A stretch of 64,000 bases of DNA, from contig NZ_BOOG01000018.1 of NCBI RefSeq assembly GCF_016863115.1, forward strand, positions 1 through 64,000, read 5' to 3'. The notes beneath the pieces were generated by a model that saw nothing but the letters and a program-made list of their open reading frames with translations, was not told the DNA's origin and did not search any database. This document shows, piece by piece, positions 1-64,000 of the stretch. The position numbers and the translations under genes were made by a program. Origin of the DNA: Sphaerimonospora thailandensis. GTDB taxonomy: Bacteria > Actinomycetota > Actinomycetes > Streptosporangiales > Streptosporangiaceae. The first letter of the stretch is position 1, and every line of letters starts with the position of its first letter.

Positions 1-418
1 CCCGACCGCGGCTATCACGGTCGGCCGGGGCGCTCGCTCGTTCCCGCCCGTTCCCGTGTCCGCCAGGCCCCACCGATCACCAGAACCAGCAGCCCGGAGT
101 CCGTGGCGGCGGCGGCGGTGGGGGCGGCGGTGGGGGCAAGCGCCAGGACCGCCTACCGATTGGGCTGCCCGCCGACTGGGTTAACCCCTGGCCGGTGTTA
201 TCCGTTTGCGAGGAGTCGCACAGGGCAGCGAGCATGGAGTTAGAGTGGAACGGCATGAGGATCGATCAACGGGAAGATGAAGTTACTGGCCCTCCACATT
301 AGCGAACCAAAAACAATTAAATGCTCGGGCGTGTCGGTGGGGCGCCGCTGAGGTGTCGATTACGGTCCCTTGTATCGGGACGAGCCCGGAAAAGGACAAG
401 TCGGAAAAGGACGAGCCG
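1..418. other. Left-edge stretch, no assigned gene
   Basis: No gene can be assigned here. One forward frame is open from the window edge (base 3) to a TAG at 300-302, with no start codon that can be seen; it would encode a run of about eleven glycines from the GGC/GGT/GGG codons around 105-137 and then a mixed tail. This could be the 3' end of a gene that begins outside the window, but the codon pattern becomes AT-rich after about 190 and no family is recognisable. The G-rich tract itself could form a G-quadruplex. Confidence 0.3.
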
Positions 419-799
419 ATGGGGGCAGTGCGCAAGGTGGCGAGCTACCTTGGCCTGGGTGGAGTGGACCAGTACGACGAGGCTTACGGCGACGAAGACT
501 ACGCGGACGACTGGATGCCGGCCGCGGAACGTGCCGCCAAGCGGTGGCAGCCTGCCGCGGAGGCGGCAAAGATCGTGATGGTTCGTCCGCAGAAGTATGA
601 CGACGCGCTGACGCTGGGGCGGCATTTTCGGGAGGGGCATGCCGTCGTGATGGACGTGGCAGGCATGTCCACGACCGAGGCTACGCGGATGGTGGACTTC
701 GCGGCCGGGCTTGCTTATGGCTGCGAGGGTCGCATCGAGCGGATCGCCGACAAGGTATTTCTGATCACGCCGGCCAGCGTAGAGGTTTCCACTGCTTGA
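419..799 (+). CDS. SepF-like cell division protein
   Basis: 126-residue SepF-family protein. SepF tethers FtsZ to the membrane and acts as an alternative to FtsA in actinobacteria. The N terminus MGAVRKVASYLGLGG is the usual amphipathic membrane-binding helix, followed by an acidic linker (about residues 17-45) and the SepF fold (about 52-122), with the family signature MVDFAAGLAY and the end block VFLITPASVEV. I chose ATG 419 over an in-frame GTG at 353 because the family starts at this helix and AAAGGACGAG lies just upstream. Actinobacteria often carry SepF paralogues outside the ftsZ cluster; the absence of ftsZ or ylmD/E neighbours suggests this is such a paralogue, so its exact role in division is unproved. 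Confidence 0.85.
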   Translation: MGAVRKVASYLGLGGVDQYDEAYGDEDYADDWMPAAERAAKRWQPAAEAAKIVMVRPQKYDDALTLGRHFREGHAVVMDVAGMSTTEATRMVDFAAGLAYGCEGRIERIADKVFLITPASVEVSTA

Positions 800-1029
800 T
801 CAGTTGATTACGTGGATGGTTACGCGATCGACCGGTAACCGTTTCACCGGCCGCTGATCTGGAATGGCGGATGCGCGCCCCGGCTTCGGCTGAAGTCGGG
901 GGTGCCGTACCCGAATCTGGTGCCGCCGCCGCCAATCTTTGCCCCGTCGCGTCGTCCGGGCTTCCGCCGCTCTGCTTTCGGGCTTCTGCCGGTCTTTCCC
1001 GTTTCCAGGCGTCTACACCGAACGATCGG
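800..1029. other. Intergenic region downstream of the SepF-like gene
   Basis: About 230 bases between two convergent genes. No gene, terminator-like hairpin with a U-tract, or repeat is convincing here; short open frames in this stretch are not supported by any start signal. Confidence 0.5.
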
Positions 1030-2628
1030 TTATGCGGCGCGGGGGCCGCGACGGAGCAGCCGAGTCAGTTCGACCAGGTCCTGGTCGGCGGCGTCGGCCC
1101 GTTCCTCCGCTTCTCTGGCGTACTCGTGTAGGACCCACACGGCCTTGTCGGCGAGATCGGACAGTTCCCGTGCCCGCTTCTGGACCTTCTCGATTTCGGC
1201 CTGTTCTCGCGCCCTGCGCCCCCAGAGCAGACGACCGCCCCACGCACCGAGTCCGAGTCCCGCTCCCGCGACGACCCAGCCCAAGGAGGTCCAGCCGCCG
1301 AGAGACCAGACCTCGAGAGCGCTGGACAGCGCCACAGCGAGTCCGGCCACGGTCGCCACAACCGCGACGCTCACCAGAAGGTAAGCGGGCCCGGGGTGGG
1401 ACCGGCGGGGAACGCATTCGGTCACGATCCGATGTTCGGCGGCGGACAGGGTTTCCTGGTCGGGCCCTTCCGGGCGGAGTTTCACCGGGTATCCGAGGAT
1501 TGACAAGGTCACGGTGTCCGGCGGAGGCTCACGTACCACCTTGGCGAGGGTTTCGGCCGCCGCTTTCACCGCGGGTGCGGCCAAATAGATCGCGAGCGCC
1601 GCCAGATGCGGGTCACCGTCTGGCTGCACGTCATGTAGCAGATGGCCGGTGAGTGAACTCAGCGGCCCTTGGGGCTCGCCCTGTCCGATCAGCGATCGGA
1701 GCACGGCCAGGGGTTCGTCTTCGGCCCAGATCATGCCGCTGACCACCTTGGTGACCTCGACTCCGCCTTCGCTCCGCTGCGGCGCGGACGTGATCTCGGC
1801 GCATCGTTCCCGTAGCCGTCGCAGCAGGGCCGCCGCCTCGATCGCCTTCGTGATCTCCGAGATGTTCGCCAGTTCGGGGAAGTCCTGGAGCGACTGCGGC
1901 ACCGGCACCTCCGCCTCCGCGGCACCCGAATCCGCGGCGGGCGCCGTACCTCCCAGGGCCTCCGGCGCGCCGAGGGCCGCCAGCCACCGCTCGTCCTCGG
2001 TCGGTACGGCCACCGCGTCCAGTTTGCGTAGCACGAAGATTTTGCCCACCGGACCGTAGGCGCCGCGTGCGGCGGCGAGCCACAGGGCTCGCTGACCGTG
2101 GGTCACCGGATGGTCGGCGGACAGTTCGCCGAAGGCGGTGCCGAGCCACGACGCGTGGATCCGGTCGCCCTGGCCGCACACCGCCAGCGCCAGGCACAGG
2201 AAGAGCGTGGTGCGCCGATCGTCGAGGTGGGTGGCGTGAGCCAGGGGTTCCAGGGCGTCCTGTCCGGACATGATGAGCACGAGGGCCTCGATGGCGGGCG
2301 CCAGCCAGTAGCCGGGGACGTCGGTGACGCCGGGCGGGAGGGCGGGGGCGCTGCCGTCGGCCGCCAGATGGACGAGGAGCGCTTGGGCGTAGTGGTGCAG
2401 TTCGGCCGTGCCTGCCGGGTTTCCGCTGCTGCCCGCGTTCCCCGGGCTCGCCGGGTCCTCCCCGCCTGCACCGATCTGGTCGTCCCCGAAGTTCTCGGTG
2501 TTCCCGGTCGGGACGCTCCCGGTCTCGACGCTCCCGGTCTCGACGCTCCCGGTCTCGACGCTCCCGGTCTCGACGCTCCCGGTCTCGACGTTCCCGGGGT
2601 CCGGGCTTATGGTCAGGTCCATGCTCAC
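1030..2628 (-). CDS. Membrane protein of unknown function with VETGS repeats
   Basis: 532 residues, family not recognised. The N terminus carries a short disordered segment with five VETGS-type pentapeptide repeats encoded by a 15-bp tandem repeat. A long soluble, mostly helical region follows (about residues 60-410). Near the C terminus there are two hydrophobic segments (starting around AYLLVSVAVVATVAGLA and WVVAGAGLGLGAWGG), then a charged coiled-coil-like cytoplasmic tail rich in Arg and Glu. The start GTG 2628 follows GGGGAG by nine bases; ATG 2622 is an alternative. Longer in-frame extensions would run into argS and are unlikely. It lies 98 bases downstream of argS on the same strand and could be transcribed with it. 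No catalytic motif is visible. Confidence 0.75.
   Translation of the reverse strand: MSMDLTISPDPGNVETGSVETGSVETGSVETGSVETGSVPTGNTENFGDDQIGAGGEDPASPGNAGSSGNPAGTAELHHYAQALLVHLAADGSAPALPPGVTDVPGYWLAPAIEALVLIMSGQDALEPLAHATHLDDRRTTLFLCLALAVCGQGDRIHASWLGTAFGELSADHPVTHGQRALWLAAARGAYGPVGKIFVLRKLDAVAVPTEDERWLAALGAPEALGGTAPAADSGAAEAEVPVPQSLQDFPELANISEITKAIEAAALLRRLRERCAEITSAPQRSEGGVEVTKVVSGMIWAEDEPLAVLRSLIGQGEPQGPLSSLTGHLLHDVQPDGDPHLAALAIYLAAPAVKAAAETLAKVVREPPPDTVTLSILGYPVKLRPEGPDQETLSAAEHRIVTECVPRRSHPGPAYLLVSVAVVATVAGLAVALSSALEVWSLGGWTSLGWVVAGAGLGLGAWGGRLLWGRRAREQAEIEKVQKRARELSDLADKAVWVLHEYAREAEERADAADQDLVELTRLLRRGPRAA
2506..2595. repeat. 15-bp tandem repeat encoding VETGS units
   Basis: Four exact copies of GGTCTCGACGCTCCC (2521-2580) are followed by a copy with one change (2581-2595) and preceded by a diverged copy (2506-2520). 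Because the unit is 15 bp, changes in copy number keep the reading frame of the membrane protein encoded on the minus strand and only lengthen or shorten its N-terminal linker. Confidence 0.95.
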
Positions 2629-2726
2629 GCGAAAACGCTCCCCGAGGGATTGGCAGGCACTCCCTTGACCGCGCCAGAGTAAACCTCTGACGCGGTAAGG
2701 GTGGACAGGACGCGCCGATCGGCGCT

Positions 2727-4451
2727 TCACATGCGCTCGGGAACCTCGATGCCGAGCAGATGGAGCCCCTGAAGCAGGACGCGGAGGGTCAGCGCGGACA
2801 GCGCCAGCCGCGATTGCCGTACGTCCTCGTCCTCGGCCTTGAGCACCGGGCATCCCTCGTAGAACGAGGTGAACGCCTGAGCGAGATCGAACAGGTAGTT
2901 GCACAGGCGGTGCGGCTCGGACAGCTCAGCCACCGCCTCCACCACGGACCCGAATCTGAGGAGTTGCAGGGCGAGCGCCCGTTCGGCCGGGTGGCCCAGC
3001 CTGATCGGTCCGGTCGCGTCGGCCGGGTCGTACGATCCGGTCCGGAAGATGGACCGGATCCGGGCGGTGGCGTACTGCAGGTACGGCCCGGTGTTGCCGG
3101 TCAGCGCGAGCATCCGGTCGAAGTCGAAGACGTACTCGCTGTCGTGGCTGACGGACAGGTCGGCGTACTTCACCGCGCCCATGCCGACCTGGCGGGCGAT
3201 CTGCCGTCGTACCGCGGGGTCGTAGCCCCGGTCGGCGATGACGGCCTCGGCCCGGACGACGCCCTCCTCCAGCAGCTCGGTCAGTTTGATCGACTTCCCG
3301 CTGCGGGTCTTGAACATCTTGCCGTCGCTGCCGAGCACGCTGCCGATCTGGACGTGTTCGGCGTGGACGTCGTCGTGCAGCCAGCCGGCCACCCGGGCGG
3401 ACTCGAAGACCATCTGGAAATGCAGCGACTGGGTGGCGCCGACCACATAGAGGATGCGGTCGGCCTTGAGGTCCCGGATCCGGTAGCGGATCGCGGCGAG
3501 GTCGGTGGTCGCGTAGCCGTACCCGCCGTCGCTCTTGCGGATGATGAGCGGCAGCGGCATGTCGTCACGGCCGGTGAAGCCGGGCGGGAACACGCACAGC
3601 GCGCCCTCGCTGACCTCGGCCACGCCCGCATGGGTGAGCTCCTCGCAGACGTCGGCGAGCATCGGGTTGTACATGCTCTCGCCGGCGATGTCGTCGTCGG
3701 TGAGCGTGACGCCGAGCAACGTGTACACGTGGTTGAAGTAGCGCTTGGTGTACTCGATGAACTCGTGCCACAGCCGCAGGGTCTCCGGATCGCCGCCCTG
3801 AAGCAGGGGCACCCGGCGCCGGGAACGTTCCTCGAACGCGGGATCGGTGTCGAACTTCAGCCGCGCCTCCTGGTAGTAGGCGTTGCCGTCGCCGGCGGCC
3901 AGCCGCCGCAGTGCCTCCTCTTCACCGATGTCGAGCAGGTGCTCGATGAGCATGCCGAACGGCGTGCCCCAGTCGCCGAGGTGGTTCTGCCGGATCACCC
4001 GGTTGCCGACGTGTTCGTGTGTGCGGGCGAGCGTGTCGCCGACGATTGTCGTGCGCAGATGCCCGACGTGCATCTCCTTCGCGGCGTTCGGCGCCGAATA
4101 GTCGATCACGACCGTCCTGGGCTCCGCGGGCCGCGGCACGCCCAGCCGCTCATCCCGCAGTCGCCGTACGGCCTGCCCGGCGATCCAGTCGTCGCCGAGG
4201 GTGAGGTTGAGGAAGCCGGGTCCGCTGATCTCGGCGGTGATGTCGGTCGTGTCGAGGGCCTCGAGCAGGGCCTGGGCGACCTCCCGCGGGGCACGTCGGA
4301 GCCGCTTGGCCAGGCTGAGCGCTACGTTCGCCTGGTAGTCGGCGAACTGGGAAGGCCTGATCAGCGGATCTTCGGTGGCGTACTCCGGCCCGAAGGCGGT
4401 GCCCAGCGCCTGCTGGACCCGCTCGGCGAGCACGAGCTGCGGGTCGGTCAT
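2727..4451 (-). CDS. argS: Arginyl-tRNA synthetase
   Basis: 574-residue class I aminoacyl-tRNA synthetase that charges tRNA-Arg with arginine. The N-terminal Add1-like domain is followed by the HIGH-type signature HVGH at about residues 128-131 (within SAPNAAKEMHVGH), the Rossmann catalytic core, a KMSKS-region variant (KMFKTRSGKS) and the DALR anticodon-binding domain that ends in GIEVPERM. Length is normal for the family. I used ATG 4451 (MTDPQLVLAE); an in-frame TTG two codons upstream is less likely. No strong Shine-Dalgarno sequence is seen. plsX lies 90 bases upstream on the same strand and the repeat-bearing membrane protein lies downstream. Confidence 0.97.
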   Translation of the reverse strand: MTDPQLVLAERVQQALGTAFGPEYATEDPLIRPSQFADYQANVALSLAKRLRRAPREVAQALLEALDTTDITAEISGPGFLNLTLGDDWIAGQAVRRLRDERLGVPRPAEPRTVVIDYSAPNAAKEMHVGHLRTTIVGDTLARTHEHVGNRVIRQNHLGDWGTPFGMLIEHLLDIGEEEALRRLAAGDGNAYYQEARLKFDTDPAFEERSRRRVPLLQGGDPETLRLWHEFIEYTKRYFNHVYTLLGVTLTDDDIAGESMYNPMLADVCEELTHAGVAEVSEGALCVFPPGFTGRDDMPLPLIIRKSDGGYGYATTDLAAIRYRIRDLKADRILYVVGATQSLHFQMVFESARVAGWLHDDVHAEHVQIGSVLGSDGKMFKTRSGKSIKLTELLEEGVVRAEAVIADRGYDPAVRRQIARQVGMGAVKYADLSVSHDSEYVFDFDRMLALTGNTGPYLQYATARIRSIFRTGSYDPADATGPIRLGHPAERALALQLLRFGSVVEAVAELSEPHRLCNYLFDLAQAFTSFYEGCPVLKAEDEDVRQSRLALSALTLRVLLQGLHLLGIEVPERM

Positions 4452-4541
4452 GCACAAAGCTTATCGGCGCGCGTCGACGCCCCCTACCGCTTATCAGCCC
4501 ACCTACCAGCGCCGACCATCCGAGGCGGCTGTGGAGGGCGC

Positions 4542-5570
4542 CTACCAGAGGCGATGTGGTTTCGGGGTGGACGCGGTACGTTCGCCGATCCGGGACACGA
4601 TGCCCTGGGAGGCCAGCCTGGCGGCGAGCTCGCAGGCCCCCGCGATGCCTCTGGCCCGTGACGAGCCATGCGCGATCACCACGGTTCCGTTCAGGCCCAG
4701 CAGTACGGCGCCGCCCTGCGATTCGGGGTCGAGCCTGCCGCTCAGCTCACGGAGCCGCGACCGTTGCAGCATCCCGCCGAGGCGGGCCAGGCGGCTCTCC
4801 TCGATGGCCTCCCTGAGCTGGCCGAAGGCGTAGCGAACGCTGCCTTCGATGGTCTTCAGTGCGACGTTGCCGGTGAAACCGTCGGTGACGACGACGTCGA
4901 CCTTCCCGGTGAGCAGGTCGTGCCCCTCGACGTTGCCGGCGAAGTCGAGACCGGCCGCGTTGGAGAGCAGTTCGTGGGCGCGTTTGGCGAGCTTGTTGCC
5001 CTTCTCCGCCTCGGCGCCGATGGTGAGCAGCCCGACCCGGGGATCTCGCATGCCCAGCCCGGCTTCGCCGTACGCCACGCCGAGATGGGCGAACTGCACC
5101 AGCATCTCCGGTTTGGCGTCCGCGGTGGCACCCGCGTCCAGCAGCACGGTCGGCTTGGGCCTGGTCGGCAGGACCACCGCGATCGCGGGCCGTACGATGC
5201 CGGGTTGGCCGCGCAGGCGCAGCCGGCCGGTGGCGACCACGCCGGCGGTCGACCCGGCGGAGACGATGGCCGCGGCGTCGCCGCGCCGCACGAGATGGCA
5301 GGCGACGGCGATGCTGGAGCGGGGCCGGCGCAAGGTGGCGAGGGCGCCCTCGTCCATCGTGAGCGCCTCATCCGCCCGGACGATGGGGACCTCGGCGACC
5401 GCGTCGTGTTCGGCCAGTGCCCGGTGAAGCTCGTACGGCCGGCCCACGAGGACGACCCGGACGCCGCGTTCCCGGACGGCCTGTACGGCTCCCGCCACGA
5501 TCTCGCCGGGCGCGTGGTCGCCACCCATCGCGTCGAGGGCGATGAGCGGTCCTCGCCCTCCAGCCTGCAT
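4542..5570 (-). CDS. plsX: Phosphate acyltransferase PlsX
   Basis: 342-residue PlsX. It converts acyl-ACP and phosphate to acyl-phosphate, the donor used by PlsY in the first acylation of glycerol-3-phosphate for membrane phospholipids; it is a peripheral membrane enzyme. The N-terminal signature IALDAMGGDHAPGEIV (about residues 10-25) and the later block VTDGFTGNVALKTIEG are typical. The gene is not beside rpmF, rnc or acpP, where actinobacterial plsX is often found, so it may be a second copy. ATG 5570 lies inside one copy of a 19-bp tandem duplication that also carries the AGGA ribosome-binding sequence, and it is 32 bases downstream of the DUF1707 gene. Confidence 0.93.
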   Translation of the reverse strand: MQAGGRGPLIALDAMGGDHAPGEIVAGAVQAVRERGVRVVLVGRPYELHRALAEHDAVAEVPIVRADEALTMDEGALATLRRPRSSIAVACHLVRRGDAAAIVSAGSTAGVVATGRLRLRGQPGIVRPAIAVVLPTRPKPTVLLDAGATADAKPEMLVQFAHLGVAYGEAGLGMRDPRVGLLTIGAEAEKGNKLAKRAHELLSNAAGLDFAGNVEGHDLLTGKVDVVVTDGFTGNVALKTIEGSVRYAFGQLREAIEESRLARLGGMLQRSRLRELSGRLDPESQGGAVLLGLNGTVVIAHGSSRARGIAGACELAARLASQGIVSRIGERTASTPKPHRLW

Positions 5571-5605
5571 GGCCGCATCCTAATCAGATGGCCGCATCCT
5601 AATCA
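5569..5605. repeat. 19-bp tandem duplication over the plsX start
   Basis: ATGGCCGCATCCTAATCA occurs perfectly at 5569-5586 and 5588-5605, separated by one base. On the minus strand the upstream copy holds the stop codon of the DUF1707 gene, and each copy carries an AGGA motif; the downstream copy supplies the plsX Shine-Dalgarno sequence and start codon. The duplication therefore doubled the translation-initiation region. Confidence 0.95.
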
Positions 5606-6193
5606 CGAGGTCGGGCGCTGCCCGCGATAGACGACGATCTTGCCGAAGCGCGCCTGGCCGGTGATTCGGATGAGCGGACCGTCTCCCGGCTCTCCTCCGG
5701 TCACCGAGCGCTTGGAGAACAGCGCGCTGCCTTCGTCGACGACGCGGGCACCGGGCGGAACCGCCACGATGATCTTTCCGCAGAACGAGTTGAGCTCCAG
5801 CGTGACCTCGCGGCCCGGCAGGACGGCGTCGCTGAGGTTCACGATCAGCGCGCCGAAGACGGAGCGCAGCTCGGTGTGGCGGCCGGCCACCCAGCGGCCA
5901 CGCCGGATCACCTTGCTGAAGACAGCGGAGACCAGGTGGCTCTCCGCGCCCGTGATGAAGCTCGTGATGGGGGAGGACGGCGAGTGTGACACCTCGGGAA
6001 GGTCCTTTATCAGAGGCACGAGGTCACCGAGTGTCACGGCCGAGTAGGCGGCGTCGAGCCTGTCCGCGTGCTCGGCGCTGGTCAGGCGACCGGTGGCGAG
6101 CGCCTCACCGAGGACGGCCGCGATCCGGTCGCGGTCCGCGTCGGAGGCGCGCTGAGCGGGGTCATCTCCCGCGAATGGGGTGAGGGAAGTCAC
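5603..6193 (-). CDS. DUF1707 / LiaF-like envelope protein
   Basis: 196 residues. The N terminus has the DUF1707 signature (RASDADRDRIAAVLGEALA, then GRLTSAEHADRLDAAYSA), found in many actinobacterial membrane or stress proteins. The C-terminal half resembles the LiaF/DUF2154 beta-helix domain (segments such as LNSFCGKIIVAVPPGARV). No transmembrane helix is obvious, so the protein may be soluble or peripheral. LiaF-type domains sense cell-wall-active antibiotics in Firmicutes, but whether this protein does so is an inference from the domain only. Start is GTG 6193. It is followed on the same strand by plsX. Confidence 0.85.
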   Translation of the reverse strand: MTSLTPFAGDDPAQRASDADRDRIAAVLGEALATGRLTSAEHADRLDAAYSAVTLGDLVPLIKDLPEVSHSPSSPITSFITGAESHLVSAVFSKVIRRGRWVAGRHTELRSVFGALIVNLSDAVLPGREVTLELNSFCGKIIVAVPPGARVVDEGSALFSKRSVTGGEPGDGPLIRITGQARFGKIVVYRGQRPTS

Positions 6194-6645
6194 GCGACCA
6201 GCCTATCGCCAAACGCGATATGTCGCGTTGGTGCGGCGACACCTGGCCGCCGAACCACGCGCATCCACACGGTCCCGCAGGGGCCTCCCGCAGGGGCCTC
6301 TCGGAGGCGAATCCCGCAGGACGCCCGCCGGTCGGCGCGGCAGTCTGAGGCGCAACGTCAAAAGCCACCGGAAAGAATGGTTTCCCGGTTTCGTAGACGC
6401 GTTTACTGTGCCTTTTTCTCGAGAGGGATGATGCCTGACCATGCGGTGGCCGATGGTCCTCTCATATCCGGACTTTACCGGCGCACGGCTGCCCGTACCT
6501 GCCGGGAGGGCCGGCGGAGACCGTCACCCCTCGAGGCCGGAGAGCTGATAGAAATTCGTCGTCTCAGTCGGCGGGTGCCGACGCACGGGGGTTCTTGGGT
6601 TCGTCATTCCCGCTCTCGTGAAAAGAACAAGAACCGGGGGAAACA
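6194..6645. other. Intergenic region between divergent genes
   Basis: 452 bases between the minus-strand DUF1707 gene and the plus-strand secreted protein gene. No convincing coding region is seen. It holds a perfect 13-bp tandem repeat, CCCGCAGGGGCCT, at 6274-6286 and 6287-6299. It must contain the promoters of both genes, but I could not place -10/-35 elements with confidence. Confidence 0.6.
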
Positions 6646-7092
6646 ATGAAGCGAATCGCTAAGGCGGCCGCCGCAGTCGCACTTGCCGTCGGCATCGGGG
6701 GCGCGCTCGCCGCGCCGGCCCAGGCCGCCGTCACCGGCTGGGGAGGTGACAACCCGAATGTCAACCAGGCTGGGCTGCTGAACCTCAACTGCACCCCGCT
6801 GCAGGTGCCGATCTCGATCGGCGGAATCGCCCTCCCCATCCTTGGGGTCGCTGCCGACGCCGGCAACCAGCGTACGAACACGCAGGCATTCGCCTGCAAC
6901 GACGTCGACACCTACCGGGCTGGGAAGCTCGATAGCGCCAGGCCCGGCTGGGCCCACCGGGGCGACTGGGGCAGGAAGCCCACCACGACCGTGGTCATAG
7001 TCAAGTGCGGCGACGACGGGCGGCCTTGCCACGACGGCTGCCACGACGGCTGCCGCCCCTGCCACGACGACCCCTGCCGCGACGGCAACTGA
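6646..7092 (+). CDS. Small secreted protein with Cys/His/Asp-rich tail
   Basis: 148 residues. A clear Sec signal peptide (MKRIAKA, then a hydrophobic stretch) has a cleavage site after AQA at residue 27. The mature part has one pair of cysteines (C49, C84) around a hydrophobic segment, ISIGGIALPILGV, which recalls surface-active chaplin/rodlin-type proteins in style but not in sequence. The last 28 residues are unusual: six cysteines (121, 128, 132, 136, 139, 144) with His and Asp in repeated CHDG/CHDD units, suggesting metal binding or a disulfide-rich tail. GGGGGA lies about eight bases before the ATG. Function is unknown; monocistronic, with a strong terminator downstream. Confidence 0.8.
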   Translation: MKRIAKAAAAVALAVGIGGALAAPAQAAVTGWGGDNPNVNQAGLLNLNCTPLQVPISIGGIALPILGVAADAGNQRTNTQAFACNDVDTYRAGKLDSARPGWAHRGDWGRKPTTTVVIVKCGDDGRPCHDGCHDGCRPCHDDPCRDGN

Positions 7093-7167
7093 TCCGCGTC
7101 GATCGAGCGACCGATGCGGCGGCAGCCGGCGCCGCTGTGAACATCGGACTCTAGACCCGGCACGAAC

Positions 7168-7204
7168 ACCGGCCGGCATCCACCGGATGCCGGCCGGTTC
7201 TTTT
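7168..7204 (+). terminator. Rho-independent terminator
   Basis: A perfect 14-bp stem (ACCGGCCGGCATCC at 7168-7181 with its complement at 7185-7198) and a three-base loop are followed by TCTTTT. It lies 76 bases after the secreted protein gene and also faces the converging DUF222-like gene. Confidence 0.9.
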
Positions 7205-7262
7205 CCTGTGATGACCGCGATGCGGATGACCGCCGAGTAACGGTCGGGTGCGGTGCTCTGAA

Positions 7263-7448
7263 TCAGTTGGCCCGCTCGGGGAGGCGGCAGGCGGCCGGGC
7301 CTCGTACGTGGGTGCGTCGGGCGATCTGGGCCTGCAGCCGGGCCATCTGCCAGTGCAGCTCGATGAGCTGCTCGGTGAGAGTCCCCAGCGGAAGCTCCGC
7401 GGGATCTTCGGCGGCCAGGTTGTCGATCGCCGTCGCCAGCTCGCTCAT
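7263..7448 (-). CDS. DUF222-like microprotein, possibly SOS-regulated
   Basis: 61 residues (MSELATAIDNLAAEDPAELP onward). The sequence resembles the N-terminal helical part of actinobacterial DUF222 (13E12-type) proteins, which normally continue into an HNH nuclease; here the gene stops after that part, so it is either a free-standing microprotein or a truncated remnant. A strong purine-rich ribosome-binding sequence (AGGGGAGGGGTGGG) directly precedes ATG 7448, which argues that it is translated. A near-consensus LexA box lies 18 bases upstream. LexA control is known for several mycobacterial 13E12 genes. The family assignment is tentative. Confidence 0.6.
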   Translation of the reverse strand: MSELATAIDNLAAEDPAELPLGTLTEQLIELHWQMARLQAQIARRTHVRGPAACRLPERAN

Positions 7449-7465
7449 CCCACCCCTCCCCTACA

Positions 7466-7482
7466 TCGAATCTCCGTTCGAA
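7466..7482. promoter_or_regulatory. Candidate LexA (SOS) box
   Basis: TCGAATCTCCGTTCGAA. The actinobacterial LexA consensus is CGAAC-N4-GTTCG; on the minus strand this site reads CGAAC-N4-ATTCG, one half-site mismatch. A further TCGAAC follows at 7489-7494, so GTTCGA and TCGAAC also form a perfect inverted repeat with a seven-base spacer. The site lies immediately upstream of the DUF222-like gene and downstream of the PEBP gene. Confidence 0.55.
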
Positions 7483-7510
7483 TGATAGTCGAACGAGGGG
7501 TTCGGCGGTA

Positions 7511-8047
7511 TCAAGTCGCGTACACCGGCGCGATGTATCCGCGGGCGAGGGTGCCCGCCGTGAGGTTGAACCCGACGACGGCCGACGAGGCGTCGTCGCC
7601 CACACCCAGCTTCTCCACGCTGAGGGCGTGCACGGCGAACAGATAGCGATGCGGGTGTCCGGGGGGCGGGGCGGCTCCGCCGTACGACTTCAGGCCGTAG
7701 TCGTTGCGGGCGTGCACAGCGCCCTGGGGCAGGCCCTCGAAGTCCGGGGCGCTGCCTGCGCCGGCGGGCAGTTCGGTCACCTCGGCCGGGATGTCGAACA
7801 GGACCCAGTGCCAGAATCCGCTCCCCGTCGGCGCGTCCGGGTCGAAGCAGGTCACCGCGTAGCTTCGGGTGCCCTCCGGGGCGCCTGACCAGCGAAGGTG
7901 CGGGGAGATGTTCTGTCCGGACATGCCCCAGTCGTTGAAGACGTGGTTCTCGCTGAGGCGTTCGCCGTCGCGGACGTCGTCGCTCTCCACGGTCAGTTCG
8001 GCCACCTCGGGGAGGTGTTCGTAGGGAATCGGTGGCGGCGTCGGCAC
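7511..8047 (-). CDS. PEBP family protein (YbhB/YbcL type)
   Basis: 178-residue phosphatidylethanolamine-binding-protein family member. Recognisable blocks are [14 protein letters not shown], a CFDPDAP segment corresponding to the family's ligand-site [16 protein letters not shown], and a [21 protein letters not shown] region that matches the GPxPPxGxHRY pattern. Bacterial PEBPs of this type are cytosolic or periplasmic and of uncertain function; no signal peptide is present here. The start is GTG 8047 with AGAGGG eight bases upstream. The gene lies 19 bases downstream of the ABC exporter ATPase gene on the same strand and may be co-transcribed with it. Confidence 0.92.
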
Positions 8048-8066
8048 GGTGCACCCTCTCTGTGGA

Positions 8067-8846
8067 TCAGGCCTTGTTGTAGGCGTCCAGAACCTCCTGC
8101 GGATCGCCCTGCATCCTGATCTTCCCCTTGTGGAGCCAGATCACCCGGTTGCAGGTCTCCTCGATCACGTCAAGATTGTGCGCCACCAGGAAGACCGTCC
8201 CGGCGGCCTCGCGCATCTGCTTGATGCGCTGCTGGCTCCTGCGCTTGAACTCGCGGTCTCCGGTCGCGAGGGCCTCGTCGATGAGCAGCACGTCGTGCGT
8301 CTTGGCCGATGAGATGGCGAAGCGCAGCCGGGCGCCCATTCCGGAGGAGTAGGTCGACATGGGGAACTGGACGAACTCCCCGATGCCGGAGAAGTCCACG
8401 ATCTCGTCGTACTTCTCGCGCACCTCGGTGGGGGTCATGCCCATGGCGTAGCAGCCGAGCACGATGTTCCGCTCGCCGGTGAGCTCCTTCATGAGCGCGG
8501 CGTTGACGCCCAGCAGGGACGGCTGTCCGTTGGTGTAGACGGCGCCCTTGTGCGGCGGGAGAAGCCCCGCGATCGCCCGCAGCAGTGTCGACTTACCCGA
8601 GCCGTTGCGTCCGATGATGCCGATCGCGTCGCCGTGATGCGCGACGAAGGTCACACCCTTGACGGCGTGGACCTCCTTCATCTGTGGCCGCCCCTGGCGG
8701 CGCAGGACGCGCATGAGCGCGTTCGCCGCGTTCCCCTTCTCGGCGTCGCCGCCCGCGCCGTACACCTTGTAGACGATGTGGAGGTCGTCCACGATGACCG
8801 TCGGAGTCCCGCCCCCGGTCGGCCCGCCCTCGGTCACCTCAGCCAC
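8067..8846 (-). CDS. Polysaccharide/teichoic acid exporter ATPase (Wzt/TagH type)
   Basis: 259-residue ATPase subunit of an ABC-2 polysaccharide exporter. Walker A is GRNGSGKST, the signature motif is [12 protein letters not shown] (YSSGM is typical of the Wzt/TagH/RfbB subfamily), and Walker B is [19 protein letters not shown]-type N-terminal segment follows the first beta strand. There is no C-terminal carbohydrate-binding extension, so it resembles the TagH core rather than O9a-type Wzt. The start is GTG 8846, with GGAGAGG upstream; it overlaps the permease stop codon by eight bases, indicating translational coupling. It would power export of an undecaprenyl-linked wall glycopolymer; the substrate cannot be read from the sequence. 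Confidence 0.92.
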
Positions 8847-9744
8847 GGCCGTACCTCTCCTCGGAGCGCCAGAAGTACCAGAAGCCGCCGACCAGCGCGA
8901 ACACCGCCCAGAACAGGCAGGTGACCCATGCCCAGCGTTCCGGGAACCTCTCGTAGATGAGCAGGTCGCGCATGAACTCGATGTACGCGGCCGCGGGGTT
9001 GAACTCCAGCACCCAGCGGAGGATCTCCGGTTGGTCCGCGGTCCGCTCGGTGATGCTGTAGAAGACGCCGGAGGCGTAGAGCCAGGCACGCAGGATGAAC
9101 GGCAGCAACTGGTTCATGTCGCGGACGAACGCGCCGATGCGGGCCATGAACAGGCTCATGCCGATGTTGAAGACCAGTTGCATGAGCAGCGGGACCGGGA
9201 TCAGCAGCCACAGCCACGTGATCTTCTGGACGGTGGCGAGCACGAACAGGATGAGCACGCCCATCGACCAGGCGAGCTGCTGCAACTCCTGGATCGTGTA
9301 CGCCAGCGGGAGCGCGGCCCGGGGAAAGTGGAGTGCCCGGATGAGCGACAGGTTCGAGGAGATGGACTTGGCGCCGCCGGTCACCGTGCGCTGGGTGAAC
9401 GTGAAGACCATGACCCCGGTGATGAGGAACGCGGGGTAGTGTTCGATGTTCTTGCTCTGCCCGAGGATGATGCCGAACATCAGGAAGTAGACGGCGGCGT
9501 TCAGCAGCGGGGTGAGGACCTGCCAGAGCTGGCCGAGCGCCGACTCCGAATATTTCGAGACGCTTCTCGACGTGGCATACGTCAGGATGAAGTGCCGCCG
9601 GTCCCACAGTTGGCGCAGGTAGGCGGGCATGCTGGGGCGTGCGATCGCCCGTCGCAGTCCGTAACGCTCGGCGAGCGCGGCCAGCGACTCCGGGGCTCGG
9701 CCGCCCGCCTGGGCGTCCGCGAGGGCGGATTCCGGCTGGCTCAT
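8839..9744 (-). CDS. Polysaccharide/teichoic acid exporter permease (Wzm/TagG type)
   Basis: 301-residue ABC-2 type permease. After a soluble N-terminal segment (about 45 residues) come six hydrophobic helices; the first amphipathic block, RHFILTYATSRSVSKYSESA, is typical of Wzm/TagG-type proteins, and the last block YRG-like ending EERYGRG is cytoplasmic. The start ATG 9744 (MSQPES) is preferred to upstream in-frame codons because they give a low-complexity extension. It forms a two-gene transporter with the overlapping ATPase. No glycosyltransferase genes lie beside it in this window, so the glycopolymer must be made elsewhere. Confidence 0.92.
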   Translation of the reverse strand: MSQPESALADAQAGGRAPESLAALAERYGLRRAIARPSMPAYLRQLWDRRHFILTYATSRSVSKYSESALGQLWQVLTPLLNAAVYFLMFGIILGQSKNIEHYPAFLITGVMVFTFTQRTVTGGAKSISSNLSLIRALHFPRAALPLAYTIQELQQLAWSMGVLILFVLATVQKITWLWLLIPVPLLMQLVFNIGMSLFMARIGAFVRDMNQLLPFILRAWLYASGVFYSITERTADQPEILRWVLEFNPAAAYIEFMRDLLIYERFPERWAWVTCLFWAVFALVGGFWYFWRSEERYGRG

Positions 9745-10132
9745 GGCATGGACTCTATTGGATGGTGGTCGGTGAGGTGGCCGCGACGGGCAGGACCGCG
9801 GCTTGGTCAAAGGTAGCCCAGGACATCGTTATATGGGAGCAACGGCACGGCGGGTTCGGCATCTCATGGACCATGTACGGGCTGGTGGGTGATATATGTA
9901 CCTTACTGGGGGCTTTACGACGATGCTGGGCATTTGGGGTCAGCTCGTTGAAATGTGTGTGACGCCCGACTGACACACGTGTGACCGAACTGCAATGAGT
10001 CAGAGACTCCTATGGTGTGTCTGATAAGGGATGCTCCGGACGACTGGCAGGGGCGCCGGCTGGTGCGACGTGCCTGGAACACCGGGCTTTACCAGTGAGG
10101 ACGCCCATCTTAGAGGGAGGACCAAGATCCAT
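9745..10132. other. Divergent intergenic region upstream of peptide importer
   Basis: 388 bases, clearly more AT-rich than its surroundings around 9820-9960, consistent with promoters for the exporter (leftward) and the importer operon (rightward). It includes a perfect 10-bp palindrome CACACGTGTG at 9974-9983, a possible operator. The binding-protein gene has GAGGGAGG about a dozen bases before its start. No coding region is supported here. Confidence 0.55.
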
Positions 10133-11794
10133 ATGCGCGTGACTAGGGGCGTAAAGCTTGCCGCGGGAACTGCGCTGCTCGCACTCGCGGTCGCCGCCTG
10201 TGGCGGCGGTGGCGGCGACTCCAAGGAGTCCGGTTCGGCGGGGGCACAGCCGGTTCGCGTGCAGATCGCGGAGCCGCAGAACGACCTGATCCCGGGCAAC
10301 ACCGCGGAGACCAGTGGTTCGGAGGTCGTGAGCGCCCTGTTCATCGGCCTCATGAGCTACGACGACAACAAGAAGCCGGTCAACCGGATCGCCGAGTCCA
10401 TCGAGTCGACCGACCAGGTCAACTGGACCATCAAGATCAAGGACGGCTACACCTGGCACGACGGAACCCCCGTCACCGCGCAGAACTTCGTCGACGCCTG
10501 GAACTTCACCGCCTACGGCCCGAACCTGCAGCAGAACAACTACTTCTACTCGGTCGTCAAGGGTTACGACGAGATGAACCCGGCGGACCCGGACGGTGAG
10601 GAGGGTCCGAAGGAGGCCCCCGAGCCCTCCGCGAAGACGCTGTCCGGCCTCAACGTGGTCGACGACAAGACCTTCACCGTCGAGCTCACCCACCCCTTCT
10701 CGGGCTTCCCGACGATGCTGGGCTACGTCGCGTTCTACCCGCTGCCCAAGGCCGCGTTCGGCGCCGACGGCAAGCTGACGGCCGACTACGGCGCCAACCC
10801 CATCGGCAACGGCCCCTTCAAGATGTCGAAGCCGTACAAGCGCGGAACCGACCAGACGATCGACCTCGCCCGCAACGACAGCTTCAAGGAGGGCCAGGCC
10901 AAGGTCGACGCGGTCCAGTTCAAGATCTACACGGACCTGAACACCGCGTACAACGACCTGCGGGCCGGCAACCTCGACATCATGGACCAGCTGCCCGCCG
11001 AGGCGATCGGCGGCGCCAAGGCCGAGTTCGGCGACCGTTACATCGAGCAGCCGTCCTCCGGCGTCGGCTGGATCGGGTTCAACGTCAAGACCGGCGCCTC
11101 GTACTCGAAGAACCCCGAGCTGCGCAAGGCCATCTCGATGTCGATCGACCGCAAGACGATCACCGAGACCGTGTTCTCCGGCACGCGCGTGCCGGCCGAC
11201 GACCAGATCAGCCCGGTCGTCGCCGGTTACCGCAAGGGCGCCTGCGGCGAGGCCTGCACCTACGACCCGGCCAAGGCCAAGGAGCTGTGGGACGCCAACG
11301 GCGGCAAGGACGTCAAGACGATCAACCTGAACTACAACGCCGACGGCGGCCACAAGGAGTGGATCGAGGCGCTGGCCAACAACCTCAGGACCAACCTGCA
11401 GGTCGAGGTCCAGGCCAAGCCGTACGAGAAGTTCGCGGACATCCTCAACGACCTGGAGAAGGGCAAGGTCCCCGGCGGCTTCCGCATGGCGTGGATCATG
11501 GACTATCCGTCGCCCGAGAACTACCTGCGTCCGATCTTCGCGACCGGCGGTAGCTCCAACTACGTCAAGTACTCCAACAAGGAGTTCGACGAGCTGCTCA
11601 AGAAGGGTGACTCTGCCGCTACCTTTGATGAGGGTCTGAAGTACTACCAGCAGGCCGACGACATCGCCCTCAGGGACCTCGCATACGTGCCGATCTACTT
11701 CTACACGACCAACGGGGCGTACTCGACGCACGTGAAGAACATCAAGATCGACCCGTTCGAGCACATCGACCTGTTCAACGTGGAAAGGGCCTGA
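10133..11794 (+). CDS. Peptide ABC transporter substrate-binding lipoprotein
   Basis: 553-residue family 5 extracellular solute-binding protein (OppA/DppA type). The signal sequence ends in a lipobox, LAVAAC, with C23 as the acylated cysteine followed by a glycine-rich tether, so the protein is anchored outside the membrane and delivers oligopeptides or related ligands to the permease. Family blocks include the N-terminal ALFIGLMSYD region, YTWHDGTPVTAQNFVDAW and the C-terminal YVPIYFY segment. I chose ATG 10133 (MRVTRG) because the signal peptide begins there; a longer in-frame reading has no signal features. First gene of a five-gene importer operon, separated from the permeases by two hairpins that probably let it be expressed at a higher level. 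Confidence 0.93.
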   Translation: MRVTRGVKLAAGTALLALAVAACGGGGGDSKESGSAGAQPVRVQIAEPQNDLIPGNTAETSGSEVVSALFIGLMSYDDNKKPVNRIAESIESTDQVNWTIKIKDGYTWHDGTPVTAQNFVDAWNFTAYGPNLQQNNYFYSVVKGYDEMNPADPDGEEGPKEAPEPSAKTLSGLNVVDDKTFTVELTHPFSGFPTMLGYVAFYPLPKAAFGADGKLTADYGANPIGNGPFKMSKPYKRGTDQTIDLARNDSFKEGQAKVDAVQFKIYTDLNTAYNDLRAGNLDIMDQLPAEAIGGAKAEFGDRYIEQPSSGVGWIGFNVKTGASYSKNPELRKAISMSIDRKTITETVFSGTRVPADDQISPVVAGYRKGACGEACTYDPAKAKELWDANGGKDVKTINLNYNADGGHKEWIEALANNLRTNLQVEVQAKPYEKFADILNDLEKGKVPGGFRMAWIMDYPSPENYLRPIFATGGSSNYVKYSNKEFDELLKKGDSAATFDEGLKYYQQADDIALRDLAYVPIYFYTTNGAYSTHVKNIKIDPFEHIDLFNVERA

Positions 11795-11804
11795 CCTCGT
11801 GAAT

Positions 11805-11838
11805 CCACCTCGGGCAGTGCTTGATCTGCCCGAGGTGG
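11805..11838 (+). terminator. Intercistronic hairpin 1 after the binding protein gene
   Basis: Perfect 13-bp stem (CCACCTCGGGCAG at 11805-11817 with its complement at 11826-11838) around an eight-base loop; no U-tract. It starts eleven bases after the binding-protein stop codon. Confidence 0.7.
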
Positions 11839-11852
11839 CCGTACCATCCTCA

Positions 11853-11889
11853 AGGGCAGCTCAGTGTGTTTGAATCGGGCTGCCCTTTG
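11853..11889 (+). terminator. Intercistronic hairpin 2 with short T-run
   Basis: AGGGCAGC at 11853-11860 pairs with GCTGCCCT at 11879-11886 across an 18-base loop and is followed by TTG. With the preceding hairpin it is likely to stabilise the upstream message or to reduce read-through into the permease genes. Confidence 0.5.
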
Positions 11890-11907
11890 TCATGACCGGG
11901 AGACCTA

Positions 11908-12849
11908 ATGGGTCGCTACGTGATCAGGCGCCTGCTACAGGCGATCCCTGTACTGCTAGGCACCACGTTTCTCATCTTCGCCACGGTCTACGCCCTGCCG
12001 GGTGATCCCATCGCTGCGTTGGGCGGGGACCGGCTCCTCGACCCGCTGCTCGTGGCGCGCATGCGAGAGACGTTCCACCTGAATGACCCCCTGCTCGTTC
12101 AATACTGGTATTACATCAGCGGTGTCGTCACCGGTGATCTGGGGACGACCTTCCGCGGGGTTCCCGTGGCCTCGTTCTTCCAGCACAAGATCCAGGTGAC
12201 CTTCAATCTGGCGATAACGGCCCTCGTCTTCGAGGCGATCCTCGGAGTCCTCCTGGGCCTGTACGCGGCGCTGCGTCGCGGCAGGTGGCAGGACCAGGCG
12301 ATCCTCGCCTTCACCCTGCTCCTCGTGTCGGTCCCCACACTCGTGAGCGGCTTCATCCTCCAGCTCGTGCTGGGCGTGAAGCTCAAGCTGAACACGGGCA
12401 TCGACTTCTTCCCCGTGGCCGGCATCCAGGACGGCTGGCGCAGCTACCTGGTGCCCGGTCTGGTGCTGGCCGGTCTGTCCGTCGCCTATCTCGCCAGGTT
12501 GACGCGGACCAGCCTGATGGAGACGCTCCGGGCCGACTACGTCCGTACCGCGGTCGCGAAGGGCATGCCCAGACGGCGTGTGCTCGGCAGGCATGTGCTG
12601 CGCAACTCGCTGATCCCGGTGATCACCTATCTCGGCGCCGACCTCGGCAACCTGATGGGCGGCGCGGTGATCACCGAGACCATCTTCAACCTGCCGGGCG
12701 TCGGTCAGCAGCTCTTCCAGTCCGTCTATCTACGAGAGAACGCCGTCGTCGTCGGCATCGTCACCGTGCTGGTGCTGGTCTACATCGTGGCCAACCTGAT
12801 CGTCGACCTGCTGTACGCCGTCCTCGACCCCAGGATCCGCTATGACTAA
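11908..12849 (+). CDS. Peptide ABC transporter permease (DppB/OppB type)
   Basis: 313-residue inner-membrane permease of a peptide importer. It begins MGRYVIRRLLQAIPVLLGTT, the normal N terminus of DppB/OppB proteins, and has six predicted membrane helices. The EAA-type cytoplasmic loop is visible as YVRTAVAKGMPRRRVLGRHV and contacts the ATPases. GGGAG lies seven bases before the ATG. It overlaps the next permease gene by eight bases. Confidence 0.95.
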   Translation: MGRYVIRRLLQAIPVLLGTTFLIFATVYALPGDPIAALGGDRLLDPLLVARMRETFHLNDPLLVQYWYYISGVVTGDLGTTFRGVPVASFFQHKIQVTFNLAITALVFEAILGVLLGLYAALRRGRWQDQAILAFTLLLVSVPTLVSGFILQLVLGVKLKLNTGIDFFPVAGIQDGWRSYLVPGLVLAGLSVAYLARLTRTSLMETLRADYVRTAVAKGMPRRRVLGRHVLRNSLIPVITYLGADLGNLMGGAVITETIFNLPGVGQQLFQSVYLRENAVVVGIVTVLVLVYIVANLIVDLLYAVLDPRIRYD

Positions 12850-13762
12850 CGCGACTGTCACCCAAGAACCGGCCAAGCACGCCAAGCGGGTGAAGGCCAA
12901 GAAGCCCGCGAGCCTGTGGTCCGACGCATGGTACGACCTGCGACGGAACAAGATCTTCCTGATCGGCTCCGCGCTCGTGTTGATCCTGATCCTGATGGCG
13001 GCCTTCCCGTCGCTGTTCTCTCCGATCGACGCGACCAAGGCCGCGACGTGTGATCTCGCGCAGGCTCGTAAGGGCATCACCTCCGAACACTGGTTCGGGA
13101 CCGACAACCTCGGCTGCGACACCTACTCCCGGGTGATCTACGGCGCCCGGGTGTCCATCATCGTGGGCATCGCGACCGGGGTGATCACCGCCGTCATCGG
13201 CGGAGGTCTCGGCCTGCTGGCCGGGTTCTACGGCCGATGGACGGACGTCGTGCTGTCGCGGCTGGCCGAGATGTTCTTCGCCATTCCCGTGATTCTCGGC
13301 GCCCTGCTGATCCTCGCGATGATCGGCCGAGACAAGGCCGGGGCGTGGTTCGTGGTCATGGCGCTCGCGATCCTCGCGTGGCCGATGATCCTGCGCATCA
13401 TGCGGGCCTCGGTCATCTCCGCGAAGAGCCAGGACTATGTGACGGCGGCCCGGGCGCTGGGCGCCGGACCAGGGCGGATCATGATCCGGCACATCCTGCC
13501 CAACGCGATCACGCCCGTGATCGTGACGGCCACCCTCAACCTGGGGGTGTTCATCGCGGCCGAGGCGGGGCTGTCCTTCCTCGGCGTGGGCGTCCAGCCG
13601 CCGGAGATCTCCTGGGGCCTGATGATCGGCGACGCCCGCAACCGGTTCCTGGAGGCGCCGGAACCGCTGATCTTCCCGGCGGTTTTCCTCAGCATCACCG
13701 TGCTCGCGTTCGTCATGCTGGGCGACGCGGTGCGTGACGCGCTCGACCCGAAGCTTCGATAA
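12842..13762 (+). CDS. Peptide ABC transporter permease (DppC/OppC type)
   Basis: 306-residue second permease. A short basic cytoplasmic N terminus is followed by the first membrane helix (FLIGSALVLILILMAAFP), a periplasmic segment with HWFGTDNLGCDTYSRVIYGA (the family GTDxxGRDxxSRxIYG block), five further helices and the EAA loop YVTAARALGAGPGRIMIRHI. Its ATG lies within the last codons of the preceding gene, indicating translational coupling. Confidence 0.95.
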   Translation: MTNATVTQEPAKHAKRVKAKKPASLWSDAWYDLRRNKIFLIGSALVLILILMAAFPSLFSPIDATKAATCDLAQARKGITSEHWFGTDNLGCDTYSRVIYGARVSIIVGIATGVITAVIGGGLGLLAGFYGRWTDVVLSRLAEMFFAIPVILGALLILAMIGRDKAGAWFVVMALAILAWPMILRIMRASVISAKSQDYVTAARALGAGPGRIMIRHILPNAITPVIVTATLNLGVFIAAEAGLSFLGVGVQPPEISWGLMIGDARNRFLEAPEPLIFPAVFLSITVLAFVMLGDAVRDALDPKLR

Positions 13763-13774
13763 GGGGGGCGGTAA

Positions 13775-14815
13775 GTGAAGAACTCAACCGTCGACACGCA
13801 CACGCTCCCGGCGCAGTGGGCGGACGACGAGCCGCTGCTCGTCGTGGACGATCTGTATGTCGAGTTCCAGACCAGGCAGGGGACCGTCCGCGCCGTCAAC
13901 GGCGTCTCCTACTCGGTCAACGCGGGCGAGACCCTCGCCGTGCTCGGCGAGTCCGGATCCGGGAAGTCGGTCACGGCCCAGGCCATCATGGGCATCCTCG
14001 ACATGCCGCCGGCACGCATTCCCAGGGGACAGGTCCGGTTCCGCGGCACCGACCTGCTGAAGATGCCGGACGACGCGCGCAGCCAGATCCGCGGCCGGCG
14101 CGTCTCGATGATCTTCCAGGACGCGCTGTCCGCGCTCAACCCGGTCTTCAGCGTGGGCTGGCAGATCGGCGAGATGTTCCGGGTCCACCGCGGCATGTCC
14201 AAGCGGGACGCCAGGAAGAAGGCCGTCGAGCTCATGGACCGGGTCCGGATCCCGGCCGCCCGGGACCGCCTGGACGACTTCCCGCACCAGTTCTCCGGCG
14301 GCATGCGGCAGCGCATCATGATCGCGATGGCGATCGCGCTGGATCCCGAGATCCTGATCGCAGACGAGCCCACGACGGCGCTCGACGTGACCGTGCAGGC
14401 CCAGATCATGGGGCTCCTCGCGGAGATCCAGCGCGACAGCGACATGGGTCTCATCCTGATCACGCATGACCTCGGCGTGGTCGCGGACGTCGCCGACAAG
14501 ATCGCGGTCATGTACGGCGGACGCATCGTCGAGGAGGCTCCCGTACACGACCTGTACCGGAGCCCGGCGCACCCCTACTCGAAGGGCCTGCTGGAGTCGA
14601 TTCCGAGGGTGGACCTCAAGGGGCAGGAGCTCTACGCCATCAAGGGAATGCCGCCGAACCTGCTCGAAATGCCGACAGGATGCGCGTTCCACCCCCGTTG
14701 TCCGTACCGGCGTGCCAACTGTGAGACCGACGTGCCTCCGCTGCACCCGGTCGGCAGCGGCCGGGGCAGCGCCTGCCACTACTGGAGGGAGGTCCTCGAT
14801 GGCGGCCACAGCTGA
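13775..14815 (+). CDS. Peptide ABC transporter ATPase (DppD/OppD type)
   Basis: 346-residue ATPase. Walker A is GESGSGKS, the signature is FSGGMRQR, Walker B is [11 protein letters not shown], and the H-loop is LITHDLG. The C-terminal oligopeptide-transporter domain holds a cluster of cysteines ([15 protein letters not shown]) that in DppD/OppD proteins binds an iron-sulfur cluster or metal. GTG 13775 is the start, preceded by AAGGGGGGCGG. It forms a heterodimer with the following ATPase. Confidence 0.94.
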
Positions 14816-15815
14816 GCCCATCCTGGAAGTCCGCGACCTGGTCAAGCACTTCCCGCTGACCCACGGCATCGTGTTCAAGCGTCAGATCGGTGCGATCAAA
14901 GCCGTGGACGGCGTCTCCTTCGACCTGCACCGGGGCGAGACCCTGGGCGTCGTGGGCGAGTCGGGCTGCGGCAAGTCCACCCTGGCCAAGCTGCTGATGG
15001 CGCTTGAGCGGCCGACCGCCGGTTCGGTGCGGATCGACGGCAGGGACATCGGCCGGGCGAGGGGCGCGGAGCTCAAGCGCATGCGACGCAACGTCCAGAT
15101 GGTGATGCAGGACCCCTACACGTCGCTGAACCCGCGCATGACGGTCGGCGACATCGTGGGGGAGCCGTTCGAGATCCATTCGGATGTCGTCCCGCGGGGC
15201 GGGCGTCGCAAGCGGGTGCAGGAACTGCTCGAGGTGGTGGGTCTCAACCCCGACCACATCAACCGCTATCCGCATCAGTTCTCCGGCGGTCAGCGTCAGC
15301 GCATCGGCATCGCCCGCGGGCTGGCCCTCCAGCCTGACATCATCATCTGCGACGAGCCGGTCTCCGCGCTCGACGTGTCGATCCAGGCCCAGGTCATGAA
15401 CCTGCTCGAGCGGCTGCAGAACGAGTTCAACCTGGCCTACATCTTCATCGCACACGACCTGTCGGTGGTGCGTCACATCTCCGACCGGGTCGCGGTGATG
15501 TATCTGGGCAAGATCGTCGAGATCGGCCGCGACGCCGAGATCTACGACAGCCCGACCCATCCCTACACGCAGGCGCTGCTGTCGGCGGTGCCCGTGCCCG
15601 ACCCGGAGGGGCGCGAGCACCGACAGCGGATCATCCTGCAGGGCGACCCGCCGTCCCCGGCCAACCCGCCGTCCGGCTGCCGGTTCCGCACCCGCTGCTG
15701 GAAGGCGCAGGAGATCTGCGCCGAGCAGGAGCCCGCGCTGGAGGCCCGGCCCGGCAGCTCGCACCCGAGCGCCTGCCACTTCGCGGAGGTCCACGACGTG
15801 GTCGGCAGTCACTAG
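14799..15815 (+). CDS. Peptide ABC transporter ATPase (DppF/OppF type)
   Basis: 338-residue partner ATPase. Walker A is GESGCGKST, the signature is [15 protein letters not shown], Walker B is [11 protein letters not shown], and the H-loop is IAHDLSVV. The C-terminal cysteine cluster is present ([16 protein letters not shown]). The start ATG 14799 has GGAGGGAGG seven bases upstream and lies 17 bases inside the preceding ATPase gene; in-frame codons further upstream lie deep inside that gene and can be ignored. It ends the importer operon, which closes with a strong terminator. Confidence 0.94.
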
Positions 15816-15844
15816 CCGTACGGCCGTGCCGTACGGGATGCCGG

Positions 15845-15882
15845 TGCCCCGGGAGGATTCGCCCGATCCTCCCGGGGCATTT
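15845..15882 (+). terminator. Terminator of the peptide importer operon
   Basis: Perfect 14-bp stem (TGCCCCGGGAGGAT at 15845-15858 with its complement at 15866-15879) and a seven-base loop, followed by TTT. It lies 29 bases after the last ATPase gene. Confidence 0.88.
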
Positions 15883-15950
15883 CGCCGACCGGCGGTGTCA
15901 GAGACAGCCTTTAACATGAGGAGGGTCGGCGCCCGGCGGAGGAGGAGCGG

Positions 15951-16265
15951 ATGGACATCGAACCGATCGATGACGACGATTTCGCCTTATCCGACCGGGA
16001 CCGCCAGATCCTCGCCTTCGAGCGGCAGTGGTGGCGTTACGCCGGTGCGAAGGAGCAGGCGATCCGGGAGACGTTCGGCGTCTCCGCCACCCGCTACTAC
16101 CAGTTACTCAGTGAGCTCATCGACCGGCCGCAGGCGTTGGAGCACGACCCCATGCTGGTGAAGCGCCTGCGCCGGATGCGGGCCGGTCGCCGGCGTGACC
16201 GAGCCACCCGCCGCTTCGGGACGGGGCGAGAATCAGGATGGGGCCATGAAGCTCCCCACTCATGA
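15951..16265 (+). CDS. DUF3263 protein, possible DNA-binding regulator
   Basis: 104 residues, DUF3263 family. The central block ILAFERQWWRYAGAKEQAIR followed by ETFGVSATRYYQLLSELIDR looks like a small helix-turn-helix domain. Members occur across actinobacteria, typically near trehalose genes, as here. The function has not been established to my knowledge. The basic C terminus (RRMRAGRRRDRATRR) would suit nucleic acid binding. ATG 15951 follows GGAGGAGGAG. Its 3' end overlaps the otsB start by 20 bases. Confidence 0.85.
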   Translation: MDIEPIDDDDFALSDRDRQILAFERQWWRYAGAKEQAIRETFGVSATRYYQLLSELIDRPQALEHDPMLVKRLRRMRAGRRRDRATRRFGTGRESGWGHEAPHS

Positions 16266-17061
16266 CGGTCTGTCCGCCATCCTCTGCGATCCCGCCGGAG
16301 CCGTGATCGGGCTCGACTTCGACGGCACCCTCTCCCCGATCGTGGCCGACCCGGCGGCGGCCGTCGTGCACCCCGACGCCCCTGCCGTGCTCGCCGACCT
16401 GGCCGCCCTGGTCAACGCCATCGTGATCGTCACGGGTCGTCCGCCGGGTACGGCTCTCGCGCTCGGCGCCACCCCTGCCGGGCCGTCCCTCGCCGACGTG
16501 CCCGGACTCGTCATCCTCGGCCACTACGGCATGGAGCGGTGGGAGGCGGGCCAGATCACCGCGCCGCCTCCGCCGCCGGGGCTGGACCTGGTGCGGGCCG
16601 TGCTGCCCACCGTCATCGCCGGCATGGACGGCGTTCTGATCGAGGACAAGGACCGGGCGGTGGCGGTGCACACCCGCGGATGCCCCGATCCCGCGGCGGC
16701 CCTGGCCGTGCTGAGCCGTCCGATCGAGCGGCTGGCCGAGCAGGCCGGCCTGGTGGTCGAGCCGGGGCGTTTCGTGCTGGAGCTGCGGTCGGCGGGCATG
16801 GACAAGGGCCGTGCATTGTCGGCGTTCCTCGCCGAGCGCGCGGCCAGGTCGGTCATGTTCGCCGGTGACGACCTCGGCGATCTCGCGGCATTCAAGGCCG
16901 TCGAGCAGGCGGCCGTCCCGGGCGTACGGGTGTGCAGCGGGTCGGCCGAGGTCGCCGAGCTCGCGGCGCACACCGACATCGTGGTGGACGGCCCCGCCGG
17001 TGTCGTGACCTTCCTACGCGCCGTCGTCGACGCCCTCCACCGCGGAGACTTCGCCGGTTGA
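16246..17061 (+). CDS. otsB: Trehalose-6-phosphate phosphatase
   Basis: 271-residue HAD-superfamily phosphatase that releases trehalose from trehalose 6-phosphate, the second step of the OtsA-OtsB pathway. HAD motif I is LDFDGTLS (nucleophile and acid aspartates), motif II VTGRP, the motif III lysine lies in GMDKGRAL, and motif IV is FAGDDLGD. ATG 16246 (MKLPTHDG) has AGGATGGGG just upstream; an in-frame GTG at 16195 would overlap the DUF3263 gene further. The matching synthase otsA lies 3.6 kb away on the opposite strand, with an SDR/regulator/MFS block between. Confidence 0.93.
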   Translation: MKLPTHDGLSAILCDPAGAVIGLDFDGTLSPIVADPAAAVVHPDAPAVLADLAALVNAIVIVTGRPPGTALALGATPAGPSLADVPGLVILGHYGMERWEAGQITAPPPPPGLDLVRAVLPTVIAGMDGVLIEDKDRAVAVHTRGCPDPAAALAVLSRPIERLAEQAGLVVEPGRFVLELRSAGMDKGRALSAFLAERAARSVMFAGDDLGDLAAFKAVEQAAVPGVRVCSGSAEVAELAAHTDIVVDGPAGVVTFLRAVVDALHRGDFAG

Positions 17062-17194
17062 ACACGCAGCGGCCCTTCAGCTGCTATCGGTACCGCATGC
17101 GGCGTGGTTCGCCACGCTGGGCAGTGAGTCACGCTGCCGTACGCGGTCTGAACCGTGGAAGTCGTCGACGGGGAGGAGCCGCAAACTCGGTCGT

Positions 17195-18115
17195 TTACGG
17201 CCGAGAAGCTGACAGATAGCTGACGCCGGTCAGTTCCCCGGCCGCCGCCCAGAGCCGCCTGCCGACGGCCGGATCGGCCGCCTCGCGGCTGAGCCGGGCC
17301 TCGGCGACCGGGCCCCGCATCTCCCAGCGCCCGGATGGCCCGAAGAACTGGCCGCCCCGCACCCCTGGGTCGGTCGCGGCGCGCAACTGCGGCAGCGCGC
17401 CGCGTTCCACCGGCTGGGTGACCAGCAGGCCGAGCCGCGCGATCACCTGCCCGAACCGGCCGCGGTGCTCCCAGGCGCGCGGAGTGAGGTTGGTGCGGGT
17501 GAGGCCGGGGTGGGCCAGCGTGCTGATGATCGGAGATCCGGCGGCGCGCAGGCGGCGGTCCAGCTCGACGGCGAAGATCGTGGTGGCGAGCTTGGACCGG
17601 CCGTAGGCGGGAGCGGCTCGATAGCCATGTTCGAACATCAGGTCGTCGAAGTCGAGGTGGGCATTCTTGTGGGTGATCGAGCTGAGACTGACCACCCGTG
17701 GTTGAGCGGCCGCGGCCAGATTGCCGAGCAGCAGGCCGGTCAGTGCGAAGTGGCCCAGCATGTTGGTGCCGAGGTGCAGTTCGAAGCCGTCGGCGGTGGT
17801 ACGGCGTGGGCCGAGCAGCACCACGCCGGCGTTGTTGACCAGCAGGTCGATCGCCGGATGGTCGGCGGCCAGCTTCGCGGCGAATGCGCGTACCGAGTCG
17901 AGGCGGGCCAGGTCCAGCTCGCGTACCTCGACGTCGCCGCCGACTCGGCGCGCAGCCTCCTGACCGGCGGCGGTGTTGCGGACGGCGAGCACGACATGGG
18001 CGCCGTGGCGGGCCAGCTCAGTGGCGGTGACCAGGCCGAGGCCCGAGTTGGCACCGGTCACGACGGCGATTCGGCCGCGCTGGTCGGGGATGCGATCGGC
18101 GGTCCATCCGGTCAT
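17195..18115 (-). CDS. Short-chain dehydrogenase/reductase
   Basis: 306-residue classical SDR, closest in style to retinol-dehydrogenase-like or WW-domain-oxidoreductase-like enzymes. The cofactor motif TGANSGLG (TGxxxGxG) lies near residue 20, NNAG near residue 92, the catalytic serine in VVSLSSITHKN, and YGRSK supplies the YxxxK pair. The AVRN segment after the second strand suggests NADP preference. Substrate is unknown. It is divergent from an MmyB-type regulator gene across a 131-base gap containing a perfect inverted repeat, a common arrangement in which the regulator controls both genes. Confidence 0.93.
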   Translation of the reverse strand: MTGWTADRIPDQRGRIAVVTGANSGLGLVTATELARHGAHVVLAVRNTAAGQEAARRVGGDVEVRELDLARLDSVRAFAAKLAADHPAIDLLVNNAGVVLLGPRRTTADGFELHLGTNMLGHFALTGLLLGNLAAAAQPRVVSLSSITHKNAHLDFDDLMFEHGYRAAPAYGRSKLATTIFAVELDRRLRAAGSPIISTLAHPGLTRTNLTPRAWEHRGRFGQVIARLGLLVTQPVERGALPQLRAATDPGVRGGQFFGPSGRWEMRGPVAEARLSREAADPAVGRRLWAAAGELTGVSYLSASRP

Positions 18116-18195
18116 CTGCTGCTCCTGAAGGTGTCGGTGCGGTTGATCGACGACGTTAGGGGCAGCGCGGGCCGGCTCGATCGTTCCCGGTTGCC

Positions 18196-18212
18196 TAGGT
18201 CTGCGAGACCTA
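18196..18212. promoter_or_regulatory. Perfect inverted repeat between SDR and regulator genes
   Basis: TAGGTCT-GCG-AGACCTA, a perfect 7-bp inverted repeat with a three-base spacer, placed 35 bases upstream of the regulator start and 81 bases upstream of the SDR start. It is a good candidate operator for the MmyB-type regulator encoded beside it. Confidence 0.6.
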
Positions 18213-18246
18213 CCCTGGAGGTCCGGCCAGGCGGCACACTTGCGGC

Positions 18247-19122
18247 ATGACCAATCTGTACGCCCGTGAGCTCGGGGATTTCCTGCGAGCCCGTCGCGAC
18301 CGGCTGCGTCCGCACGACGTGGGCCTGGAGCCGGGCGGCCGCCGCAAGGTCACCGGGTTGCGGCGCGAGGAGCTGGCCCTGCTGGCGGGGCTGAGCGCCG
18401 ACTACTACCAGCGGATGGAGCAGGGCCGGGAGGTGCGCCCGTCCGACGATGTCCTGGATGCGCTGGCCGGGGCGCTCGGCCTCGACGACGAGGAGCGCCG
18501 GCACCTTTTCACCCTGGCCCGCGCCGCCCGCCGGCCAGCGGCTGCCCGGGTGGACCGTGGTCCGGAAAGGGTGCCGGACAGCACACGGCGGCTGCTGCGG
18601 GTGATGGACACCCCGGCGGTCGTGCTCGGTCGGCACCTCGACCTGCTCGCCTGGAACCCGATGGCGCAGGCGCTGCTCGGCGACCCGGACGCCTACCCGC
18701 CCCACCGGCTCAACATGCTCCTGCTGATGTTCGACGACGCGCTGACCGGCGAGCGGAGCTGCCCGGACTGGGAGCGGCAGGCCCTGGACTACATCGGCAT
18801 GATGCGCGCCGCCGTCGCCACCGACCCCACCCATCCGCGCGCCACCGCGATCGTCGGTGAGCTGAGCATCCGCAGCGCCGAGTTCCGACGGCTGTGGGCC
18901 CGGCACGACGTACGCGAGTCGGTCAGTGGCACCAAGACCTTCCGAGTCCCCGAGGTCGGCGACATCGTGCTGGACTGGGACACCTATCCGCTGCCCGGCA
19001 GCCCCGGCCCGGTCATGCTGGTCTACACCGCCGAGCCGGGCAGCGCCGACGCCGACCGGCTGCAGCTTCTGGCCTCATTGCACGCGACCCGCTCGGCGCT
19101 CGCCGGTGGGAACTCCTGCTAG
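18247..19122 (+). CDS. MmyB-type Xre transcriptional regulator
   Basis: 291 residues. The N-terminal Xre helix-turn-helix (about residues 8-80) has the characteristic MmyB lead-in, GGRRKVTGLRREELALLAGL, then SADYYQRMEQGREVRPSDDVL. The C-terminal two-thirds is the MmyB-like ligand-binding (PAS-like) domain (LAWNPMAQALL, then the aspartate-rich WDTYPLPGSPG near the end), which binds fatty-acid-like ligands in characterised members. It is divergent from the SDR gene and probably regulates it. ATG 18247 has no strong ribosome-binding sequence. Confidence 0.93.
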   Translation: MTNLYARELGDFLRARRDRLRPHDVGLEPGGRRKVTGLRREELALLAGLSADYYQRMEQGREVRPSDDVLDALAGALGLDDEERRHLFTLARAARRPAAARVDRGPERVPDSTRRLLRVMDTPAVVLGRHLDLLAWNPMAQALLGDPDAYPPHRLNMLLLMFDDALTGERSCPDWERQALDYIGMMRAAVATDPTHPRATAIVGELSIRSAEFRRLWARHDVRESVSGTKTFRVPEVGDIVLDWDTYPLPGSPGPVMLVYTAEPGSADADRLQLLASLHATRSALAGGNSC

Positions 19123-19418
19123 ACGATTGAGTCCGAGGGGCGGCCATGTTGGTCCCTCTTCACTGACGTGGAGCCGATGAGGGAGAGCGCCCGGCAGCCG
19201 GCCGGGCCGTACTGGCGTTGCGGGTGATCACTGGGCCGTGCCCCACCCTCGGCACGGGCCGGGGCACAAGGCCTACTACCGCGAGTGGCGGGGGCAGTGC
19301 GTCGGAATGAAGCCGCCGAACAAGGTGAAGACGCGCTTCTACCAGCGCGAGTGGTTCCTGCCCACCTCGAAGATCCTCGTGGTCGACCAGTGGAACACGC
19401 CGGGCCTGAGCGGCATCC
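19123..19418 (+). pseudogene. Possible 3' gene remnant of unknown origin
   Basis: A forward frame open from 19238 (GTG) to a TGA at 19439-19441 encodes a 67-residue tail with an unusual aromatic, basic composition (segments AYYREWRGQCVGMKPPNKV and RFYQREWFLPTSKILVVDQW). It does not look like random high-GC translation, it has no credible start, and it overlaps the end of the convergent MFS gene by 23 bases. I read it as the possible 3' end of a decayed gene, but no family is recognised. The rest of this stretch shows nothing. Confidence 0.35.
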
Positions 19419-20669
19419 TCAAGAGCGCCGCCTGGCGCTGAGCCCGCCCCCCGCGGCCAGTCCGGTCAGCGCCAGCGCGATCAGGACCGGTGCGAGGAGG
19501 AATGCCGTGTGTGTGCCGAATCCGTCGCCGAGAGCGCCGAGCACGAACGGCCCGCCGCCCGCGCCCACCCCCGCCCAGATCGAGGCGGTGCCGGTGGCCC
19601 GGTCGGGCCGACCTGCCGAGGTGTCGATGATCAGGGTGAGCGCCAGCGGGAAATGGACGGAGATGCCCATCCCGCTCAGCGCGAGTCCGGCGTAACCGGC
19701 CGCCTCGGAGGTGCCGGTCCAGAACAGCGCCCAGCCGGCCAGCGCCACCACGAGCGCGCCGAGCAGCACCGATGAGGGCCGCATCCGCAGGGTCAGCCGC
19801 GCGCCGCCGAAGCGGCCGACGGCCATCCCGGCGAGCATGGCGGTGAGTCCCTTCGCGGCGTCTCCCACGGGTAGGCCGGTCCGCTGCGCGAACAGTTCGA
19901 CCGCCCACAGGTTGAACGAGAACTCCAGGGCCACGCAGCACAGCAGTACGGCCCCGGCCAGGTGGAAGCGCCAGCCGTACGGAACCCTCGGCGCGGCGGC
20001 GGCCGACGGCGCCGGGGAGGTGGCTGGTGCCGGAGGCGCCGGGGAGAGGCTTGATGTCGGAGAGACGCTTGGTTGAGAGATCGGGACCGGCGTGGACGCC
20101 GGAGTCGGCACCCAGACCCGGCCCATGATCAGCGCCAGCAGCACGGTGGCGGCGACGGGGATGCCGAGCGCGGGCCGCCAACCGGTCGTCGATCCGGCCA
20201 TGAGGCTGAAGACGTAGGTGACGGCGATCCCCGCGATGACGCCGAAAGCGTTGGCCTCACTGATCGCCGCCGGTCCGGCCGCGCCGTGGTGGTCGCTCAA
20301 CACCGCCATGACCGCGTAGAGCGCCATCGAGCCGCATCCGCCCGCCACTGTGTAGCCGAGCAGCGTGTACGGCAGTGCGTGGCCGAACATGACGATCAGG
20401 ACGCCGGCGTTCATCCCGGTCAGGCCCGCCCAGGTGATGGCTCGCCGCCCGAAGCGGGCGACCAGCGCCGGCAGGAACAGGCCGCCGACGATGCCGCCGA
20501 CCGCCATGCCGGTGCCGTGCAGCCCGGCGACCGCCTGCGAGACGCCGAGTTCGTCGCGGAGCGTGGGCAGCGCGGCCGACATTCCGTACAAATAGGTCGC
20601 GAACGTGGCGAGCTGGAGATAGACCAGCCAGGTGGGGAGATCGCGACTGAGAGTCTTGTTACGGTCCAA
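19419..20669 (-). CDS. MFS transporter
   Basis: 416-residue major facilitator protein with about twelve hydrophobic segments in two halves. The loop-2 motif of the family appears as FLPALVARFGRRAITW. Between helices 6 and 7 there is a 45-residue cytoplasmic linker rich in Pro, Ser, Thr and Ala, longer and more repetitive than usual. Overall style is that of cyanate/arabinose-efflux type MFS proteins; substrate unknown. The apparent start is TTG 20669, and no strong ribosome-binding sequence is visible, so the start is uncertain. The gene lies 40 bases downstream of otsA's stop on the opposite side of the trehalose locus, in the same direction as otsA. Confidence 0.87.
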   Translation of the reverse strand: MDRNKTLSRDLPTWLVYLQLATFATYLYGMSAALPTLRDELGVSQAVAGLHGTGMAVGGIVGGLFLPALVARFGRRAITWAGLTGMNAGVLIVMFGHALPYTLLGYTVAGGCGSMALYAVMAVLSDHHGAAGPAAISEANAFGVIAGIAVTYVFSLMAGSTTGWRPALGIPVAATVLLALIMGRVWVPTPASTPVPISQPSVSPTSSLSPAPPAPATSPAPSAAAAPRVPYGWRFHLAGAVLLCCVALEFSFNLWAVELFAQRTGLPVGDAAKGLTAMLAGMAVGRFGGARLTLRMRPSSVLLGALVVALAGWALFWTGTSEAAGYAGLALSGMGISVHFPLALTLIIDTSAGRPDRATGTASIWAGVGAGGGPFVLGALGDGFGTHTAFLLAPVLIALALTGLAAGGGLSARRRS

Positions 20670-20709
20670 AGCCAGGCAAGGCTAGCGCAAATCCGTAATC
20701 CGCGAATCT

Positions 20710-22140
20710 TCAGCAACGATCCAGGGCGGCGAGCTGATCGTCGAACCAGCGCCTCGGGGGGAACGCGGTCGCCGCCTCCCGTAGCCGGGCGCAGCGCCCG
20801 GCCCGATCCTCCTCAGGCAGCAGCAGCGCCTCGTGTAGTGCGGCCGCCGTACCGGAGACGTCGTAGGGGTTGACCAGCAGCGCGTCGGCGCCGAGCTCCG
20901 CCGCGGCGCCCGCCTCGCGGGAGAGCACGAGCGCGCACCGCCTGGACAGGATCGGTCCCTCCTTGGCGACCAGGTTCATGCCGTCCCTGATGGGGTTGAC
21001 CAGCAGGACGTCGGCCAGCCGATAGGCGGCCAATGATCGCGGATAGTCGTCGTGGACGTTGAGGATCAGTGGATCCCAGTCCTCGGTGGCGAACTCGTCG
21101 TCGATCTCCTTGGCGCACCGCTGCACGGCCGCCGTGTACTCGCGGTATTCAGGCAGGTCATGCCGGGACGGGTAGGCGAAGGCCAGATGCACCACCTTGC
21201 CGTGCCACTCCGGATGCCCGGCCAGGAACTCCCGGTAGGCGGTGAGGCCGCGCACGATGTTCTTGGACAGCTCTGTCCGGTCGATGCGGACGATCAGCTT
21301 GCGGTCGCCGACCATGTCCTTGATCGCGGCGATGTGCGACTCGACGTCGGGCTCGGCGGCACGTGCCCGCAGCGCCTCGCCGTTCACGCCGAGCGGGTGC
21401 ACGCCGATGCGGACGGTCCGGCCGCCGAAGCTGACCGTACGGCTCTCGCGATCGACCCTGGCGCCGAGGAAGACGGCGCAGCAGTCCATGAACGCCTCGG
21501 CCCAGCGGGTGGTGAGGAAGCCGGCGTGGTCGGATCCGAGGATCCCCGACAGCACCTCGACGGCGACGTCGTCGGGCAACAGCGAGAAGTACTCCGGCGG
21601 CGCCCACGGCGTGTGGGAGAAGTGGGCGATCCGCAGGTCGGGCCGCTCGACGCGGAGCATCGCCGGGGCCAGGGTCAGGTGGTAGTCCTGCACCATCACG
21701 CGGGATCCGGGCCCGGCCTCCTCGGCGAGCGCGAGCGCGAAGGCGCCGTTGTACTCCCGGTAGGACTCCCACTCGCGGCGGAAGCGCATGCCGAACTGCG
21801 GCGTGAACGGTGTGTTGTAGAGCAGGTGGTTGACGAACCAGAGGGTCGAGTTGGCCACGGCGTTGTAGGCCCGGTGGAAGACCGCCGGCGAGATGTCGAG
21901 CATCCGGACCGGCCCGGCGTCGAACGCGCGGTCGAGCCGCCCGCCGGGCGCGAGCCGTACGGCGCCGCGGTCGCCATCGGACAGCGCGGCGCAGACCCAC
22001 AGCAGGTCACCGTCCCTGGCCACCTCCGACAGCCCGGAGACCAGGCCGCCACCGCCCCGGCGCATGGTGAGCGTGCCGTCGTCCGACATGGAGAACGACA
22101 CCGGCCCCCGGTTGGAAGCGATCATAACCTGGCTGCTCAT
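20710..22140 (-). CDS. otsA: Trehalose-6-phosphate synthase
   Basis: 476-residue GT20 glycosyltransferase joining a nucleotide-glucose donor and glucose 6-phosphate to give trehalose 6-phosphate. Diagnostic blocks are the N-terminal ASNRGPVSF, GGGGLVSGLSEVA, the acceptor-site FSHTPWAPPEYF, the phosphate-binding RIDRTELSKNIVRGL, and the donor-binding block DVLLVNPIRDGMNLVAKE. Length matches the family. ATG 22140 is the start. It is divergent from an ECF sigma gene with only 38 bases between start codons, so the two must share overlapping promoters. OtsB lies 3.6 kb away. Confidence 0.95.
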   Translation of the reverse strand: MSSQVMIASNRGPVSFSMSDDGTLTMRRGGGGLVSGLSEVARDGDLLWVCAALSDGDRGAVRLAPGGRLDRAFDAGPVRMLDISPAVFHRAYNAVANSTLWFVNHLLYNTPFTPQFGMRFRREWESYREYNGAFALALAEEAGPGSRVMVQDYHLTLAPAMLRVERPDLRIAHFSHTPWAPPEYFSLLPDDVAVEVLSGILGSDHAGFLTTRWAEAFMDCCAVFLGARVDRESRTVSFGGRTVRIGVHPLGVNGEALRARAAEPDVESHIAAIKDMVGDRKLIVRIDRTELSKNIVRGLTAYREFLAGHPEWHGKVVHLAFAYPSRHDLPEYREYTAAVQRCAKEIDDEFATEDWDPLILNVHDDYPRSLAAYRLADVLLVNPIRDGMNLVAKEGPILSRRCALVLSREAGAAAELGADALLVNPYDVSGTAAALHEALLLPEEDRAGRCARLREAATAFPPRRWFDDQLAALDRC

Positions 22141-22178
22141 GAATCAATAGGATGTCAAAAGGAGGGGCGGAAACGGCA

Positions 22179-22724
22179 ATGGACGAGACAACTGAGGATC
22201 TGGCCAGGGCGGCCGCCGGGGGCGATCATCGATCACTCGGCGAACTGCTCCGCCGGATCGAGCCCGACGTGCTGCGGCACTGCGAGCGACTTCTACCCTA
22301 TCGCCAGGACGCCGAGGAGGCGTGCCAGGACACGCTGCTCGCCGTGGCGCGCAACATCGGCAGGTTCGAGGGCCGGGCCAAGTTCAGCACCTGGCTGCAC
22401 ATCGTGACCGTCAACTGCACGCGGACCACCTACCGCTCGTTGAAGCGGCGCGCGGCCGAGCAGGCGGAGGAACTGCCCGAGCAGCGTCCCGATCCTCGGC
22501 GGGTCAGCGTCATCGCCGGATCGCGGCTCGATCTGCTGGACGCCATGGAGTCGCTGGAGGCGGACAAGCCCGATCTCGCTCAGGCGCTGGTGCTGCGCGA
22601 CATCTGCCAACTCGATTACATGGAGATCGCCGAGCAGCTCGGCATCCCGCTCGGCACCGCCAAATCGCGGATCCACCAGGCCCGCAAGTACGTGCAGTCG
22701 GCACTCGGCGACGCCTACGGGTGA
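22179..22724 (+). CDS. ECF-type RNA polymerase sigma factor
   Basis: 181-residue extracytoplasmic-function sigma factor with regions 2 and 4 only. Region 2 contains YRQDAEEACQDTLLAVARNI followed by FSTWLHIVTVNCTRT; region 4 ends LDYMEIAEQLGIPLGTAKSR, a typical helix-turn-helix. ATG 22179 follows AAAAGGAGGGG; an in-frame ATG at 22152 precedes that sequence and is less likely. No anti-sigma factor gene is adjacent. Its position back to back with otsA suggests a link between trehalose synthesis and a stress signal, but that is inference from layout. Confidence 0.9.
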   Translation: MDETTEDLARAAAGGDHRSLGELLRRIEPDVLRHCERLLPYRQDAEEACQDTLLAVARNIGRFEGRAKFSTWLHIVTVNCTRTTYRSLKRRAAEQAEELPEQRPDPRRVSVIAGSRLDLLDAMESLEADKPDLAQALVLRDICQLDYMEIAEQLGIPLGTAKSRIHQARKYVQSALGDAYG

Positions 22725-22896
22725 CCTGCCCGATGCCGGGCTCGCGTACGGAGAGTGGGACGATCTGTCTCGCATATTGAGAAGCGGGATCGGATCCCGG
22801 GAACGCCGGGGTACAGTGCTTACGGACGTTCTCCTATGCCATTCGACGACTCGGGACACGACCTGGGACAACTGAACGTCCACACAACTGAACATG

Positions 22897-23034
22897 CTCA
22901 TCCAGAGGGGTGGAGGGACCGGCCCTGCGAAGCCCCGGCAACCCTCCCGTGACCGAACTCGTGACCACGAGGCCCGGCCGGGACAGGGTGCCAATTCCGG
23001 GCTCGCGGTCAAGGTGGTCGCGAGCGAAGATGAG
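22897..23034 (+). ncRNA. SAM-I (S-box) riboswitch
   Basis: The core matches the SAM-I aptamer: GAGGGGTGGAGGGACCGGCC near 22904, then GAAGCCCCGGCAACC, and later GGGTGCCAATTCC. P1 can be formed by CTCATC (22897-22902) with GATGAG (23029-23034), and a P4 hairpin by GCTCGCG and CGCGAGC (23001-23025). The 3' strand of P1 runs straight into the GAGGGAAGGG ribosome-binding sequence of the downstream gene, and no terminator follows, so regulation is probably at translation initiation. It senses S-adenosylmethionine. Confidence 0.9.
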
Positions 23035-23050
23035 GGAAGGGCCTCGCTTC

Positions 23051-24325
23051 ATGGCGCACACCAATGCCCCCGGTTCCAGCACCACGACCAGTTCTGAGTT
23101 CGGCCCCGCCACGGGTCTGTCCTGTCGCGAGTGCGGCACCGTCTACGATTTGGGGCCGATCTTCGCCTGTGCCGAGTGTTTCGGGCCGCTCGAGGTGACG
23201 TACGACTTCGGCGATGTCCGCCGCGAGGACATCGAGTCGGGACCGACGAACATCTGGCGCTACCGGTCGCTTCTGCCGGTTCCCCCGGACGTGGCGGCCA
23301 AGCCCAATCTCCAACCCGGGTGGACCAAGCTGGTCAAGGCGGACAGGCTCGCGGCCGAGCTGGGGCTACGCTCGCTGCACATCAAGGATGACTCGGGCAA
23401 CCCCACCCACTCTTTCAAGGACCGGGTCGTGGCGATCGCCCTCGAGGCGGCCAGGACCTTCGGTTTCCACACGCTCTCCTGCTCCTCCACCGGCAACCTG
23501 GCCGGCGCCGTCGGCGCCGCCGCCGCCCGTGCCGGCCTCGACTCCTGCGTGTTCATCCCCGCAGACCTCGAGGCGGCCAAGGTCACGATGGCCTCGGCGT
23601 ACGGCGGCCGCCTCGTCGGCATCCAGGGCACCTATGACGAGGTCAACCGCTTCTGCTCGGAACTGATCGGCGACGAGCTCGGCGAGAAGTGGGGCTTCGT
23701 CAACGTCAACCTCCGGCCTTACTACGCGGAGGGGTCCAAGACGCTCGCGTACGAGATCGCGGAGCAGCTCGGCTGGCGGTTGCCCGACCAGATCGTCATC
23801 CCGGTGGCCTCCGGTTCGCAGCTCACCAAGGTGGACAAGGGCTTCCGTGAGCTGATCAGGCTCGGCCTGGTGGAGGACCGTCCGTACCGGATCTTCGGCG
23901 CCCAGGCGGAGGGTTGCTCACCGGTCTCAAGGGCGTACAAGGCGGGGCACGACGTGGTGCAGCCGGTCAGGCCGGACACGATCGCCAAGTCGCTGGCGAT
24001 CGGCAACCCGGCGGACGGGCCGTACGTGCTGGACATCGCGCGGCGCACGGGCGGTGCGGTGGAGGACGTCGACGACCACGAGGTGGTCGAGGCCATCCGT
24101 CTGCTGGCGCGGACCGAGGGAGTCTTCGCCGAGACCGCCGGCGGCGTGACGGTCGGCGTGCTGCGCAAGCTGGCGCGCGAAGGCCGGCTCGACCCGGACG
24201 CCGAGACCGTCGTACTCAACACGGGTGACGGGTTGAAGACGCTCGACGCGATCGCCGAGCAGGCCCGCCCGGCGGCCGTCATCCGGCCGTCTCTCGACGC
24301 GTTCCGTACGGCTTTCGCCAACTGA
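23051..24325 (+). CDS. thrC: Threonine-synthase-family PLP enzyme (possibly sulfur-carrier-dependent homocysteine synthase)
   Basis: 424-residue fold-type II PLP enzyme of the ThrC family. Threonine synthase turns O-phosphohomoserine into threonine. The PLP lysine lies in NPTHSFKDR, the phosphate-binding loop in SSTGNLAGAVGAAAARAGL, and an N-terminal four-cysteine ribbon-like element (SCRECGTVYD ... ACAEC) is present. ATG 23051 follows GAGGGAAGGG. Two context facts are unusual for a plain threonine synthase: a SAM riboswitch in the leader and a ThiS/MoaD-like sulfur carrier gene 44 bases downstream. From memory, a ThrC-like enzyme plus carrier (called MetM and MetO) makes homocysteine from O-phosphohomoserine in Streptomyces; this pair fits that model. 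Which activity it has cannot be settled from sequence alone. Confidence 0.9.
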   Translation: MAHTNAPGSSTTTSSEFGPATGLSCRECGTVYDLGPIFACAECFGPLEVTYDFGDVRREDIESGPTNIWRYRSLLPVPPDVAAKPNLQPGWTKLVKADRLAAELGLRSLHIKDDSGNPTHSFKDRVVAIALEAARTFGFHTLSCSSTGNLAGAVGAAAARAGLDSCVFIPADLEAAKVTMASAYGGRLVGIQGTYDEVNRFCSELIGDELGEKWGFVNVNLRPYYAEGSKTLAYEIAEQLGWRLPDQIVIPVASGSQLTKVDKGFRELIRLGLVEDRPYRIFGAQAEGCSPVSRAYKAGHDVVQPVRPDTIAKSLAIGNPADGPYVLDIARRTGGAVEDVDDHEVVEAIRLLARTEGVFAETAGGVTVGVLRKLAREGRLDPDAETVVLNTGDGLKTLDAIAEQARPAAVIRPSLDAFRTAFAN

Positions 24326-24369
24326 CCGCGTTTCCCTGAGCCCACTTCGAACCACGAAAGCGAGTGAAA

Positions 24370-24645
24370 ATGAGCGTTTCTGTACGGATTCCGACGATTC
24401 TGCGCACATACACGAATGGGGTCGCGGAGGTGTCCGGAGAAGGCGCGACGCTTCGCGAGGTCCTGCAGAAGCTGGATGCGGACTATCCGGGCATCGGAGG
24501 CCGAATTCTGGACGAAACGGGCAAAATACGGCGTTTTGTCAACGTCTATGTCGGAGAAGAGGATGTCCGATTTGCCGAGGGGTTGGACACCTCCACGCCG
24601 GACGGCGCGCAGATCTCGGTGATCCCGGCCGTCGCGGGCGGCTGA
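24370..24645 (+). CDS. ThiS/MoaD-type sulfur carrier protein
   Basis: 91-residue ubiquitin-like protein ending in Gly-Gly (PAVAGG), the C terminus that is adenylated and thiocarboxylated in sulfur carriers. Other family features are the beta-grasp pattern VRIPTILR at the N terminus and FVNVYVGEEDVR in the middle. It lies directly downstream of the thrC-family gene and no moaE, thiG or cysM is nearby, so the natural partner is the ThrC-like enzyme. ATG 24370 is used; GTG 24364 two codons upstream is possible. Confidence 0.9.
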   Translation: MSVSVRIPTILRTYTNGVAEVSGEGATLREVLQKLDADYPGIGGRILDETGKIRRFVNVYVGEEDVRFAEGLDTSTPDGAQISVIPAVAGG

Positions 24646-24663
24646 GCCTCTCCGCACCTACAG

Positions 24664-24705
24664 AGCGCCTGACCTGGGCATTTGTCATTGCCCAAGTCGG
24701 GCGCT
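24664..24705 (+). terminator. Imperfect hairpin after the sulfur carrier gene
   Basis: AGCGCC (24664-24669) pairs with GGCGCT (24700-24705), and inside it CTGGGCA-type and TGCCCA-type segments pair around a short loop. No U-tract follows. It lies 18 bases after the carrier gene stop codon and probably marks the end of that operon. Confidence 0.55.
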
Positions 24706-24902
24706 GCCCGTCAAATGGTGCAATTATCAACTATCGCCCACTAAAGTGAATATTCCCTGATCCTGCGTTGAGCGAACACCTCGTAGTAGTTTGCGGATTT
24801 ACTCTGTTGTCCGATGCCTTGACACGGGTATCGTCGAGGACGATCGACGAAAACCGGGGGCTTCTTGGGTGTGGTCCCCCGCCCAGCAAGAGGAGTCGGA
24901 AA

Positions 24903-25103
24903 GTGGCGCAGGGCACCGTCAAATGGTTTAACGCGGACAAGGGCTACGGCTTCATCGCGGTAGACGGTGGCAAGGACGTGTTCGTTCATTACTCGGCGAT
25001 CCTGATGGACGGCTACAAGTCGCTTGAGCAGGGACAGCGGGTGGAGTTCGACATCACGCAGGGACAGAAGGGTCCGCAGGCGGAGGCCGTCCGGGCCGTC
25101 TGA
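24903..25103 (+). CDS. Cold-shock domain protein
   Basis: 66-residue CspA-family RNA/DNA chaperone. It has both nucleic-acid-binding motifs: KGYGFIAV (RNP1-like) and VFVHYSAI (RNP2-like), after the usual start [16 protein letters not shown] 24903 is the start, preceded by AAGAGGAG. The 200-base leader from 24706 is relatively AT-rich and includes TTGACA at 24819-24824, a possible -35 element, consistent with the long structured leaders of csp genes. The order carrier gene, csp, groEL is, as I recall, shared with Streptomyces. Confidence 0.95.
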
Positions 25104-25107
25104 TCTT

Positions 25108-25165
25108 GGGCGTGTTCGGCACGTCATGTCCTGCCCCGCGTGGGACGGCGTTGCCGAACACGCCC
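25108..25165 (+). terminator. Terminator after the cold-shock gene
   Basis: Perfect 14-bp outer stem (GGGCGTGTTCGGCA at 25108-25121 with its complement at 25152-25165) with inner pairing in the 30-base apical part, beginning four bases after the csp stop codon. Confidence 0.85.
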
Positions 25166-25184
25166 TTGTCGCTCGACCATCGCG

Positions 25185-25216
25185 AGGCCCGGTTCGCTCC
25201 TGGCGAAGCCGGGCCT
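25185..25216 (+). terminator. Second hairpin downstream of the cold-shock gene
   Basis: AGGCCCGGTTCGC (25185-25197) pairs with GCGAAGCCGGGCCT (25203-25216) with one bulged base, followed by TCGTCG. A back-up terminator insulating groEL. Confidence 0.6.
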
Positions 25217-25306
25217 TCGTCGTTCCACAATGCTGTGTCAGGGGCGTGTCAGTGGAGTCTTCGCTGGTCAGCGCGTTGGAAACGCCCTGAGTCGGGATGG
25301 CCTGCG

Positions 25307-27098
<1,792 letters not shown>

Positions 27099-27123
27099 GT
27101 CCTGCTCTCTCCTGAAGAGCTGC

Positions 27124-27165
27124 GAGAAGGGGTGGCTCCCGGTCTTCCGGGATCCACCCCTTCTC
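27124..27165 (+). terminator. groEL terminator
   Basis: A 12-bp outer stem (GAGAAGGGGTGG at 27124-27135 with its complement at 27154-27165) and a 6-bp inner stem (TCCCGG/CCGGGA) with a four-base loop, 25 bases after the groEL stop codon. Confidence 0.88.
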
Positions 27166-27210
27166 CCGTTCTCCACCGCCGGGTTCGCCGGGCGGCTTGC
27201 CCCTAAAAGT

Positions 27211-27242
27211 CAGCGCCCGATCGATGAGGAGATCGGGCGCTG
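27211..27242 (-). terminator. Terminator of the Xre/DUF397 operon
   Basis: Perfect 12-bp stem (CAGCGCCCGATC at 27211-27222 with its complement at 27231-27242). Read on the minus strand it is followed by ACTTTTAG, giving a short U-run after the DUF397 gene. Confidence 0.82.
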
Positions 27243-27263
27243 TTACTCGCTTGGTGGCAGGCG

Positions 27264-27464
27264 TTACTGGTCGAACTGTCCGTCTTTGATGCCGTTGATG
27301 AAGGCTCGCCACTCTCCGGGCGTGAAGAGGAGTTTGGGGCCGTCAGGGTTCTTGCTGTCGCGGACCGCGACCACCCCCGGCAGGTTCGCGGCCACCTCGA
27401 CACACTGACCGCCGTTCGAGCCGGAGCGCGAGGACTTCCGCCACTGTGCGCCGGTCAGATCCAT
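27264..27464 (-). CDS. DUF397 protein
   Basis: 66-residue DUF397 protein. Family features are WRKSSRSGSNGGQCVEVA at the N terminus, VAVRDSKNPDGPKL in the middle and FTPGEWRAFI near the end. DUF397 proteins are nearly always encoded directly after an Xre regulator with a DUF5753 domain and, in Streptomyces, some such pairs act as regulators of development or as a toxin-antitoxin-like pair. It overlaps the upstream Xre gene by ten bases, so translation is coupled. Confidence 0.93.
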   Translation of the reverse strand: MDLTGAQWRKSSRSGSNGGQCVEVAANLPGVVAVRDSKNPDGPKLLFTPGEWRAFINGIKDGQFDQ

Positions 27465-28282
27465 TGCGCCATCACTTCCTTGATCATATTGAGCGATACG
27501 TGTTCAGGATAGGCCCACGAGCGGATGGATTCGTACCTGTTCCAGATAGAGGACACCAGCTCAGGGGTAGCGGAGACAAGCCCCTCGGCGGCCGAATCCG
27601 CGTGGATGGCGGAGGGTTCACCGCCGGACAGCTCGGCGATCATAAACGCACCGATCAGTCCCGTGACGCATCCGGGATCGACTATCTGAACGGTCACGTT
27701 GGAGCGTTCGGCGACCTCCAAGAGGTACCCGAGCTGTTCGTGCATCACATCGGGGCCTCCGATGAGACGCCGTAACACACCTTCGTCGATGAGAACGAGG
27801 AGCAGCGGGGGATCGCTCCTGTCCAGGATGGAACGGCGTTGCAAGCGGGCCTGCAATCGCTCGTCCACCACCTGCGGTGTGACGCGGGGCTCTCTTGCGA
27901 GCAGATAGCGGGCGTATGCCTCGGTCTGCAACAGGCCGGGTACCAACAAGGGATCCCAGCTTCGAAGGACAGTCGCGCGTGGCTCGATCTCGTCAAGCCA
28001 GCCCATGAACCATCTCGGTCCGCCCGGATTAGACGTTATTCGCTTATATAGTCCGACAAAATATTCTTTGTCTGATAAGCCGAAAAGTCGGTCGAGTATC
28101 TCGGCCTGCTCTGGTTGCGGCGTCCGTAGAGCTTGTTCGATGCGACTGACCTGCGTCTGCGTACAACCCAGCCGAGAGGCCAGGGCCGATTGAGACAGTC
28201 GGGCGGCCTCACGTAGGCGGCGCATCTCCGCGCCGAAACGCGCCTGGGGTGAGGCGCCATCACTGGGGGATTCAGCGCTCAT
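27455..28282 (-). CDS. Xre regulator with DUF5753 sensor domain
   Basis: 275 residues. The N-terminal helix-turn-helix (about residues 12-70) reads MRRLREAARLSQSALASRLG then CTQTQVSRIEQALRTP. The remaining two-thirds is the DUF5753 domain, with the block LLVPGLLQTEAYARYLL and the later VTVQIVDPG. ATG 28282 follows GGAGGA at a good distance; a longer in-frame reading adds six residues only. With DUF397 it forms a standard regulatory pair. The divergent ATP-binding regulator gene nearby completes a trio common in these bacteria. Its targets are unknown; the biosynthetic operon starting at 30008 is the nearest candidate. Confidence 0.93.
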   Translation of the reverse strand: MSAESPSDGASPQARFGAEMRRLREAARLSQSALASRLGCTQTQVSRIEQALRTPQPEQAEILDRLFGLSDKEYFVGLYKRITSNPGGPRWFMGWLDEIEPRATVLRSWDPLLVPGLLQTEAYARYLLAREPRVTPQVVDERLQARLQRRSILDRSDPPLLLVLIDEGVLRRLIGGPDVMHEQLGYLLEVAERSNVTVQIVDPGCVTGLIGAFMIAELSGGEPSAIHADSAAEGLVSATPELVSSIWNRYESIRSWAYPEHVSLNMIKEVMAQWI

Positions 28283-28326
28283 GTTTCCTCCAACTGTCAC
28301 CGTTGCAGGCCATCAACGTAGCACCT

Positions 28327-28428
28327 ATGCCAAACTCACTCCAGGAAAAAACCCGCATCCGTCATCACTTGGCGTGCTCTGGGCTTGGAAACCGCTTCGG
28401 TTCTGCTCCGCATGGAGGCAGTCTAAGC
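28327..28428 (+). repeat. Leader element, copy 1 (paired with 29318-29419)
   Basis: This segment aligns without gaps to 29318-29419 (constant offset 991). From codon 6 to 34 of the frame starting ATG 28327, 65 of 87 bases match by my count, and 13 of the 22 differences fall at third codon positions. The encoded peptides share KTR, RH, LA, GLGN, FGSA and HGGSL. In this copy the frame stays open into the ATP-binding regulator gene, so it may be an N-terminal extension, a leader peptide or an upstream small gene. Confidence 0.7.
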
Positions 28429-28503
28429 ACATGCTGCCCTGTCGGGTGGCTGTTGATCGCGAGCGTGAAGCACTGTCCATACCAGAAACGAGACGATGGC
28501 AGC

Positions 28504-29016
28504 ATGGCGTTGGCGACAAGCTATTATCTCCTGAATTCGGTCATTCTCGGTGGTATACCGGAATCGGTGACGGCGGCGCGCGCATTCATCAGGGAAGCTC
28601 TGGGAGAGAATCACCCCGCCGTCGAAATCGCGATGCTGCTCGGTTCGGAACTGGTCTCGAACGCGATAAGACACTCGCGTTCGGGGCGACGGGATGGCGG
28701 ACGGCTGACGGTGGCTGTAGTCGTCGCAGCCGGCGTGATCCATGTCGACGTGATCGACGAAGGGTCCACGGACGCGATTCCGGAGATCCCCCTACAGATC
28801 GACGAACTCAGCGAGAGCGGTCGTGGGCTGTGGCTGGTACGCGAACTGTCGTCGGCCTGGGGCTGGCGGGACCGCGCGACAGGCCGCGTCGTGTGGTTCG
28901 AGGTGAACGGGCCAGACGGCGCAGCCGTTCCTGACCATTCCCGCTCGTGCCAATCCGCCCGGGCGGCTGGCCCAGTCGCTGGTCGCTACCACCAAATCCG
29001 AGCCGGGAAAGACTGA
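28504..29016 (+). CDS. ATP-binding regulator (HATPase, RsbW-like)
   Basis: 170-residue GHKL-type ATPase of the serine-kinase/anti-sigma class. The N-box is SELVSNAIRHS, the G1 box VIDEGST, and the G2 box SGRGLWLVREL. Such proteins phosphorylate anti-anti-sigma factors or bind sigma factors, and in actinobacteria they are often encoded beside Xre/DUF397 pairs, as here. ATG 28504 is the conservative start because the domain begins soon after; the same frame is open upstream to 28327 through the conserved leader element, so a longer protein is possible. The C-terminal 30 residues are poorly structured. A decayed paralogue lies 1 kb downstream. Confidence 0.82.
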   Translation: MALATSYYLLNSVILGGIPESVTAARAFIREALGENHPAVEIAMLLGSELVSNAIRHSRSGRRDGGRLTVAVVVAAGVIHVDVIDEGSTDAIPEIPLQIDELSESGRGLWLVRELSSAWGWRDRATGRVVWFEVNGPDGAAVPDHSRSCQSARAAGPVAGRYHQIRAGKD

Positions 29017-29487
29017 TCGTGATCGCACTCGTGCTCTGGGCACGCGGCCTCTGGTCTTTCATTCACGCCAGCGACGGCACCTCCATCTGGAGCTATACCC
29101 GCGCCGGAGTGCAGGTCCGAGAGAAGTGGACGGCCGGCGAGGAGATAATTATGGATACCACGATCAACCTTGCCGGCCGTGCTGAGGCGATGCGGTTGGC
29201 CGGTCGGCACGCCGAGTTGCATGCTGCCGGATGGTGCTTGCACTCGATCAAGGCGGACGCCCGCATTCCGTCAATGCGCTCCTAAGACCCGGTCCTGAGG
29301 AGTTACCCTTGGTGCTTATGACAAGATCGCACCAGCTCAAAACCAGAAACCGTCATTATTTGGCATCATTTGGGCTTGGAAATTGCTTTGGTTCTGCCGC
29401 ACATGGCGGCAGCCTGAGAACGGTACAGAGCATTGAGCGGGTCGAAGGGTTGCTCCGTGCTGACATACGCCTCAAGGATGACGAGAC
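29017..29487 (+). other. Region between regulator and its decayed paralogue
   Basis: A possible 44-residue reading frame starts at ATG 29151 (MDTTINLAGRAEAMRLAGR) with GAGGAGA six bases upstream and ends at 29285; no family is recognised and it may be noise. The second copy of the leader element lies at 29318-29419, preceded by GAGGAG at 29298-29303. Nothing else is supported. Confidence 0.35.
29318..29419 (+). repeat. Leader element, copy 2
   Basis: Ungapped counterpart of 28327-28428, including the ATG at 29318. The frame continues with TRSHQLKTRNRHYLASFGLG and so on. In this copy the leader frame is not in phase with the following ATPase-like sequence (170 bases from ATG to ATG), consistent with decay of the downstream gene or with the leader being an independent unit. 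Confidence 0.7.
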
Positions 29488-29886
29488 ATGTCCCTCGCGA
29501 GCGGCACAGCGGTTCAGGCGAAGTTCCCACCCGGCATCTCGGCATGGCTGGCCCCCGCCCGACGGCGGCATGCGTTTTCCAATCATGAAGACCAGTTGCG
29601 CCGCCTGCGCCGCTGGCTGGAACCCCTTCTGCCCGGCCGCCCCGCCCGTGACGATGTGATCCTGGTCGCGGTGGAACTCGGGGGGCCAACGATGCCGGAT
29701 CCGACATGGAGCCGCATCTGGTGGAAGATCCGATGGCAGAGCACGGTCGCGGGCTGCGCCTGGTTCGGCTTCTCGACCCTGCAATGGTGGGCGCTTCCCT
29801 GCCGCCCCGACAGCAATCGGCTATTGACCGCACCGTCCGCTCCCGCGCTTGCGCGGCTGCTCGACCAGCGGCGACACGACACATGA
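29488..29886 (+). pseudogene. Decayed ATP-binding regulator (HATPase) gene
   Basis: The frame from ATG 29488 encodes QLRRLRRWLEPLLPG, then ARDDVILVAVEL, which matches the helix and the start of the N-box of HATPase regulators. The sequence then breaks: the N-box asparagine and the strands before the G1 box are missing, and the rest is in another frame, where NDAGSD (29688-29705) and MAEHGRGLRLVRLL (about 29734-29775) correspond to the G1 and G2 boxes of the intact gene at 28504. An internal deletion of roughly 30 codons plus a frame change explains this. It is a dead paralogue of the neighbour. Confidence 0.7.
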
Positions 29887-30007
29887 ACGGCCAGCGCCTC
29901 GATGCTCCATCCAGGGAGACCCACCCGGGGGAGAGTCCACCCTTGATCGTTTCTCTCGCCGATCCTCAGATCCCCATCCGCAGCCGCGCCGCCCTAAGGG
30001 GGCTTTC

Positions 30008-31123
30008 ATGCATGAGCACGCACTCGACTCGCCTGTGCCTGCGAAGAATCTCCGGCAACGGATCGGTGAGCTGTCCCTGCGCCTGCGGACGTCGGGGACG
30101 CGGGTGAAGCCGGCCGAGCCGCGGTTCGTCGACTTCGACACGATCCGGCTGCCGAACGGGGAGGTCGTCGACCGCAAGAAGGTAATCATCATGTCCGGCG
30201 GCTGCTCGGTGCCGACGTGCACGATGTGCCCCTTCACCAACGAGAACAACTACGGAATCGACGGCGGCACCTCACGCGAGAGCCTGCTGGATCAGGTACG
30301 GCGTACGCTCGCACGGATCGAGGGCGAGCCGTCGTACGACGTGCTCTCCCTCTATAACGACGGCAGCTTCTTCGCACCCCGAGAGATTCCCCGGGACGTC
30401 CAGGTGGAGATCGCCCGGCTGGTGGCGGCGGCCGGAGTGCGACACCTGGTGGTGGAGTCGCTGCCGCAGTTCGTCACCGAGTCGGTGCTGCGGCCGTTCG
30501 TTGAGGCGCTGGGCGGGGTGCGTCTGGAGATCGGGATCGGGCTGCAGTCCGCGGACGAGTTGGTGCGCGAAATGCTGGTGAACACACGAATCTCCCAGAT
30601 CTCCTTCGAGCGTGCGCTGAAGGTGATGGCAACCCTGGGAGCGGACCCGAAGATCTACCTGATGGTCAAGCCACCGTTTCTGACCGACGGTGAGGCGGTG
30701 ACTGATGTCGTGCAGTCGGTCGACTACTTGACCAAGCTCGGCGTGCGGGGGATGACGCTGTGCCCGACGCGGGTGTCGCGGAACACAGTGGCGTGGGAAC
30801 TGTGGCAGGCCGGGCAGTACACGCCGCCGAACCTGTGGACGGTGGTCGAGGCGATCCGCCGAGTGCATGAGCGGCTCGCGGTGCGGGTGGCGTGCGTGAA
30901 CCTGCGGGGGACGGACTTCGAGTCGGTGTTCCCCGACGCCTGCGAGGCGTGCGCGGACCGGGTTGTGGACTCGCTGATGCGGTTCGGGGAGACCGGCGAC
31001 GCCGATGACCTGCCCGAGGGCTGCTCCTGCCGACCGCCGCTTGAGGTGGTGGAGCTGGATCACGCGGTCATCACCGCCCGCGCGGCGCAGCAGCTGAACA
31101 TGCTGGAGCAGCGGCGTGTCTGA
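30008..31123 (+). CDS. Radical SAM enzyme (Elp3/RaSEA-like cysteine motif)
   Basis: 371-residue radical SAM protein, first gene of the heptose/carbamoyl biosynthetic operon. The cluster-binding motif is GGCSVPTCTMCPF, with C66, C71 and C74 (CX4CX2C rather than the common CX3CX2C), similar in style to the TIGR01210/RaSEA or Elp3-like group. Later strands carry YDVLSLYNDGSFF (SAM-site region) and RLEIGIGLQSADE. A C-terminal cysteine group (CEAC, then GCSC near residue 345) may bind a second cluster or a metal. ATG 30008 follows AAGGGGG. It overlaps the P450 gene by eight bases. Substrate unknown; likely acts on the aglycone or its precursor. Confidence 0.87.
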   Translation: MHEHALDSPVPAKNLRQRIGELSLRLRTSGTRVKPAEPRFVDFDTIRLPNGEVVDRKKVIIMSGGCSVPTCTMCPFTNENNYGIDGGTSRESLLDQVRRTLARIEGEPSYDVLSLYNDGSFFAPREIPRDVQVEIARLVAAAGVRHLVVESLPQFVTESVLRPFVEALGGVRLEIGIGLQSADELVREMLVNTRISQISFERALKVMATLGADPKIYLMVKPPFLTDGEAVTDVVQSVDYLTKLGVRGMTLCPTRVSRNTVAWELWQAGQYTPPNLWTVVEAIRRVHERLAVRVACVNLRGTDFESVFPDACEACADRVVDSLMRFGETGDADDLPEGCSCRPPLEVVELDHAVITARAAQQLNMLEQRRV

Positions 31124-32426
31124 GCGGACGCTGCTGCCCGCCCCCGGGGAGCTGCCCCCGCTGTACCCGTCGCGGGGATTCGATCAGGATCCGCTGGGCG
31201 TCATGGCCGAGGGACACCGCCAGTACGGGCCGGTGTTCCGGATGATGGTCGACGAGGCCGACACGGTGCTGGTAGGCACCTGGGCGGGGCTGGGCGAGCT
31301 GTTCGTCGCCGAGCGCGGCCGCCTGGAGGTGCTCAACACCGCGCTCGTCCACGACCTGTTCGGCCGGGCCCTGTTCAACCTCACCGGTGACGGCCACGCC
31401 GAGGCCCGGCGCCGGCTGCGTCCCGCGCTGTCTGCCAGGGCGCTTCCCAGATACGTTCCGGCCCTACTCGTTGTCACCGGCCCGGTGGCGGCCGGTTGGG
31501 CCAGGCAGGGCGTCGCGGATCTGTACCTGGCGGCGCGGGAGGTCACCCACGCGATGAGCGCCCGGGTCCTGCTGGGTATCCACCCCGCGGATACGGACAC
31601 GGGTCCGTTCGCCGCCGACTTCGGGCGGTTCATCACGGCCACTGGCGCGCCGCCGGGAGAGCGCCGGTTCTCGGACGCCCGGTACTGGGCCGGACGCGGT
31701 GCGCGGCGGCGGCTGCACACCCTGTTCACCCGCCGGGCGGTCGCCGCAAGGCTGGGCACGGATCCAGGCTCGGCGCTGCCCGGCTTGGTGGCCGCCTTCG
31801 AGGACGCGCCCAAGGGGGTGGGTCCCTTGGCCGATCATCTGCTCGCCCTGCTGATCGCGGCACGGGAGACAACCGCGAGCCTGATCACCTGGTGCCTGAT
31901 CGAGCTTGCCCGCCACCGTGAGTACGCCGGCCTCGCCGCGGCGGAGGCCCACGGCGCGCTCGCGGACCCCAGGCTGCTGGTGCGGCGGGATGCGCTGCCG
32001 ATCCTGCGGGCGGTGCTCGCCGAGACCCAGCGTCTGCACTCGCCGAACCTGCTGTCCGTACGGGAGACCGTCTGCCCGGTCAGTCTGGGCGGCTACCGCG
32101 TCCCGGCCGGGATGCGGGTGGCGTACTCCCCATCGGCCGGGCACCTCGACCCGCGAGTCTTCCCCCAGCCGCATGCGTTCCGGCCGGGCCGGTTCCTCGT
32201 CAGGCAGTCTCCTGGGGCCCGGCTGCGGGCGTTCGGCGGCGGCGCGCACGCCTGCCTGGGCCGGCCGCTCGCCGAACTCATGACCCTCACCGCGCTGTCC
32301 TGCGCCCTGCACCAGGGCCTGCCGCGGCTTCCCAGCGGCCCGCCGGACCACATCCGCTACCGGCCCGCGAAAGCCCCCGCCGCCCCGGTGCCGTTCGCCC
32401 TGGACCGTCAGGAGTCTGCCTCATGA
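31116..32426 (+). CDS. Cytochrome P450
   Basis: 436-residue soluble P450 monooxygenase. The heme-thiolate loop is FGGGAHACLG with C380; the K-helix ExxR is ETQR; the I-helix has AARETT, in which the usual AGxET glycine is replaced by alanine. No ferredoxin or ferredoxin reductase gene lies in the operon, so redox partners must come from elsewhere. GTG 31116 overlaps the radical SAM gene stop by eight bases and the stop overlaps the next start (ATGA). It presumably hydroxylates or oxidises an intermediate of the pathway. Confidence 0.93.
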   Translation: MSERTLLPAPGELPPLYPSRGFDQDPLGVMAEGHRQYGPVFRMMVDEADTVLVGTWAGLGELFVAERGRLEVLNTALVHDLFGRALFNLTGDGHAEARRRLRPALSARALPRYVPALLVVTGPVAAGWARQGVADLYLAAREVTHAMSARVLLGIHPADTDTGPFAADFGRFITATGAPPGERRFSDARYWAGRGARRRLHTLFTRRAVAARLGTDPGSALPGLVAAFEDAPKGVGPLADHLLALLIAARETTASLITWCLIELARHREYAGLAAAEAHGALADPRLLVRRDALPILRAVLAETQRLHSPNLLSVRETVCPVSLGGYRVPAGMRVAYSPSAGHLDPRVFPQPHAFRPGRFLVRQSPGARLRAFGGGAHACLGRPLAELMTLTALSCALHQGLPRLPSGPPDHIRYRPAKAPAAPVPFALDRQESAS

Positions 32427-33700
32427 CCCGCACCCCGCCCGACGCGCTCGCCGCCCTGCAGCAGGCGGCCGCCCACCATGAGGCCGGACGACAGCGGCTG
32501 TACCTGGTGCCGAGCGAGAACGGGTTGTCGCTGGCCGCCCGCGTGCCGCACCTGATGGAGGCCGCCATCCGCTACGCCTTCCCCGGCCCCGACGTTGGGA
32601 GCGAGAACTGGGCGTGGCCCGGTCGGCAGGACCTGGTCGCCGTCGAGCGGGCCGCAGCCGTGCGACTCGGCGCGCAGCTGGGCGCGCGGCATGTCAACCT
32701 CAAGGCGGTGTCCGGGGTGTCTGCGCTGACGGTGGCGCTCTCGGCGCTGGCCCGCCCGGGAGAGACTGCGTTCAACCTGGCGGAGCGGGATGGCGGGCAC
32801 GGCTCGACCCGCTTCATCGGCGCCCGCCTGGGCCTGCGGATGAAGGACCTGCCGGTCGACCCAGCCACCTGCACGCTCGACCTGGAGGCCCTCGCAGATC
32901 AGCTCGCTGGCGGGCCCCGGCCGGAGCTGGTGTACCTGGACGCGTTCATGTGCCTGTTCCCCGTGGACCTGGCCGGGCTACGGGAGGTTGTCGGCCCCCA
33001 CGCGGTGATCCACTACGACGCCTCCCACACCCTGGGCCTGATCGCCGGCGGCGCGTGGCAAAACCCCCTCGCCGAGGGCGCCGACAGCCTCGGCGGATCG
33101 ACCCACAAGACATACCCGGGCCCGCACAAGGGGGTTTTGGCCACCAACGACGCCGGTCTGGCTGCCCGGCTGGACGAGCACGCCTCGCACCTGGTCTCCC
33201 ACCACCATCCGGCCGACGTCGTCGCCCTGGCGGTGGCCGCCGTCGAGATGGACGCGCGTGGGGCCGTGTACGCGCAGGCCACCATCGCCAACGCACGCTG
33301 CCTGGGCACGGCTTTGGCCGAGCGCGGGTTCAGGATTTGCGGCGACAAGCGCGGGTTCACCGACTGCCATCAGCTATGGATCGACATCGCACCGCTGATG
33401 GACGCCGAGGAAGCCGCCCGGCGGCTGTTCGAGGCGGGCATCGTCGTCAACGCGATCCCCCTGCCGCACATCACCGCTCCCGTAGGGCTGCGCCTGGGCG
33501 TGCAGGAGGTGTCCTGGGCCGGGATGGGCGAGGCGGAGATGGAGGAGGTGGCCGAGATCGCCACCGCCGTGCTACGCGATGGCCATGACCCGGCCTCCGT
33601 CGGCGCGCGGACCCGGGCACTGGTGGAGGCATACCGGCCCGGCGAGGCCGGCGAGCAGGTCCTGCGCGCGGCCCTGGCGGCCATCGGAGGTGGGGCGTGA
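32423..33700 (+). CDS. SHMT-fold PLP enzyme (aldolase/transaldolase-like)
   Basis: 425-residue fold-type I PLP enzyme related to serine hydroxymethyltransferase. K229 in STHKTYPGPHKGVL is the PLP lysine, and DASHTLGLIAGG supplies the PLP-binding aspartate and histidine. The opening block LVPSENGLSLAAR resembles the IASENxxS of SHMT. It is diverged from housekeeping glyA. In natural-product clusters, SHMT-like enzymes often perform aldol or transaldol reactions that join glycine or threonine to an aldehyde, giving a beta-hydroxy-alpha-amino acid; that role is an inference. ATG overlaps the P450 stop, and GTGA couples it to the glycosyltransferase gene. Confidence 0.88.
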   Translation: MTRTPPDALAALQQAAAHHEAGRQRLYLVPSENGLSLAARVPHLMEAAIRYAFPGPDVGSENWAWPGRQDLVAVERAAAVRLGAQLGARHVNLKAVSGVSALTVALSALARPGETAFNLAERDGGHGSTRFIGARLGLRMKDLPVDPATCTLDLEALADQLAGGPRPELVYLDAFMCLFPVDLAGLREVVGPHAVIHYDASHTLGLIAGGAWQNPLAEGADSLGGSTHKTYPGPHKGVLATNDAGLAARLDEHASHLVSHHHPADVVALAVAAVEMDARGAVYAQATIANARCLGTALAERGFRICGDKRGFTDCHQLWIDIAPLMDAEEAARRLFEAGIVVNAIPLPHITAPVGLRLGVQEVSWAGMGEAEMEEVAEIATAVLRDGHDPASVGARTRALVEAYRPGEAGEQVLRAALAAIGGGA

Positions 33701-34872
33701 TCCCGGAGCAGATCCCGGCCAAGGGCGCCTTCCTCGGGCCAATGCACACGACGGAGACGTTCGAGATCCGCCCCGACTGCAGGCACTTCGTCGGTGGCAT
33801 GCCATGTAAGCACTGGCGACCGTGCCACGGGTGTCCGCATCACGACCCGGTGGACCACCGGGTGCTGATCGTGATGCTCGGCCTGCTGGGGGACGTGCTC
33901 ATCGCTTCTGCGCTGCCCGCGCGAATACGGGCCGACAGGCCAGGTGCGCACATCACCTGGCTGGTGGACGAGGCGTGCGCGCCGATCCTGCGGATGAACC
34001 CCTACGTCGATGAGGTCCTCGTCCACGACTGGGAGGCCGCGGCCCAACTGCCCTCCCGCCGCTTCGATGCCGTCTACTCCTTCGAGCGGACACCATCGGC
34101 CGCCGCACTGGTCGACCGCATTCCGGCCGGCCACAAAGCCGGGCTCGCATTCGGCGGCCCCCACCACAGCCTGTATCCGCTGGGAGAGGCCGCGCAGCAG
34201 TTCTTCCGGCAGAACACCTGGAACGACTACCGCACGATCGGCAATACCCAGACGTGGACCGAGCTGTACTTCGCCGTCGCCGGATATGAGTATGCGGGCG
34301 AGCCGTATGTGCTGAAGGTGCCCGAGTCCGCCTGGCGGCGCACGGCCGGGCTGCTCGGAGAGCGGACCAGACCCCGGGTGTGCTTGAACCTGGGCGGGTC
34401 GCTGCCGACAAAGCTGTGGCCGAAGCGGCATTGGGCCGAGCTCGCCGACGCCCTGCTCGGCCACGGCGCGCAACTGGCCGTCCTCGGCGGCCCCACCGAC
34501 CAGGAGGTGTGCGAGGCCCTCGTACGGCACCTGCGCATGCGGGGCGCCGACGAGACGCGGGTGGCGTACGCCCCGCTCAACCTGGAGGAGGCCTCCGCGC
34601 TGCCGGCGCTGTGCGATGCGGTGGTGACCGGCGACTCCTTCGGCTTCCACCTCGCGCTCGCCCACGCCAAGCCGACTGTGGTACTGCTCGGGCCGAGCAA
34701 CGGCGCCGAGGTCATCCCCAAGCATGCCACCCACGTGACCGCGCTGCGTTCGACGCTGCCGTGCGCGCCGTGCGCCCACCAGGTCGCCTGCGGCGGAACC
34801 GGCGGCTGCATGGACATCATCGACCCCGCCGCCGTCCTCAAAGCGACCCTCGACCACCTGGCCTCCACCTGA
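33697..34872 (+). CDS. GT9 (heptosyltransferase-like) glycosyltransferase
   Basis: 391-residue GT-B glycosyltransferase of family 9, which in Gram-negatives transfers heptose from ADP-heptose. Family features are LIVMLGLLGDVLIASALPAR near residue 58, NLGGSLPTKLWPKRHWAEL and the donor-site block CDAVVTGDSFGFHLALAHA. Ahead of the fold there is a 50-residue segment with C28, C37, C43 and C46 and several histidines, a probable zinc or cluster site, and a second cysteine group near the C terminus (LPCAPCAHQVACGG). It should use the sugar nucleotide made by the downstream heptose genes. GTG 33697 overlaps the preceding stop. Confidence 0.9.
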   Translation: MIPEQIPAKGAFLGPMHTTETFEIRPDCRHFVGGMPCKHWRPCHGCPHHDPVDHRVLIVMLGLLGDVLIASALPARIRADRPGAHITWLVDEACAPILRMNPYVDEVLVHDWEAAAQLPSRRFDAVYSFERTPSAAALVDRIPAGHKAGLAFGGPHHSLYPLGEAAQQFFRQNTWNDYRTIGNTQTWTELYFAVAGYEYAGEPYVLKVPESAWRRTAGLLGERTRPRVCLNLGGSLPTKLWPKRHWAELADALLGHGAQLAVLGGPTDQEVCEALVRHLRMRGADETRVAYAPLNLEEASALPALCDAVVTGDSFGFHLALAHAKPTVVLLGPSNGAEVIPKHATHVTALRSTLPCAPCAHQVACGGTGGCMDIIDPAAVLKATLDHLAST

Positions 34873-34888
34873 CCACCGACTGACCCCG

Positions 34889-34908
34889 CCACCGCCCCGG
34901 GGCGGTGG
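34889..34908. repeat. 20-bp GC palindrome within the biosynthetic operon
   Basis: CCACCGCCCC followed by GGGGCGGTGG, a perfect palindrome that can fold into an 8-bp stem with a four-base loop in RNA. It lies 16 bases after the GT9 gene and 24 bases before the carbamoyltransferase start. Confidence 0.7.
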
Positions 34909-34932
34909 GCCACGGCGAAAAGGAGCATCACG

Positions 34933-36663
34933 TTGGGAATCGTGCTGGGGCTGGGCGGCCCGTACTACCACGACGCCTCCGCCTGCCTGGTCATCGACGG
35001 CCGCATCATTGCCTTCGCCGAGGAGGAGCGGTTCTCCCGCCGAAAGCACCACAAGGACTCCCGTTCCTGCGCGATGGCCGCGGCGTACTGCCTGGCGGAG
35101 GCCGGCATCACCCTGGCCGAGGTGGATGAGATCGCCATCGCGTTCAACCCTGCCTGGCCCGAGCCGAGCCAGACGTGCACGGACGCCGAATTGATCGCCG
35201 AACTTCTCGACTCCGCCCAGTTCGGCCACCACCGGCCCAGGCAGGTCACTGTGATCGAGCACCACCTCGCGCACGCCGCGTCCGCGTTCCACCCCTCCGG
35301 ATTCGACCAGGCGGCCGTGCTGGTGGTCGACGGCTCCGGCGACGGCGTCTCCGCCACCCTCGCCCACGGCACCGCCAGCGGCCTGAAGGTCCTGCGGCAG
35401 TGGCCGTTCTCCCAGAGCTTGGGGTGGTTCTACGAGACCGTCGCCGAACACCTCGGGCTCGGAGACTGGACCAGCTCCGGCAAACTCATGGGGCTGGCCG
35501 GCTACGGCAACCCCAACCGCTATGAGCTGGACTTCCTCACTCCCCAGCCCGGCGGCTACCACCTGGACCTGTCGCGCTGGGGCATCCGCCCCGACGAGCA
35601 GGACGACGACCAGTACACGGACCTGCGCTACTACCAGCGCCTCAAGCGCGCCTACGCCGCCGCCTACACCGACCTCGGCATCCCGCCCCACCGCCGCGTC
35701 CGCACCTACGCCCCTGTCACCGGCCGGTCCCTGCCCGAACCGGGCTTCCGGCCCGAGCATGCCGACCTCGCCGCGGCCGCGCAGCACCTGCTGGAGCAGT
35801 GCCTGATCGAACTGGCCCGCGAAGCCCTCACCGCCACCGGCGCCACACGGCTGTGCGTAGTCGGCGGCGTCGGACTGAACTGCTCCGCCAACGGCCGCCT
35901 CGCCGCCCTGCGCGGTGTCGAGGACATGTTCGTCCAGCCGGCCGCCGGGGACGCCGGGTGCGCCATCGGCGCGGCGCTCGAAGTCGCCCTGCGCCGCGGC
36001 GATCTGACACTACCCGGCCCCGCGATGACCACCGCCGCCCTCGGCCCTTCCTTCGACGCCACCGCCATCCGCCAGGTCCTGACCGACTACGGCCTGGCCT
36101 TCCGCGATCACGGCGATGACCTGCCCGCCGTCATCGCCGGACACCTGGCGTCCGGCCGCACCGTCGGCTGGTTCCAGGGCCGTATGGAAGCAGGCCCCCG
36201 CGCGCTCGGGGGACGCAGCATCCTCGCCGACGCCCACCACACACGCGTCCGCGACCACATCAACAACAATGTCAAACACCGGGAGCCATGGCGGCCGCTG
36301 GCCCCCGTCCTGCTGGAGGAGGCCGCACCCGAGCTTCTCGGCACCAGCACCCCACACCCATTCATGATCGTCGCCCGTCAGGCCACGCAGGCCGCGCGGA
36401 AGCTGATCCCGGCCGTCGTGCATGCCGACGGCACGCTGCGCCCGCAGACCGTCGCCCGCGACGACGCCGACCCGCACGCGCGGCTGCTCGCCTCGTTCGC
36501 CGAGCAGACCGGCCGTCCGCCCGCACTGCTGAACACCAGCTTCAACCACGAGGCCGAGCCGATCGTGTGCACGCCGCGTGACGCGGTCGCCACCTTCGCC
36601 GCGAGCCCCCTGGACATGCTCGCCATCGGGCCGTTCCTCCTCCACAAGGGCCGCCCGATCTGA
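34933..36663 (+). CDS. Sugar O-carbamoyltransferase (NodU/CmcH/TobZ family)
   Basis: 576-residue carbamoyltransferase that forms a carbamoyl-adenylate from carbamoyl phosphate and ATP and transfers the carbamoyl group to a hydroxyl, here probably on the sugar. The N-terminal Kae1-like domain has GLGGPYYHDASACLV, the metal-binding histidines in EHHLAHAAS (about residue 110), and VVDGSGDG; the C-terminal domain has GRMEAGPRALGGRS (about residue 415) and LLNTSFN. The start is TTG 34933 with AAGGAG eight bases upstream; the protein begins at the first strand with no room for an earlier start. Members of this family decorate bleomycin, tobramycin and cephamycin. Confidence 0.94.
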   Translation: MGIVLGLGGPYYHDASACLVIDGRIIAFAEEERFSRRKHHKDSRSCAMAAAYCLAEAGITLAEVDEIAIAFNPAWPEPSQTCTDAELIAELLDSAQFGHHRPRQVTVIEHHLAHAASAFHPSGFDQAAVLVVDGSGDGVSATLAHGTASGLKVLRQWPFSQSLGWFYETVAEHLGLGDWTSSGKLMGLAGYGNPNRYELDFLTPQPGGYHLDLSRWGIRPDEQDDDQYTDLRYYQRLKRAYAAAYTDLGIPPHRRVRTYAPVTGRSLPEPGFRPEHADLAAAAQHLLEQCLIELAREALTATGATRLCVVGGVGLNCSANGRLAALRGVEDMFVQPAAGDAGCAIGAALEVALRRGDLTLPGPAMTTAALGPSFDATAIRQVLTDYGLAFRDHGDDLPAVIAGHLASGRTVGWFQGRMEAGPRALGGRSILADAHHTRVRDHINNNVKHREPWRPLAPVLLEEAAPELLGTSTPHPFMIVARQATQAARKLIPAVVHADGTLRPQTVARDDADPHARLLASFAEQTGRPPALLNTSFNHEAEPIVCTPRDAVATFAASPLDMLAIGPFLLHKGRPI

Positions 36664-36749
36664 CTGTCCGGACCCTTCCGCTCACGGCCGGTAGGTTGAG
36701 CCCGGCCATTAGCCACTTATCCGCATCCAGCGAACAGGACCGATTCGCG

Positions 36750-38141
36750 ATGACCGCTACTGCTCCCGACCTGCCTGTCGCCGACCGGCTGCGCGCCCAG
36801 CATGGCGCGGCGCTCACCCTGGGCGAGGACTGCGACCTGCCCGACGACCTCGTGGTCGAGATCGACCCAGGCGCCCACCTGACGATCGGTGACCGGGTCT
36901 CCATCCGCCGTGGGTCCACCATCCAGGTCCACCGCGGCGCCACCGTCGCCATCGGCCACGACGTCGCCATCGGAGAGCACACCTTCATCTCCGCCATGGC
37001 CGGCATCCGCCTCGGCGACGGCGCGGCACTGTCGAACATGGTCGACTTGCACGACCACAACCACCGCGAGCGCTCCGCGGTGAACGTGCCGACCGGGCAG
37101 CTCGTGCCGTGGGCGTCCGGGTTTGAGGCCGCCCCGATCATCATCGAGCCCGGCGCGGTCCTGTCGAACAAGGTCACCGTCACCGGTGGGGTACGGATCG
37201 GAGCCAACTCTCTCGTTGGGGCGAACGCGGTCGTCTCCCGCAGCATCGCCCCCGACACCGTCGCCGCAGGCGTCCCCGCCACCGCACGCCGTCATTTCGC
37301 CGGCGCTCCCGTGCCCGCGCGCGAGGACCGGCGCACCCTGACCGTGGGCTTCTTCGGCACGAGCATCATGGAACACCTCGAAGCGTTCAACACGCAGATG
37401 ACCACCCAGGCGAACCTGCCCGAGGTCGGCTCCAAGGTCACCGTCGAAGGCTGGCACCAGCGCGGCTGGGTGCACCGGCTCGCGCTGTCGCTGCGCGCCG
37501 CCCGCCCGTACGTGACCTTCGACGTCCGCAACCACGGCGAAGGCGGCGCCACAAGCCGGGACGTCGCCACCCTCGTCGAAGCCGACCGGGCGACCGACGG
37601 CGTGGACTACGACCTGGTATTCCTCGGCTGCGGCATCAATGACGTCTGGCGACGGTTCCAGGGCCGTCTGTCCGAGGCGGTCGACATCGGCGAGTACACC
37701 CGGCACCTGAACACGATGCTGGAGCAGCTGACCGGCTGCTCCCGCCAGGTCGTCGTCATCAGCGAGACCCCGTTCGGCCCCATCGAGGCACCCGAGACCG
37801 TCGCGGAGATGAACGCCGAACTCGCCCGCTACAACGAGGCCGCCCGCCAGGCTGCCGCCACACACGGCACGCTGTTCCTGGACGTGTGGACCCCGTTCAC
37901 CGCCGCCGCCCGGCACCTGCCCGCCGACGACGAGAAGGACGGCGATGAGGCGGGCGGGGTGTGGAGCGACGGCGTCCACCTCACAGAACTCGGCGACACC
38001 GTGCTGCTCCAGCAGGTCGAACGGCTCCTGGCCGAGCACCGGATCGTCGACAAGCTCCTGGACTACCCGCTCCTAGAGCGCGATCTCGCCCTGCGGGCGT
38101 ACGGCCCGCTGTTCGCCCGGTTCCGACCCGCAAACGCCTGA
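36750..38141 (+). CDS. Hexapeptide acyltransferase-SGNH hydrolase fusion
   Basis: 463 residues in two domains. Residues about 35-190 form a left-handed beta-helix of hexapeptide repeats (VEIDPGAHLTIGDRVSIRRG, later VTVTGGVRIGANSLVGANAV) like O-acetyltransferases of the LbetaH type. From about residue 198 an SGNH/GDSL hydrolase follows: GFFGTSIMEH carries the block I serine, GCGIND the block III asparagine, and DGVHLTELG the aspartate and histidine. Such a fusion could transfer and remove, or exchange, acyl groups on the sugar or aglycone. ATG 36750 has a modest ribosome-binding sequence (CAGGA). It sits between the carbamoyltransferase and heptose genes. Confidence 0.88.
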   Translation: MTATAPDLPVADRLRAQHGAALTLGEDCDLPDDLVVEIDPGAHLTIGDRVSIRRGSTIQVHRGATVAIGHDVAIGEHTFISAMAGIRLGDGAALSNMVDLHDHNHRERSAVNVPTGQLVPWASGFEAAPIIIEPGAVLSNKVTVTGGVRIGANSLVGANAVVSRSIAPDTVAAGVPATARRHFAGAPVPAREDRRTLTVGFFGTSIMEHLEAFNTQMTTQANLPEVGSKVTVEGWHQRGWVHRLALSLRAARPYVTFDVRNHGEGGATSRDVATLVEADRATDGVDYDLVFLGCGINDVWRRFQGRLSEAVDIGEYTRHLNTMLEQLTGCSRQVVVISETPFGPIEAPETVAEMNAELARYNEAARQAAATHGTLFLDVWTPFTAAARHLPADDEKDGDEAGGVWSDGVHLTELGDTVLLQQVERLLAEHRIVDKLLDYPLLERDLALRAYGPLFARFRPANA

Positions 38142-38147
38142 GCGCCC

Positions 38148-38180
38148 GGGGTGCCGGCGGTGGCCGGCCACCGGCACCCC
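38148..38180 (+). repeat. GC-rich hairpin between operon genes
   Basis: GGGGTGCCGG (38148-38157) pairs perfectly with CCGGCACCCC (38171-38180); the inner bases contain a second palindrome, TGGCCGGCCA. No U-tract follows. It lies just after the acyltransferase gene and 40 bases before the heptose enzyme start. Confidence 0.7.
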
Positions 38181-38219
38181 AGCCACCACCCCGCCGACCC
38201 CACCCCCCAGGGAGTTATC

Positions 38220-40184
38220 GTGACCATGCCGGGCCGTGAACACATACACGCGCTTGCCGCTGCGCTACCCCGCCTCGACATCAGCCGTCTGCAGGCATGG
38301 GGCCAGACCCTCGCCGACCGTCTACGGGCGGGCGGACGGTTGCTGGTCGCGGGCAACGGCGGCTCAGCGGCCGAGGCCCAGCACCTGACCTCCGAGCTCG
38401 TGGGCCGCTTCCACGCCGAGCGGGCACCGCTGTCAGCCATCGCGCTGCACGCGGACTCCTCCTCGGTAACCGCCATCGCCAACGACTACGGAGCCACGGA
38501 GGTCTTCGCCCGGCAGGTCCGCGCCCATAGCCGGCCCGGCGACGTCCTGCTGCTGCTCTCGGCCTCCGGCCGTAGCCCCAACATGCTCACCGCCGCTCGC
38601 ACCGGCCGGGAACTCAACCTGGAGGTCTGGGCGCTGACCGGCCCGGCCCCGAACCCGCTCGCCAAGGCCTGCGGCCAGGCGGTGTGTGTAGACGCCGAGC
38701 AGGTCGCCACCGTCCAGGAATGCCACCTGGTCGCAGTGCACGTGCTGTGCGCGGCCGTCGACGCCCACCTCACCACCCCGCACGCCGGCGCCGAGGAGGG
38801 GCCGCACGGCGCCCGGCGGCTGGTGGTGGTCGGGGACGTGGTGCTCGACCGCGACATCACCGGCACCGCCGACCGGCTCTCGCCGGAGGCCCCGGTGCCG
38901 ATTGTCAGCGACGCACAGACCCTCGACCGGCCGGGCGGAGCCGGCCTGGCCGCCATAATGGCCGCGCGGGAGCCGAACTGGCTCATCTCTCTCGTGTGCG
39001 GCATCGGCCAAGACGCCCCCGGCGCCCGCGTGCGCGAACTGCTTCACCGAGCCGGCGTCGAGGTCATCGACATCGCTGCCAGCGGCACCACCCCGGTCAA
39101 GACCCGCGTCCGCACCATCGACCGCACGCTGCTCCGCTTCGACACCCCGCATGCCCCGCTGCGCCTCGGCCCGCTCCCCGACAAGGTCCACGCCCGGCTG
39201 GAGGAGGCCGCAGCCGTGGTGGTGTGCGACTACGGGCGCGGAATCACCACCCACGACACGCTGCGGCAGGCGTTGACGGATACGGCCCGCCGCCGCCCGC
39301 TGGTGTGGGATCCGCATCCGAGCGGGGCCGTGCCGGTACCCGGCACGGCCCTAGCCGTACCGAACACCGACGAAGCCCTGGCCCTGGCCGGCACCGCCGG
39401 GCCACGGGACCTCGGCGGTGACGCCGCACGCGCGGCACGGCTGCTGACCGCGTGGCCGGTCAAGCAGGTCGCCGTCACCCGCGGCCCCGATGGCGCGGTC
39501 CTGGTCGCCGACACTGACGGCCACCCGCTGGTCGTCCCCGCCCGGCCAACCGCCGGGGACACCTGCGGGGCCGGTGACCAGCTGGCGGTCACCGCGGCGG
39601 TGATGCTCGGCGCCGGACGGCTGCCGTCCCACGCCGTGGCCGCCGCCGTCGAGGCCGCGACCGCCTACGTCCACGCCGGTGGGCCCGCCGGTCTTTTCAC
39701 CCGGCGGCTTCCCGCGGGCAGCCCCAGCCCGCTACAGATGGCAGCGCGGGTACGGGCGCGCGGCGGGAAAGTCGTAGGCGCGGGCGGCTGCTTCGACCTG
39801 CTGCACGCCGGGCACCTCTCCCTCCTGGCCGCGGCCCGCCGCCTCGGGGATGTCCTGGTGGTGTGCATCAACAGCGACGACTCCGTCCGCCGGCTCAAGG
39901 GAGACGACCGGCCAGTCGTCAGCGAACGCGAACGCGCCGCACTGCTGGAAGCACTGGACTGCGTGGACGGCGTGCTCGTCTTCGGTGAGGACACCCCCGA
40001 GCAGGTGCTATCCGAACTCCGGCCGGATGTCTGGGTCAAGGGCGGCGACTACGCAGGCCAGCGGATCCCAGAGGCCGACCTGGTGGAGAGCTGGGGCGGC
40101 GAGGTCGTCGTCGTGCCGTACGTGAACGGTCACTCCACCACCTCTCGCATCAACCGGCTCACCCAGCAGGCAGGTGCACGATGA
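38220..40184 (+). CDS. Trifunctional heptose enzyme: GmhA isomerase, HldE kinase and nucleotidyltransferase
   Basis: 654-residue three-domain fusion. Residues about 1-190 are a SIS-fold sedoheptulose-7-phosphate isomerase (AGNGGSAAEAQHLTSELVGR, as in GmhA). About 198-500 is a PfkB-type kinase like the HldE N domain (LVVVGDVVLDRDITG, RLSPEAPVP, and the catalytic GAGD near residue 447). About 515-654 is the nucleotidyltransferase (GGCFDLLHAGHLSLL with the HxGH motif). Together these would make heptose 7-phosphate, the 1,7-bisphosphate and, after a phosphatase step, ADP-heptose. No GmhB phosphatase is encoded nearby. Start GTG 38220 follows AGGGAG; ATG 38226 is an alternative. Its stop overlaps the epimerase start. 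Confidence 0.92.
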   Translation: MTMPGREHIHALAAALPRLDISRLQAWGQTLADRLRAGGRLLVAGNGGSAAEAQHLTSELVGRFHAERAPLSAIALHADSSSVTAIANDYGATEVFARQVRAHSRPGDVLLLLSASGRSPNMLTAARTGRELNLEVWALTGPAPNPLAKACGQAVCVDAEQVATVQECHLVAVHVLCAAVDAHLTTPHAGAEEGPHGARRLVVVGDVVLDRDITGTADRLSPEAPVPIVSDAQTLDRPGGAGLAAIMAAREPNWLISLVCGIGQDAPGARVRELLHRAGVEVIDIAASGTTPVKTRVRTIDRTLLRFDTPHAPLRLGPLPDKVHARLEEAAAVVVCDYGRGITTHDTLRQALTDTARRRPLVWDPHPSGAVPVPGTALAVPNTDEALALAGTAGPRDLGGDAARAARLLTAWPVKQVAVTRGPDGAVLVADTDGHPLVVPARPTAGDTCGAGDQLAVTAAVMLGAGRLPSHAVAAAVEAATAYVHAGGPAGLFTRRLPAGSPSPLQMAARVRARGGKVVGAGGCFDLLHAGHLSLLAAARRLGDVLVVCINSDDSVRRLKGDDRPVVSERERAALLEALDCVDGVLVFGEDTPEQVLSELRPDVWVKGGDYAGQRIPEADLVESWGGEVVVVPYVNGHSTTSRINRLTQQAGAR

Positions 40185-41155
40185 GCCCGGGCGGCGACGT
40201 GCTGGTGACCGGCGGGGCAGGCTTCATCGGCCGGCACACGACCCTGGCCTTCCACCGCGCCGGATACCGGGTCACCGCCGTCGACCTGCGCCCGGCTCCC
40301 GAACACCTCGCCCATATGGGCCGCTGGCAGCGCGGTGACTTCACCGCCCCGGCCCTCCTCGCCGACATCGCCGCTGGCCGCTACGAGACCGTCGTCCACC
40401 AAGCCGGCATCAGCGACACCCGCGTCCCCGCCGGGTCCGAACTGACGGAAACCAACACCCTCGGCCCACTCCGACTGGCCGACGCCTGCCACACGGGCGG
40501 CGCTCGCCTTATCTACGCCTCCTCGCACTCCGTCTACGGCACCCTCCACCAGCGCACGCCGATCGCCGAGGACGCCGACACCAACCACACCCGCTGCTCT
40601 GGCCCACTCAATCCGTACGCGGCATCCAAGCTCGCCCTCGACTGTCAGATGCGCGCCCGCCACGGCACCGGCCTGCACTGGGTGGGGCTGCGCTACACCA
40701 ACGTCTTCGGCCCCGACGAGGCCGACAAGGGCCCGATGGCCTCGATCCTGTCCCAGTTGCTGCGCCAAGCTGCCCACACGGGCCACATCCGCGTCTTCGA
40801 TGATTCTCTGGCCGCCGCCCGCGACTACATCCCGGTCGAGATCGTCACGGCCACGATCGTCCAACTCGCCGAGCAGGTCGTACCTGCCGCGGTCTATAAC
40901 CTTGGTGCCGGCTTCGCCGTGTCCTTCGCAACCCTGACACAGTGGTGCGCCCGCCTGCACCGCGAGACGAGCGGCCGGCCCCTACTCGTTGAGCTCGTGC
41001 CCAACCCGCTTGCAGCCGCCTACCAATACTTCACCTGCGCGGACATGACCGCACTCGACAAGACCCTGCCCGACCGGCCGACCGTCCCACCCTTATCCGT
41101 CGAAACCCGCGCCGCAGAACTGTTCAAGATCTTCCATAGCCGCGTAACCGTATGA
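40181..41155 (+). CDS. HldD-like sugar-nucleotide epimerase
   Basis: 324-residue extended SDR. The NAD(P) motif is TGGAGFIG, the catalytic YxxxK is YAASK, and VFGPDEADKG and YQYFTCADMTALD resemble blocks of ADP-glyceromanno-heptose 6-epimerase HldD. In the HldD pathway it inverts C6 of ADP-heptose to give the L,D form, but related enzymes epimerise other positions (the bleomycin sugar pathway also uses such an epimerase), so the exact reaction is uncertain. The ATG overlaps the preceding stop (ATGA). Last gene of the operon. Confidence 0.9.
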   Translation: MSPGGDVLVTGGAGFIGRHTTLAFHRAGYRVTAVDLRPAPEHLAHMGRWQRGDFTAPALLADIAAGRYETVVHQAGISDTRVPAGSELTETNTLGPLRLADACHTGGARLIYASSHSVYGTLHQRTPIAEDADTNHTRCSGPLNPYAASKLALDCQMRARHGTGLHWVGLRYTNVFGPDEADKGPMASILSQLLRQAAHTGHIRVFDDSLAAARDYIPVEIVTATIVQLAEQVVPAAVYNLGAGFAVSFATLTQWCARLHRETSGRPLLVELVPNPLAAAYQYFTCADMTALDKTLPDRPTVPPLSVETRAAELFKIFHSRVTV

Positions 41156-41335
41156 CCCGGGCGGCAGCCGCATTGGTCGTCGAAACCGGCCCGCGGAACT
41201 GGATTGAATCCCGGCCTGGACCGGGGGTGGGGCCTGCGGTCTCCTGGCCGCATACTGGCCTGTGTCCGAACTACCTCGGTGGCTGTGTCAACCCGCAGTG
41301 GCCCCACTTGCTCCTCTGATTGGGACCCACCGTGA

Positions 41336-41554
41336 CGGGAGATCGTCGAACGTGACGCGGACAACGGGTTTGTCGCCCAGCCCAAGCGGTGGGTGGTGGA
41401 ACAGACCTACGACATCCTCGCCCTGCACCGCCGCTTGGTCCGCGACTACGAGCACCGACCTGCCAGCTCCGAATCGCGGGTGTACTGGGCGATGAGCGAC
41501 GTGATGGCCCGCCGGCTGACAGGTGCCTCCAGCCCATCCTGGCGCAGCGCATGA
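41336..41554 (+). pseudogene. IS5-type transposase 3' remnant
   Basis: Translating from 41339 gives a 71-residue tail that includes FVAQPKRWVVEQTYDILALH followed by RRLVRDYEHRPASSESRVYW, the conserved C-terminal part (with the DDE glutamate region) of IS5-family transposases; a stop at 41333-41335 and the absence of any upstream transposase sequence show that only the 3' end remains. A further fragment in the next 130 bases (PLLDKIDAREAALTCEAEQT) resembles helical N termini found in IS-associated proteins. This marks the right border of the biosynthetic operon. Confidence 0.75.
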
Positions 41555-41727
41555 TCGGCCACGATGCGAGCAGACCGCTGCTGGACAAGATCGACGCACG
41601 CGAGGCCGCCCTGACCTGCGAGGCCGAACAGACACGCGTCCGGATCGACGAGGTGATCGATCGATCAGCAGATCGGGATTCCCGCGTCACGCGGCCCTGG
41701 CACACTGCTGTTCCTGGCTGTGGACTG

Positions 41728-43056
41728 ATGGGATTCGACATGACCGACCAGAACACCACTGCCGGATGGCGTCAAGTCAACGTCGCCTGCGACGACTGGC
41801 GGTCCGCTGAACGATGGGCATCACCCAGCATGATGATCAAAGCCGAAGGCGCCGGCGCAATCACTGGTAACGCCGACCGGCTCCGCGACGACCTGGCCGA
41901 CTACATCAAGAGCTGGGGCATGTTCCGCACGCCGCAGGTCGAAGCCGCGTTCCGTACCGTCCCTCGGCACCTGTTCCTGCCGGGGGTGGCTCTCGACGTC
42001 GCCTACGGACGTAAACCGGTCGTGACCCGGCGCGCCGCCGACGGCACCTCTGTTTCCTCGGCCTCCAGCCCCAAGCTGGTCGCCGCCATGCTCGAACAGC
42101 TCGCCGTCGAGCCCGGCCAGCGGGTCCTGGAGATCGGCGCGGCCACCGGCATCAACGCCGCCCTCCTCGCCGAACTCGTCGGCCCCACCGGGGGTGTCGT
42201 CACCATCGAACTCGACGACGACCTCGCCGCGGGTGCCGCCGAAAGCCTCGAAGCGGCCGGCTATCCTCAGGTCGAGGTCGTCTGTGGCGACGGCGCACTC
42301 GGCGTCCCCAACCGCGCCCCCTACGACCGGATCATCGTCACCGCTGAAGCGTGGGACCTCGTCCCAGCTTGGTGGGACCAGCTAACCGTCGGCGGCCGAC
42401 TCGTCGTACCGCTACGCCTGCACGGCAGCGGACTGACCCGTGCCATCGCCTTCGACCTCCACCAACCCGACCACATGATCAGCACCTCGGCCGTCGTCTG
42501 CGGCTTCGTCCCGATGCGCGGCCTTGCCGAACATGCCGAACAACACGTCCGCCTGGCCGACGATGTCGTTCTCAAAGTCGATGTCGACGACCTGCCCGAC
42601 GACACCGCACTCGCCCGGACCCTCACCCATCCCGGTCAGGAACACTGGCCCGGTATCCACGTCCGGCACGACGAGCCCGCCGAGCACCTTGACCTGTGGC
42701 TCGTCACCACCGCCGCCCACCGGTTCGGGCGCCTCTCCGTCGGGCAACAGGCTCGCACGACGGGCCTGGCCAACCCGGCAATGCGCTGGGGCGGCGCGGC
42801 CCTCTACGATGGCGGGACCCTCACCTACATCGTCACCTGCGACATCGACGATGACACCCTCGAACTCGGGATCGTCGCGCACGGCCCTGACAGCGTGAAG
42901 CTGGCCGGCCACACCACCGATCTACTGCATCGATGGGACCGGGAACGCCCGAGCCGGCCTGTCATCACCGCATGCCGGACGGACACCAATCCCGGTGCCA
43001 ACACCGCCGAGACACGCATCGTCCGGCCACACACGGCGGTCACGGTCACGTGGTAA
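41728..43056 (+). CDS. PCMT-like methyltransferase of the FxLD type
   Basis: 442-residue SAM-dependent methyltransferase with a protein-L-isoaspartate methyltransferase core: AFRTVPRHLFLPGVALDVAY, SSASSPKLVAAMLEQL, and the SAM site VLEIGAATGINAALLAELVG. The C-terminal half (ending near RPVITACRTDTN and RPHTAVTV) matches the extension seen in methyltransferases of FxLD lanthipeptide systems as I know them. The first 20 residues (GWRQVNVACDDW) look like the start of the thiopeptide-type domain fused to some relatives. No precursor peptide or lanthionine synthetase lies nearby, so it is an orphan. ATG 41728 or 41740 could be the start; neither has a strong ribosome-binding sequence. Confidence 0.85.
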   Translation: MGFDMTDQNTTAGWRQVNVACDDWRSAERWASPSMMIKAEGAGAITGNADRLRDDLADYIKSWGMFRTPQVEAAFRTVPRHLFLPGVALDVAYGRKPVVTRRAADGTSVSSASSPKLVAAMLEQLAVEPGQRVLEIGAATGINAALLAELVGPTGGVVTIELDDDLAAGAAESLEAAGYPQVEVVCGDGALGVPNRAPYDRIIVTAEAWDLVPAWWDQLTVGGRLVVPLRLHGSGLTRAIAFDLHQPDHMISTSAVVCGFVPMRGLAEHAEQHVRLADDVVLKVDVDDLPDDTALARTLTHPGQEHWPGIHVRHDEPAEHLDLWLVTTAAHRFGRLSVGQQARTTGLANPAMRWGGAALYDGGTLTYIVTCDIDDDTLELGIVAHGPDSVKLAGHTTDLLHRWDRERPSRPVITACRTDTNPGANTAETRIVRPHTAVTVTW

Positions 43057-43121
43057 CACCTGTGAGCCATTCCTACCCCATGGAGACGCTCATCCTGAAT
43101 GTGTGCCTCGTTGTGTAGTTA

Positions 43122-43158
43122 GTGACGCTCGCCAGATTTGGTGGCTAGAATTTCTGAC
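43122..43158 (+). promoter_or_regulatory. Candidate promoter for leaderless antitoxin mRNA
   Basis: TGACGC at 43123-43128 and TAGAAT at 43146-43151, 17 bases apart, resemble -35 and -10 elements. The ATG of the antitoxin gene begins eight bases after the -10 element and no ribosome-binding sequence is visible, so the transcript may be leaderless. Confidence 0.5.
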
Positions 43159-43443
43159 ATGGACACCAGGCCGCGACGCACGTACTGTGTGCGCATAAGC
43201 GACAAAGGGCGCCTGACCGTGCCCGCCGACGTCCGGCAGGCCGCTGGAATCCCCGACGGGGCGGAGCTGGTCGTCACCGCGAGTGGAGACGGAGAGGTGA
43301 CGCTGACCACCAGGGATGCGGTGATCCGACGCATCCGTGATGCGGTGCCCCCCGCTCCAGCCGACGGCTGGCCGCTGGCCGAGTGGGACCGTGAGGACGC
43401 GGCCGATGACGAACAGGACGACGCGCGAGACGGCGCGGCATGA
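43159..43443 (+). CDS. AbrB/SpoVT-type antitoxin (VapB-like)
   Basis: 94 residues. The N-terminal swapped-hairpin domain has the family signature ISDKGRLTVPADVRQAAGIP followed by DGAELVVTASGDGEVTL. The C-terminal half, acidic (WDREDAADDEQDDARDGAA), is the probable toxin-binding tail. It overlaps a PIN-domain toxin gene by four bases (ATGA), the normal antitoxin-first arrangement, and by analogy it binds and represses its own promoter and neutralises the toxin. ATG 43159 is used; an in-frame GTG at 43138 lies upstream of the probable promoter. Confidence 0.9.
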   Translation: MDTRPRRTYCVRISDKGRLTVPADVRQAAGIPDGAELVVTASGDGEVTLTTRDAVIRRIRDAVPPAPADGWPLAEWDREDAADDEQDDARDGAA

Positions 43444-43892
43444 GCCATGTACTCGACGCCGGCGTGGTCCTCGCATTCGTCCTCGGCGAGAGCGGAGCCG
43501 ATCAGGTCATGGCAGAGCTGGACGGTTCCGTACTGCCGACAGTCGCCTTGACCGAGGTGTGCCGCCGCACCGAACAGATCGGTTACCGCCGCACCACCGC
43601 CCAGCTCACCGCCGATCTGGCGGCCCTCGGCGTGGTCATCGACGAGACTCTGACATCAACGGACGCCCAGCGAGCTGCCGCTCTGCGGCAGTCCTCCTAT
43701 CGGCTGCGCTCGCAGTGGACGGATCAGGACCGTAACGACGCGGGCGGCATGAGTACGCTGTCCACCGCAGACGCCCAGGTGATCGCTGTTGCGGAACGCC
43801 ATGGCCTGCCTGTCATGACCACCGACCGCGCGTGGCTGGTTGTCGAGCGCCTGACGGGCGGCTTCCGCGTCAAGGTCGTCTGCATCCGCTGA
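43440..43892 (+). CDS. PIN-domain toxin (VapC-like)
   Basis: 150-residue PIN-domain ribonuclease. Candidate metal ligands are D6 (VLDAGVVLAF), E39 (ALTEVCRR), an aspartate in STADAQVIAVA and one in MTTDRAW. An insertion of about 20 residues (SYRLRSQWTDQDRNDAGG) before the third acidic residue is longer than in common VapC toxins. VapC toxins cleave tRNA or rRNA when freed from antitoxin. It lies in the small accessory island between the biosynthetic operon and the conserved helD gene and is convergent with helD, nine bases away. Confidence 0.87.
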   Translation: MSHVLDAGVVLAFVLGESGADQVMAELDGSVLPTVALTEVCRRTEQIGYRRTTAQLTADLAALGVVIDETLTSTDAQRAAALRQSSYRLRSQWTDQDRNDAGGMSTLSTADAQVIAVAERHGLPVMTTDRAWLVVERLTGGFRVKVVCIR

Positions 43893-43900
43893 AACACGAC

Positions 43901-45922
43901 CTAGTGCCACGCCAGCTCGGGGGGCAGGGGCTGGGTGTGGAGGACTGTCAGGGATGTGACGGCTCGGGTGAGGACCACGTAGAGGCGGGCCAGGCCGCGG
44001 TCTTCGGCGGCCACGGTGTCGGCGGGCTCCACCAGGATGACGTGGTCGTACTCCAGGCCCTTGGCGAGCGTGGCGGGGACGACGAGCACCCGCTGATCGG
44101 CCGAGGCTTCCCCCGGGACCTCGGCGCCGAGGACCTCGGCGGTGCCGTCGAGGGCCGCCGCGAGGGCGGGGACGGCGGCGTCGGGGGCGATGACGCCGAT
44201 GGAGCCCTCCCGGCCGAGGGCTTCCCGTACGGCCTCGGGCACGGCGGCGACGGCGTCGGGCACCTGCCGTACGGCCAGGGAGCCGGCGCCGGGGCGCAGC
44301 GACCGCGGGGCGGCCAGGTCCGGCGCGACCGAGGGGAGCAGCCTGGCGGCGAAGTCGAGGACCTCCCGCGGCACGCGGAAGCCGACCGTGAGCTCGGTGA
44401 CCTCCCCGTCCGGCTGGCCGAGATGGTCGAGCACGGTCTTCCACGACGTCGCCGACCAGGGCGTGGTGCCCTGCGCGAGGTCGCCCAGGATCGTCGCCGA
44501 GCCCGTACGGCACCGCCGCCCGAGCGCACGCAGCTGCATGGCGGACAGGTCCTGGGCCTCGTCGATGACCAGGTGACCGTGCGAAGGCGTCCGCTCGATC
44601 AGGTCGTTCAGCTCATCCAGCAGCGCGGCGTCGGCTGCCGACCACCTGGCCGAACGGTGCGATTTGTACGGCTTACGCCACAGGACCAGCTCCCGCTCCT
44701 CCGCCGACAGGTCGGTTCTGGCGGCCCTGCTCAGGAACTCGCCGTCCGACAGCAGCCGGAAGAGCACCTGCTCGGCGGTGAGCTTCGGCCACACCTGGTC
44801 GAGGAGGGCCTTCACCGGCTTCGACCGCGCGACCGAGTCCTGCACCCGGTCGTCCGGTGACTCGCCGCGCCGCTCCATCTGCACGAGCACGGCGTGCGCG
44901 AGCCGCTGGGCGAGGATCGTACGGCCGGGGCCGTACCTGGTGGTGCCGCGCAGCGCGGCGACCATCTCACGGACCTCGTGCTCGGCCACCCGGTAGCGGT
45001 TGACGCCCTTGGTGATCAGCAGCCCCTCGTCGGGCTTGCTGATGTGGAGCCACAGCGCCCGCTCCAGGACGGCGGCCATCCGTCCGTCGCCCTTGATCGC
45101 GGCCGTGGCCGGTTCCTCCGGGTGGGCGTGGTCGCCGAGGATGCCGCTCACGGTCGTCTGGTCGACCCGGACCTCGCCCAGCGCGGGGAGCACCGAGGAG
45201 ATGTAGGAGAGGAACGCCCGGTTCGGGCCGACGATCATCACGCCGGACCGGGTGAGCCGCTCCCGGTGGGTGAACAGCAGATAGGCGGCCCGGTGCAGGC
45301 CTACGGCGGTTTTCCCGGTGCCGGGCGCACCCTGGACGCAGACGGTGACGCCGAGGTCGGCGCGGACGATCTCGTCCTGGTCCGGCTGGATGGTCGCCAC
45401 GATGTCGCGCATCGGCCCGCTGCGCGGCCGCTCGATCTCCCGCAGCAGCAGGGTGCTCTGTTCCGGCTGCCGCGATGGAAACCCGCCGTCGCCGAGTCGC
45501 TCGTCCTCGTACGCTGTGAGGTCGCCGCCCTGGTAACCGAACCGGCGGCGCAGCGCGACGCCCATGGGGTCGGCGGGGCCGGCCTGATAGAACGCACGGG
45601 AGATCGGCGCCCGCCAGTCGATCACAAGGGGGCGGCTGCGGTCGTCGTGGACGTGCCGCCGCCCGACGTAGATCGTGCCCGGTAGGTCGTCGTCGGCCGA
45701 GCGGTCGAGGCGGCCGAAGAAGAGCGGGGCGTCCGGGTGATCGGCCAGGGCTGCGACGCGCTGGTCGAGCAGACCCTGGAGGATCTCCCGGGACACCCAG
45801 TCGCCTGCCGCGTCGGCGGACAGGGACAGAGCGTGCTCCCGCATCGTTCGGAGCGCGGCGCGGGCGGCCGCGAGATGGGCGCGCTCGGACTCGAGCACGT
45901 CCGTCGGCAGGTTTGCGGGCAC
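43901..45922 (-). CDS. helD: HelD-like UvrD-family helicase
   Basis: 673-residue superfamily 1 ATPase of the HelD type, which binds core RNA polymerase, clears stalled complexes and in some actinobacteria protects against rifamycins. A helical N-terminal region (inserted in the secondary channel in known structures) precedes YVGRRHVHD and VIDWRAPISRAFYQA, hallmarks of HelD. Walker A is GAPGTGKTAVGLHRAAYLL, the DExx box is LVIDEAQDLS, and the last helicase motif is RLYVVLTRA. GTG 45922 follows GGAGGAGC. No rifamycin-associated element is visible upstream, so inducibility by rifamycin is not indicated. Confidence 0.93.
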   Translation of the reverse strand: MPANLPTDVLESERAHLAAARAALRTMREHALSLSADAAGDWVSREILQGLLDQRVAALADHPDAPLFFGRLDRSADDDLPGTIYVGRRHVHDDRSRPLVIDWRAPISRAFYQAGPADPMGVALRRRFGYQGGDLTAYEDERLGDGGFPSRQPEQSTLLLREIERPRSGPMRDIVATIQPDQDEIVRADLGVTVCVQGAPGTGKTAVGLHRAAYLLFTHRERLTRSGVMIVGPNRAFLSYISSVLPALGEVRVDQTTVSGILGDHAHPEEPATAAIKGDGRMAAVLERALWLHISKPDEGLLITKGVNRYRVAEHEVREMVAALRGTTRYGPGRTILAQRLAHAVLVQMERRGESPDDRVQDSVARSKPVKALLDQVWPKLTAEQVLFRLLSDGEFLSRAARTDLSAEERELVLWRKPYKSHRSARWSAADAALLDELNDLIERTPSHGHLVIDEAQDLSAMQLRALGRRCRTGSATILGDLAQGTTPWSATSWKTVLDHLGQPDGEVTELTVGFRVPREVLDFAARLLPSVAPDLAAPRSLRPGAGSLAVRQVPDAVAAVPEAVREALGREGSIGVIAPDAAVPALAAALDGTAEVLGAEVPGEASADQRVLVVPATLAKGLEYDHVILVEPADTVAAEDRGLARLYVVLTRAVTSLTVLHTQPLPPELAWH

Positions 45923-46155
45923 GCGAAAAGCTCCTCCGGAAGGCAGGGAAAGCTACGAGCCTAGCGGCTGCGGCCCCGCGAACCGAAATACTTTTTTCGT
46001 GCGTGTCGCCGCTCCCCGGCGCGGGTATCAGACGCGCTGATGCCTCGGCCCGATCCGGCGCGTTATGTGCTGCGGCGGGTGAAATGTGGCGATTTATCGT
46101 GAGATGGGGTATCCGCGCGAGGAGGTGAGGAGCGTGGCTCGGACCGCTGGGATCT

Positions 46156-46180
46156 CCTGGACCTAGGGCCTAGATCCAGG
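46156..46180. promoter_or_regulatory. 25-bp near-perfect palindrome
   Basis: CCTGGACCTAGG and CCTAGATCCAGG flank a central G; the arms match except for one pair. It lies 15 bases downstream of the XPB helicase stop codon and 230 bases upstream of the helD start, on the minus strand. It could be an operator for helD or a hairpin terminating XPB transcription, though no U-tract follows. Confidence 0.6.
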
Positions 46181-46194
46181 TGTTGTTTCGGGGG

Positions 46195-47856
46195 TCATTT
46201 CGCCGGGTTCTCCTCACCGACGTCGTCGGCGTCGATGATGTGGTACGCGTAGCCCTGCTCGGCGAGGAAGCGCTGCCGGTGGGCGGCGAAGTCCTGGTCG
46301 ACGGTGTCACGGCTGACGATCGAGTAGAAGCGCGCGCCGCCGCCGTCGGCCTTCGGCCGCAGCACGCGGCCGAGCCGCTGCGCCTCCTCCTGACGTGAGC
46401 CGAAGGTGCCGGAGACCTGGATGGCCACGGCCGCCTCCGGCAGGTCGATGGAGAAGTTGGCCACCTTCGACACCACGAGGACCTGGATCTCCTTGTCGCG
46501 GAACGCCTGGAACAGGCGCTCCCGTTCCCGGACCCGGGTCTCTCCCTTGATCACGGGCGCGTCGAGGTGCTCGCCCAACTCGTCGAGTTGGTCGATGTAC
46601 TGCCCGATGACCAGGACCTGTTCGCCCGCGTGCCGCCGTACCAGCGCCTCGGCCACCCGGTTCTTCGACGGGGTGGTCGCGCAGAAGCGGTAGCGCTCGT
46701 CGGCCTCGGTCATGGCGTAGGCCAGCCGTTCCTCGTCGCTGAGCGTCACCCGCACCTCGACGCACTCGGCCGGCGCGATCCAGCCCTGGTTCTCCATCTC
46801 CTTCCACGGCGCGTCGTACCGTTTCGGGCCGATGAGCGAGAAGACGTCGCCCTCGCGGCCGTCCTCGCGTACCAGGGTGGCGGTCAGGCCGACCCGGCGA
46901 CGCGCCTGGAGATCGGCCGTCATCCGGAAGATCGGCGCGGGCAGCAGGTGCACCTCGTCGTAGACGATCAGCCCCCAGTCGCGGGCGTCGAACAGCTCCA
47001 GGTGCCGGTACGTACCCTGCCGTCTCGTCGTCATCACCTGATAGGTGGCGATGGTGACCGGACGGATCTCCTTCTTCGTGCCGGTGTACTCGCCGATCTC
47101 GTCCTCGGTCAGCGAGGTGCGCTTGATCAGCTCCTGCTTCCACTGGTGGGCCGAGACCGTGTTGGTGACCAGGATGAGCGTGGTGGCCTGCGCGTGCGCC
47201 ATCGCCGCGGCCCCGACGATCGTCTTGCCCGCGCCGCAGGGCAGCACGACCACGCCCGATCCGCCGTTCCAGAACGCGTCCGCGGCCTCCTTCTGGTACG
47301 GCCGCAGCGTCCAGCCCTCCTCGTGCAGCGCGATCGGATGATGCTCGCCGTCCACGTACCCGGCGAGGTCCTCGGCCGGCCAGCCGAGCTTGAGCAGCAA
47401 CTGCTTGATGTTGCCGCGCTCGGAGGGATGCACGGCGACCGCGTCGGGGCTGAACCGCTCACCCAGCAGCGGTTGCACCTTCTTGGAGCGCAGCACCTCC
47501 TCCAGGACGGCGCGGTCGGTGGTGGTGAGGGCCAACCCCTGGGTCGGGTGCTTCTCCAACCGCAGCCGGCCGTACCTGGCCATCGTCTCGGCGACGTCGA
47601 CCAGCATCGCGTGCGGCACCGGATAGCGGCTGTAGGTGATCAGCGCGTCGACGACCTGCTCGGCGTCGTGCCCCGCGGCCCTGGCGTTCCACAGCGCCAG
47701 CGGGGTCACCCGGTAGGTGTGGACATGCTCGGGGGCCCGCTCCAGCTCGGCGAAGGGCGCGATCGCCTTGCGGCACGCGTCGGCCAGCTCGTGATCGACT
47801 TCGAGCAGCAGCGTCTTGTCCGACTGGACGATCAGCGGCCCGTTCATCCCGGTCAT
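46195..47856 (-). CDS. XPB-type DNA helicase
   Basis: 553-residue superfamily 2 helicase, bacterial XPB. The N-terminal damage-recognition-like domain is followed by Walker A in LPCGAGKT, the DEVH box in IVYDEVHLLPAP, GLTATLVREDG (motif III) and the motif VI block SRQEEAQRLGRVLRPK. Bacterial XPB unwinds DNA 3' to 5' and is linked to repair in mycobacteria. I used ATG 47856 because relatives begin just before GPLIVQSDKT; an in-frame GTG at 47868 is possible. The gene is 60 bases downstream of the helicase-associated partner gene, the usual actinobacterial pairing. Confidence 0.93.
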   Translation of the reverse strand: MTGMNGPLIVQSDKTLLLEVDHELADACRKAIAPFAELERAPEHVHTYRVTPLALWNARAAGHDAEQVVDALITYSRYPVPHAMLVDVAETMARYGRLRLEKHPTQGLALTTTDRAVLEEVLRSKKVQPLLGERFSPDAVAVHPSERGNIKQLLLKLGWPAEDLAGYVDGEHHPIALHEEGWTLRPYQKEAADAFWNGGSGVVVLPCGAGKTIVGAAAMAHAQATTLILVTNTVSAHQWKQELIKRTSLTEDEIGEYTGTKKEIRPVTIATYQVMTTRRQGTYRHLELFDARDWGLIVYDEVHLLPAPIFRMTADLQARRRVGLTATLVREDGREGDVFSLIGPKRYDAPWKEMENQGWIAPAECVEVRVTLSDEERLAYAMTEADERYRFCATTPSKNRVAEALVRRHAGEQVLVIGQYIDQLDELGEHLDAPVIKGETRVRERERLFQAFRDKEIQVLVVSKVANFSIDLPEAAVAIQVSGTFGSRQEEAQRLGRVLRPKADGGGARFYSIVSRDTVDQDFAAHRQRFLAEQGYAYHIIDADDVGEENPAK

Positions 47857-47915
47857 GTCGATGCCCACTCCCCCCTCGTACGGCTAACGCCTATCCAACA
47901 CGAGGCCGGGCCGAA

Positions 47916-50498
47916 TCAGTCCCGGCTCGGGGAATCTCGGCCGGGGTCGGAGATGCCGGTGATCCGGTGGAGGGCGAAGCGGTGGATGGTGGCCCGAGTC
48001 TCGTCATAGGCGGTGAGGTAGCCGCCCTCCACCCTGGCCGGTTCGAGGATGCGGCTGGTGGCGTGCCCCTGTGAGTCGAGATAACCGATCCAGACCCGCG
48101 AACCCTGCCTGATCGCCTCCCGGAGCGCCTCGATCGTGGCGCTCGACGGAGACCGCGGCACCTCGCCCTCGGGGGCCCGCTCGGGGTGCCGACGCGCAAG
48201 GTGCGCCTCATCACCGGCCCGTACGGCCCGGACGGCGGCGGCCACCACGTCGGCCTCCGGCCGTACCGGGGCCGGGGCCCGGGTGATCGGCGGGCCCTCG
48301 GTCCGCCTGGCATCGGCCCTCGTCACCAGGACGTCGCCGTCGCTCGACTCGGCCATCGGCGCGTAGCCCATCGCGCGCAGCGAGTCGACCAGCGCGGCCC
48401 GCGACGTCCTGGACGCCAGCACGGTCGGTGCGAGCCGCCGCAGCCGCAGCAGTGCGGCCCGCCGGTCGGCGAGCACCTCGTCGAGGATCGCCGGATCATC
48501 ACAGCGGACGTAGGCGGAGGCGGTGCCGACCCGGATGCGTCCGTGCCGCCGAGCCACGTCGGTCACCAGGTAGCGCAGCGGCTGGGGGACCGGCGTGGCC
48601 GAGTGCCGTTCGAGCATGGCGATCAGTTCGTCCGCCGACTGCCCGGCGTCGAGTGCCCGCCTGATCGACGTCTCGCGAAACCGGTAGACGGTCGCGCCTC
48701 CCTTCGACTCCACGTCGGCCATGAGCGCGAGCCTGCGCTGGAGGTCGGTGGTGAGCGGTCCCGGCGCCACGGCCGTGAGATCGGCCTGCAGCAGCACGTG
48801 GTCCACCGGCTGAGGCAGCAGCGGCGCGAGCGATTCGGCCGCCGCACGACGACGGTCGGCACCCAGCCCGGCCCCCGGCGCGGCTTCCAGAGCCGCACCG
48901 TGCGCTGACAGCGCGCCGAGCCCGGTCATCCCGAGTTGCTCGGCCTCGCGCAGCGTGAACTCGACGACCCGGTCGAGGTCGGCCACCCGCTGGCGCGGCC
49001 GTTCCCACGCCAGCCCGGCCAGCACGGACTCGACGGTCGGCGCGATGCCGGCCGCCGACGCGAGCACGCCGAGCACCTGCGCACGCACCCGCGCGGCGCC
49101 CGCCCGGCGCAGGTCCGAATGCAGGGCGTTCAGCGGCCGGTCGCGCTCGTCGCGCTCGCCGATCAGGCCGGGCACGCGGTCCATGCCCGCCCAGGCGGCC
49201 GCCAGCTCGACCCACCGGTTCTCGGTGACCCTGACCCGCCACGAGTCGTAGACGTCGGTCGGCAGCCACTCCCCGTCTCCGGCCGCGACCAGCCCCGCCG
49301 CGTGCGCGACCTCCACCACCAGGCCGGCGACCCACTCGGGCACGTCGAGGACCTGTGTGACGCGCTTCAGATCCCGTACGGCCAGGCCGCCGGCCCGCAG
49401 CACCCCGGGCGGGTCGGTGCTCCACCACTCGCACAGCTCCTCGACGGTGCGGGTGAACGTGAACGCCTGCCCGGCGGCCGTACGGTCGGCGCGGCCCCGG
49501 TCGCGTACGACGCCGGCCGGTTCTGGCGGGAAGGGGGACAGGTCGTGGTGGATCCGGCCGCCCCGCAGGACCAGGGCGACCTCGCGCGGAAGTGTTACGG
49601 TCTCCTCCCCGGTCGCGCCGAGCAGGCCCCGGGCGAGGAGCTGATCGATCGGCGACCGGGCGGTGGCGACGGTCACCTCGCGCCGGGCGTTGGGCAGCCG
49701 CCCACTCGCCGGACCCCAGGTGAGATCCTTGAGCGCGGCGCGGGCCTGGGGCGGCACCTCCTCGATGAGGTGGGCGACCGTCGCGGGATCGGACAGCCGG
49801 GCGGTCAGCCGCTCCAGCGAAGTGCCGCCGTTCCGCTGCGTGCTGTCGCCGATGCCCGTTCCGGCGCGTGTTCCGGGTGGCATTCCCGGTGGTGTTTCGG
49901 ATGGTGTTTCGGGTGGTATTCCGGGGGACATTCCGGCGAGCATGGCCTCGATCTGCTCGGGCGGGTGATGGCGGAAGACCTCCGCGGCAGGTGGCCCGAG
50001 CCCGGCCGGAGGGTCGAGAGCCTCCGGAACTCCCGGCGCCGGCAGTGGAACGACCGAGTCCGCGTCGGCGTCTCGGGGCTCGGCGTTGTCTCGGAGTTCG
50101 GCGTTGCGAATCGGGGCGTCGTAGATCAGAGCGCTTTCCCGAAGCCGTTCGAGTGCCGCTTCGAGTGCGGCTTCCAGCTTCGTTCCGTTGAGCGCGGGAT
50201 CCCCACCATCCCCGCCCTCGCCGGCTGTGCCGTACGAGGCCCGGGCCAGCAGTGCGCGCAGGGAGTCGTGGTCGGCGGGGTACGGCCGCGCGACCACGAG
50301 GGTCTCGAGCACGGACAGTGCGAACCGGTCGAGCCGGTCGAGCGCCCGGCTGAGGGCGGAGGGGCTGCTCGCGCGGGCGGCGAGGCTCTCGATGTTGGCG
50401 GGAACGGGCGTGACGAGTTCCGGCCGTGCCGTCACGAGCGCCCTGAGCTGCTCGTCGGAGCGGCCGCGCAGCCACTCGGTGAACTCCTTGCCCTTCAT
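47916..50498 (-). CDS. Helicase-associated protein with WYL-like C terminus
   Basis: 860 residues. The N-terminal helices (KEFTEWLRGRSDEQLRALVT) and the long central part match the helicase-associated Helicase_C_3 (PF13625) proteins found directly before XPB helicases in actinobacteria. The C terminus (RVWIGYLDSQGHATSRILEP, then a YLTAYDE-type strand) looks like a WYL sensor domain. Between residues about 205 and 235 there is a low-complexity segment of PPETP/PPGMPP units. The protein probably works with XPB in DNA repair or transcription-coupled processes; direct evidence is lacking. ATG 50498 is immediately preceded by AAAAGG with almost no spacing, so initiation may be leaderless or weak. 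Confidence 0.85.
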   Translation of the reverse strand: MKGKEFTEWLRGRSDEQLRALVTARPELVTPVPANIESLAARASSPSALSRALDRLDRFALSVLETLVVARPYPADHDSLRALLARASYGTAGEGGDGGDPALNGTKLEAALEAALERLRESALIYDAPIRNAELRDNAEPRDADADSVVPLPAPGVPEALDPPAGLGPPAAEVFRHHPPEQIEAMLAGMSPGIPPETPSETPPGMPPGTRAGTGIGDSTQRNGGTSLERLTARLSDPATVAHLIEEVPPQARAALKDLTWGPASGRLPNARREVTVATARSPIDQLLARGLLGATGEETVTLPREVALVLRGGRIHHDLSPFPPEPAGVVRDRGRADRTAAGQAFTFTRTVEELCEWWSTDPPGVLRAGGLAVRDLKRVTQVLDVPEWVAGLVVEVAHAAGLVAAGDGEWLPTDVYDSWRVRVTENRWVELAAAWAGMDRVPGLIGERDERDRPLNALHSDLRRAGAARVRAQVLGVLASAAGIAPTVESVLAGLAWERPRQRVADLDRVVEFTLREAEQLGMTGLGALSAHGAALEAAPGAGLGADRRRAAAESLAPLLPQPVDHVLLQADLTAVAPGPLTTDLQRRLALMADVESKGGATVYRFRETSIRRALDAGQSADELIAMLERHSATPVPQPLRYLVTDVARRHGRIRVGTASAYVRCDDPAILDEVLADRRAALLRLRRLAPTVLASRTSRAALVDSLRAMGYAPMAESSDGDVLVTRADARRTEGPPITRAPAPVRPEADVVAAAVRAVRAGDEAHLARRHPERAPEGEVPRSPSSATIEALREAIRQGSRVWIGYLDSQGHATSRILEPARVEGGYLTAYDETRATIHRFALHRITGISDPGRDSPSRD

Positions 50499-50628
50499 CC
50501 TTTTAATCGTATGACCGGTCTTCTGGGCGAGGCTTCTGATTCCCGCCCGGTAGATGGGTCCACGAGGGCCCCTTGTGGGCATAACCTACATCCATCACCT
50601 TCACGACAGTCTGAACGAGGTCAGCTCT

Positions 50629-51027
50629 GTGCCGAGTGGCAAGGTCAAGTGGTACGACGCCGACAAGGGTTTCGGTTTTCTCACGCGCGATGACGGCGGC
50701 GAGGTCTTCGTGCATTCCTCCGCGCTGCCCAAGGGCGTGGACGTGTTGAAGCCCGGGCAGAAGGTCGAGTTCGGTGTGGCCGAGAGCCGCCGAGGTCAGC
50801 AGGCGCTTTCGGTCAGGCTGGTCGAACAGCCGCCTACCTTGGCCAGGCCCCCGAGAAGCAAGGCCAAGCGGAAGAAGCCGGACGAGTTGGTCGTCATCGT
50901 CGAGGATCTGATCAAGTTGCTCGACGACATCTCCAACTCCTATCAGCGGGGTAAGCATCCGGACGCGGTCCATGCCAAGAAGGTCGCCACCGTGCTGCGG
51001 GCCGTCGCCGACGACCTGGACGCCTGA
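50629..51027 (+). CDS. Two-part cold-shock protein
   Basis: 132 residues. Residues 1-67 are a cold-shock domain (PSGKVKWYDADKGFGFL, EVFVHSSAL). The remaining 65 residues are a basic linker (RPPRSKAKRKKPDELVVIVE) and a helical domain (IKLLDDISNSYQRGKH, KVATVLRAVADDL) seen in long actinobacterial cold-shock proteins; the role of that domain is unknown. GTG 50629 has CGAGG nine bases upstream. It starts 130 bases from the divergent helicase-associated gene and is followed by the DUF3027 gene. Confidence 0.93.
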   Translation: MPSGKVKWYDADKGFGFLTRDDGGEVFVHSSALPKGVDVLKPGQKVEFGVAESRRGQQALSVRLVEQPPTLARPPRSKAKRKKPDELVVIVEDLIKLLDDISNSYQRGKHPDAVHAKKVATVLRAVADDLDA

Positions 51028-51099
51028 GCCCGCGCCCGAGCCTCCGGCCTCTCTCGGAGTCGAGGGGAAGTTTGGTCTGGGCGTGGGTGAAAATGGAGT

Positions 51100-51858
51100 G
51101 TGAGTCGAACCCGAATCCGTAGCACTCCAGTCGATGCGGCCTGTGCGGCGGCGGTAGATCTCGCCCGTGAGGCCGCCGAGGTGATCGCGCGCCCCGGCGA
51201 GGTGGGGGAGCACCTGGGCTTCGACAACGAGGGCGACCGGGTCGTGACCCATTACTTCGAATGCCTGGACCGGGCCTACCAGGGGTGGCGCTGGGCGATC
51301 ACCGTGGCCCGTGCCTCGCGTGCCCGCAACGTGACCGTGAGTGAGACCGTGCTGCTGCCCGGGGCCGGCGCGCTGCTGGCCCCGCGCTGGGTGCCGTGGA
51401 ACGAACGGCTGCGCCCGGGTGACCTCGGCGTGGGCGATCTGCTGCCCGTCGAGGCGGACGACGATCGGCTGGTCCCGGGATACACGGCGACCGACGACGA
51501 CACCGACCGCCAGGCGGTCTTCGAGCCCGGTCTCGGCCGGGCCCGCGTGCTGTCGCCCGTCGGCCGCGACCTCGCCGCACACCGCTGGCGCGCGGGGGAG
51601 CCTGGCCCGGACGCGCCGATCGCGCACGCCGCGCCCGCGCAGTGCTCCACCTGCGGGTTCTACTGGCCGCTCGCCGGCGCCCTCGGCCACGCCTTCGGCG
51701 TGTGCACCAACGAGTACGCCCCGGACGACGGCCGGGTCGTCGCCGTCGACCACGGCTGCGGCGCCCACTCCGAGGCGACCACGGTCCCCTCGATGGTCGC
51801 GGAACCCGCGCCCCCGATCCTGGACGACATGGGCTACGACCTGATGGACCAATCCTGA
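51100..51858 (+). CDS. DUF3027 protein
   Basis: 252-residue DUF3027 protein, an actinobacterial family of unknown function. The sequence is rich in acidic residues and has the conserved segments VTHYFECLDRAYQGWRWAIT and LAPRWVPWNERLRPGDLGVG. Near the C terminus QCSTCGFYWPLAGALG followed by GVCTNEYAPDDGRVVAVDHG and CGAHSE supplies four cysteines and a histidine, a likely zinc site. GTG 51100 is the start. It lies two bases before the sacsin-like ATPase gene, so both are in one operon with the cold-shock gene upstream; the grouping is conserved in related genomes as I recall. Confidence 0.9.
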   Translation: MSRTRIRSTPVDAACAAAVDLAREAAEVIARPGEVGEHLGFDNEGDRVVTHYFECLDRAYQGWRWAITVARASRARNVTVSETVLLPGAGALLAPRWVPWNERLRPGDLGVGDLLPVEADDDRLVPGYTATDDDTDRQAVFEPGLGRARVLSPVGRDLAAHRWRAGEPGPDAPIAHAAPAQCSTCGFYWPLAGALGHAFGVCTNEYAPDDGRVVAVDHGCGAHSEATTVPSMVAEPAPPILDDMGYDLMDQS

Positions 51859-51860
51859 TC

Positions 51861-54833
51861 ATGTTCGATTGCGCGCGCCTGCGTGAGACGGTCCTCGCGG
51901 CATGGACGGCCTCCCCGGCCCGGTTCCGTGAGGACGCCAACGCCGAGGAGGACTTCGCGCTGGGCGGTTACCGCGACCGGCTGGTCGTGGAGCTGGCCCA
52001 GAACGCCGCCGACGCCGCGTTGCGTGCCGGTGTGCCCGGCCGCCTGCGGCTGGAGTTGCGCGACGGCGTGCTGCTGGCCGCCAACGTCGGCGCGCCGCTC
52101 GACGCGGTGGGCATCGAGGGCCTGAGCACGCTGCGGGTCTCCGGGAAGCGGGACGAGGCCGGGGCCGCCGGCCGGTTCGGCGTCGGTTTCGCCGCGGTGG
52201 TGTCGGTCACCGACGCCCCCGCCATCGCCTCCCGCGAGACGGGCGGCGTGCGCTGGTCCCGGGACGAGACGGCCGCGCTCGTCACCGCCCGCCCCGAGCT
52301 GGCCGCGGAGCTGGCCGGCCGCGGGGGGCACGTGCCGCTGCTGCGCCTGCCGTTCTCCGACGAATCGCTCGGGGGTCTGGCCGACGGAGTCCCCGACGGC
52401 TTCGACACGGTCGTACGGCTCCCGCTGCGCGACGAGGCGGCCGAGCAGGCCGTACGGCAGATGCTGGAGGAGGCCGGCCCGGCGCTGCCGCTGGCGATGC
52501 CGGCGCTGAAGGTCATCGAGATCGAGGTCGGGGGCCGGAGCCGTACGATCTCGGCCGAAGGCCGGCACGTGGTCGCCGAGTCCGGCGTCTTCCTGCCCGA
52601 GCAGGTGGCCGAGCTGTTCGCCGACCGTCCCACCGAGGAGCGGGCCCGGCCGTACTGGGAGGTCCGCTGGGCCGTACGGCAGCAGCCCGGCGAGGCGCGC
52701 GGCGGTGACGTCCCGCGCGTCGTGCACGCGCCGACGCCGAGCGACGAGCCGCTCGACCTGCCCGCGCTGCTCATCGCCACGTTCCCGATGACGACCGACC
52801 GGCGGCACGTCGCCCCGGGACCGCTCACGGACTTCCTGGTCCGGCGGGCGGCCGAGGCGTACATCCGGCTGCTGGGCGAGCTGCCGAGGACACCTGAGCT
52901 GCTCGACCTCGTGCCCGGAATGATGGGCAAGGGGGCGCTCGACGCGGCGATCCGCCGCGAGATCATCCGGTTGCTGCCGGACACGCCGCTGCTGCCCGCC
53001 ATCGGTGCGGCCGATCCCGTGCCGGGAAACCAGGCGCGTGCGGTCCTCGGCTCGGGCGAGTTCCTGGAGAAGATCAGCGGTGTCGTCCCCGGGCTGCTGC
53101 CCGCCGGGTGGGCGTCCCGCCATCCGGCGCTGACCACGCTCGGCGTCCGGCGGGTGGAGCTCGCCGACGTGGTGGACATGCTGACCGGCGATGCCGTTGA
53201 GGATCGGGATCCGGCGTGGTGGCGGTCGCTGTACGAGACGCTGCCGGCCGACGACCTGGAGGCGATCGCCGCGGTCGCGGTGCCGCTCGCCGACGGCCGC
53301 CTGGTGCGGGGCCCGCGCGGCACGCTCATACTGTCGGGCGCTGTCGACTCTGCCGCGCTCGCGCCGCTCGGGCTGCGGATCGTGCACCCCGACGCCGCTC
53401 ATCCGCTGCTGCTGCGCCTGGGCGCGGCCGAGGCGACGCCGAGGACCGTGCTCGACGACCCGCTCACCCACGCCGCGGTGGCCGAGTCGCTGCACAGTGC
53501 CGATCCCGAGCCGGTGGCGCAGGCCGTGCTGGCCCTGGTCGAGGCCGCAGGGCTGACCGCGGGGGAGGCGCCTTGGCTGGCCGACCTCGCGCTGCGCGGC
53601 GCGGACGGCGAACTCTACGCGGCGGGCGACCTGCTGCTGGCCGAGGGGTCGCTGGCGGGCCTGATCGACCCCGACGTGCCGTTCGGCGTGGCCGCGCCGG
53701 AACTGGTGACGAGGTTCGGGCCGAACGTGCTGGCGGCCGCGGGCGTGCTCGACGGGTTCGCCGTCGTCAACGACGCCGACGTGCTGCTCGACCCGGCCGA
53801 CTGCGACCACGATCTCGATCTCGAGGACGAGTGGCTGGAGGCGGTCCTCGATCTCGTGCACGACCAGCTTCCCGATCTCGACGTGCCGCCGGTCGCGCCG
53901 GAGTTCACCGCCGTGCGCGACCTGGAATACGTCGCGGACTGGCCGGCCGCGCTGGCGCTGCTGTCGAGGCCGCCGCTGCGTGCCGCCCTGCGCCCGCTGC
54001 GGGTGGTCGCCGCAGGGCAGACCGTCGAGGTCCCGTCGTACACGGCGTGGTGGCTGTCACGCCACCCCGTGCTCGACGGCCGGCGTCCCACCTCGCTGCG
54101 GCTGCCCTCGGGCGACCCGCTGCTGTTCGGCCTGTACGGCGACGCCCCCGCGGGGATCGACGAGACCGCGCTGGAGTTGATCGGCGTCAGGTCGACGCTC
54201 GACGCGTTGCTGTCGTCGCACGGTGGGCCGGACGAGCTGCTCGACCTGCTGGCCGATCCGGCCGTCGAGGTCGACCGGGCGCAGGTGCGCGCCCTGTGGA
54301 TCGCACTCGCCGCCGTCGACCCGGCCAGGGTCGGCCCGCCGGAGGCGGTCCGAGCCGTACAGAAGGGTTCGATCGTCGTGGCGGAGGTCGCGGAAGGGCC
54401 GGGCCCGGTCGTCGTGGAGGCCCCCGACCTGCTGCCGCTGGTAGCCGACCGGCCGCTGGTGCTCGCGCCGTTCGACCTGGCCGAGGCACTGTCCGAGGTG
54501 CTCGACCTGCCGCTGGTCGGCGAGATCGTCACCGGTTCCGTCACCTCATCCGGAGTTGAGCGTCCAGTCCCGGAGGAGGTGCGCTCGCTGCTTCCGTCGG
54601 CCCCGCCGACCTACGTCGATCACGAGAACCTGCTGGTCGACGGCGTTCCGGTGCCGTGGCGGTTCTTCGAGGGCAAGGTCCACGCTTCGGGGGTCGAGGG
54701 CCTGGCCCGCGGGCTCGCGTGGGCGTCCGGACAGTGGGGCGACCGACTGGCCGTGGCCGCGCTCCTGCGTGATCCCGGCCGGGTGCCGCTGCTGCTCGCC
54801 GAGGCCGACCTCGATCCGGTCACTTCACTCTGA
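51861..54833 (+). CDS. Sacsin-like large ATPase (Hsp90-type N-terminal domain)
   Basis: 990 residues. The N-terminal GHKL/Hsp90-like ATP-binding domain has the N-box VVELAQNAADAALRAG, a following LAANVGAPLDAVGIEGLS segment and RFGVGFAAVVSVTDAPAI (G-rich lid region). The remaining 750 residues are a repetitive alpha/beta region rich in Leu, Asp and Val with no clear catalytic motif. Annotation pipelines name this group sacsin N-terminal ATP-binding-like. A chaperone-type function is plausible but not shown. ATG 51861 lies two bases after the DUF3027 stop, so translation is coupled. Its 3' end overlaps the convergent DUF2530 gene by nine bases. Confidence 0.87.
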   Translation: MFDCARLRETVLAAWTASPARFREDANAEEDFALGGYRDRLVVELAQNAADAALRAGVPGRLRLELRDGVLLAANVGAPLDAVGIEGLSTLRVSGKRDEAGAAGRFGVGFAAVVSVTDAPAIASRETGGVRWSRDETAALVTARPELAAELAGRGGHVPLLRLPFSDESLGGLADGVPDGFDTVVRLPLRDEAAEQAVRQMLEEAGPALPLAMPALKVIEIEVGGRSRTISAEGRHVVAESGVFLPEQVAELFADRPTEERARPYWEVRWAVRQQPGEARGGDVPRVVHAPTPSDEPLDLPALLIATFPMTTDRRHVAPGPLTDFLVRRAAEAYIRLLGELPRTPELLDLVPGMMGKGALDAAIRREIIRLLPDTPLLPAIGAADPVPGNQARAVLGSGEFLEKISGVVPGLLPAGWASRHPALTTLGVRRVELADVVDMLTGDAVEDRDPAWWRSLYETLPADDLEAIAAVAVPLADGRLVRGPRGTLILSGAVDSAALAPLGLRIVHPDAAHPLLLRLGAAEATPRTVLDDPLTHAAVAESLHSADPEPVAQAVLALVEAAGLTAGEAPWLADLALRGADGELYAAGDLLLAEGSLAGLIDPDVPFGVAAPELVTRFGPNVLAAAGVLDGFAVVNDADVLLDPADCDHDLDLEDEWLEAVLDLVHDQLPDLDVPPVAPEFTAVRDLEYVADWPAALALLSRPPLRAALRPLRVVAAGQTVEVPSYTAWWLSRHPVLDGRRPTSLRLPSGDPLLFGLYGDAPAGIDETALELIGVRSTLDALLSSHGGPDELLDLLADPAVEVDRAQVRALWIALAAVDPARVGPPEAVRAVQKGSIVVAEVAEGPGPVVVEAPDLLPLVADRPLVLAPFDLAEALSEVLDLPLVGEIVTGSVTSSGVERPVPEEVRSLLPSAPPTYVDHENLLVDGVPVPWRFFEGKVHASGVEGLARGLAWASGQWGDRLAVAALLRDPGRVPLLLAEADLDPVTSL

Positions 54834-55052
54834 GACGTCGCGTCGGCGGGAGTCGCGGCGGCGGACGTAGAGGAGGCCGAACACGCCCAGCCCGATGCCG
54901 ACGACGCAGGTCCAGATCGGGCGGCCGTCCGCCGGTCGGACGACCAGCAGGACCACCACGAGGGCGACGGCCCACAGCCCCGTGCCCACGAGAATCGTGG
55001 GGGTGTCGCGGGTCTGCAGCGGCTGGGGGTCAGGCGGACGTGGCTGGGTCAC
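54825..55052 (-). CDS. DUF2530 small membrane protein
   Basis: 75 residues with two membrane helices (TILVGTGLWAVALVVVLLVV and WTCVVGIGLGVFGLLYV) followed by a basic tail, RRRDSRRRD; matches actinobacterial DUF2530 proteins, which have no known function. GTG 55052 is the preferred start because the upstream in-frame region (ATG 55085) has no recognisable sequence, but neither start has a clear ribosome-binding site. It is divergent from the NCS2 permease gene, a neighbour it also has in Streptomyces as I remember. Confidence 0.75.
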   Translation of the reverse strand: MTQPRPPDPQPLQTRDTPTILVGTGLWAVALVVVLLVVRPADGRPIWTCVVGIGLGVFGLLYVRRRDSRRRDVSE

Positions 55053-55173
55053 GTGAAGCAGTTTACGCGGCGGTTCACAGGTCATGCCCTGCTGCGACAA
55101 ATCGGTCACGAAGCCACTACGCTGCTTTCCTGCCCCTTTTCGCAGGTGGTATCCGCCTGACCCGCTGCGGCTA

Positions 55174-56658
55174 GTGAGTGAGACCGTGACCAAACCCCTC
55201 AATCCCCTTGATCGTTTCTTCTTCATATCGGCGCGTGGCTCGACCATCGGCCAGGAGGTCCGCGGCGGATTCGCCACGTTCTTCACGATGGCCTACATCG
55301 TCGTGCTCAACCCGATCATCATCGGTACGGCCGCGGACAAGACCGGCCAGTTCCTCGGGGGCGGCGAAGCCCCCAACCTGCCGCTGGTGGCGGCCGCCAC
55401 GGCGTTCGTGGCGGGCATTCTGACGATCGCGATGGGCGTGTTCGGCCGGGTGCCGTTCGCGCTGGCGGCCGGGCTCGGCCTGAACGCGTTCGTGGCGTTC
55501 GGCATCGCGAACCAGATGTCGTGGGAAAGCGCGATGGGCCTGGTCGTGCTGGAGGGCATCGTCATCGCGATCCTGGTGGTGACGGGCTTCCGCACGGCCG
55601 TCTTCCACGCGATCCCGGCCCAGCTCAAGACCGCGATCAGCGTCGGCATCGGCCTGTTCATCGCGCTGATCGGGTTCGTCGACGCCGGGTTCGTACGGCG
55701 CATTCCGGATGCGAGCAACACCACGGTCCCGGTCAAGCTGGGGGTGGCCGGCAACGGGTCGCTGACCGGGTGGCCGACCTTCGTCTTCGTGATCGGCCTG
55801 CTCATCATGGCGTTCCTGGTCGCCCGCAAGGTCAAGGGCGCGATCCTGCTCGGCATCGTCGGCACGACCGTGCTCGCGATCGTCGTGGAGGCCATCGCCA
55901 AGCTGGGTCCGCAGGTCGCCGAGGGCAAGCCCGCGAACCCCGACGCGTGGTCGCTGATCGTCCCGGCGTGGCCGTCGAAGGTGTTCGAGTTGCCGGACCT
56001 GTCGCTGCTCGGGCGGTTCGACCTGCTCGGAGGTTTCGCCCAGATCGGCGGACTCGCCGCCGTGATGTTCGTCTTCACGCTCATGCTCGCCGACTTCTTC
56101 GACACGATGGGCACGATCGTCGGCGTCGGACGCCAGGCCGGCCTGGTCGGCCCGGACGGCACCGTCGAGCGCACCCGCGAGATCCTGCTGGTGGACTCGC
56201 TCGCCGCCGCGGCGGGCGGTGCGGCGAGTGTGTCGTCGAACACCACGTACGTCGAGTCGGCCGCCGGCGTCGGCGAGGGCGCCAGGACCGGGCTGGCCAG
56301 CGTGGTCACCGGCCTGTTGTTCCTGCTGGCGATGTTCTTCGCGCCGCTGACCGAGATCGTGCCGTTCGAGGCGGCGACCCCGGCGCTCGTGATCGTGGGC
56401 TTCCTCATGATGACCCAGATCAAGGAGATCGACTTCAGCGACTTCGAGATCGCGATCCCGGCGTTCCTCACGATCGTGCTGATGCCGTTCACCTACTCGA
56501 TCACCGCGGGCATCGGCGCCGGCTTCGTCAGCTTCATCGCGATCAAGGCATTCCGTGGCAAGATCCGGGAGATCCACCCGCTGATGTGGATCGTGGGCGT
56601 GCTGTTCGTCGTCTACTTCACGCTGGAGCCGATCAAGAGCCTGCTCGGCGTCGGCTGA
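55174..56658 (+). CDS. NCS2 purine permease (AzgA/PbuG type)
   Basis: 494-residue NCS2 transporter with twelve or more hydrophobic segments. The N-terminal block GGFATFFTMAYIVVLNPIII, LAAGLGLNAFVAFG and the functional loop SSNTTYVESAAGVGEGARTG place it in the AzgA/PbuG branch, which takes up adenine, guanine or hypoxanthine by proton symport, rather than the uracil/xanthine branch. GTG 55174 is the start; GTG 55186 is an alternative. The gene is divergent from DUF2530 and followed by a MarR regulator gene 160 bases downstream. Confidence 0.94.
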   Translation: MSETVTKPLNPLDRFFFISARGSTIGQEVRGGFATFFTMAYIVVLNPIIIGTAADKTGQFLGGGEAPNLPLVAAATAFVAGILTIAMGVFGRVPFALAAGLGLNAFVAFGIANQMSWESAMGLVVLEGIVIAILVVTGFRTAVFHAIPAQLKTAISVGIGLFIALIGFVDAGFVRRIPDASNTTVPVKLGVAGNGSLTGWPTFVFVIGLLIMAFLVARKVKGAILLGIVGTTVLAIVVEAIAKLGPQVAEGKPANPDAWSLIVPAWPSKVFELPDLSLLGRFDLLGGFAQIGGLAAVMFVFTLMLADFFDTMGTIVGVGRQAGLVGPDGTVERTREILLVDSLAAAAGGAASVSSNTTYVESAAGVGEGARTGLASVVTGLLFLLAMFFAPLTEIVPFEAATPALVIVGFLMMTQIKEIDFSDFEIAIPAFLTIVLMPFTYSITAGIGAGFVSFIAIKAFRGKIREIHPLMWIVGVLFVVYFTLEPIKSLLGVG

Positions 56659-56798
56659 CGGGAGCCCGAGGGCGTACGGCTCGGCCGCCATGGTGAGGTG
56701 ATCACCATGGCGGCCGTTTTCGTGCGCACTCCGGGGTCGCAGAGCGTCGGCGGCGACGAACGTGCCCGCGATTCGTGGAATGCCCGTGCGTGCTATAT

Positions 56799-56827
56799 AG
56801 TTAGCAAAGGTAATGAGTTATGCTAAT
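56799..56827. promoter_or_regulatory. Candidate MarR promoter/operator
   Basis: GTTAGC (56800-56805) and GCTAAT (56822-56827) form an imperfect inverted repeat that covers the ribosome-binding region and start codon of the marR gene, just after an AT-rich TATATAGT segment (56794-56801) that can serve as a -10 element. Autorepression by MarR here is plausible. Confidence 0.4.
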
Positions 56828-57263
56828 GAACCCAGAGAATCTGCGCAGCGATGCGGGGCTCGCCGCGGCGCTGCGCGTGTCACTCGCGCGACTGACGCGG
56901 CGGCTGCGCAGGCAGGCCGCCCACCACTCGCTGACGCCCACCCAGTTCGCGACGCTGTCCGCGGTCGGGCGCCACGGCGCCATCACCCCCGGCGAGTTGG
57001 CGGAGCACGAGAAGGTGCAGCCGCCTTCGATGACCCGCGTGATCGCCAAACTGGTGGAGCGGGGCGTGCTGGAACGCAGGCCGCATCCGACCGACCGGCG
57101 CCAGGTGACGGTCAGCCTGACGGACCAGGGGGCGGTGCTGCTCAAGGAGGAGCGCCTCGCCAAGGAGGCGTGGCTGGCGCAGCGGATCCGGGAGCTGACG
57201 CCGGAGGAGAGGACGACACTACGGGCGGCGGCGCCGATCCTGGAGAAGCTCTCCAAGATGTAG
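56820..57263 (+). CDS. MarR-family transcriptional regulator
   Basis: 147-residue winged-helix regulator. The recognition region is ITPGELAEHEKVQPPSMTRV with the wing RRPHPTDRRQVTVSLTDQG, and the dimerisation helices are at both ends. It lies 20 bases before an MFS exporter gene on the same strand, the usual layout for a regulator controlling its exporter. ATG 56820 has AAAGG nine bases upstream; ATG 56826 is an alternative. Confidence 0.95.
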   Translation: MLMNPENLRSDAGLAAALRVSLARLTRRLRRQAAHHSLTPTQFATLSAVGRHGAITPGELAEHEKVQPPSMTRVIAKLVERGVLERRPHPTDRRQVTVSLTDQGAVLLKEERLAKEAWLAQRIRELTPEERTTLRAAAPILEKLSKM

Positions 57264-57283
57264 GAGGCCGGGAGGCGGGAGGG

Positions 57284-58564
57284 ATGTTCCGCTCGCTGCG
57301 GAACCACAACTACCGGCTGTTCGCCATCGGCGGCGTCGTCTCCAACACCGGCACCTGGATGCAGCGGACCGCGCAGGACTGGCTCATCCTCGATCTCACC
57401 CGCGGCAGCGGCTCGGCCCTCGGCGTGACGGTGGCGCTGCAGTTCCTCCCCGTGCTGCTCTTCGGGCTGTGGGGCGGCATCGTCGCCGACCGCTATCCCA
57501 AGCGCCGCGTGCTCGTCGCGGCCCAGTCGCTGCTCGGCCTGCTCGCGCTGATGATGGGCGTCCTCGTGGTGACCGGCACGGCGCAGGTGTGGCATGTCTA
57601 CGTCATGGCGTTCCTGCTGGGCCTGGTCGCCTGTGTCGAGGTGCCGACCCGGCAGTCGTTCGTCGTGGAGATAGTGGGCCGCCGCGACCTGCCGAACGCC
57701 ATCGCCCTGAACAGCTCGTCGTTCAACCTCGCCAGGATCGTTGGCCCGGCCGTGGCGGGTGTCCTGATGTCCTGGACGGGCACCGGGCAGATCTTCCTGC
57801 TGAACGCCGCCTCGTTCCTGGCGGTGATCGCCGGGCTGCTGCTGATGCGGCCGTCGGAGCTGCGCACCCCCGAGCCCGTCCCACGGGCCAAGGGCCAGCT
57901 CCGGGAGGGCCTGCGGTACGCCGCCGGCCGGCCCGAGTTGCTGCTGCCGCTGCTGATCGTCGCGTTCGCGGCGATATTCACCCAGAGCCTGTCCACCGGC
58001 ATAGCGCTGATGGCCAGGCAGGTCTTCGGCGCCGGGGCCTCCTCGTTCGGCATCGCGTCCAGCGCGTTCGCCGTGGGGGCGTTCGGCGGCGCGCTGCTGG
58101 CGGCCAAGCGGGTCAAGCCCAGCCGGCGGTTTCTGATCGCGGGCGCACTGTGCTTCGGCGTGTTCCAGATCGCCGCCGGGTTCGCCCCCGCCTACTGGGC
58201 GTACCTGCTGCTGCTCGTCCCGGCGGGGATGGCCGTGATCACGGTGAACACGACGGCGAACACGTTCATGCAGCTTGGTGCGTCGCCGGAGATGCGCGGC
58301 CGGATCATGGGGATGTACGTGCTGGTGATGACCGGGGGAGCGCCGATCGGGGCGCCGCTGGTGGGCTGGCTGGCCGAGCTGACCGGTCCCCGGGTGGCCG
58401 TGGCGACCGCCGGGGTGCTGACCGTCGTCGGCGTCGGCCTGGCCGTACTGTTGACCCGGGCGATCGCTTCGCGTGCCGTCACACGCGAGGGGGCATCGGG
58501 TGACCGGATGGGGGGACAATCGCCGGGTGAGCAGATTGTTCGTGGCGCTGCTGCCTCCGCCTGA
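57284..58564 (+). CDS. MFS efflux transporter (DHA3/EntS-like)
   Basis: 426-residue major facilitator with twelve predicted helices. The opening FRSLRNHNYRLFAIGGVVS, GTWMQRTAQDWLILDLT, and the loop WGGIVADRYPKRRVLV are typical of the DHA3/EntS-like group, which includes drug and siderophore exporters. ATG 57284 is preceded by GGAGGCGGGAGGG. It is probably controlled by the upstream MarR protein. The 3' end overlaps the ThpR gene by 38 bases. Confidence 0.93.
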   Translation: MFRSLRNHNYRLFAIGGVVSNTGTWMQRTAQDWLILDLTRGSGSALGVTVALQFLPVLLFGLWGGIVADRYPKRRVLVAAQSLLGLLALMMGVLVVTGTAQVWHVYVMAFLLGLVACVEVPTRQSFVVEIVGRRDLPNAIALNSSSFNLARIVGPAVAGVLMSWTGTGQIFLLNAASFLAVIAGLLLMRPSELRTPEPVPRAKGQLREGLRYAAGRPELLLPLLIVAFAAIFTQSLSTGIALMARQVFGAGASSFGIASSAFAVGAFGGALLAAKRVKPSRRFLIAGALCFGVFQIAAGFAPAYWAYLLLLVPAGMAVITVNTTANTFMQLGASPEMRGRIMGMYVLVMTGGAPIGAPLVGWLAELTGPRVAVATAGVLTVVGVGLAVLLTRAIASRAVTREGASGDRMGGQSPGEQIVRGAAASA

Positions 58565-59078
58565 GGCTCTGGCGGAGGTCACCACGGCGGTCGAGTCCGT
58601 CCGCGCCGGCTGGCCCGAGCTGCGCTGGATCGATTCGACGCTGTGGCATGTGACGCTCGCCTTCCTCGGCGAGGTGCCCGATCAGGCGCTGCCCGAGTTG
58701 AGCGTACGGCTGGCCCGGGCGGCCGCCCGATACCGGCCGGTCACGCTGTCCTTCACCGGGGCGGGAGCGTTCCCGTCGGCCTCACGTGGGCGGGTCTTCT
58801 GGCTCGGCCTCGACGCCGTGCCGCCGCTGCCGAGGCTGGCCGACTCGGTCGCCGCCGGCGCGCGGCGGGCGGGGGCCGAGGAGACCGACCGGAAGCGGTT
58901 CCATCCCCATCTGACCTTGGCCCGCTCGCGCTACGGCGACGACCTGCGGGGCCTGGTCGGCTCGCTGAGCTCGTTCAGCGGCCTGCGATGGCGGGCCGAC
59001 GCCGTACATCTCGTCCGCAGCCACCTCGGCTCGTCCGTACGCTACGAACCCCTCGAGGCGTACCCCCTGACGCCTTGA
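58527..59078 (+). CDS. thpR: RNA 2',3'-cyclic phosphodiesterase ThpR (LigT)
   Basis: 183-residue 2H phosphoesterase. The two catalytic HxTx motifs are HVTLAFLG and HLTLAR (in FHPHLTLAR). The N-terminal RLFVALLPPPEAL is the family start. ThpR hydrolyses or ligates 2',3'-cyclic phosphate ends of RNA and is cytosolic. GTG 58527 is the start, within the 3' end of the MFS gene in another frame. It has no obvious functional link to the exporter. Confidence 0.94.
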   Translation: MSRLFVALLPPPEALAEVTTAVESVRAGWPELRWIDSTLWHVTLAFLGEVPDQALPELSVRLARAAARYRPVTLSFTGAGAFPSASRGRVFWLGLDAVPPLPRLADSVAAGARRAGAEETDRKRFHPHLTLARSRYGDDLRGLVGSLSSFSGLRWRADAVHLVRSHLGSSVRYEPLEAYPLTP

Positions 59079-59111
59079 GCGGCGGCTATGCCGTTACGTC
59101 CTGCCGGATAT

Positions 59112-59597
59112 CTAAGCGTCGACGAGTTCAGAGGCCGCGGCCTCAAGCCCGGCTAGCTTGGCGCTGACCCGCCGGTCGGTGTCCGCCACCTCGTCGACAC
59201 TTCTGATGATGCTGTTGAGGAACTCCTCGACTGCTGTGATCAGGTTTTCGGTGACTTCGACCCGAGTCCAGTGGTCTGCGGTCCGATCGCCTCTGGCGAG
59301 GGTCAGAACAGCCTCTTTCCCCAGGAAGCGATCTTCTACGAATTGACGTAGCGCGTCGAGAGAGTCGAAGCGGACGTTGGCGGCCACGTCCGCCTCCTCA
59401 GGCGTGAGGCAGGTGTACGCCCAAGCCGAGAGGCCCTGTGAACTTTCGAGAATTTGAGTGAACAAGACCAAATCTCGGCCGAGGCTGAAGGTCCCGGTGA
59501 GCGGAACCTCATACTCATGCCAGACATCGAGGTCGCTTGCCTCGGGCCTGGGACGCCAGGGCAGGTGTCCTGGCTTGACCAGAGTGTCCAGGCTCAT
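59112..59597 (-). CDS. Hypothetical protein
   Basis: 161 residues, family not recognised. It looks like a soluble alpha/beta protein: an N-terminal strand-rich part (PLTGTFSLGRDLVLFTQILE, FTQILESSQGLSAWAYTCLT) and a C-terminal pair of long helices (LITAVEEFLNSIIRSVDEVA, then AKLAGLEAAASEL) that could form a coiled coil. The base composition is less GC-rich than its neighbours, a hint of more recent acquisition. ATG 59597 follows GAGG at seven bases; GTG 59600 immediately upstream is an alternative. It is convergent with the ThpR gene. Confidence 0.75.
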   Translation of the reverse strand: MSLDTLVKPGHLPWRPRPEASDLDVWHEYEVPLTGTFSLGRDLVLFTQILESSQGLSAWAYTCLTPEEADVAANVRFDSLDALRQFVEDRFLGKEAVLTLARGDRTADHWTRVEVTENLITAVEEFLNSIIRSVDEVADTDRRVSAKLAGLEAAASELVDA

Positions 59598-60096
59598 CAC
59601 CTCACCTCACGTTTCCTTCGTACCCATCGAAGCACTCGGCAAAGCGCTGGATCACTGCCGACGGCCATGGCACATCCTGTCGGTTCAACGGATCATGGGG
59701 ACAACGTGTGGTGAGTCAGGATCGTTTCATCGGTCACGCACTCCTGTGGAAGTGGGCCGCAGTAGCACGCCGTCCGACGGACGTAGCCACTCGAATCCGA
59801 AACGGTCATGGTGGCAGATGGTATACCGGGGTTCACCTCCAAGTGATGCCACGTGGTCCTCGGTTCCGCGCGCCGCCGCGTGACATCTGTCCCGCGCGAG
59901 CTCCACGCCTGTCATCCGTGAAGCTCTGCACACCCCGGGGAGGGGGCAGGAATCCCCGGGGGTGTGCACCGTCGAGGGCGGTACGTCACTGACGGCACGA
60001 GGCCGTACGCATCGTGGGCGGGTGACTTTGGTCCCTGGTGAGCTCGGCCTTCAGCGCGGTATGAGCACTCGGAGGCCTACCCGTTAGGGTGGAGGC
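59598..60096. other. Intergenic region with a strong stem-loop
   Basis: About 500 bases with no supported gene, of lower GC content up to about 59830. It contains one strong imperfect stem-loop at 59927-59968 (see separate entry). The promoter of the unknown protein gene (leftward) and that of the small membrane peptide (rightward) must lie at its ends. Confidence 0.6.
59927..59968. terminator. Strong stem-loop, possible terminator
   Basis: TGCACACCCCGGGGA (59927-59941) pairs with TCCCCGGGGGTGTGCA (59953-59968) with one bulged base and an 11-base loop. No U-tract is present on either side. It may end leftward transcription from the aldo-keto reductase gene, 216 bases away, but no gene ends close by. 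Confidence 0.45.
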
Positions 60097-60183
60097 GTGG
60101 ATCGACCTCGACATTGGGTGCTGCCCGCGGTGCTGGTGCTGCTTTTGCTCATCGTGGTCGTCGGCGCGCTACTCAGGGGCTGA
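60097..60183 (+). CDS. 28-residue membrane microprotein
   Basis: A short frame from GTG 60097 encodes MDRPRHW followed by an almost uninterrupted hydrophobic helix (VLPAVLVLLLLIVVVGALL) and ends RG. A GGGTGGAGG ribosome-binding-like sequence and a TAGGGT -10-like hexamer (60085-60090) lie directly upstream, so it may be translated from a leaderless or short-leader message. Its stop codon abuts the stop of the convergent aldo-keto reductase gene. A single membrane-spanning peptide of this size is plausible but unproved. Confidence 0.55.
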   Translation: MDRPRHWVLPAVLVLLLLIVVVGALLRG

Positions 60184-61152
60184 TCACCAGGCGTAGTCCT
60201 CCGGAGCGGGCCGATGGCCGGGGAAGATCTCGTCCAGGCGGGCCAGCGCCTTGTCGTCCAGCTTGACCTCCAGGGCACGGATGGTGCCGTCGAGTTGCTC
60301 GACCGTGCGGGGGCCGATGATCGGCGCGGTGACTGCCGGCCGATGCAGCAGCCAGGCCAGCGCGACGTGGGACGGCTGTTCGCCGAGCTCGTCGCAGAAC
60401 GCCTCGTACCGCTCGATCTTCTCCCGATTCCTTTCCAGCTCGGTGACCAGGTCGCTCGCGGCGGATCGGACCCGGTCGAGCTTTCGCAGCACGCCGCCGA
60501 GCAGGCCGCCGAACAGCGGGCTCCACGGGATCAGTCCGATCCCGTAGTCCTCGCATGCCGGGATGACCTCCAACTCGGGGGCCCGGACGAGCAGGTTGTA
60601 GGGGGACTGCTCGCTGACCAGCCCGAGGAAGTTGCGGCGGCGGGCGGTCTCCTGCGCCTTGGCGATGTGCCAGCCGGCGAAGTTGGAGGAGCCGACGTAC
60701 AGGATCTTGCCCTGCTGTCGCAGCACCTCCATGGCCTCCCAGAACTCCTCGAACGGCGTGTTCCGGTCGATGTGGTGGGCCTGGTAGACGTCGATGTGGT
60801 CGGTCTGGAGGCGCCTGAGCGACGCGTCGGCCGCCCGCCTGATGTTCAGCGCGGACAGGCGGCCGTCGTTCGGCCAGTCGCCCATGTCGCCGTAGAGCTT
60901 GGTGGCGATGACCGTACGCTCCCGCCGGCCGCCGCCCTTGGCGAACCAGCGGCCGATGATGTTCTCGGTGATCCCCTCACCCTTCTGCCAGCCGTACACG
61001 TCGGCCGTGTCGAAGAAGTTCAGACCCAGCTCGTGGGCGCGATCCATGATCGCGTGAGAGTCTTCCTCCGTCGTCTGCGGGCCGAAGTTCATCGTGCCCA
61101 GGCAGAGCCTGCTGACCTTGAGTCCGGTGCGTCCAAGCTGTGCGTATTCCAT
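60184..61152 (-). CDS. Aldo-keto reductase
   Basis: 322-residue NADPH-dependent aldo-keto reductase of the (alpha/beta)8 fold. The catalytic tetrad can be placed: D and Y in FDTADVYG, K in IATKLYG and H in QAHHIDRN. The C-terminal NADPH-site residues lie in IIGPRTVEQLDG. Starts MEYAQLGRTGLKVSRLCLGT, normal for the family; ATG 61152 is used and longer in-frame starts are rejected. Substrate unknown. It is divergent from the beta-propeller protein gene. Confidence 0.94.
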   Translation of the reverse strand: MEYAQLGRTGLKVSRLCLGTMNFGPQTTEEDSHAIMDRAHELGLNFFDTADVYGWQKGEGITENIIGRWFAKGGGRRERTVIATKLYGDMGDWPNDGRLSALNIRRAADASLRRLQTDHIDVYQAHHIDRNTPFEEFWEAMEVLRQQGKILYVGSSNFAGWHIAKAQETARRRNFLGLVSEQSPYNLLVRAPELEVIPACEDYGIGLIPWSPLFGGLLGGVLRKLDRVRSAASDLVTELERNREKIERYEAFCDELGEQPSHVALAWLLHRPAVTAPIIGPRTVEQLDGTIRALEVKLDDKALARLDEIFPGHRPAPEDYAW

Positions 61153-61358
61153 GCCGACCACCATAGGAACATGGAGTGGACTCCAGTCGAGCCGGACGCG
61201 CGGTCGTTCACCCAGCGGTTCACCGACAAGGTCGCCCTGGCGGCCTCGTATCACGTCGTGATGCGATTGGCGCATGGCCAAGACGCGTGTCTCTATCAGC
61301 CTCGTTACCCGGTGTCGCCGATCGCCGCACCCAGGGGCCCATCGGGGATGATGGCGGC

Positions 61359-62504
61359 ATGCGGAGCGCGGCGGCGGGAGCGGTACGGCAGGCCTGGAGG
61401 AATGGCCGGTGCTGTGGGCCGACGCCCTGGAGGCGGATGTCGTTCCTGGTGGCGTTCCTCGCGGTGTCGTTCGTCGTGATGGCGCCGTCGGCTCTGTCGC
61501 CTCCGGTGAACGCCCTTCCGGCGGCGCGTACGGCGCAGGCGGGGGATGACGGCGAGCGGCTGCTGTTCGAGTTCCGGGATCCGCGGGTCGACGAGTCGAG
61601 CGGGCTCGCGGTCTCGCCGACCCGCAAGGGCATCGTCTACACCCACAACGACAGCGGCGACAGCCCGCGGTTCTTCGCCGTCGGCATGGACGGGCGGACC
61701 CGGGCGACGTTCACAGTGGCCGGCGCCGAGGCGCGGGACTGGGAGGCCATGGCGGCCACGGTCGACCCCGATACCGGCCGGGGCGTGCTGTGGCTCGGCG
61801 ACACCGGCGACAACAACGGGGTCTGGCCGGACATCTCGGTCTACAAGGTGGTGGAGCCGCGGACCATGCGGGACGCGACCCTCCGGGCGACCCGGTACCG
61901 CTTCCGCTACGAGGACGGCCCGCGCGACGCGGAGGGCCTGATGGTGCACCCGCGCACCGGCCGCCTCTACATCGTGAGCAAGGAGTTCGCCGGGTCGGTC
62001 TACGCGGCCCCCGCCAAGTTGCGCACCGATCGGGTGAACGTGCTGCGCCGCGTCGGCCCGGCCCCCCTCATGGCCACCGACGCGGCCTATGCCCCCGACG
62101 GGTCGAGCTTCGTGATCCGCACGTACTTCTCGGCCTCCCTCTATCGAGCGCCCGGCAAGCTTCTCGCCCACCTGGACATGCCGCCGCTGAGGCAGGCCGA
62201 GTCGATCACCTACACGCGGGACGGCACCGCGCTGCTCACCGGTTCCGAGGGCGCCTCCAGCCCGGTCTACCGGGTGCCGCTGCCGCCGGAGGCGCGTCCG
62301 CACGCCGCCACGCACGCCGCCACGCCCTCCGCCTCCGCCGCCGCGCGTACGGCAAGGCCGACGCCCTCCCGCGCGGCGGCGGCGACGGAGTCGGGACGGT
62401 CGGCGGACGGCGGCGTGACCGTGCCGATGGGCCTGTTGTGGATCGCCGTGGCCGTCGGCGCGATCGGCGTCATCGGCGTGATCGCGTACCGGACCGGCCG
62501 CTGA
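61359..62504 (+). CDS. Membrane-anchored extracellular beta-propeller protein
   Basis: 381 residues. A hydrophobic signal segment (SFLVAFLAVSFVVMAP) follows a basic N terminus; the extracellular part (about residues 65-300) has repeated YTHNDSGDSPRFFAV, WLGDTGDNNG and DAEGLMVHPRTGRLYIVSKE blocks, typical of beta-propeller proteins that may bind a ligand or act as an esterase-like lactonase. A Ala/Thr/Ser/Pro-rich stalk follows and the protein ends in one membrane helix (LLWIAVAVGAIGVIGVIAY) with a short cytoplasmic tail, RTGR. ATG 61359 is used; ATG 61437, right at the signal sequence, is a serious alternative with GGAGG upstream. No known function. Confidence 0.8.
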   Translation: MRSAAAGAVRQAWRNGRCCGPTPWRRMSFLVAFLAVSFVVMAPSALSPPVNALPAARTAQAGDDGERLLFEFRDPRVDESSGLAVSPTRKGIVYTHNDSGDSPRFFAVGMDGRTRATFTVAGAEARDWEAMAATVDPDTGRGVLWLGDTGDNNGVWPDISVYKVVEPRTMRDATLRATRYRFRYEDGPRDAEGLMVHPRTGRLYIVSKEFAGSVYAAPAKLRTDRVNVLRRVGPAPLMATDAAYAPDGSSFVIRTYFSASLYRAPGKLLAHLDMPPLRQAESITYTRDGTALLTGSEGASSPVYRVPLPPEARPHAATHAATPSASAAARTARPTPSRAAAATESGRSADGGVTVPMGLLWIAVAVGAIGVIGVIAYRTGR

Positions 62505-62542
62505 CCCGATCGCAGGCTCGACCGCCGGCCCGATCGGGCCGG

Positions 62543-62977
62543 TCAGGACCGCGCGTACACGCGGTGGACGAACTCGGCGAGCTTGCTGTCGGGCAGTTCC
62601 TTGGCCAGATCGGCTTCGCTGATCATGCCGGCGAGGCGGCCGTTGTCGATCACCGGCAGCCGCTTGATCTGGTTCTGCTCCATCGTGAGCAGCGCCTCCT
62701 CGACGCTGGTCTGGGCGTCCACCCAGACGAGGCCGACGGCCAGCTCGCCCGCCGTGCATTCTTCGAGGTCCTTGCCCTCGGCACAGCATTTGATCACGAT
62801 GTCGCGGTCGGTGATGATCCCCTTGAGGCGGTCGTCGTCGCCGCAGATCGGCAGTGCGCCGACGCCGAGGTCGCGCATCATCTCTGACGCCCGGCGCAGG
62901 CTCTCGTGCTCGCCGATGCACTGCGCGCCCTCGTGCATGACGTCGCCGGCGGATTTCCCGACACCCTGCGTGGTCAT
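62543..62977 (-). CDS. CBS-domain protein (Hrp1-like)
   Basis: 144 residues with two CBS motifs. The first (about 8-65) reads SAGDVMHEGAQCIGEHESLR then MMRDLGVGALPICGDDDRLK and GIITDRDIVIKC; the second (about 75-135) ends QIKRLPVIDNGRLAGMISEA. This resembles hypoxic-response protein 1 of mycobacteria in length and layout. CBS pairs bind adenosyl ligands and sense energy state; the partner is unknown. ATG 62977 has GGGGGG at about seven bases. It is divergent from lhgO across 98 bases. Confidence 0.9.
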   Translation of the reverse strand: MTTQGVGKSAGDVMHEGAQCIGEHESLRRASEMMRDLGVGALPICGDDDRLKGIITDRDIVIKCCAEGKDLEECTAGELAVGLVWVDAQTSVEEALLTMEQNQIKRLPVIDNGRLAGMISEADLAKELPDSKLAEFVHRVYARS

Positions 62978-63075
62978 CTGTGACCCCCCGAATAGGAGTT
63001 GCGGATTGGTTCGAGGGCCCATACCCGGTTTGGGCGCTTGGATTCCGTACCCGTGAGTGCGAGACAATGTGCGGC

Positions 63076-64000
63076 ATGCCGTCCATGCGGATCGGAATCA
63101 TCGGCGCGGGGATCCTGGGCCTGGCGGTCGCCCGGGAGCTCGCGCGAGCCGGTGCCGAGGTCACCGTGCTGGACAAGGAAGCCCACGTCGCCGCCCATCA
63201 GACCGGCCACAACAGCGGTGTCGTCCACGCCGGGATCTACTACCAGCCCGGCTCGCTCAAGGCCAGGCTGTGCCGGGACGGCGTCGCGATGCTCAGGGAG
63301 TACTGCGCCGAGCACGGCCTGCCGTACGACGAGGTGGGCAAGCTGGTCATCGCCGCGAACCGCGGCGAGCTGCCGGGTCTGCGGCGGATCGCCGAGCGTG
63401 CCCGAGAGAACAGGGTGCCCGGCGTCGCGGAGCTCGACGCGCTGGGGCTGCGCGAGATCGAACCCGGGGCGGTCGGGATCGCGGCGGTCCACTCACCGCA
63501 CACCGCGATCACCGACTTCGCCGCCGTCGCCCGCGCGTTCGCCGCCGACGTCGCCGCAGCGGGCGGTGCCGTACGGCTCTCTCATCCGGTGCGGGCGATC
63601 AGAGAGACCTCGCGCGGAGTGGAGGTGGCGGCGGGGCGGGCCCGCTTCACGTTCGACCGGATGATCTCGTGCGCCGGCCTCGGCACCGACCGGATCGCGG
63701 CGCTGGCAGGGGCACCGGGAGACGTACGGATCATTCCGTTCCGTGGTGAGTACTACCGGCTGGCCGCGCCGGCGAGAGGGCTCGTGCGTGGACTGATCTA
63801 TCCGGTGCCCGATCCCCGCTACCCGTTCCTCGGCGTACATCTGACCAGGCGGATCGACGGTGAGGTCCTCGTCGGGCCCAACGCGGTGCCCGCCCTGGCA
63901 CTCGAGGGCTACTCGTGGCGGCACGTGTCCGCGCGCGACCTCAGGGACATCGTGGCCTGGCCGGGCGCCCGGCGGCTCGCCGTGGAGCACTGGCGCACCG
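63076..64000 (+). CDS. lhgO: L-2-hydroxyglutarate oxidase (cut by the window edge)
   Basis: 5' part, 308 codons, of an FAD-dependent oxidoreductase of the LhgO/L2HGDH type that oxidises L-2-hydroxyglutarate to 2-oxoglutarate. The dinucleotide motif is IGIIGAGILGLAVARELARA, and HNSGVVHAGIYYQPGSLKA is the substrate/FAD loop that distinguishes LhgO from other DAO-family enzymes; YPVPDPRYPFLGVHLTRRID appears late. ATG 63076 (MPSMRIG) or 63085 is the start. The gene continues past 64000; the final residues seen are close to the family's C-terminal third. Confidence 0.9.
   Translation, partial: MPSMRIGIIGAGILGLAVARELARAGAEVTVLDKEAHVAAHQTGHNSGVVHAGIYYQPGSLKARLCRDGVAMLREYCAEHGLPYDEVGKLVIAANRGELPGLRRIAERARENRVPGVAELDALGLREIEPGAVGIAAVHSPHTAITDFAAVARAFAADVAAAGGAVRLSHPVRAIRETSRGVEVAAGRARFTFDRMISCAGLGTDRIAALAGAPGDVRIIPFRGEYYRLAAPARGLVRGLIYPVPDPRYPFLGVHLTRRIDGEVLVGPNAVPALALEGYSWRHVSARDLRDIVAWPGARRLAVEHWRT

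Follow-up and report, generated by a model that had tools for sequence, protein, structure and literature searches.

The locus analysed here raises the question of what is made by a compact operon that joins radical SAM, cytochrome P450 and PLP enzymes to heptose-supply, glycosyltransferase and decorating genes, and whether it works alone or as part of a larger assembly-line cluster. It lies in a window of 64,000 nucleotides from Sphaerimonospora thailandensis (contig NZ_BOOG01000018.1, positions 1 to 64,000), in which eight plus-strand open reading frames between 30008 and 41155 form a compact operon, hereafter the cassette, with key motifs intact (Table 1). The original prediction of eight same-strand genes with overlaps of 8, 4, 4 and 4 bases agrees with the ORF coordinates; of the remaining junctions, the first is a gap of 60 bases, and the gaps of 32 and 9 bases that follow hinge on which starts are chosen. 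Because of conservation among cassettes, the sequences suggest starts a few codons later for genes 6 and 7. The predicted domain names were recovered by Pfam except for the radical SAM protein, which scored 24.9 bits against a cut-off of 29.5. No tRNA or Rfam feature was found within the operon. Two other roles were considered and rejected: anti-phage defence, as the proteins of genes 1, 3, 5, 6, 7 and 8 gave no PADLOC match at E <= 1e-5, and viral carriage, as the radical SAM protein had no relative in viral_contigs.

Table 1. Features of the operon and of the DNA just downstream
Gene	Feature	Coordinates	Strand	Support
1	Radical SAM protein, RaSEA-like	30008..31123	+	TIGR01210 174.8 bits, cut-off 212.15
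2	Cytochrome P450	31116..32426	+	PF00067 E 2.8e-39
3	PLP enzyme, SHMT fold, threonine-transaldolase-like	32423..33700	+	TIGR04506 226 bits vs SHMT 191.7
4	GT9 glycosyltransferase, ADP-heptosyltransferase-like	33697..34872	+	PF01075 E 3.4e-24
5	NodU-type O-carbamoyltransferase	34933..36663	+	PF16861 E 1e-59, PF02543 E 1.8e-45
6	Hexapeptide-repeat acyltransferase fused to SGNH hydrolase	36696..38141, likely start near 36750	+	PF00132, PF13472
7	GmhA-like isomerase + HldE kinase + HldE adenylyltransferase fusion	38151..40184, likely start near 38220-38226	+	SIS_2, PfkB, CTP_transf_like
8	HldD-like ADP-heptose epimerase, SDR	40181..41155	+	TIGR02197 174.6 bits, cut-off 274.6
	IS5-family transposase remnant, C-terminal ~70 residues	41336..41551	+	77.8% identity to annotated IS5 family transposase

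All nine distinct further cassettes repeat the eight genes and gene order of the window, down to the junctions of -8, -4, -4 and -4, and the overlaps are therefore not chance. The hosts are Streptomyces, Kitasatospora, Catenulispora and the plasmids pFRL3 and pFRL5. A tenth cassette, L010, is identical in DNA to L009 and was not counted among the nine; L008 and L037 are closely related and have flanking genes in common. The flanks differ for the most part, and no transporter or resistance gene was common to all those compared, which for L004-L009 reach only some 7.5 kb on the upstream side and 0.7-2.5 kb on the downstream side. The checked motifs are kept in all ten sequences, some with conservative changes, and the most divergent gene is that of the P450 (59-72% identity to the window across nine loci). 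Searched against 72,556 plasmid records and 197 genomes sampled from the class, the radical SAM protein matched cassette copies only. The distribution is sporadic: a GT9 search at E <= 1e-60 found one genome among 341 of the window's family, which was the window's own, and at E <= 1e-40 two among 392 sampled from the genus to which G697 (S. filamentosus) belongs, G697 itself being one of the two. As a control for horizontal transfer, XPB helicase was 77-83% identical in all seven cassette genomes, similar to the cassette, and ArgS was 50-54% identical in six of the seven; the similarity control is mixed.

The PLP enzyme had been described as SHMT-fold, and the fold stands, but by score, motif and tree the protein groups with threonine-transaldolase-like enzymes instead of SHMT and is better called, as a prediction, threonine-transaldolase-like. 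Both family scores fall below their cut-offs, with F_threo_transal (TIGR04506) at 226 against 650 bits and SHMT at 191.7 against 335; the first of these is why the enzyme is termed transaldolase-like and not a fluorothreonine transaldolase. An ordinary SHMT is ruled out by its score, by the sequence WAWPG, which stands in place of the SHMT Tyr motif (YYGG, folate-side loop) in all ten cassette sequences, and by the tree. There, the cassette (five of its ten sequences were taken in) groups not with SHMTs but with proteins of NRPS and clavam-type clusters, at 97/94 with L043-L045 and 87/95 with L046, and FTase itself falls outside this branch. Residues H126, D199, K229 and R357 align with ObiH H131, D204, K234 and R366, and the equivalent of ObiH Y55 is kept (alignment with a numbering offset of 12); the roles of these ObiH residues are described in a section of PMC10495429. 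The His/Asp/Lys/Arg set also occurs in SHMTs and is therefore not specific to transaldolases. With the L-threonine transaldolases ObaG and FTase the enzyme shares fold, catalytic residues and the lack of the SHMT YYGG motif. It is 35.8% identical to FTase, and the nearest of the uncharacterised relatives compared reaches 40.8%.

For the radical SAM protein, RaSEA is the best NCBIfam family, with a match that spans about 290 residues and scores below the equivalog cut-off. The protein has a CX4CX2C cluster motif at residues 66-74 and five more invariant cysteines (296, 312, 315, 339 and 341), and 240 of 372 columns are invariant across ten sequences. Elp3 was the top PDB match of its AlphaFold model (pLDDT 67.5), and among the 50 Foldseek matches listed the model resembled the general radical SAM fold, with TM <= 0.49 by query length. 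In sequence, it resembles archaeal RaSEA. In contrast to the archaeosine enzyme, it is bacterial, lies in a biosynthetic operon, scores below the family cut-off and has no ArcS-like gene among the cassette's eight. In the P450, the heme-Cys motif FGGGAHACLG is intact.

The three sugar-supply genes of the original prediction proved to be two, the GmhA-kinase-adenylyltransferase fusion and the HldD-like epimerase. Together they hold all domains of the ADP-heptose set (GmhA, HldE kinase, HldE adenylyltransferase and HldD) with motifs intact, including the kinase GAGD motif in ten sequences and the epimerase YAASK and DKGPMAS motifs, the latter two with minor changes. The adenylyltransferase alone passes its family cut-off (TIGR02199, 188 against 181.5 bits); the gmhA and kinase scores are 144.7 against 209.45 and 127.9 against 345 respectively, and TIGR02197 is the best family for the epimerase though below cut-off. 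A ninth gene, encoding a GmhB-type phosphatase, is intact in seven of the nine other cassettes, truncated in L005 and absent in L023. It was not found in the window locus, and a GmhB search of the window genome gave one distant HAD match (62.4 bits) elsewhere. Close to the position of this gene in other cassettes sits the IS5 remnant, whose Pfam match to DDE_Tnp_1_2 is weak (E 0.021). The window copy may be partly decayed, because it lacks the GmhB gene and retains little of the leader segment found in other cassettes. In Embleya (L054), a related tridomain enzyme (57%) and epimerase (60%) lie near an AMP-binding gene.

The GT9 protein scores 86 bits with Glyco_transf_9 (PF01075), above the cut-off of 22, and its N-terminal Cys/His-rich segment, CRHF-X4-PC-X5-C-X2-C, has cysteines that are invariant in ten sequences. 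Also kept in all ten are LGLLGD and TGDS(F/Y)GFHLA, the putative donor-site motifs. The AlphaFold model is poor (mean pLDDT 58.8). The predicted pairing of heptose supply with a GT9 enzyme agrees with domains and motifs. Among plasmid records, the best-ranked non-cassette match of the carbamoyltransferase (41.5% over 99% of its length) is on an S. globosus plasmid, in what looks like a streptothricin cluster from its neighbours VioC, capreomycidine synthase and lysine 2,3-aminomutase; there, the gene lies amid NRPS-type and other sugar genes, in an operon different from the cassette. Thirteen records matched at 60-80% identity, and in the three examined the match covered 9% of the protein only. 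In the acyltransferase-SGNH protein, LHDHNHR, GTS, GINDV and SDGVHL are invariant in ten sequences.

The SGNH domain alone, in which form it might mark a resistance function, occurs without the cassette in four plasmid records (70.4, 72.9, 52.3 and 52.3% identical), and phosphotransferase genes adjoin two of the three examined. The phosphotransferases of L008, L022, L050 and L052 had no mutual match at E <= 1e-4; at that threshold, only L008 matched L037.

The chance that the cassette is a self-contained, horizontally moved operon whose product is a small, heptosylated metabolite resembling an amino acid is put at about even. The best reading of its predicted product is an O-heptosylated, carbamoylated and possibly acylated unusual amino acid. 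Gene content, intact motifs, strict co-conservation and the lack of NRPS or PKS domains on the two plasmids are direct observations; from them we infer all the reactions, their order and the carbamoylation, acylation and heptosylation of a single product. In the proposed pathway, the fusion enzyme and the epimerase would convert sedoheptulose 7-phosphate to an ADP-heptose; the 7-phosphate would be taken off by the GmhB-type phosphatase of those cassettes that have one or, in the window genome, by a host HAD phosphatase. The RaSEA-like enzyme and the P450 would build or oxidise a carbon skeleton with a terminal aldehyde, which the transaldolase-like enzyme would join to the glycyl unit of threonine (or glycine) to yield a beta-hydroxy-alpha-amino acid. 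The GT9 enzyme would then place heptose on a hydroxyl group; O-carbamoylation by the NodU-type enzyme and acylation by the hexapeptide domain would follow, and the SGNH domain may remove or move an acyl group. Against this pathway stand the lack of a peptide, nucleobase or scaffold precursor gene pointing to the aglycone, and the transaldolase, RaSEA and epimerase matches, each below its family cut-off. The place of FTase in the tree, the want of a shared transporter or resistance gene in the flanks compared, the possible decay of the window copy, the mixed control for transfer and the glycan-like loci described below also count against it.

Four other readings were weighed. In septacidin, heptose is attached to a nucleobase. 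A nucleoside-type antibiotic, in which the GT9 enzyme heptosylates a nucleobase and remodelling by the radical SAM and PLP enzymes affects this base or else a sugar aldehyde, would fit the ADP-heptose intermediates of septacidin and spicamycin (part of PMC10948575), the lysine-modified preQ0 base in tRNA on which RaSEA works (part of PMC11298593) and the uridine 5'-aldehyde that is the substrate of LipK-type transaldolases (part of PMC10495429). However, no base-forming or preQ0 gene occurs in the cassette, and none is common to all the flanks compared, and the acceptor is not readable from the GT9 sequence; this product is considered unlikely.

Carbamoyltransferase and heptose genes also occur in glycosyltransferase-rich clusters that look like surface-glycan loci. 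Two such Streptomyces plasmid loci hold carbamoyltransferase, GmhA, HldE and epimerase genes alongside more than one glycosyltransferase; one of the two includes a GT9, and both have a P450 some kilobases off. They speak for an operon that decorates the wall or makes a surface glycan or glycolipid, and against a diffusible metabolite. But these loci have seven and two glycosyltransferases where the cassette has one, no radical SAM or SHMT-like gene is annotated in the examined stretch of either, and their counterparts of the cassette proteins are 24-69% identical. The cassette, moreover, strictly links three oxidative or carbon-bond enzymes, and a surface role is judged quite improbable.

Less credible again is a role in maturing a protein or a ribosomal peptide, with heptose on Ser/Thr or on a cross-linked peptide and modification of the peptide by the radical SAM enzyme and P450. 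The best NCBIfam match of the P450 is the RiPP P450 ApyO, at 128.8 bits against a cut-off of 525, and autotransporter heptosyltransferases modify proteins (according to parts of PMC10948575 and PMC11461863). No flanking ORF of at least 60 aa was common to nine sources (window, L004-L009, L022 and L023, with L037 left out), though, and none of the cassette proteins shows a recognition domain in Pfam.

The complete plasmid records of pFRL3 and pFRL5 have no condensation and no ketosynthase match at E <= 1e-10; the cassette is therefore a stand-alone unit, and a role as the sugar section within some larger NRPS/PKS cluster was rejected. The window genome has one condensation match (contig C2) and two ketosynthase matches (C38 and C2), none being on the window's own contig, C18, and the other seven of the eight genomes tested have at least 12 and at least 19 respectively. 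On chromosomes, all of the matches listed lie on a contig other than that of the cassette or are separated from the cassette by more than 0.5 Mb. An operon without PKS or NRPS, as first proposed, is thus borne out by co-conservation in nine of nine cassettes, mostly different flanks and two domain-free plasmids; neither a larger cluster, among the domain matches listed, nor independent occurrence of the genes was seen, apart from the cassette-free SGNH domain. That the cassette is the tailoring and sugar part of a bleomycin-like cluster elsewhere in the genome, the analogy first drawn and one that the wealth of such domains in all tested genomes but the window's own would allow, can practically be dismissed, since the condensation or ketosynthase domains expected of a bleomycin-type cluster were absent from both plasmids at E <= 1e-10 and from the window's contig, and none of the listed chromosomal matches is near.

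For the preferred reading, a small heptosylated metabolite, the nearest comparisons are known heptose systems. A three-domain NDP-heptose synthetase is reportedly widespread in actinobacteria. Gene 7 likewise fuses isomerase, kinase and nucleotidyltransferase; in contrast, the cassette fusion is one of the eight genes of a fixed operon. To our knowledge, septacidin, spicamycin and hygromycin B involve no set of RaSEA-like, transaldolase-like, carbamoyltransferase and hexapeptide-SGNH enzymes, and they are set apart on this basis rather than by sequence comparison. The heptose of these Streptomyces products derives from sedoheptulose 7-phosphate (a section of PMC10948575, and the title of Tang 2018 cited there), as is proposed for the cassette. 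No description of the same gene set was found in the literature (titles and abstract openings; MIBiG was not among the sources). We know of no product of the cassette.

It can be suggested tentatively that the cassette founds a new, plasmid-spread natural product family, a heptosylated, carbamoylated beta-hydroxy amino acid that would be made without any assembly line, by a transaldolase, a P450 and an enzyme from a bacterial branch of the archaeal RaSEA family. As a unit the cassette is minimal and clean, has been transferred repeatedly and keeps its key motifs intact; a laboratory host could therefore express it in full. Should the proposal prove true, radical SAM chemistry would gain a new reaction, by a bacterial enzyme related to one that acts on archaeal tRNA; the transaldolases would gain a new substrate, and heptosylated compounds a new scaffold.

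The operon is made up of eight genes on the forward strand, as the original prediction held; families were assigned to all eight, and the overlaps of 8, 4, 4 and 4 bases were confirmed. Neither a tRNA nor an Rfam family was found inside it.

Coordinates of the operon genes and of related or neighbouring features (L049-L055 are comparison loci outside the cassettes)
Feature	Position	Strand or source	Description
Gene 1	within window 30008-41155	+	radical SAM protein
Gene 2	within window 30008-41155	+	P450
Gene 3	within window 30008-41155	+	PLP enzyme, SHMT fold
Gene 4	within window 30008-41155	+	GT9 glycosyltransferase
Gene 5	within window 30008-41155	+	NodU-type carbamoyltransferase
Gene 6	within window 30008-41155	+	hexapeptide acyltransferase fused to SGNH hydrolase
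Gene 7	within window 30008-41155	+	GmhA-kinase-adenylyltransferase fusion
Gene 8	within window 30008-41155	+	HldD-like epimerase
Leader	window 29888-30010		shortened GACGGCTGCGCCGCGC form
Methyltransferase	window 41872-43056	+	FxLD lanthipeptide type; TIGR04364, 458.9 bits (cut-off 320)
Toxin-antitoxin pair	window 43138-43443, 43440-43892	+	MazE-like antitoxin, PIN-domain toxin; 4-base overlap
SAM riboswitch	window 22895-23036	+	RF00162, 74.2 bits; 5' of PLP-dependent PALP-family gene
Stand-alone SGNH hydrolase	L049 13932-14774	Streptomyces plasmid	70.4% identical to SGNH half of gene 6
Stand-alone SGNH hydrolase	L050 13971-14771	Streptomyces plasmid	72.9% identical to SGNH half of gene 6
Stand-alone SGNH hydrolase	L052 11929-12735	Streptomyces plasmid	52.3% identical to SGNH half of gene 6
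Gene 6 piece	L051 10001-10405		135 residues, 78.5% identical to N-terminal part
Heptose enzyme, epimerase	L054 11962-15035	Embleya sp. NBC_00888	57% identity to gene 7, 60% to gene 8
Carbamoyl-heptose locus	L053 8449-20879	Streptomyces plasmid	epimerase, carbamoyltransferase, several glycosyltransferases (GT9 included), GmhA, HldE
Carbamoyl-heptose locus	L055 4830-12018	Streptomyces plasmid	epimerase, carbamoyltransferase, several glycosyltransferases, GmhA, HldE

With the PLP enzyme as query, 18 loci were recovered from genome contigs; seven carry the full eight-gene set, and the other 11 have the SHMT-like match alone within the stretch fetched. The same protein matched 123 plasmid records, and both records at 80% identity (pFRL5 and pFRL3) carry the full set. 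Another cassette, L037, was detected through a GT9 search of the S. filamentosus genus sample. Because L009 and L010 are identical at the DNA level, nine distinct cassettes are counted besides the window's, the close relatives L008 and L037 both among them. All nine keep the gene order and the four junctions, -8, -4 and -4 plus a further -4 where gene 7 meets gene 8; the eight genes are co-conserved in these loci. Compared with the window proteins, GT9 is 81-87% identical, the radical SAM protein 79-85%, the PLP enzyme 75-84% and the P450 59-72%. The motifs examined are retained in all ten sequences, with conservative changes in some.

Both plasmids that carry the cassette are complete, at 409 and 437 kb, and have no condensation or ketosynthase match at E <= 1e-10. 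Nor does the window's own contig, C18; elsewhere in that genome there is one condensation match (contig C2) and two ketosynthase matches (C38 and C2). On the other cassette chromosomes, the matches listed lie on a different contig or > 0.5 Mb from the cassette. The view that the cassette belongs to a larger cluster was rejected, given the two plasmids free of such matches; a role as the sugar part of an NRPS or PKS cluster was not seen among the matches listed, and the description of an operon without PKS or NRPS is supported.

The cassette is sporadic in the samples searched. Among 341 genomes belonging to the window's family, one had a GT9 relative (E <= 1e-60), as did one of 394 in an overlapping class sample (E <= 1e-40), in both cases the window's own genome; in the S. 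filamentosus genus sample two of 392 did (E <= 1e-40), one being the centre genome. The radical SAM protein matched two of 72,556 plasmid records (E <= 1e-5), namely the cassettes on pFRL5 and pFRL3, and one of 197 genomes in a class sample, its centre genome (E <= 1e-10). The similarity control was mixed: ArgS is 50-54% identical in six of seven cassette genomes, the seventh giving weaker partial matches only, whereas XPB helicase is 77-83% identical in all seven. The case for transfer thus relies chiefly on the cassette's patchy distribution and its presence on plasmids.

The PLP enzyme scored 226 bits for fluorothreonine transaldolase and a lower 191.7 bits for SHMT, under both families' cut-offs. 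Among solved structures, the best matches are two archaeal-type SHMT entries (184.8 bits), followed by threonine aldolase entry 7k34 (157.2 bits), which we take to be ObaG/ObiH. Catalytic residues described for ObiH (PMC10495429) are retained in the alignment, but SHMTs have them too. Where SHMTs have their Tyr motif, near the folate site, all ten cassette sequences carry WAWPG. In a 23-row tree (five rows from cassettes, two long rows cut beforehand, and none from ObaG, LipK or archaeal SHMTs), the cassette enzyme stands apart from SHMTs and clusters with PLP proteins from biosynthetic loci (support 97/94). A clavam-cluster protein, presumably OrfA (L046), joins less firmly (87/95); the unannotated L042, which we take to be FTase, and L011 have no resolved placement.

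For the radical SAM protein, the best family is archaeal RaSEA, with a score under the cut-off; according to PMC11298593, RaSEA converts preQ0-lysine in tRNA to archaeosine. Five additional Cys, invariant across cassettes, lie in the C-terminal third and might bind a second cluster. The best match of a predicted model (pLDDT 67.5) is Elp3.

The flank comparison took in ~7.5 kb on the upstream side of L004-L009 and 0.7-2.5 kb on the downstream side, with longer stretches in L022 and L023, and showed no gene common to all. L006, L007, L022 and L023 have two upstream regulator-like genes in common, which are adjacent (the L007 pair mutually related, 26%), with a GGTTCACCACGGTGAACC-type palindrome, by eye, between pair and operon. 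Another upstream region is common to L006 and L022, and L008 and L037 share flanking genes. Eight loci (L004-L008, L022, L023, L037) have a conserved leader containing GACGGCTGCGCCGCGC directly 5' of the radical SAM gene, with complementary CCGGTC/GACCGG-type stretches, by eye, ahead of the ribosome site; none was seen by eye in L009. An Rfam scan of the leader in L004, L007, L008 and L022 gave no match.

Most cassettes continue with a ninth gene, for a GmhB-type HAD phosphatase, after the epimerase; it is intact in seven of nine (L004, L006, L007, L008, L009, L022, L037), truncated in L005 and absent from L023 and the window; the L004 protein scored 143.1 bits for TIGR00213, slightly below the cut-off of 149.6. 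Since the window copy lacks this gene and the sole GmhB-like match in its genome is weak (62.4 bits), a host phosphatase may be needed. In the window, 180 bases 3' of the epimerase gene, there is a remnant of 72 codons that shows 77.8% identity to a transposase of the IS5 family. Near the methyltransferase gene downstream of this operon, no FxLD precursor was recognised by eye among the ORFs, and the flanks of eight other cassettes held no match to it.

Parts of the cassette also occur elsewhere. The stand-alone SGNH hydrolases, with a fourth match in record NBC_01454, could possibly serve resistance or editing; no further cassette genes lie within 12-14 kb of those in L049, L050 and L052, and a phosphotransferase gene adjoins two of these three. 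The L051 piece, annotated without its gene 6 identity, is probably a trace of a lost cassette. The tridomain heptose enzyme and epimerase of L054 lie near an AMP-binding gene, with no other cassette genes beyond a short SGNH-like match.

Judged from its protein families, the gene set fits a chain in which the sugar genes would supply ADP-heptose, an unusual beta-hydroxy amino acid would act as acceptor, heptose would be O-linked to it, and the product would be carbamoylated and its acyl groups edited. A surface glycan is a live alternative in view of L053 and L055, two carbamoyl-heptose loci that have several glycosyltransferases and probably make carbamoylated heptose glycans. A heptosyl nucleoside and a modified peptide are rival products. 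The eight-gene combination, and its spread as one unit, was not found in a literature search. The parts of the cassette are of known kinds, and the operon is probably a small natural-product operon.
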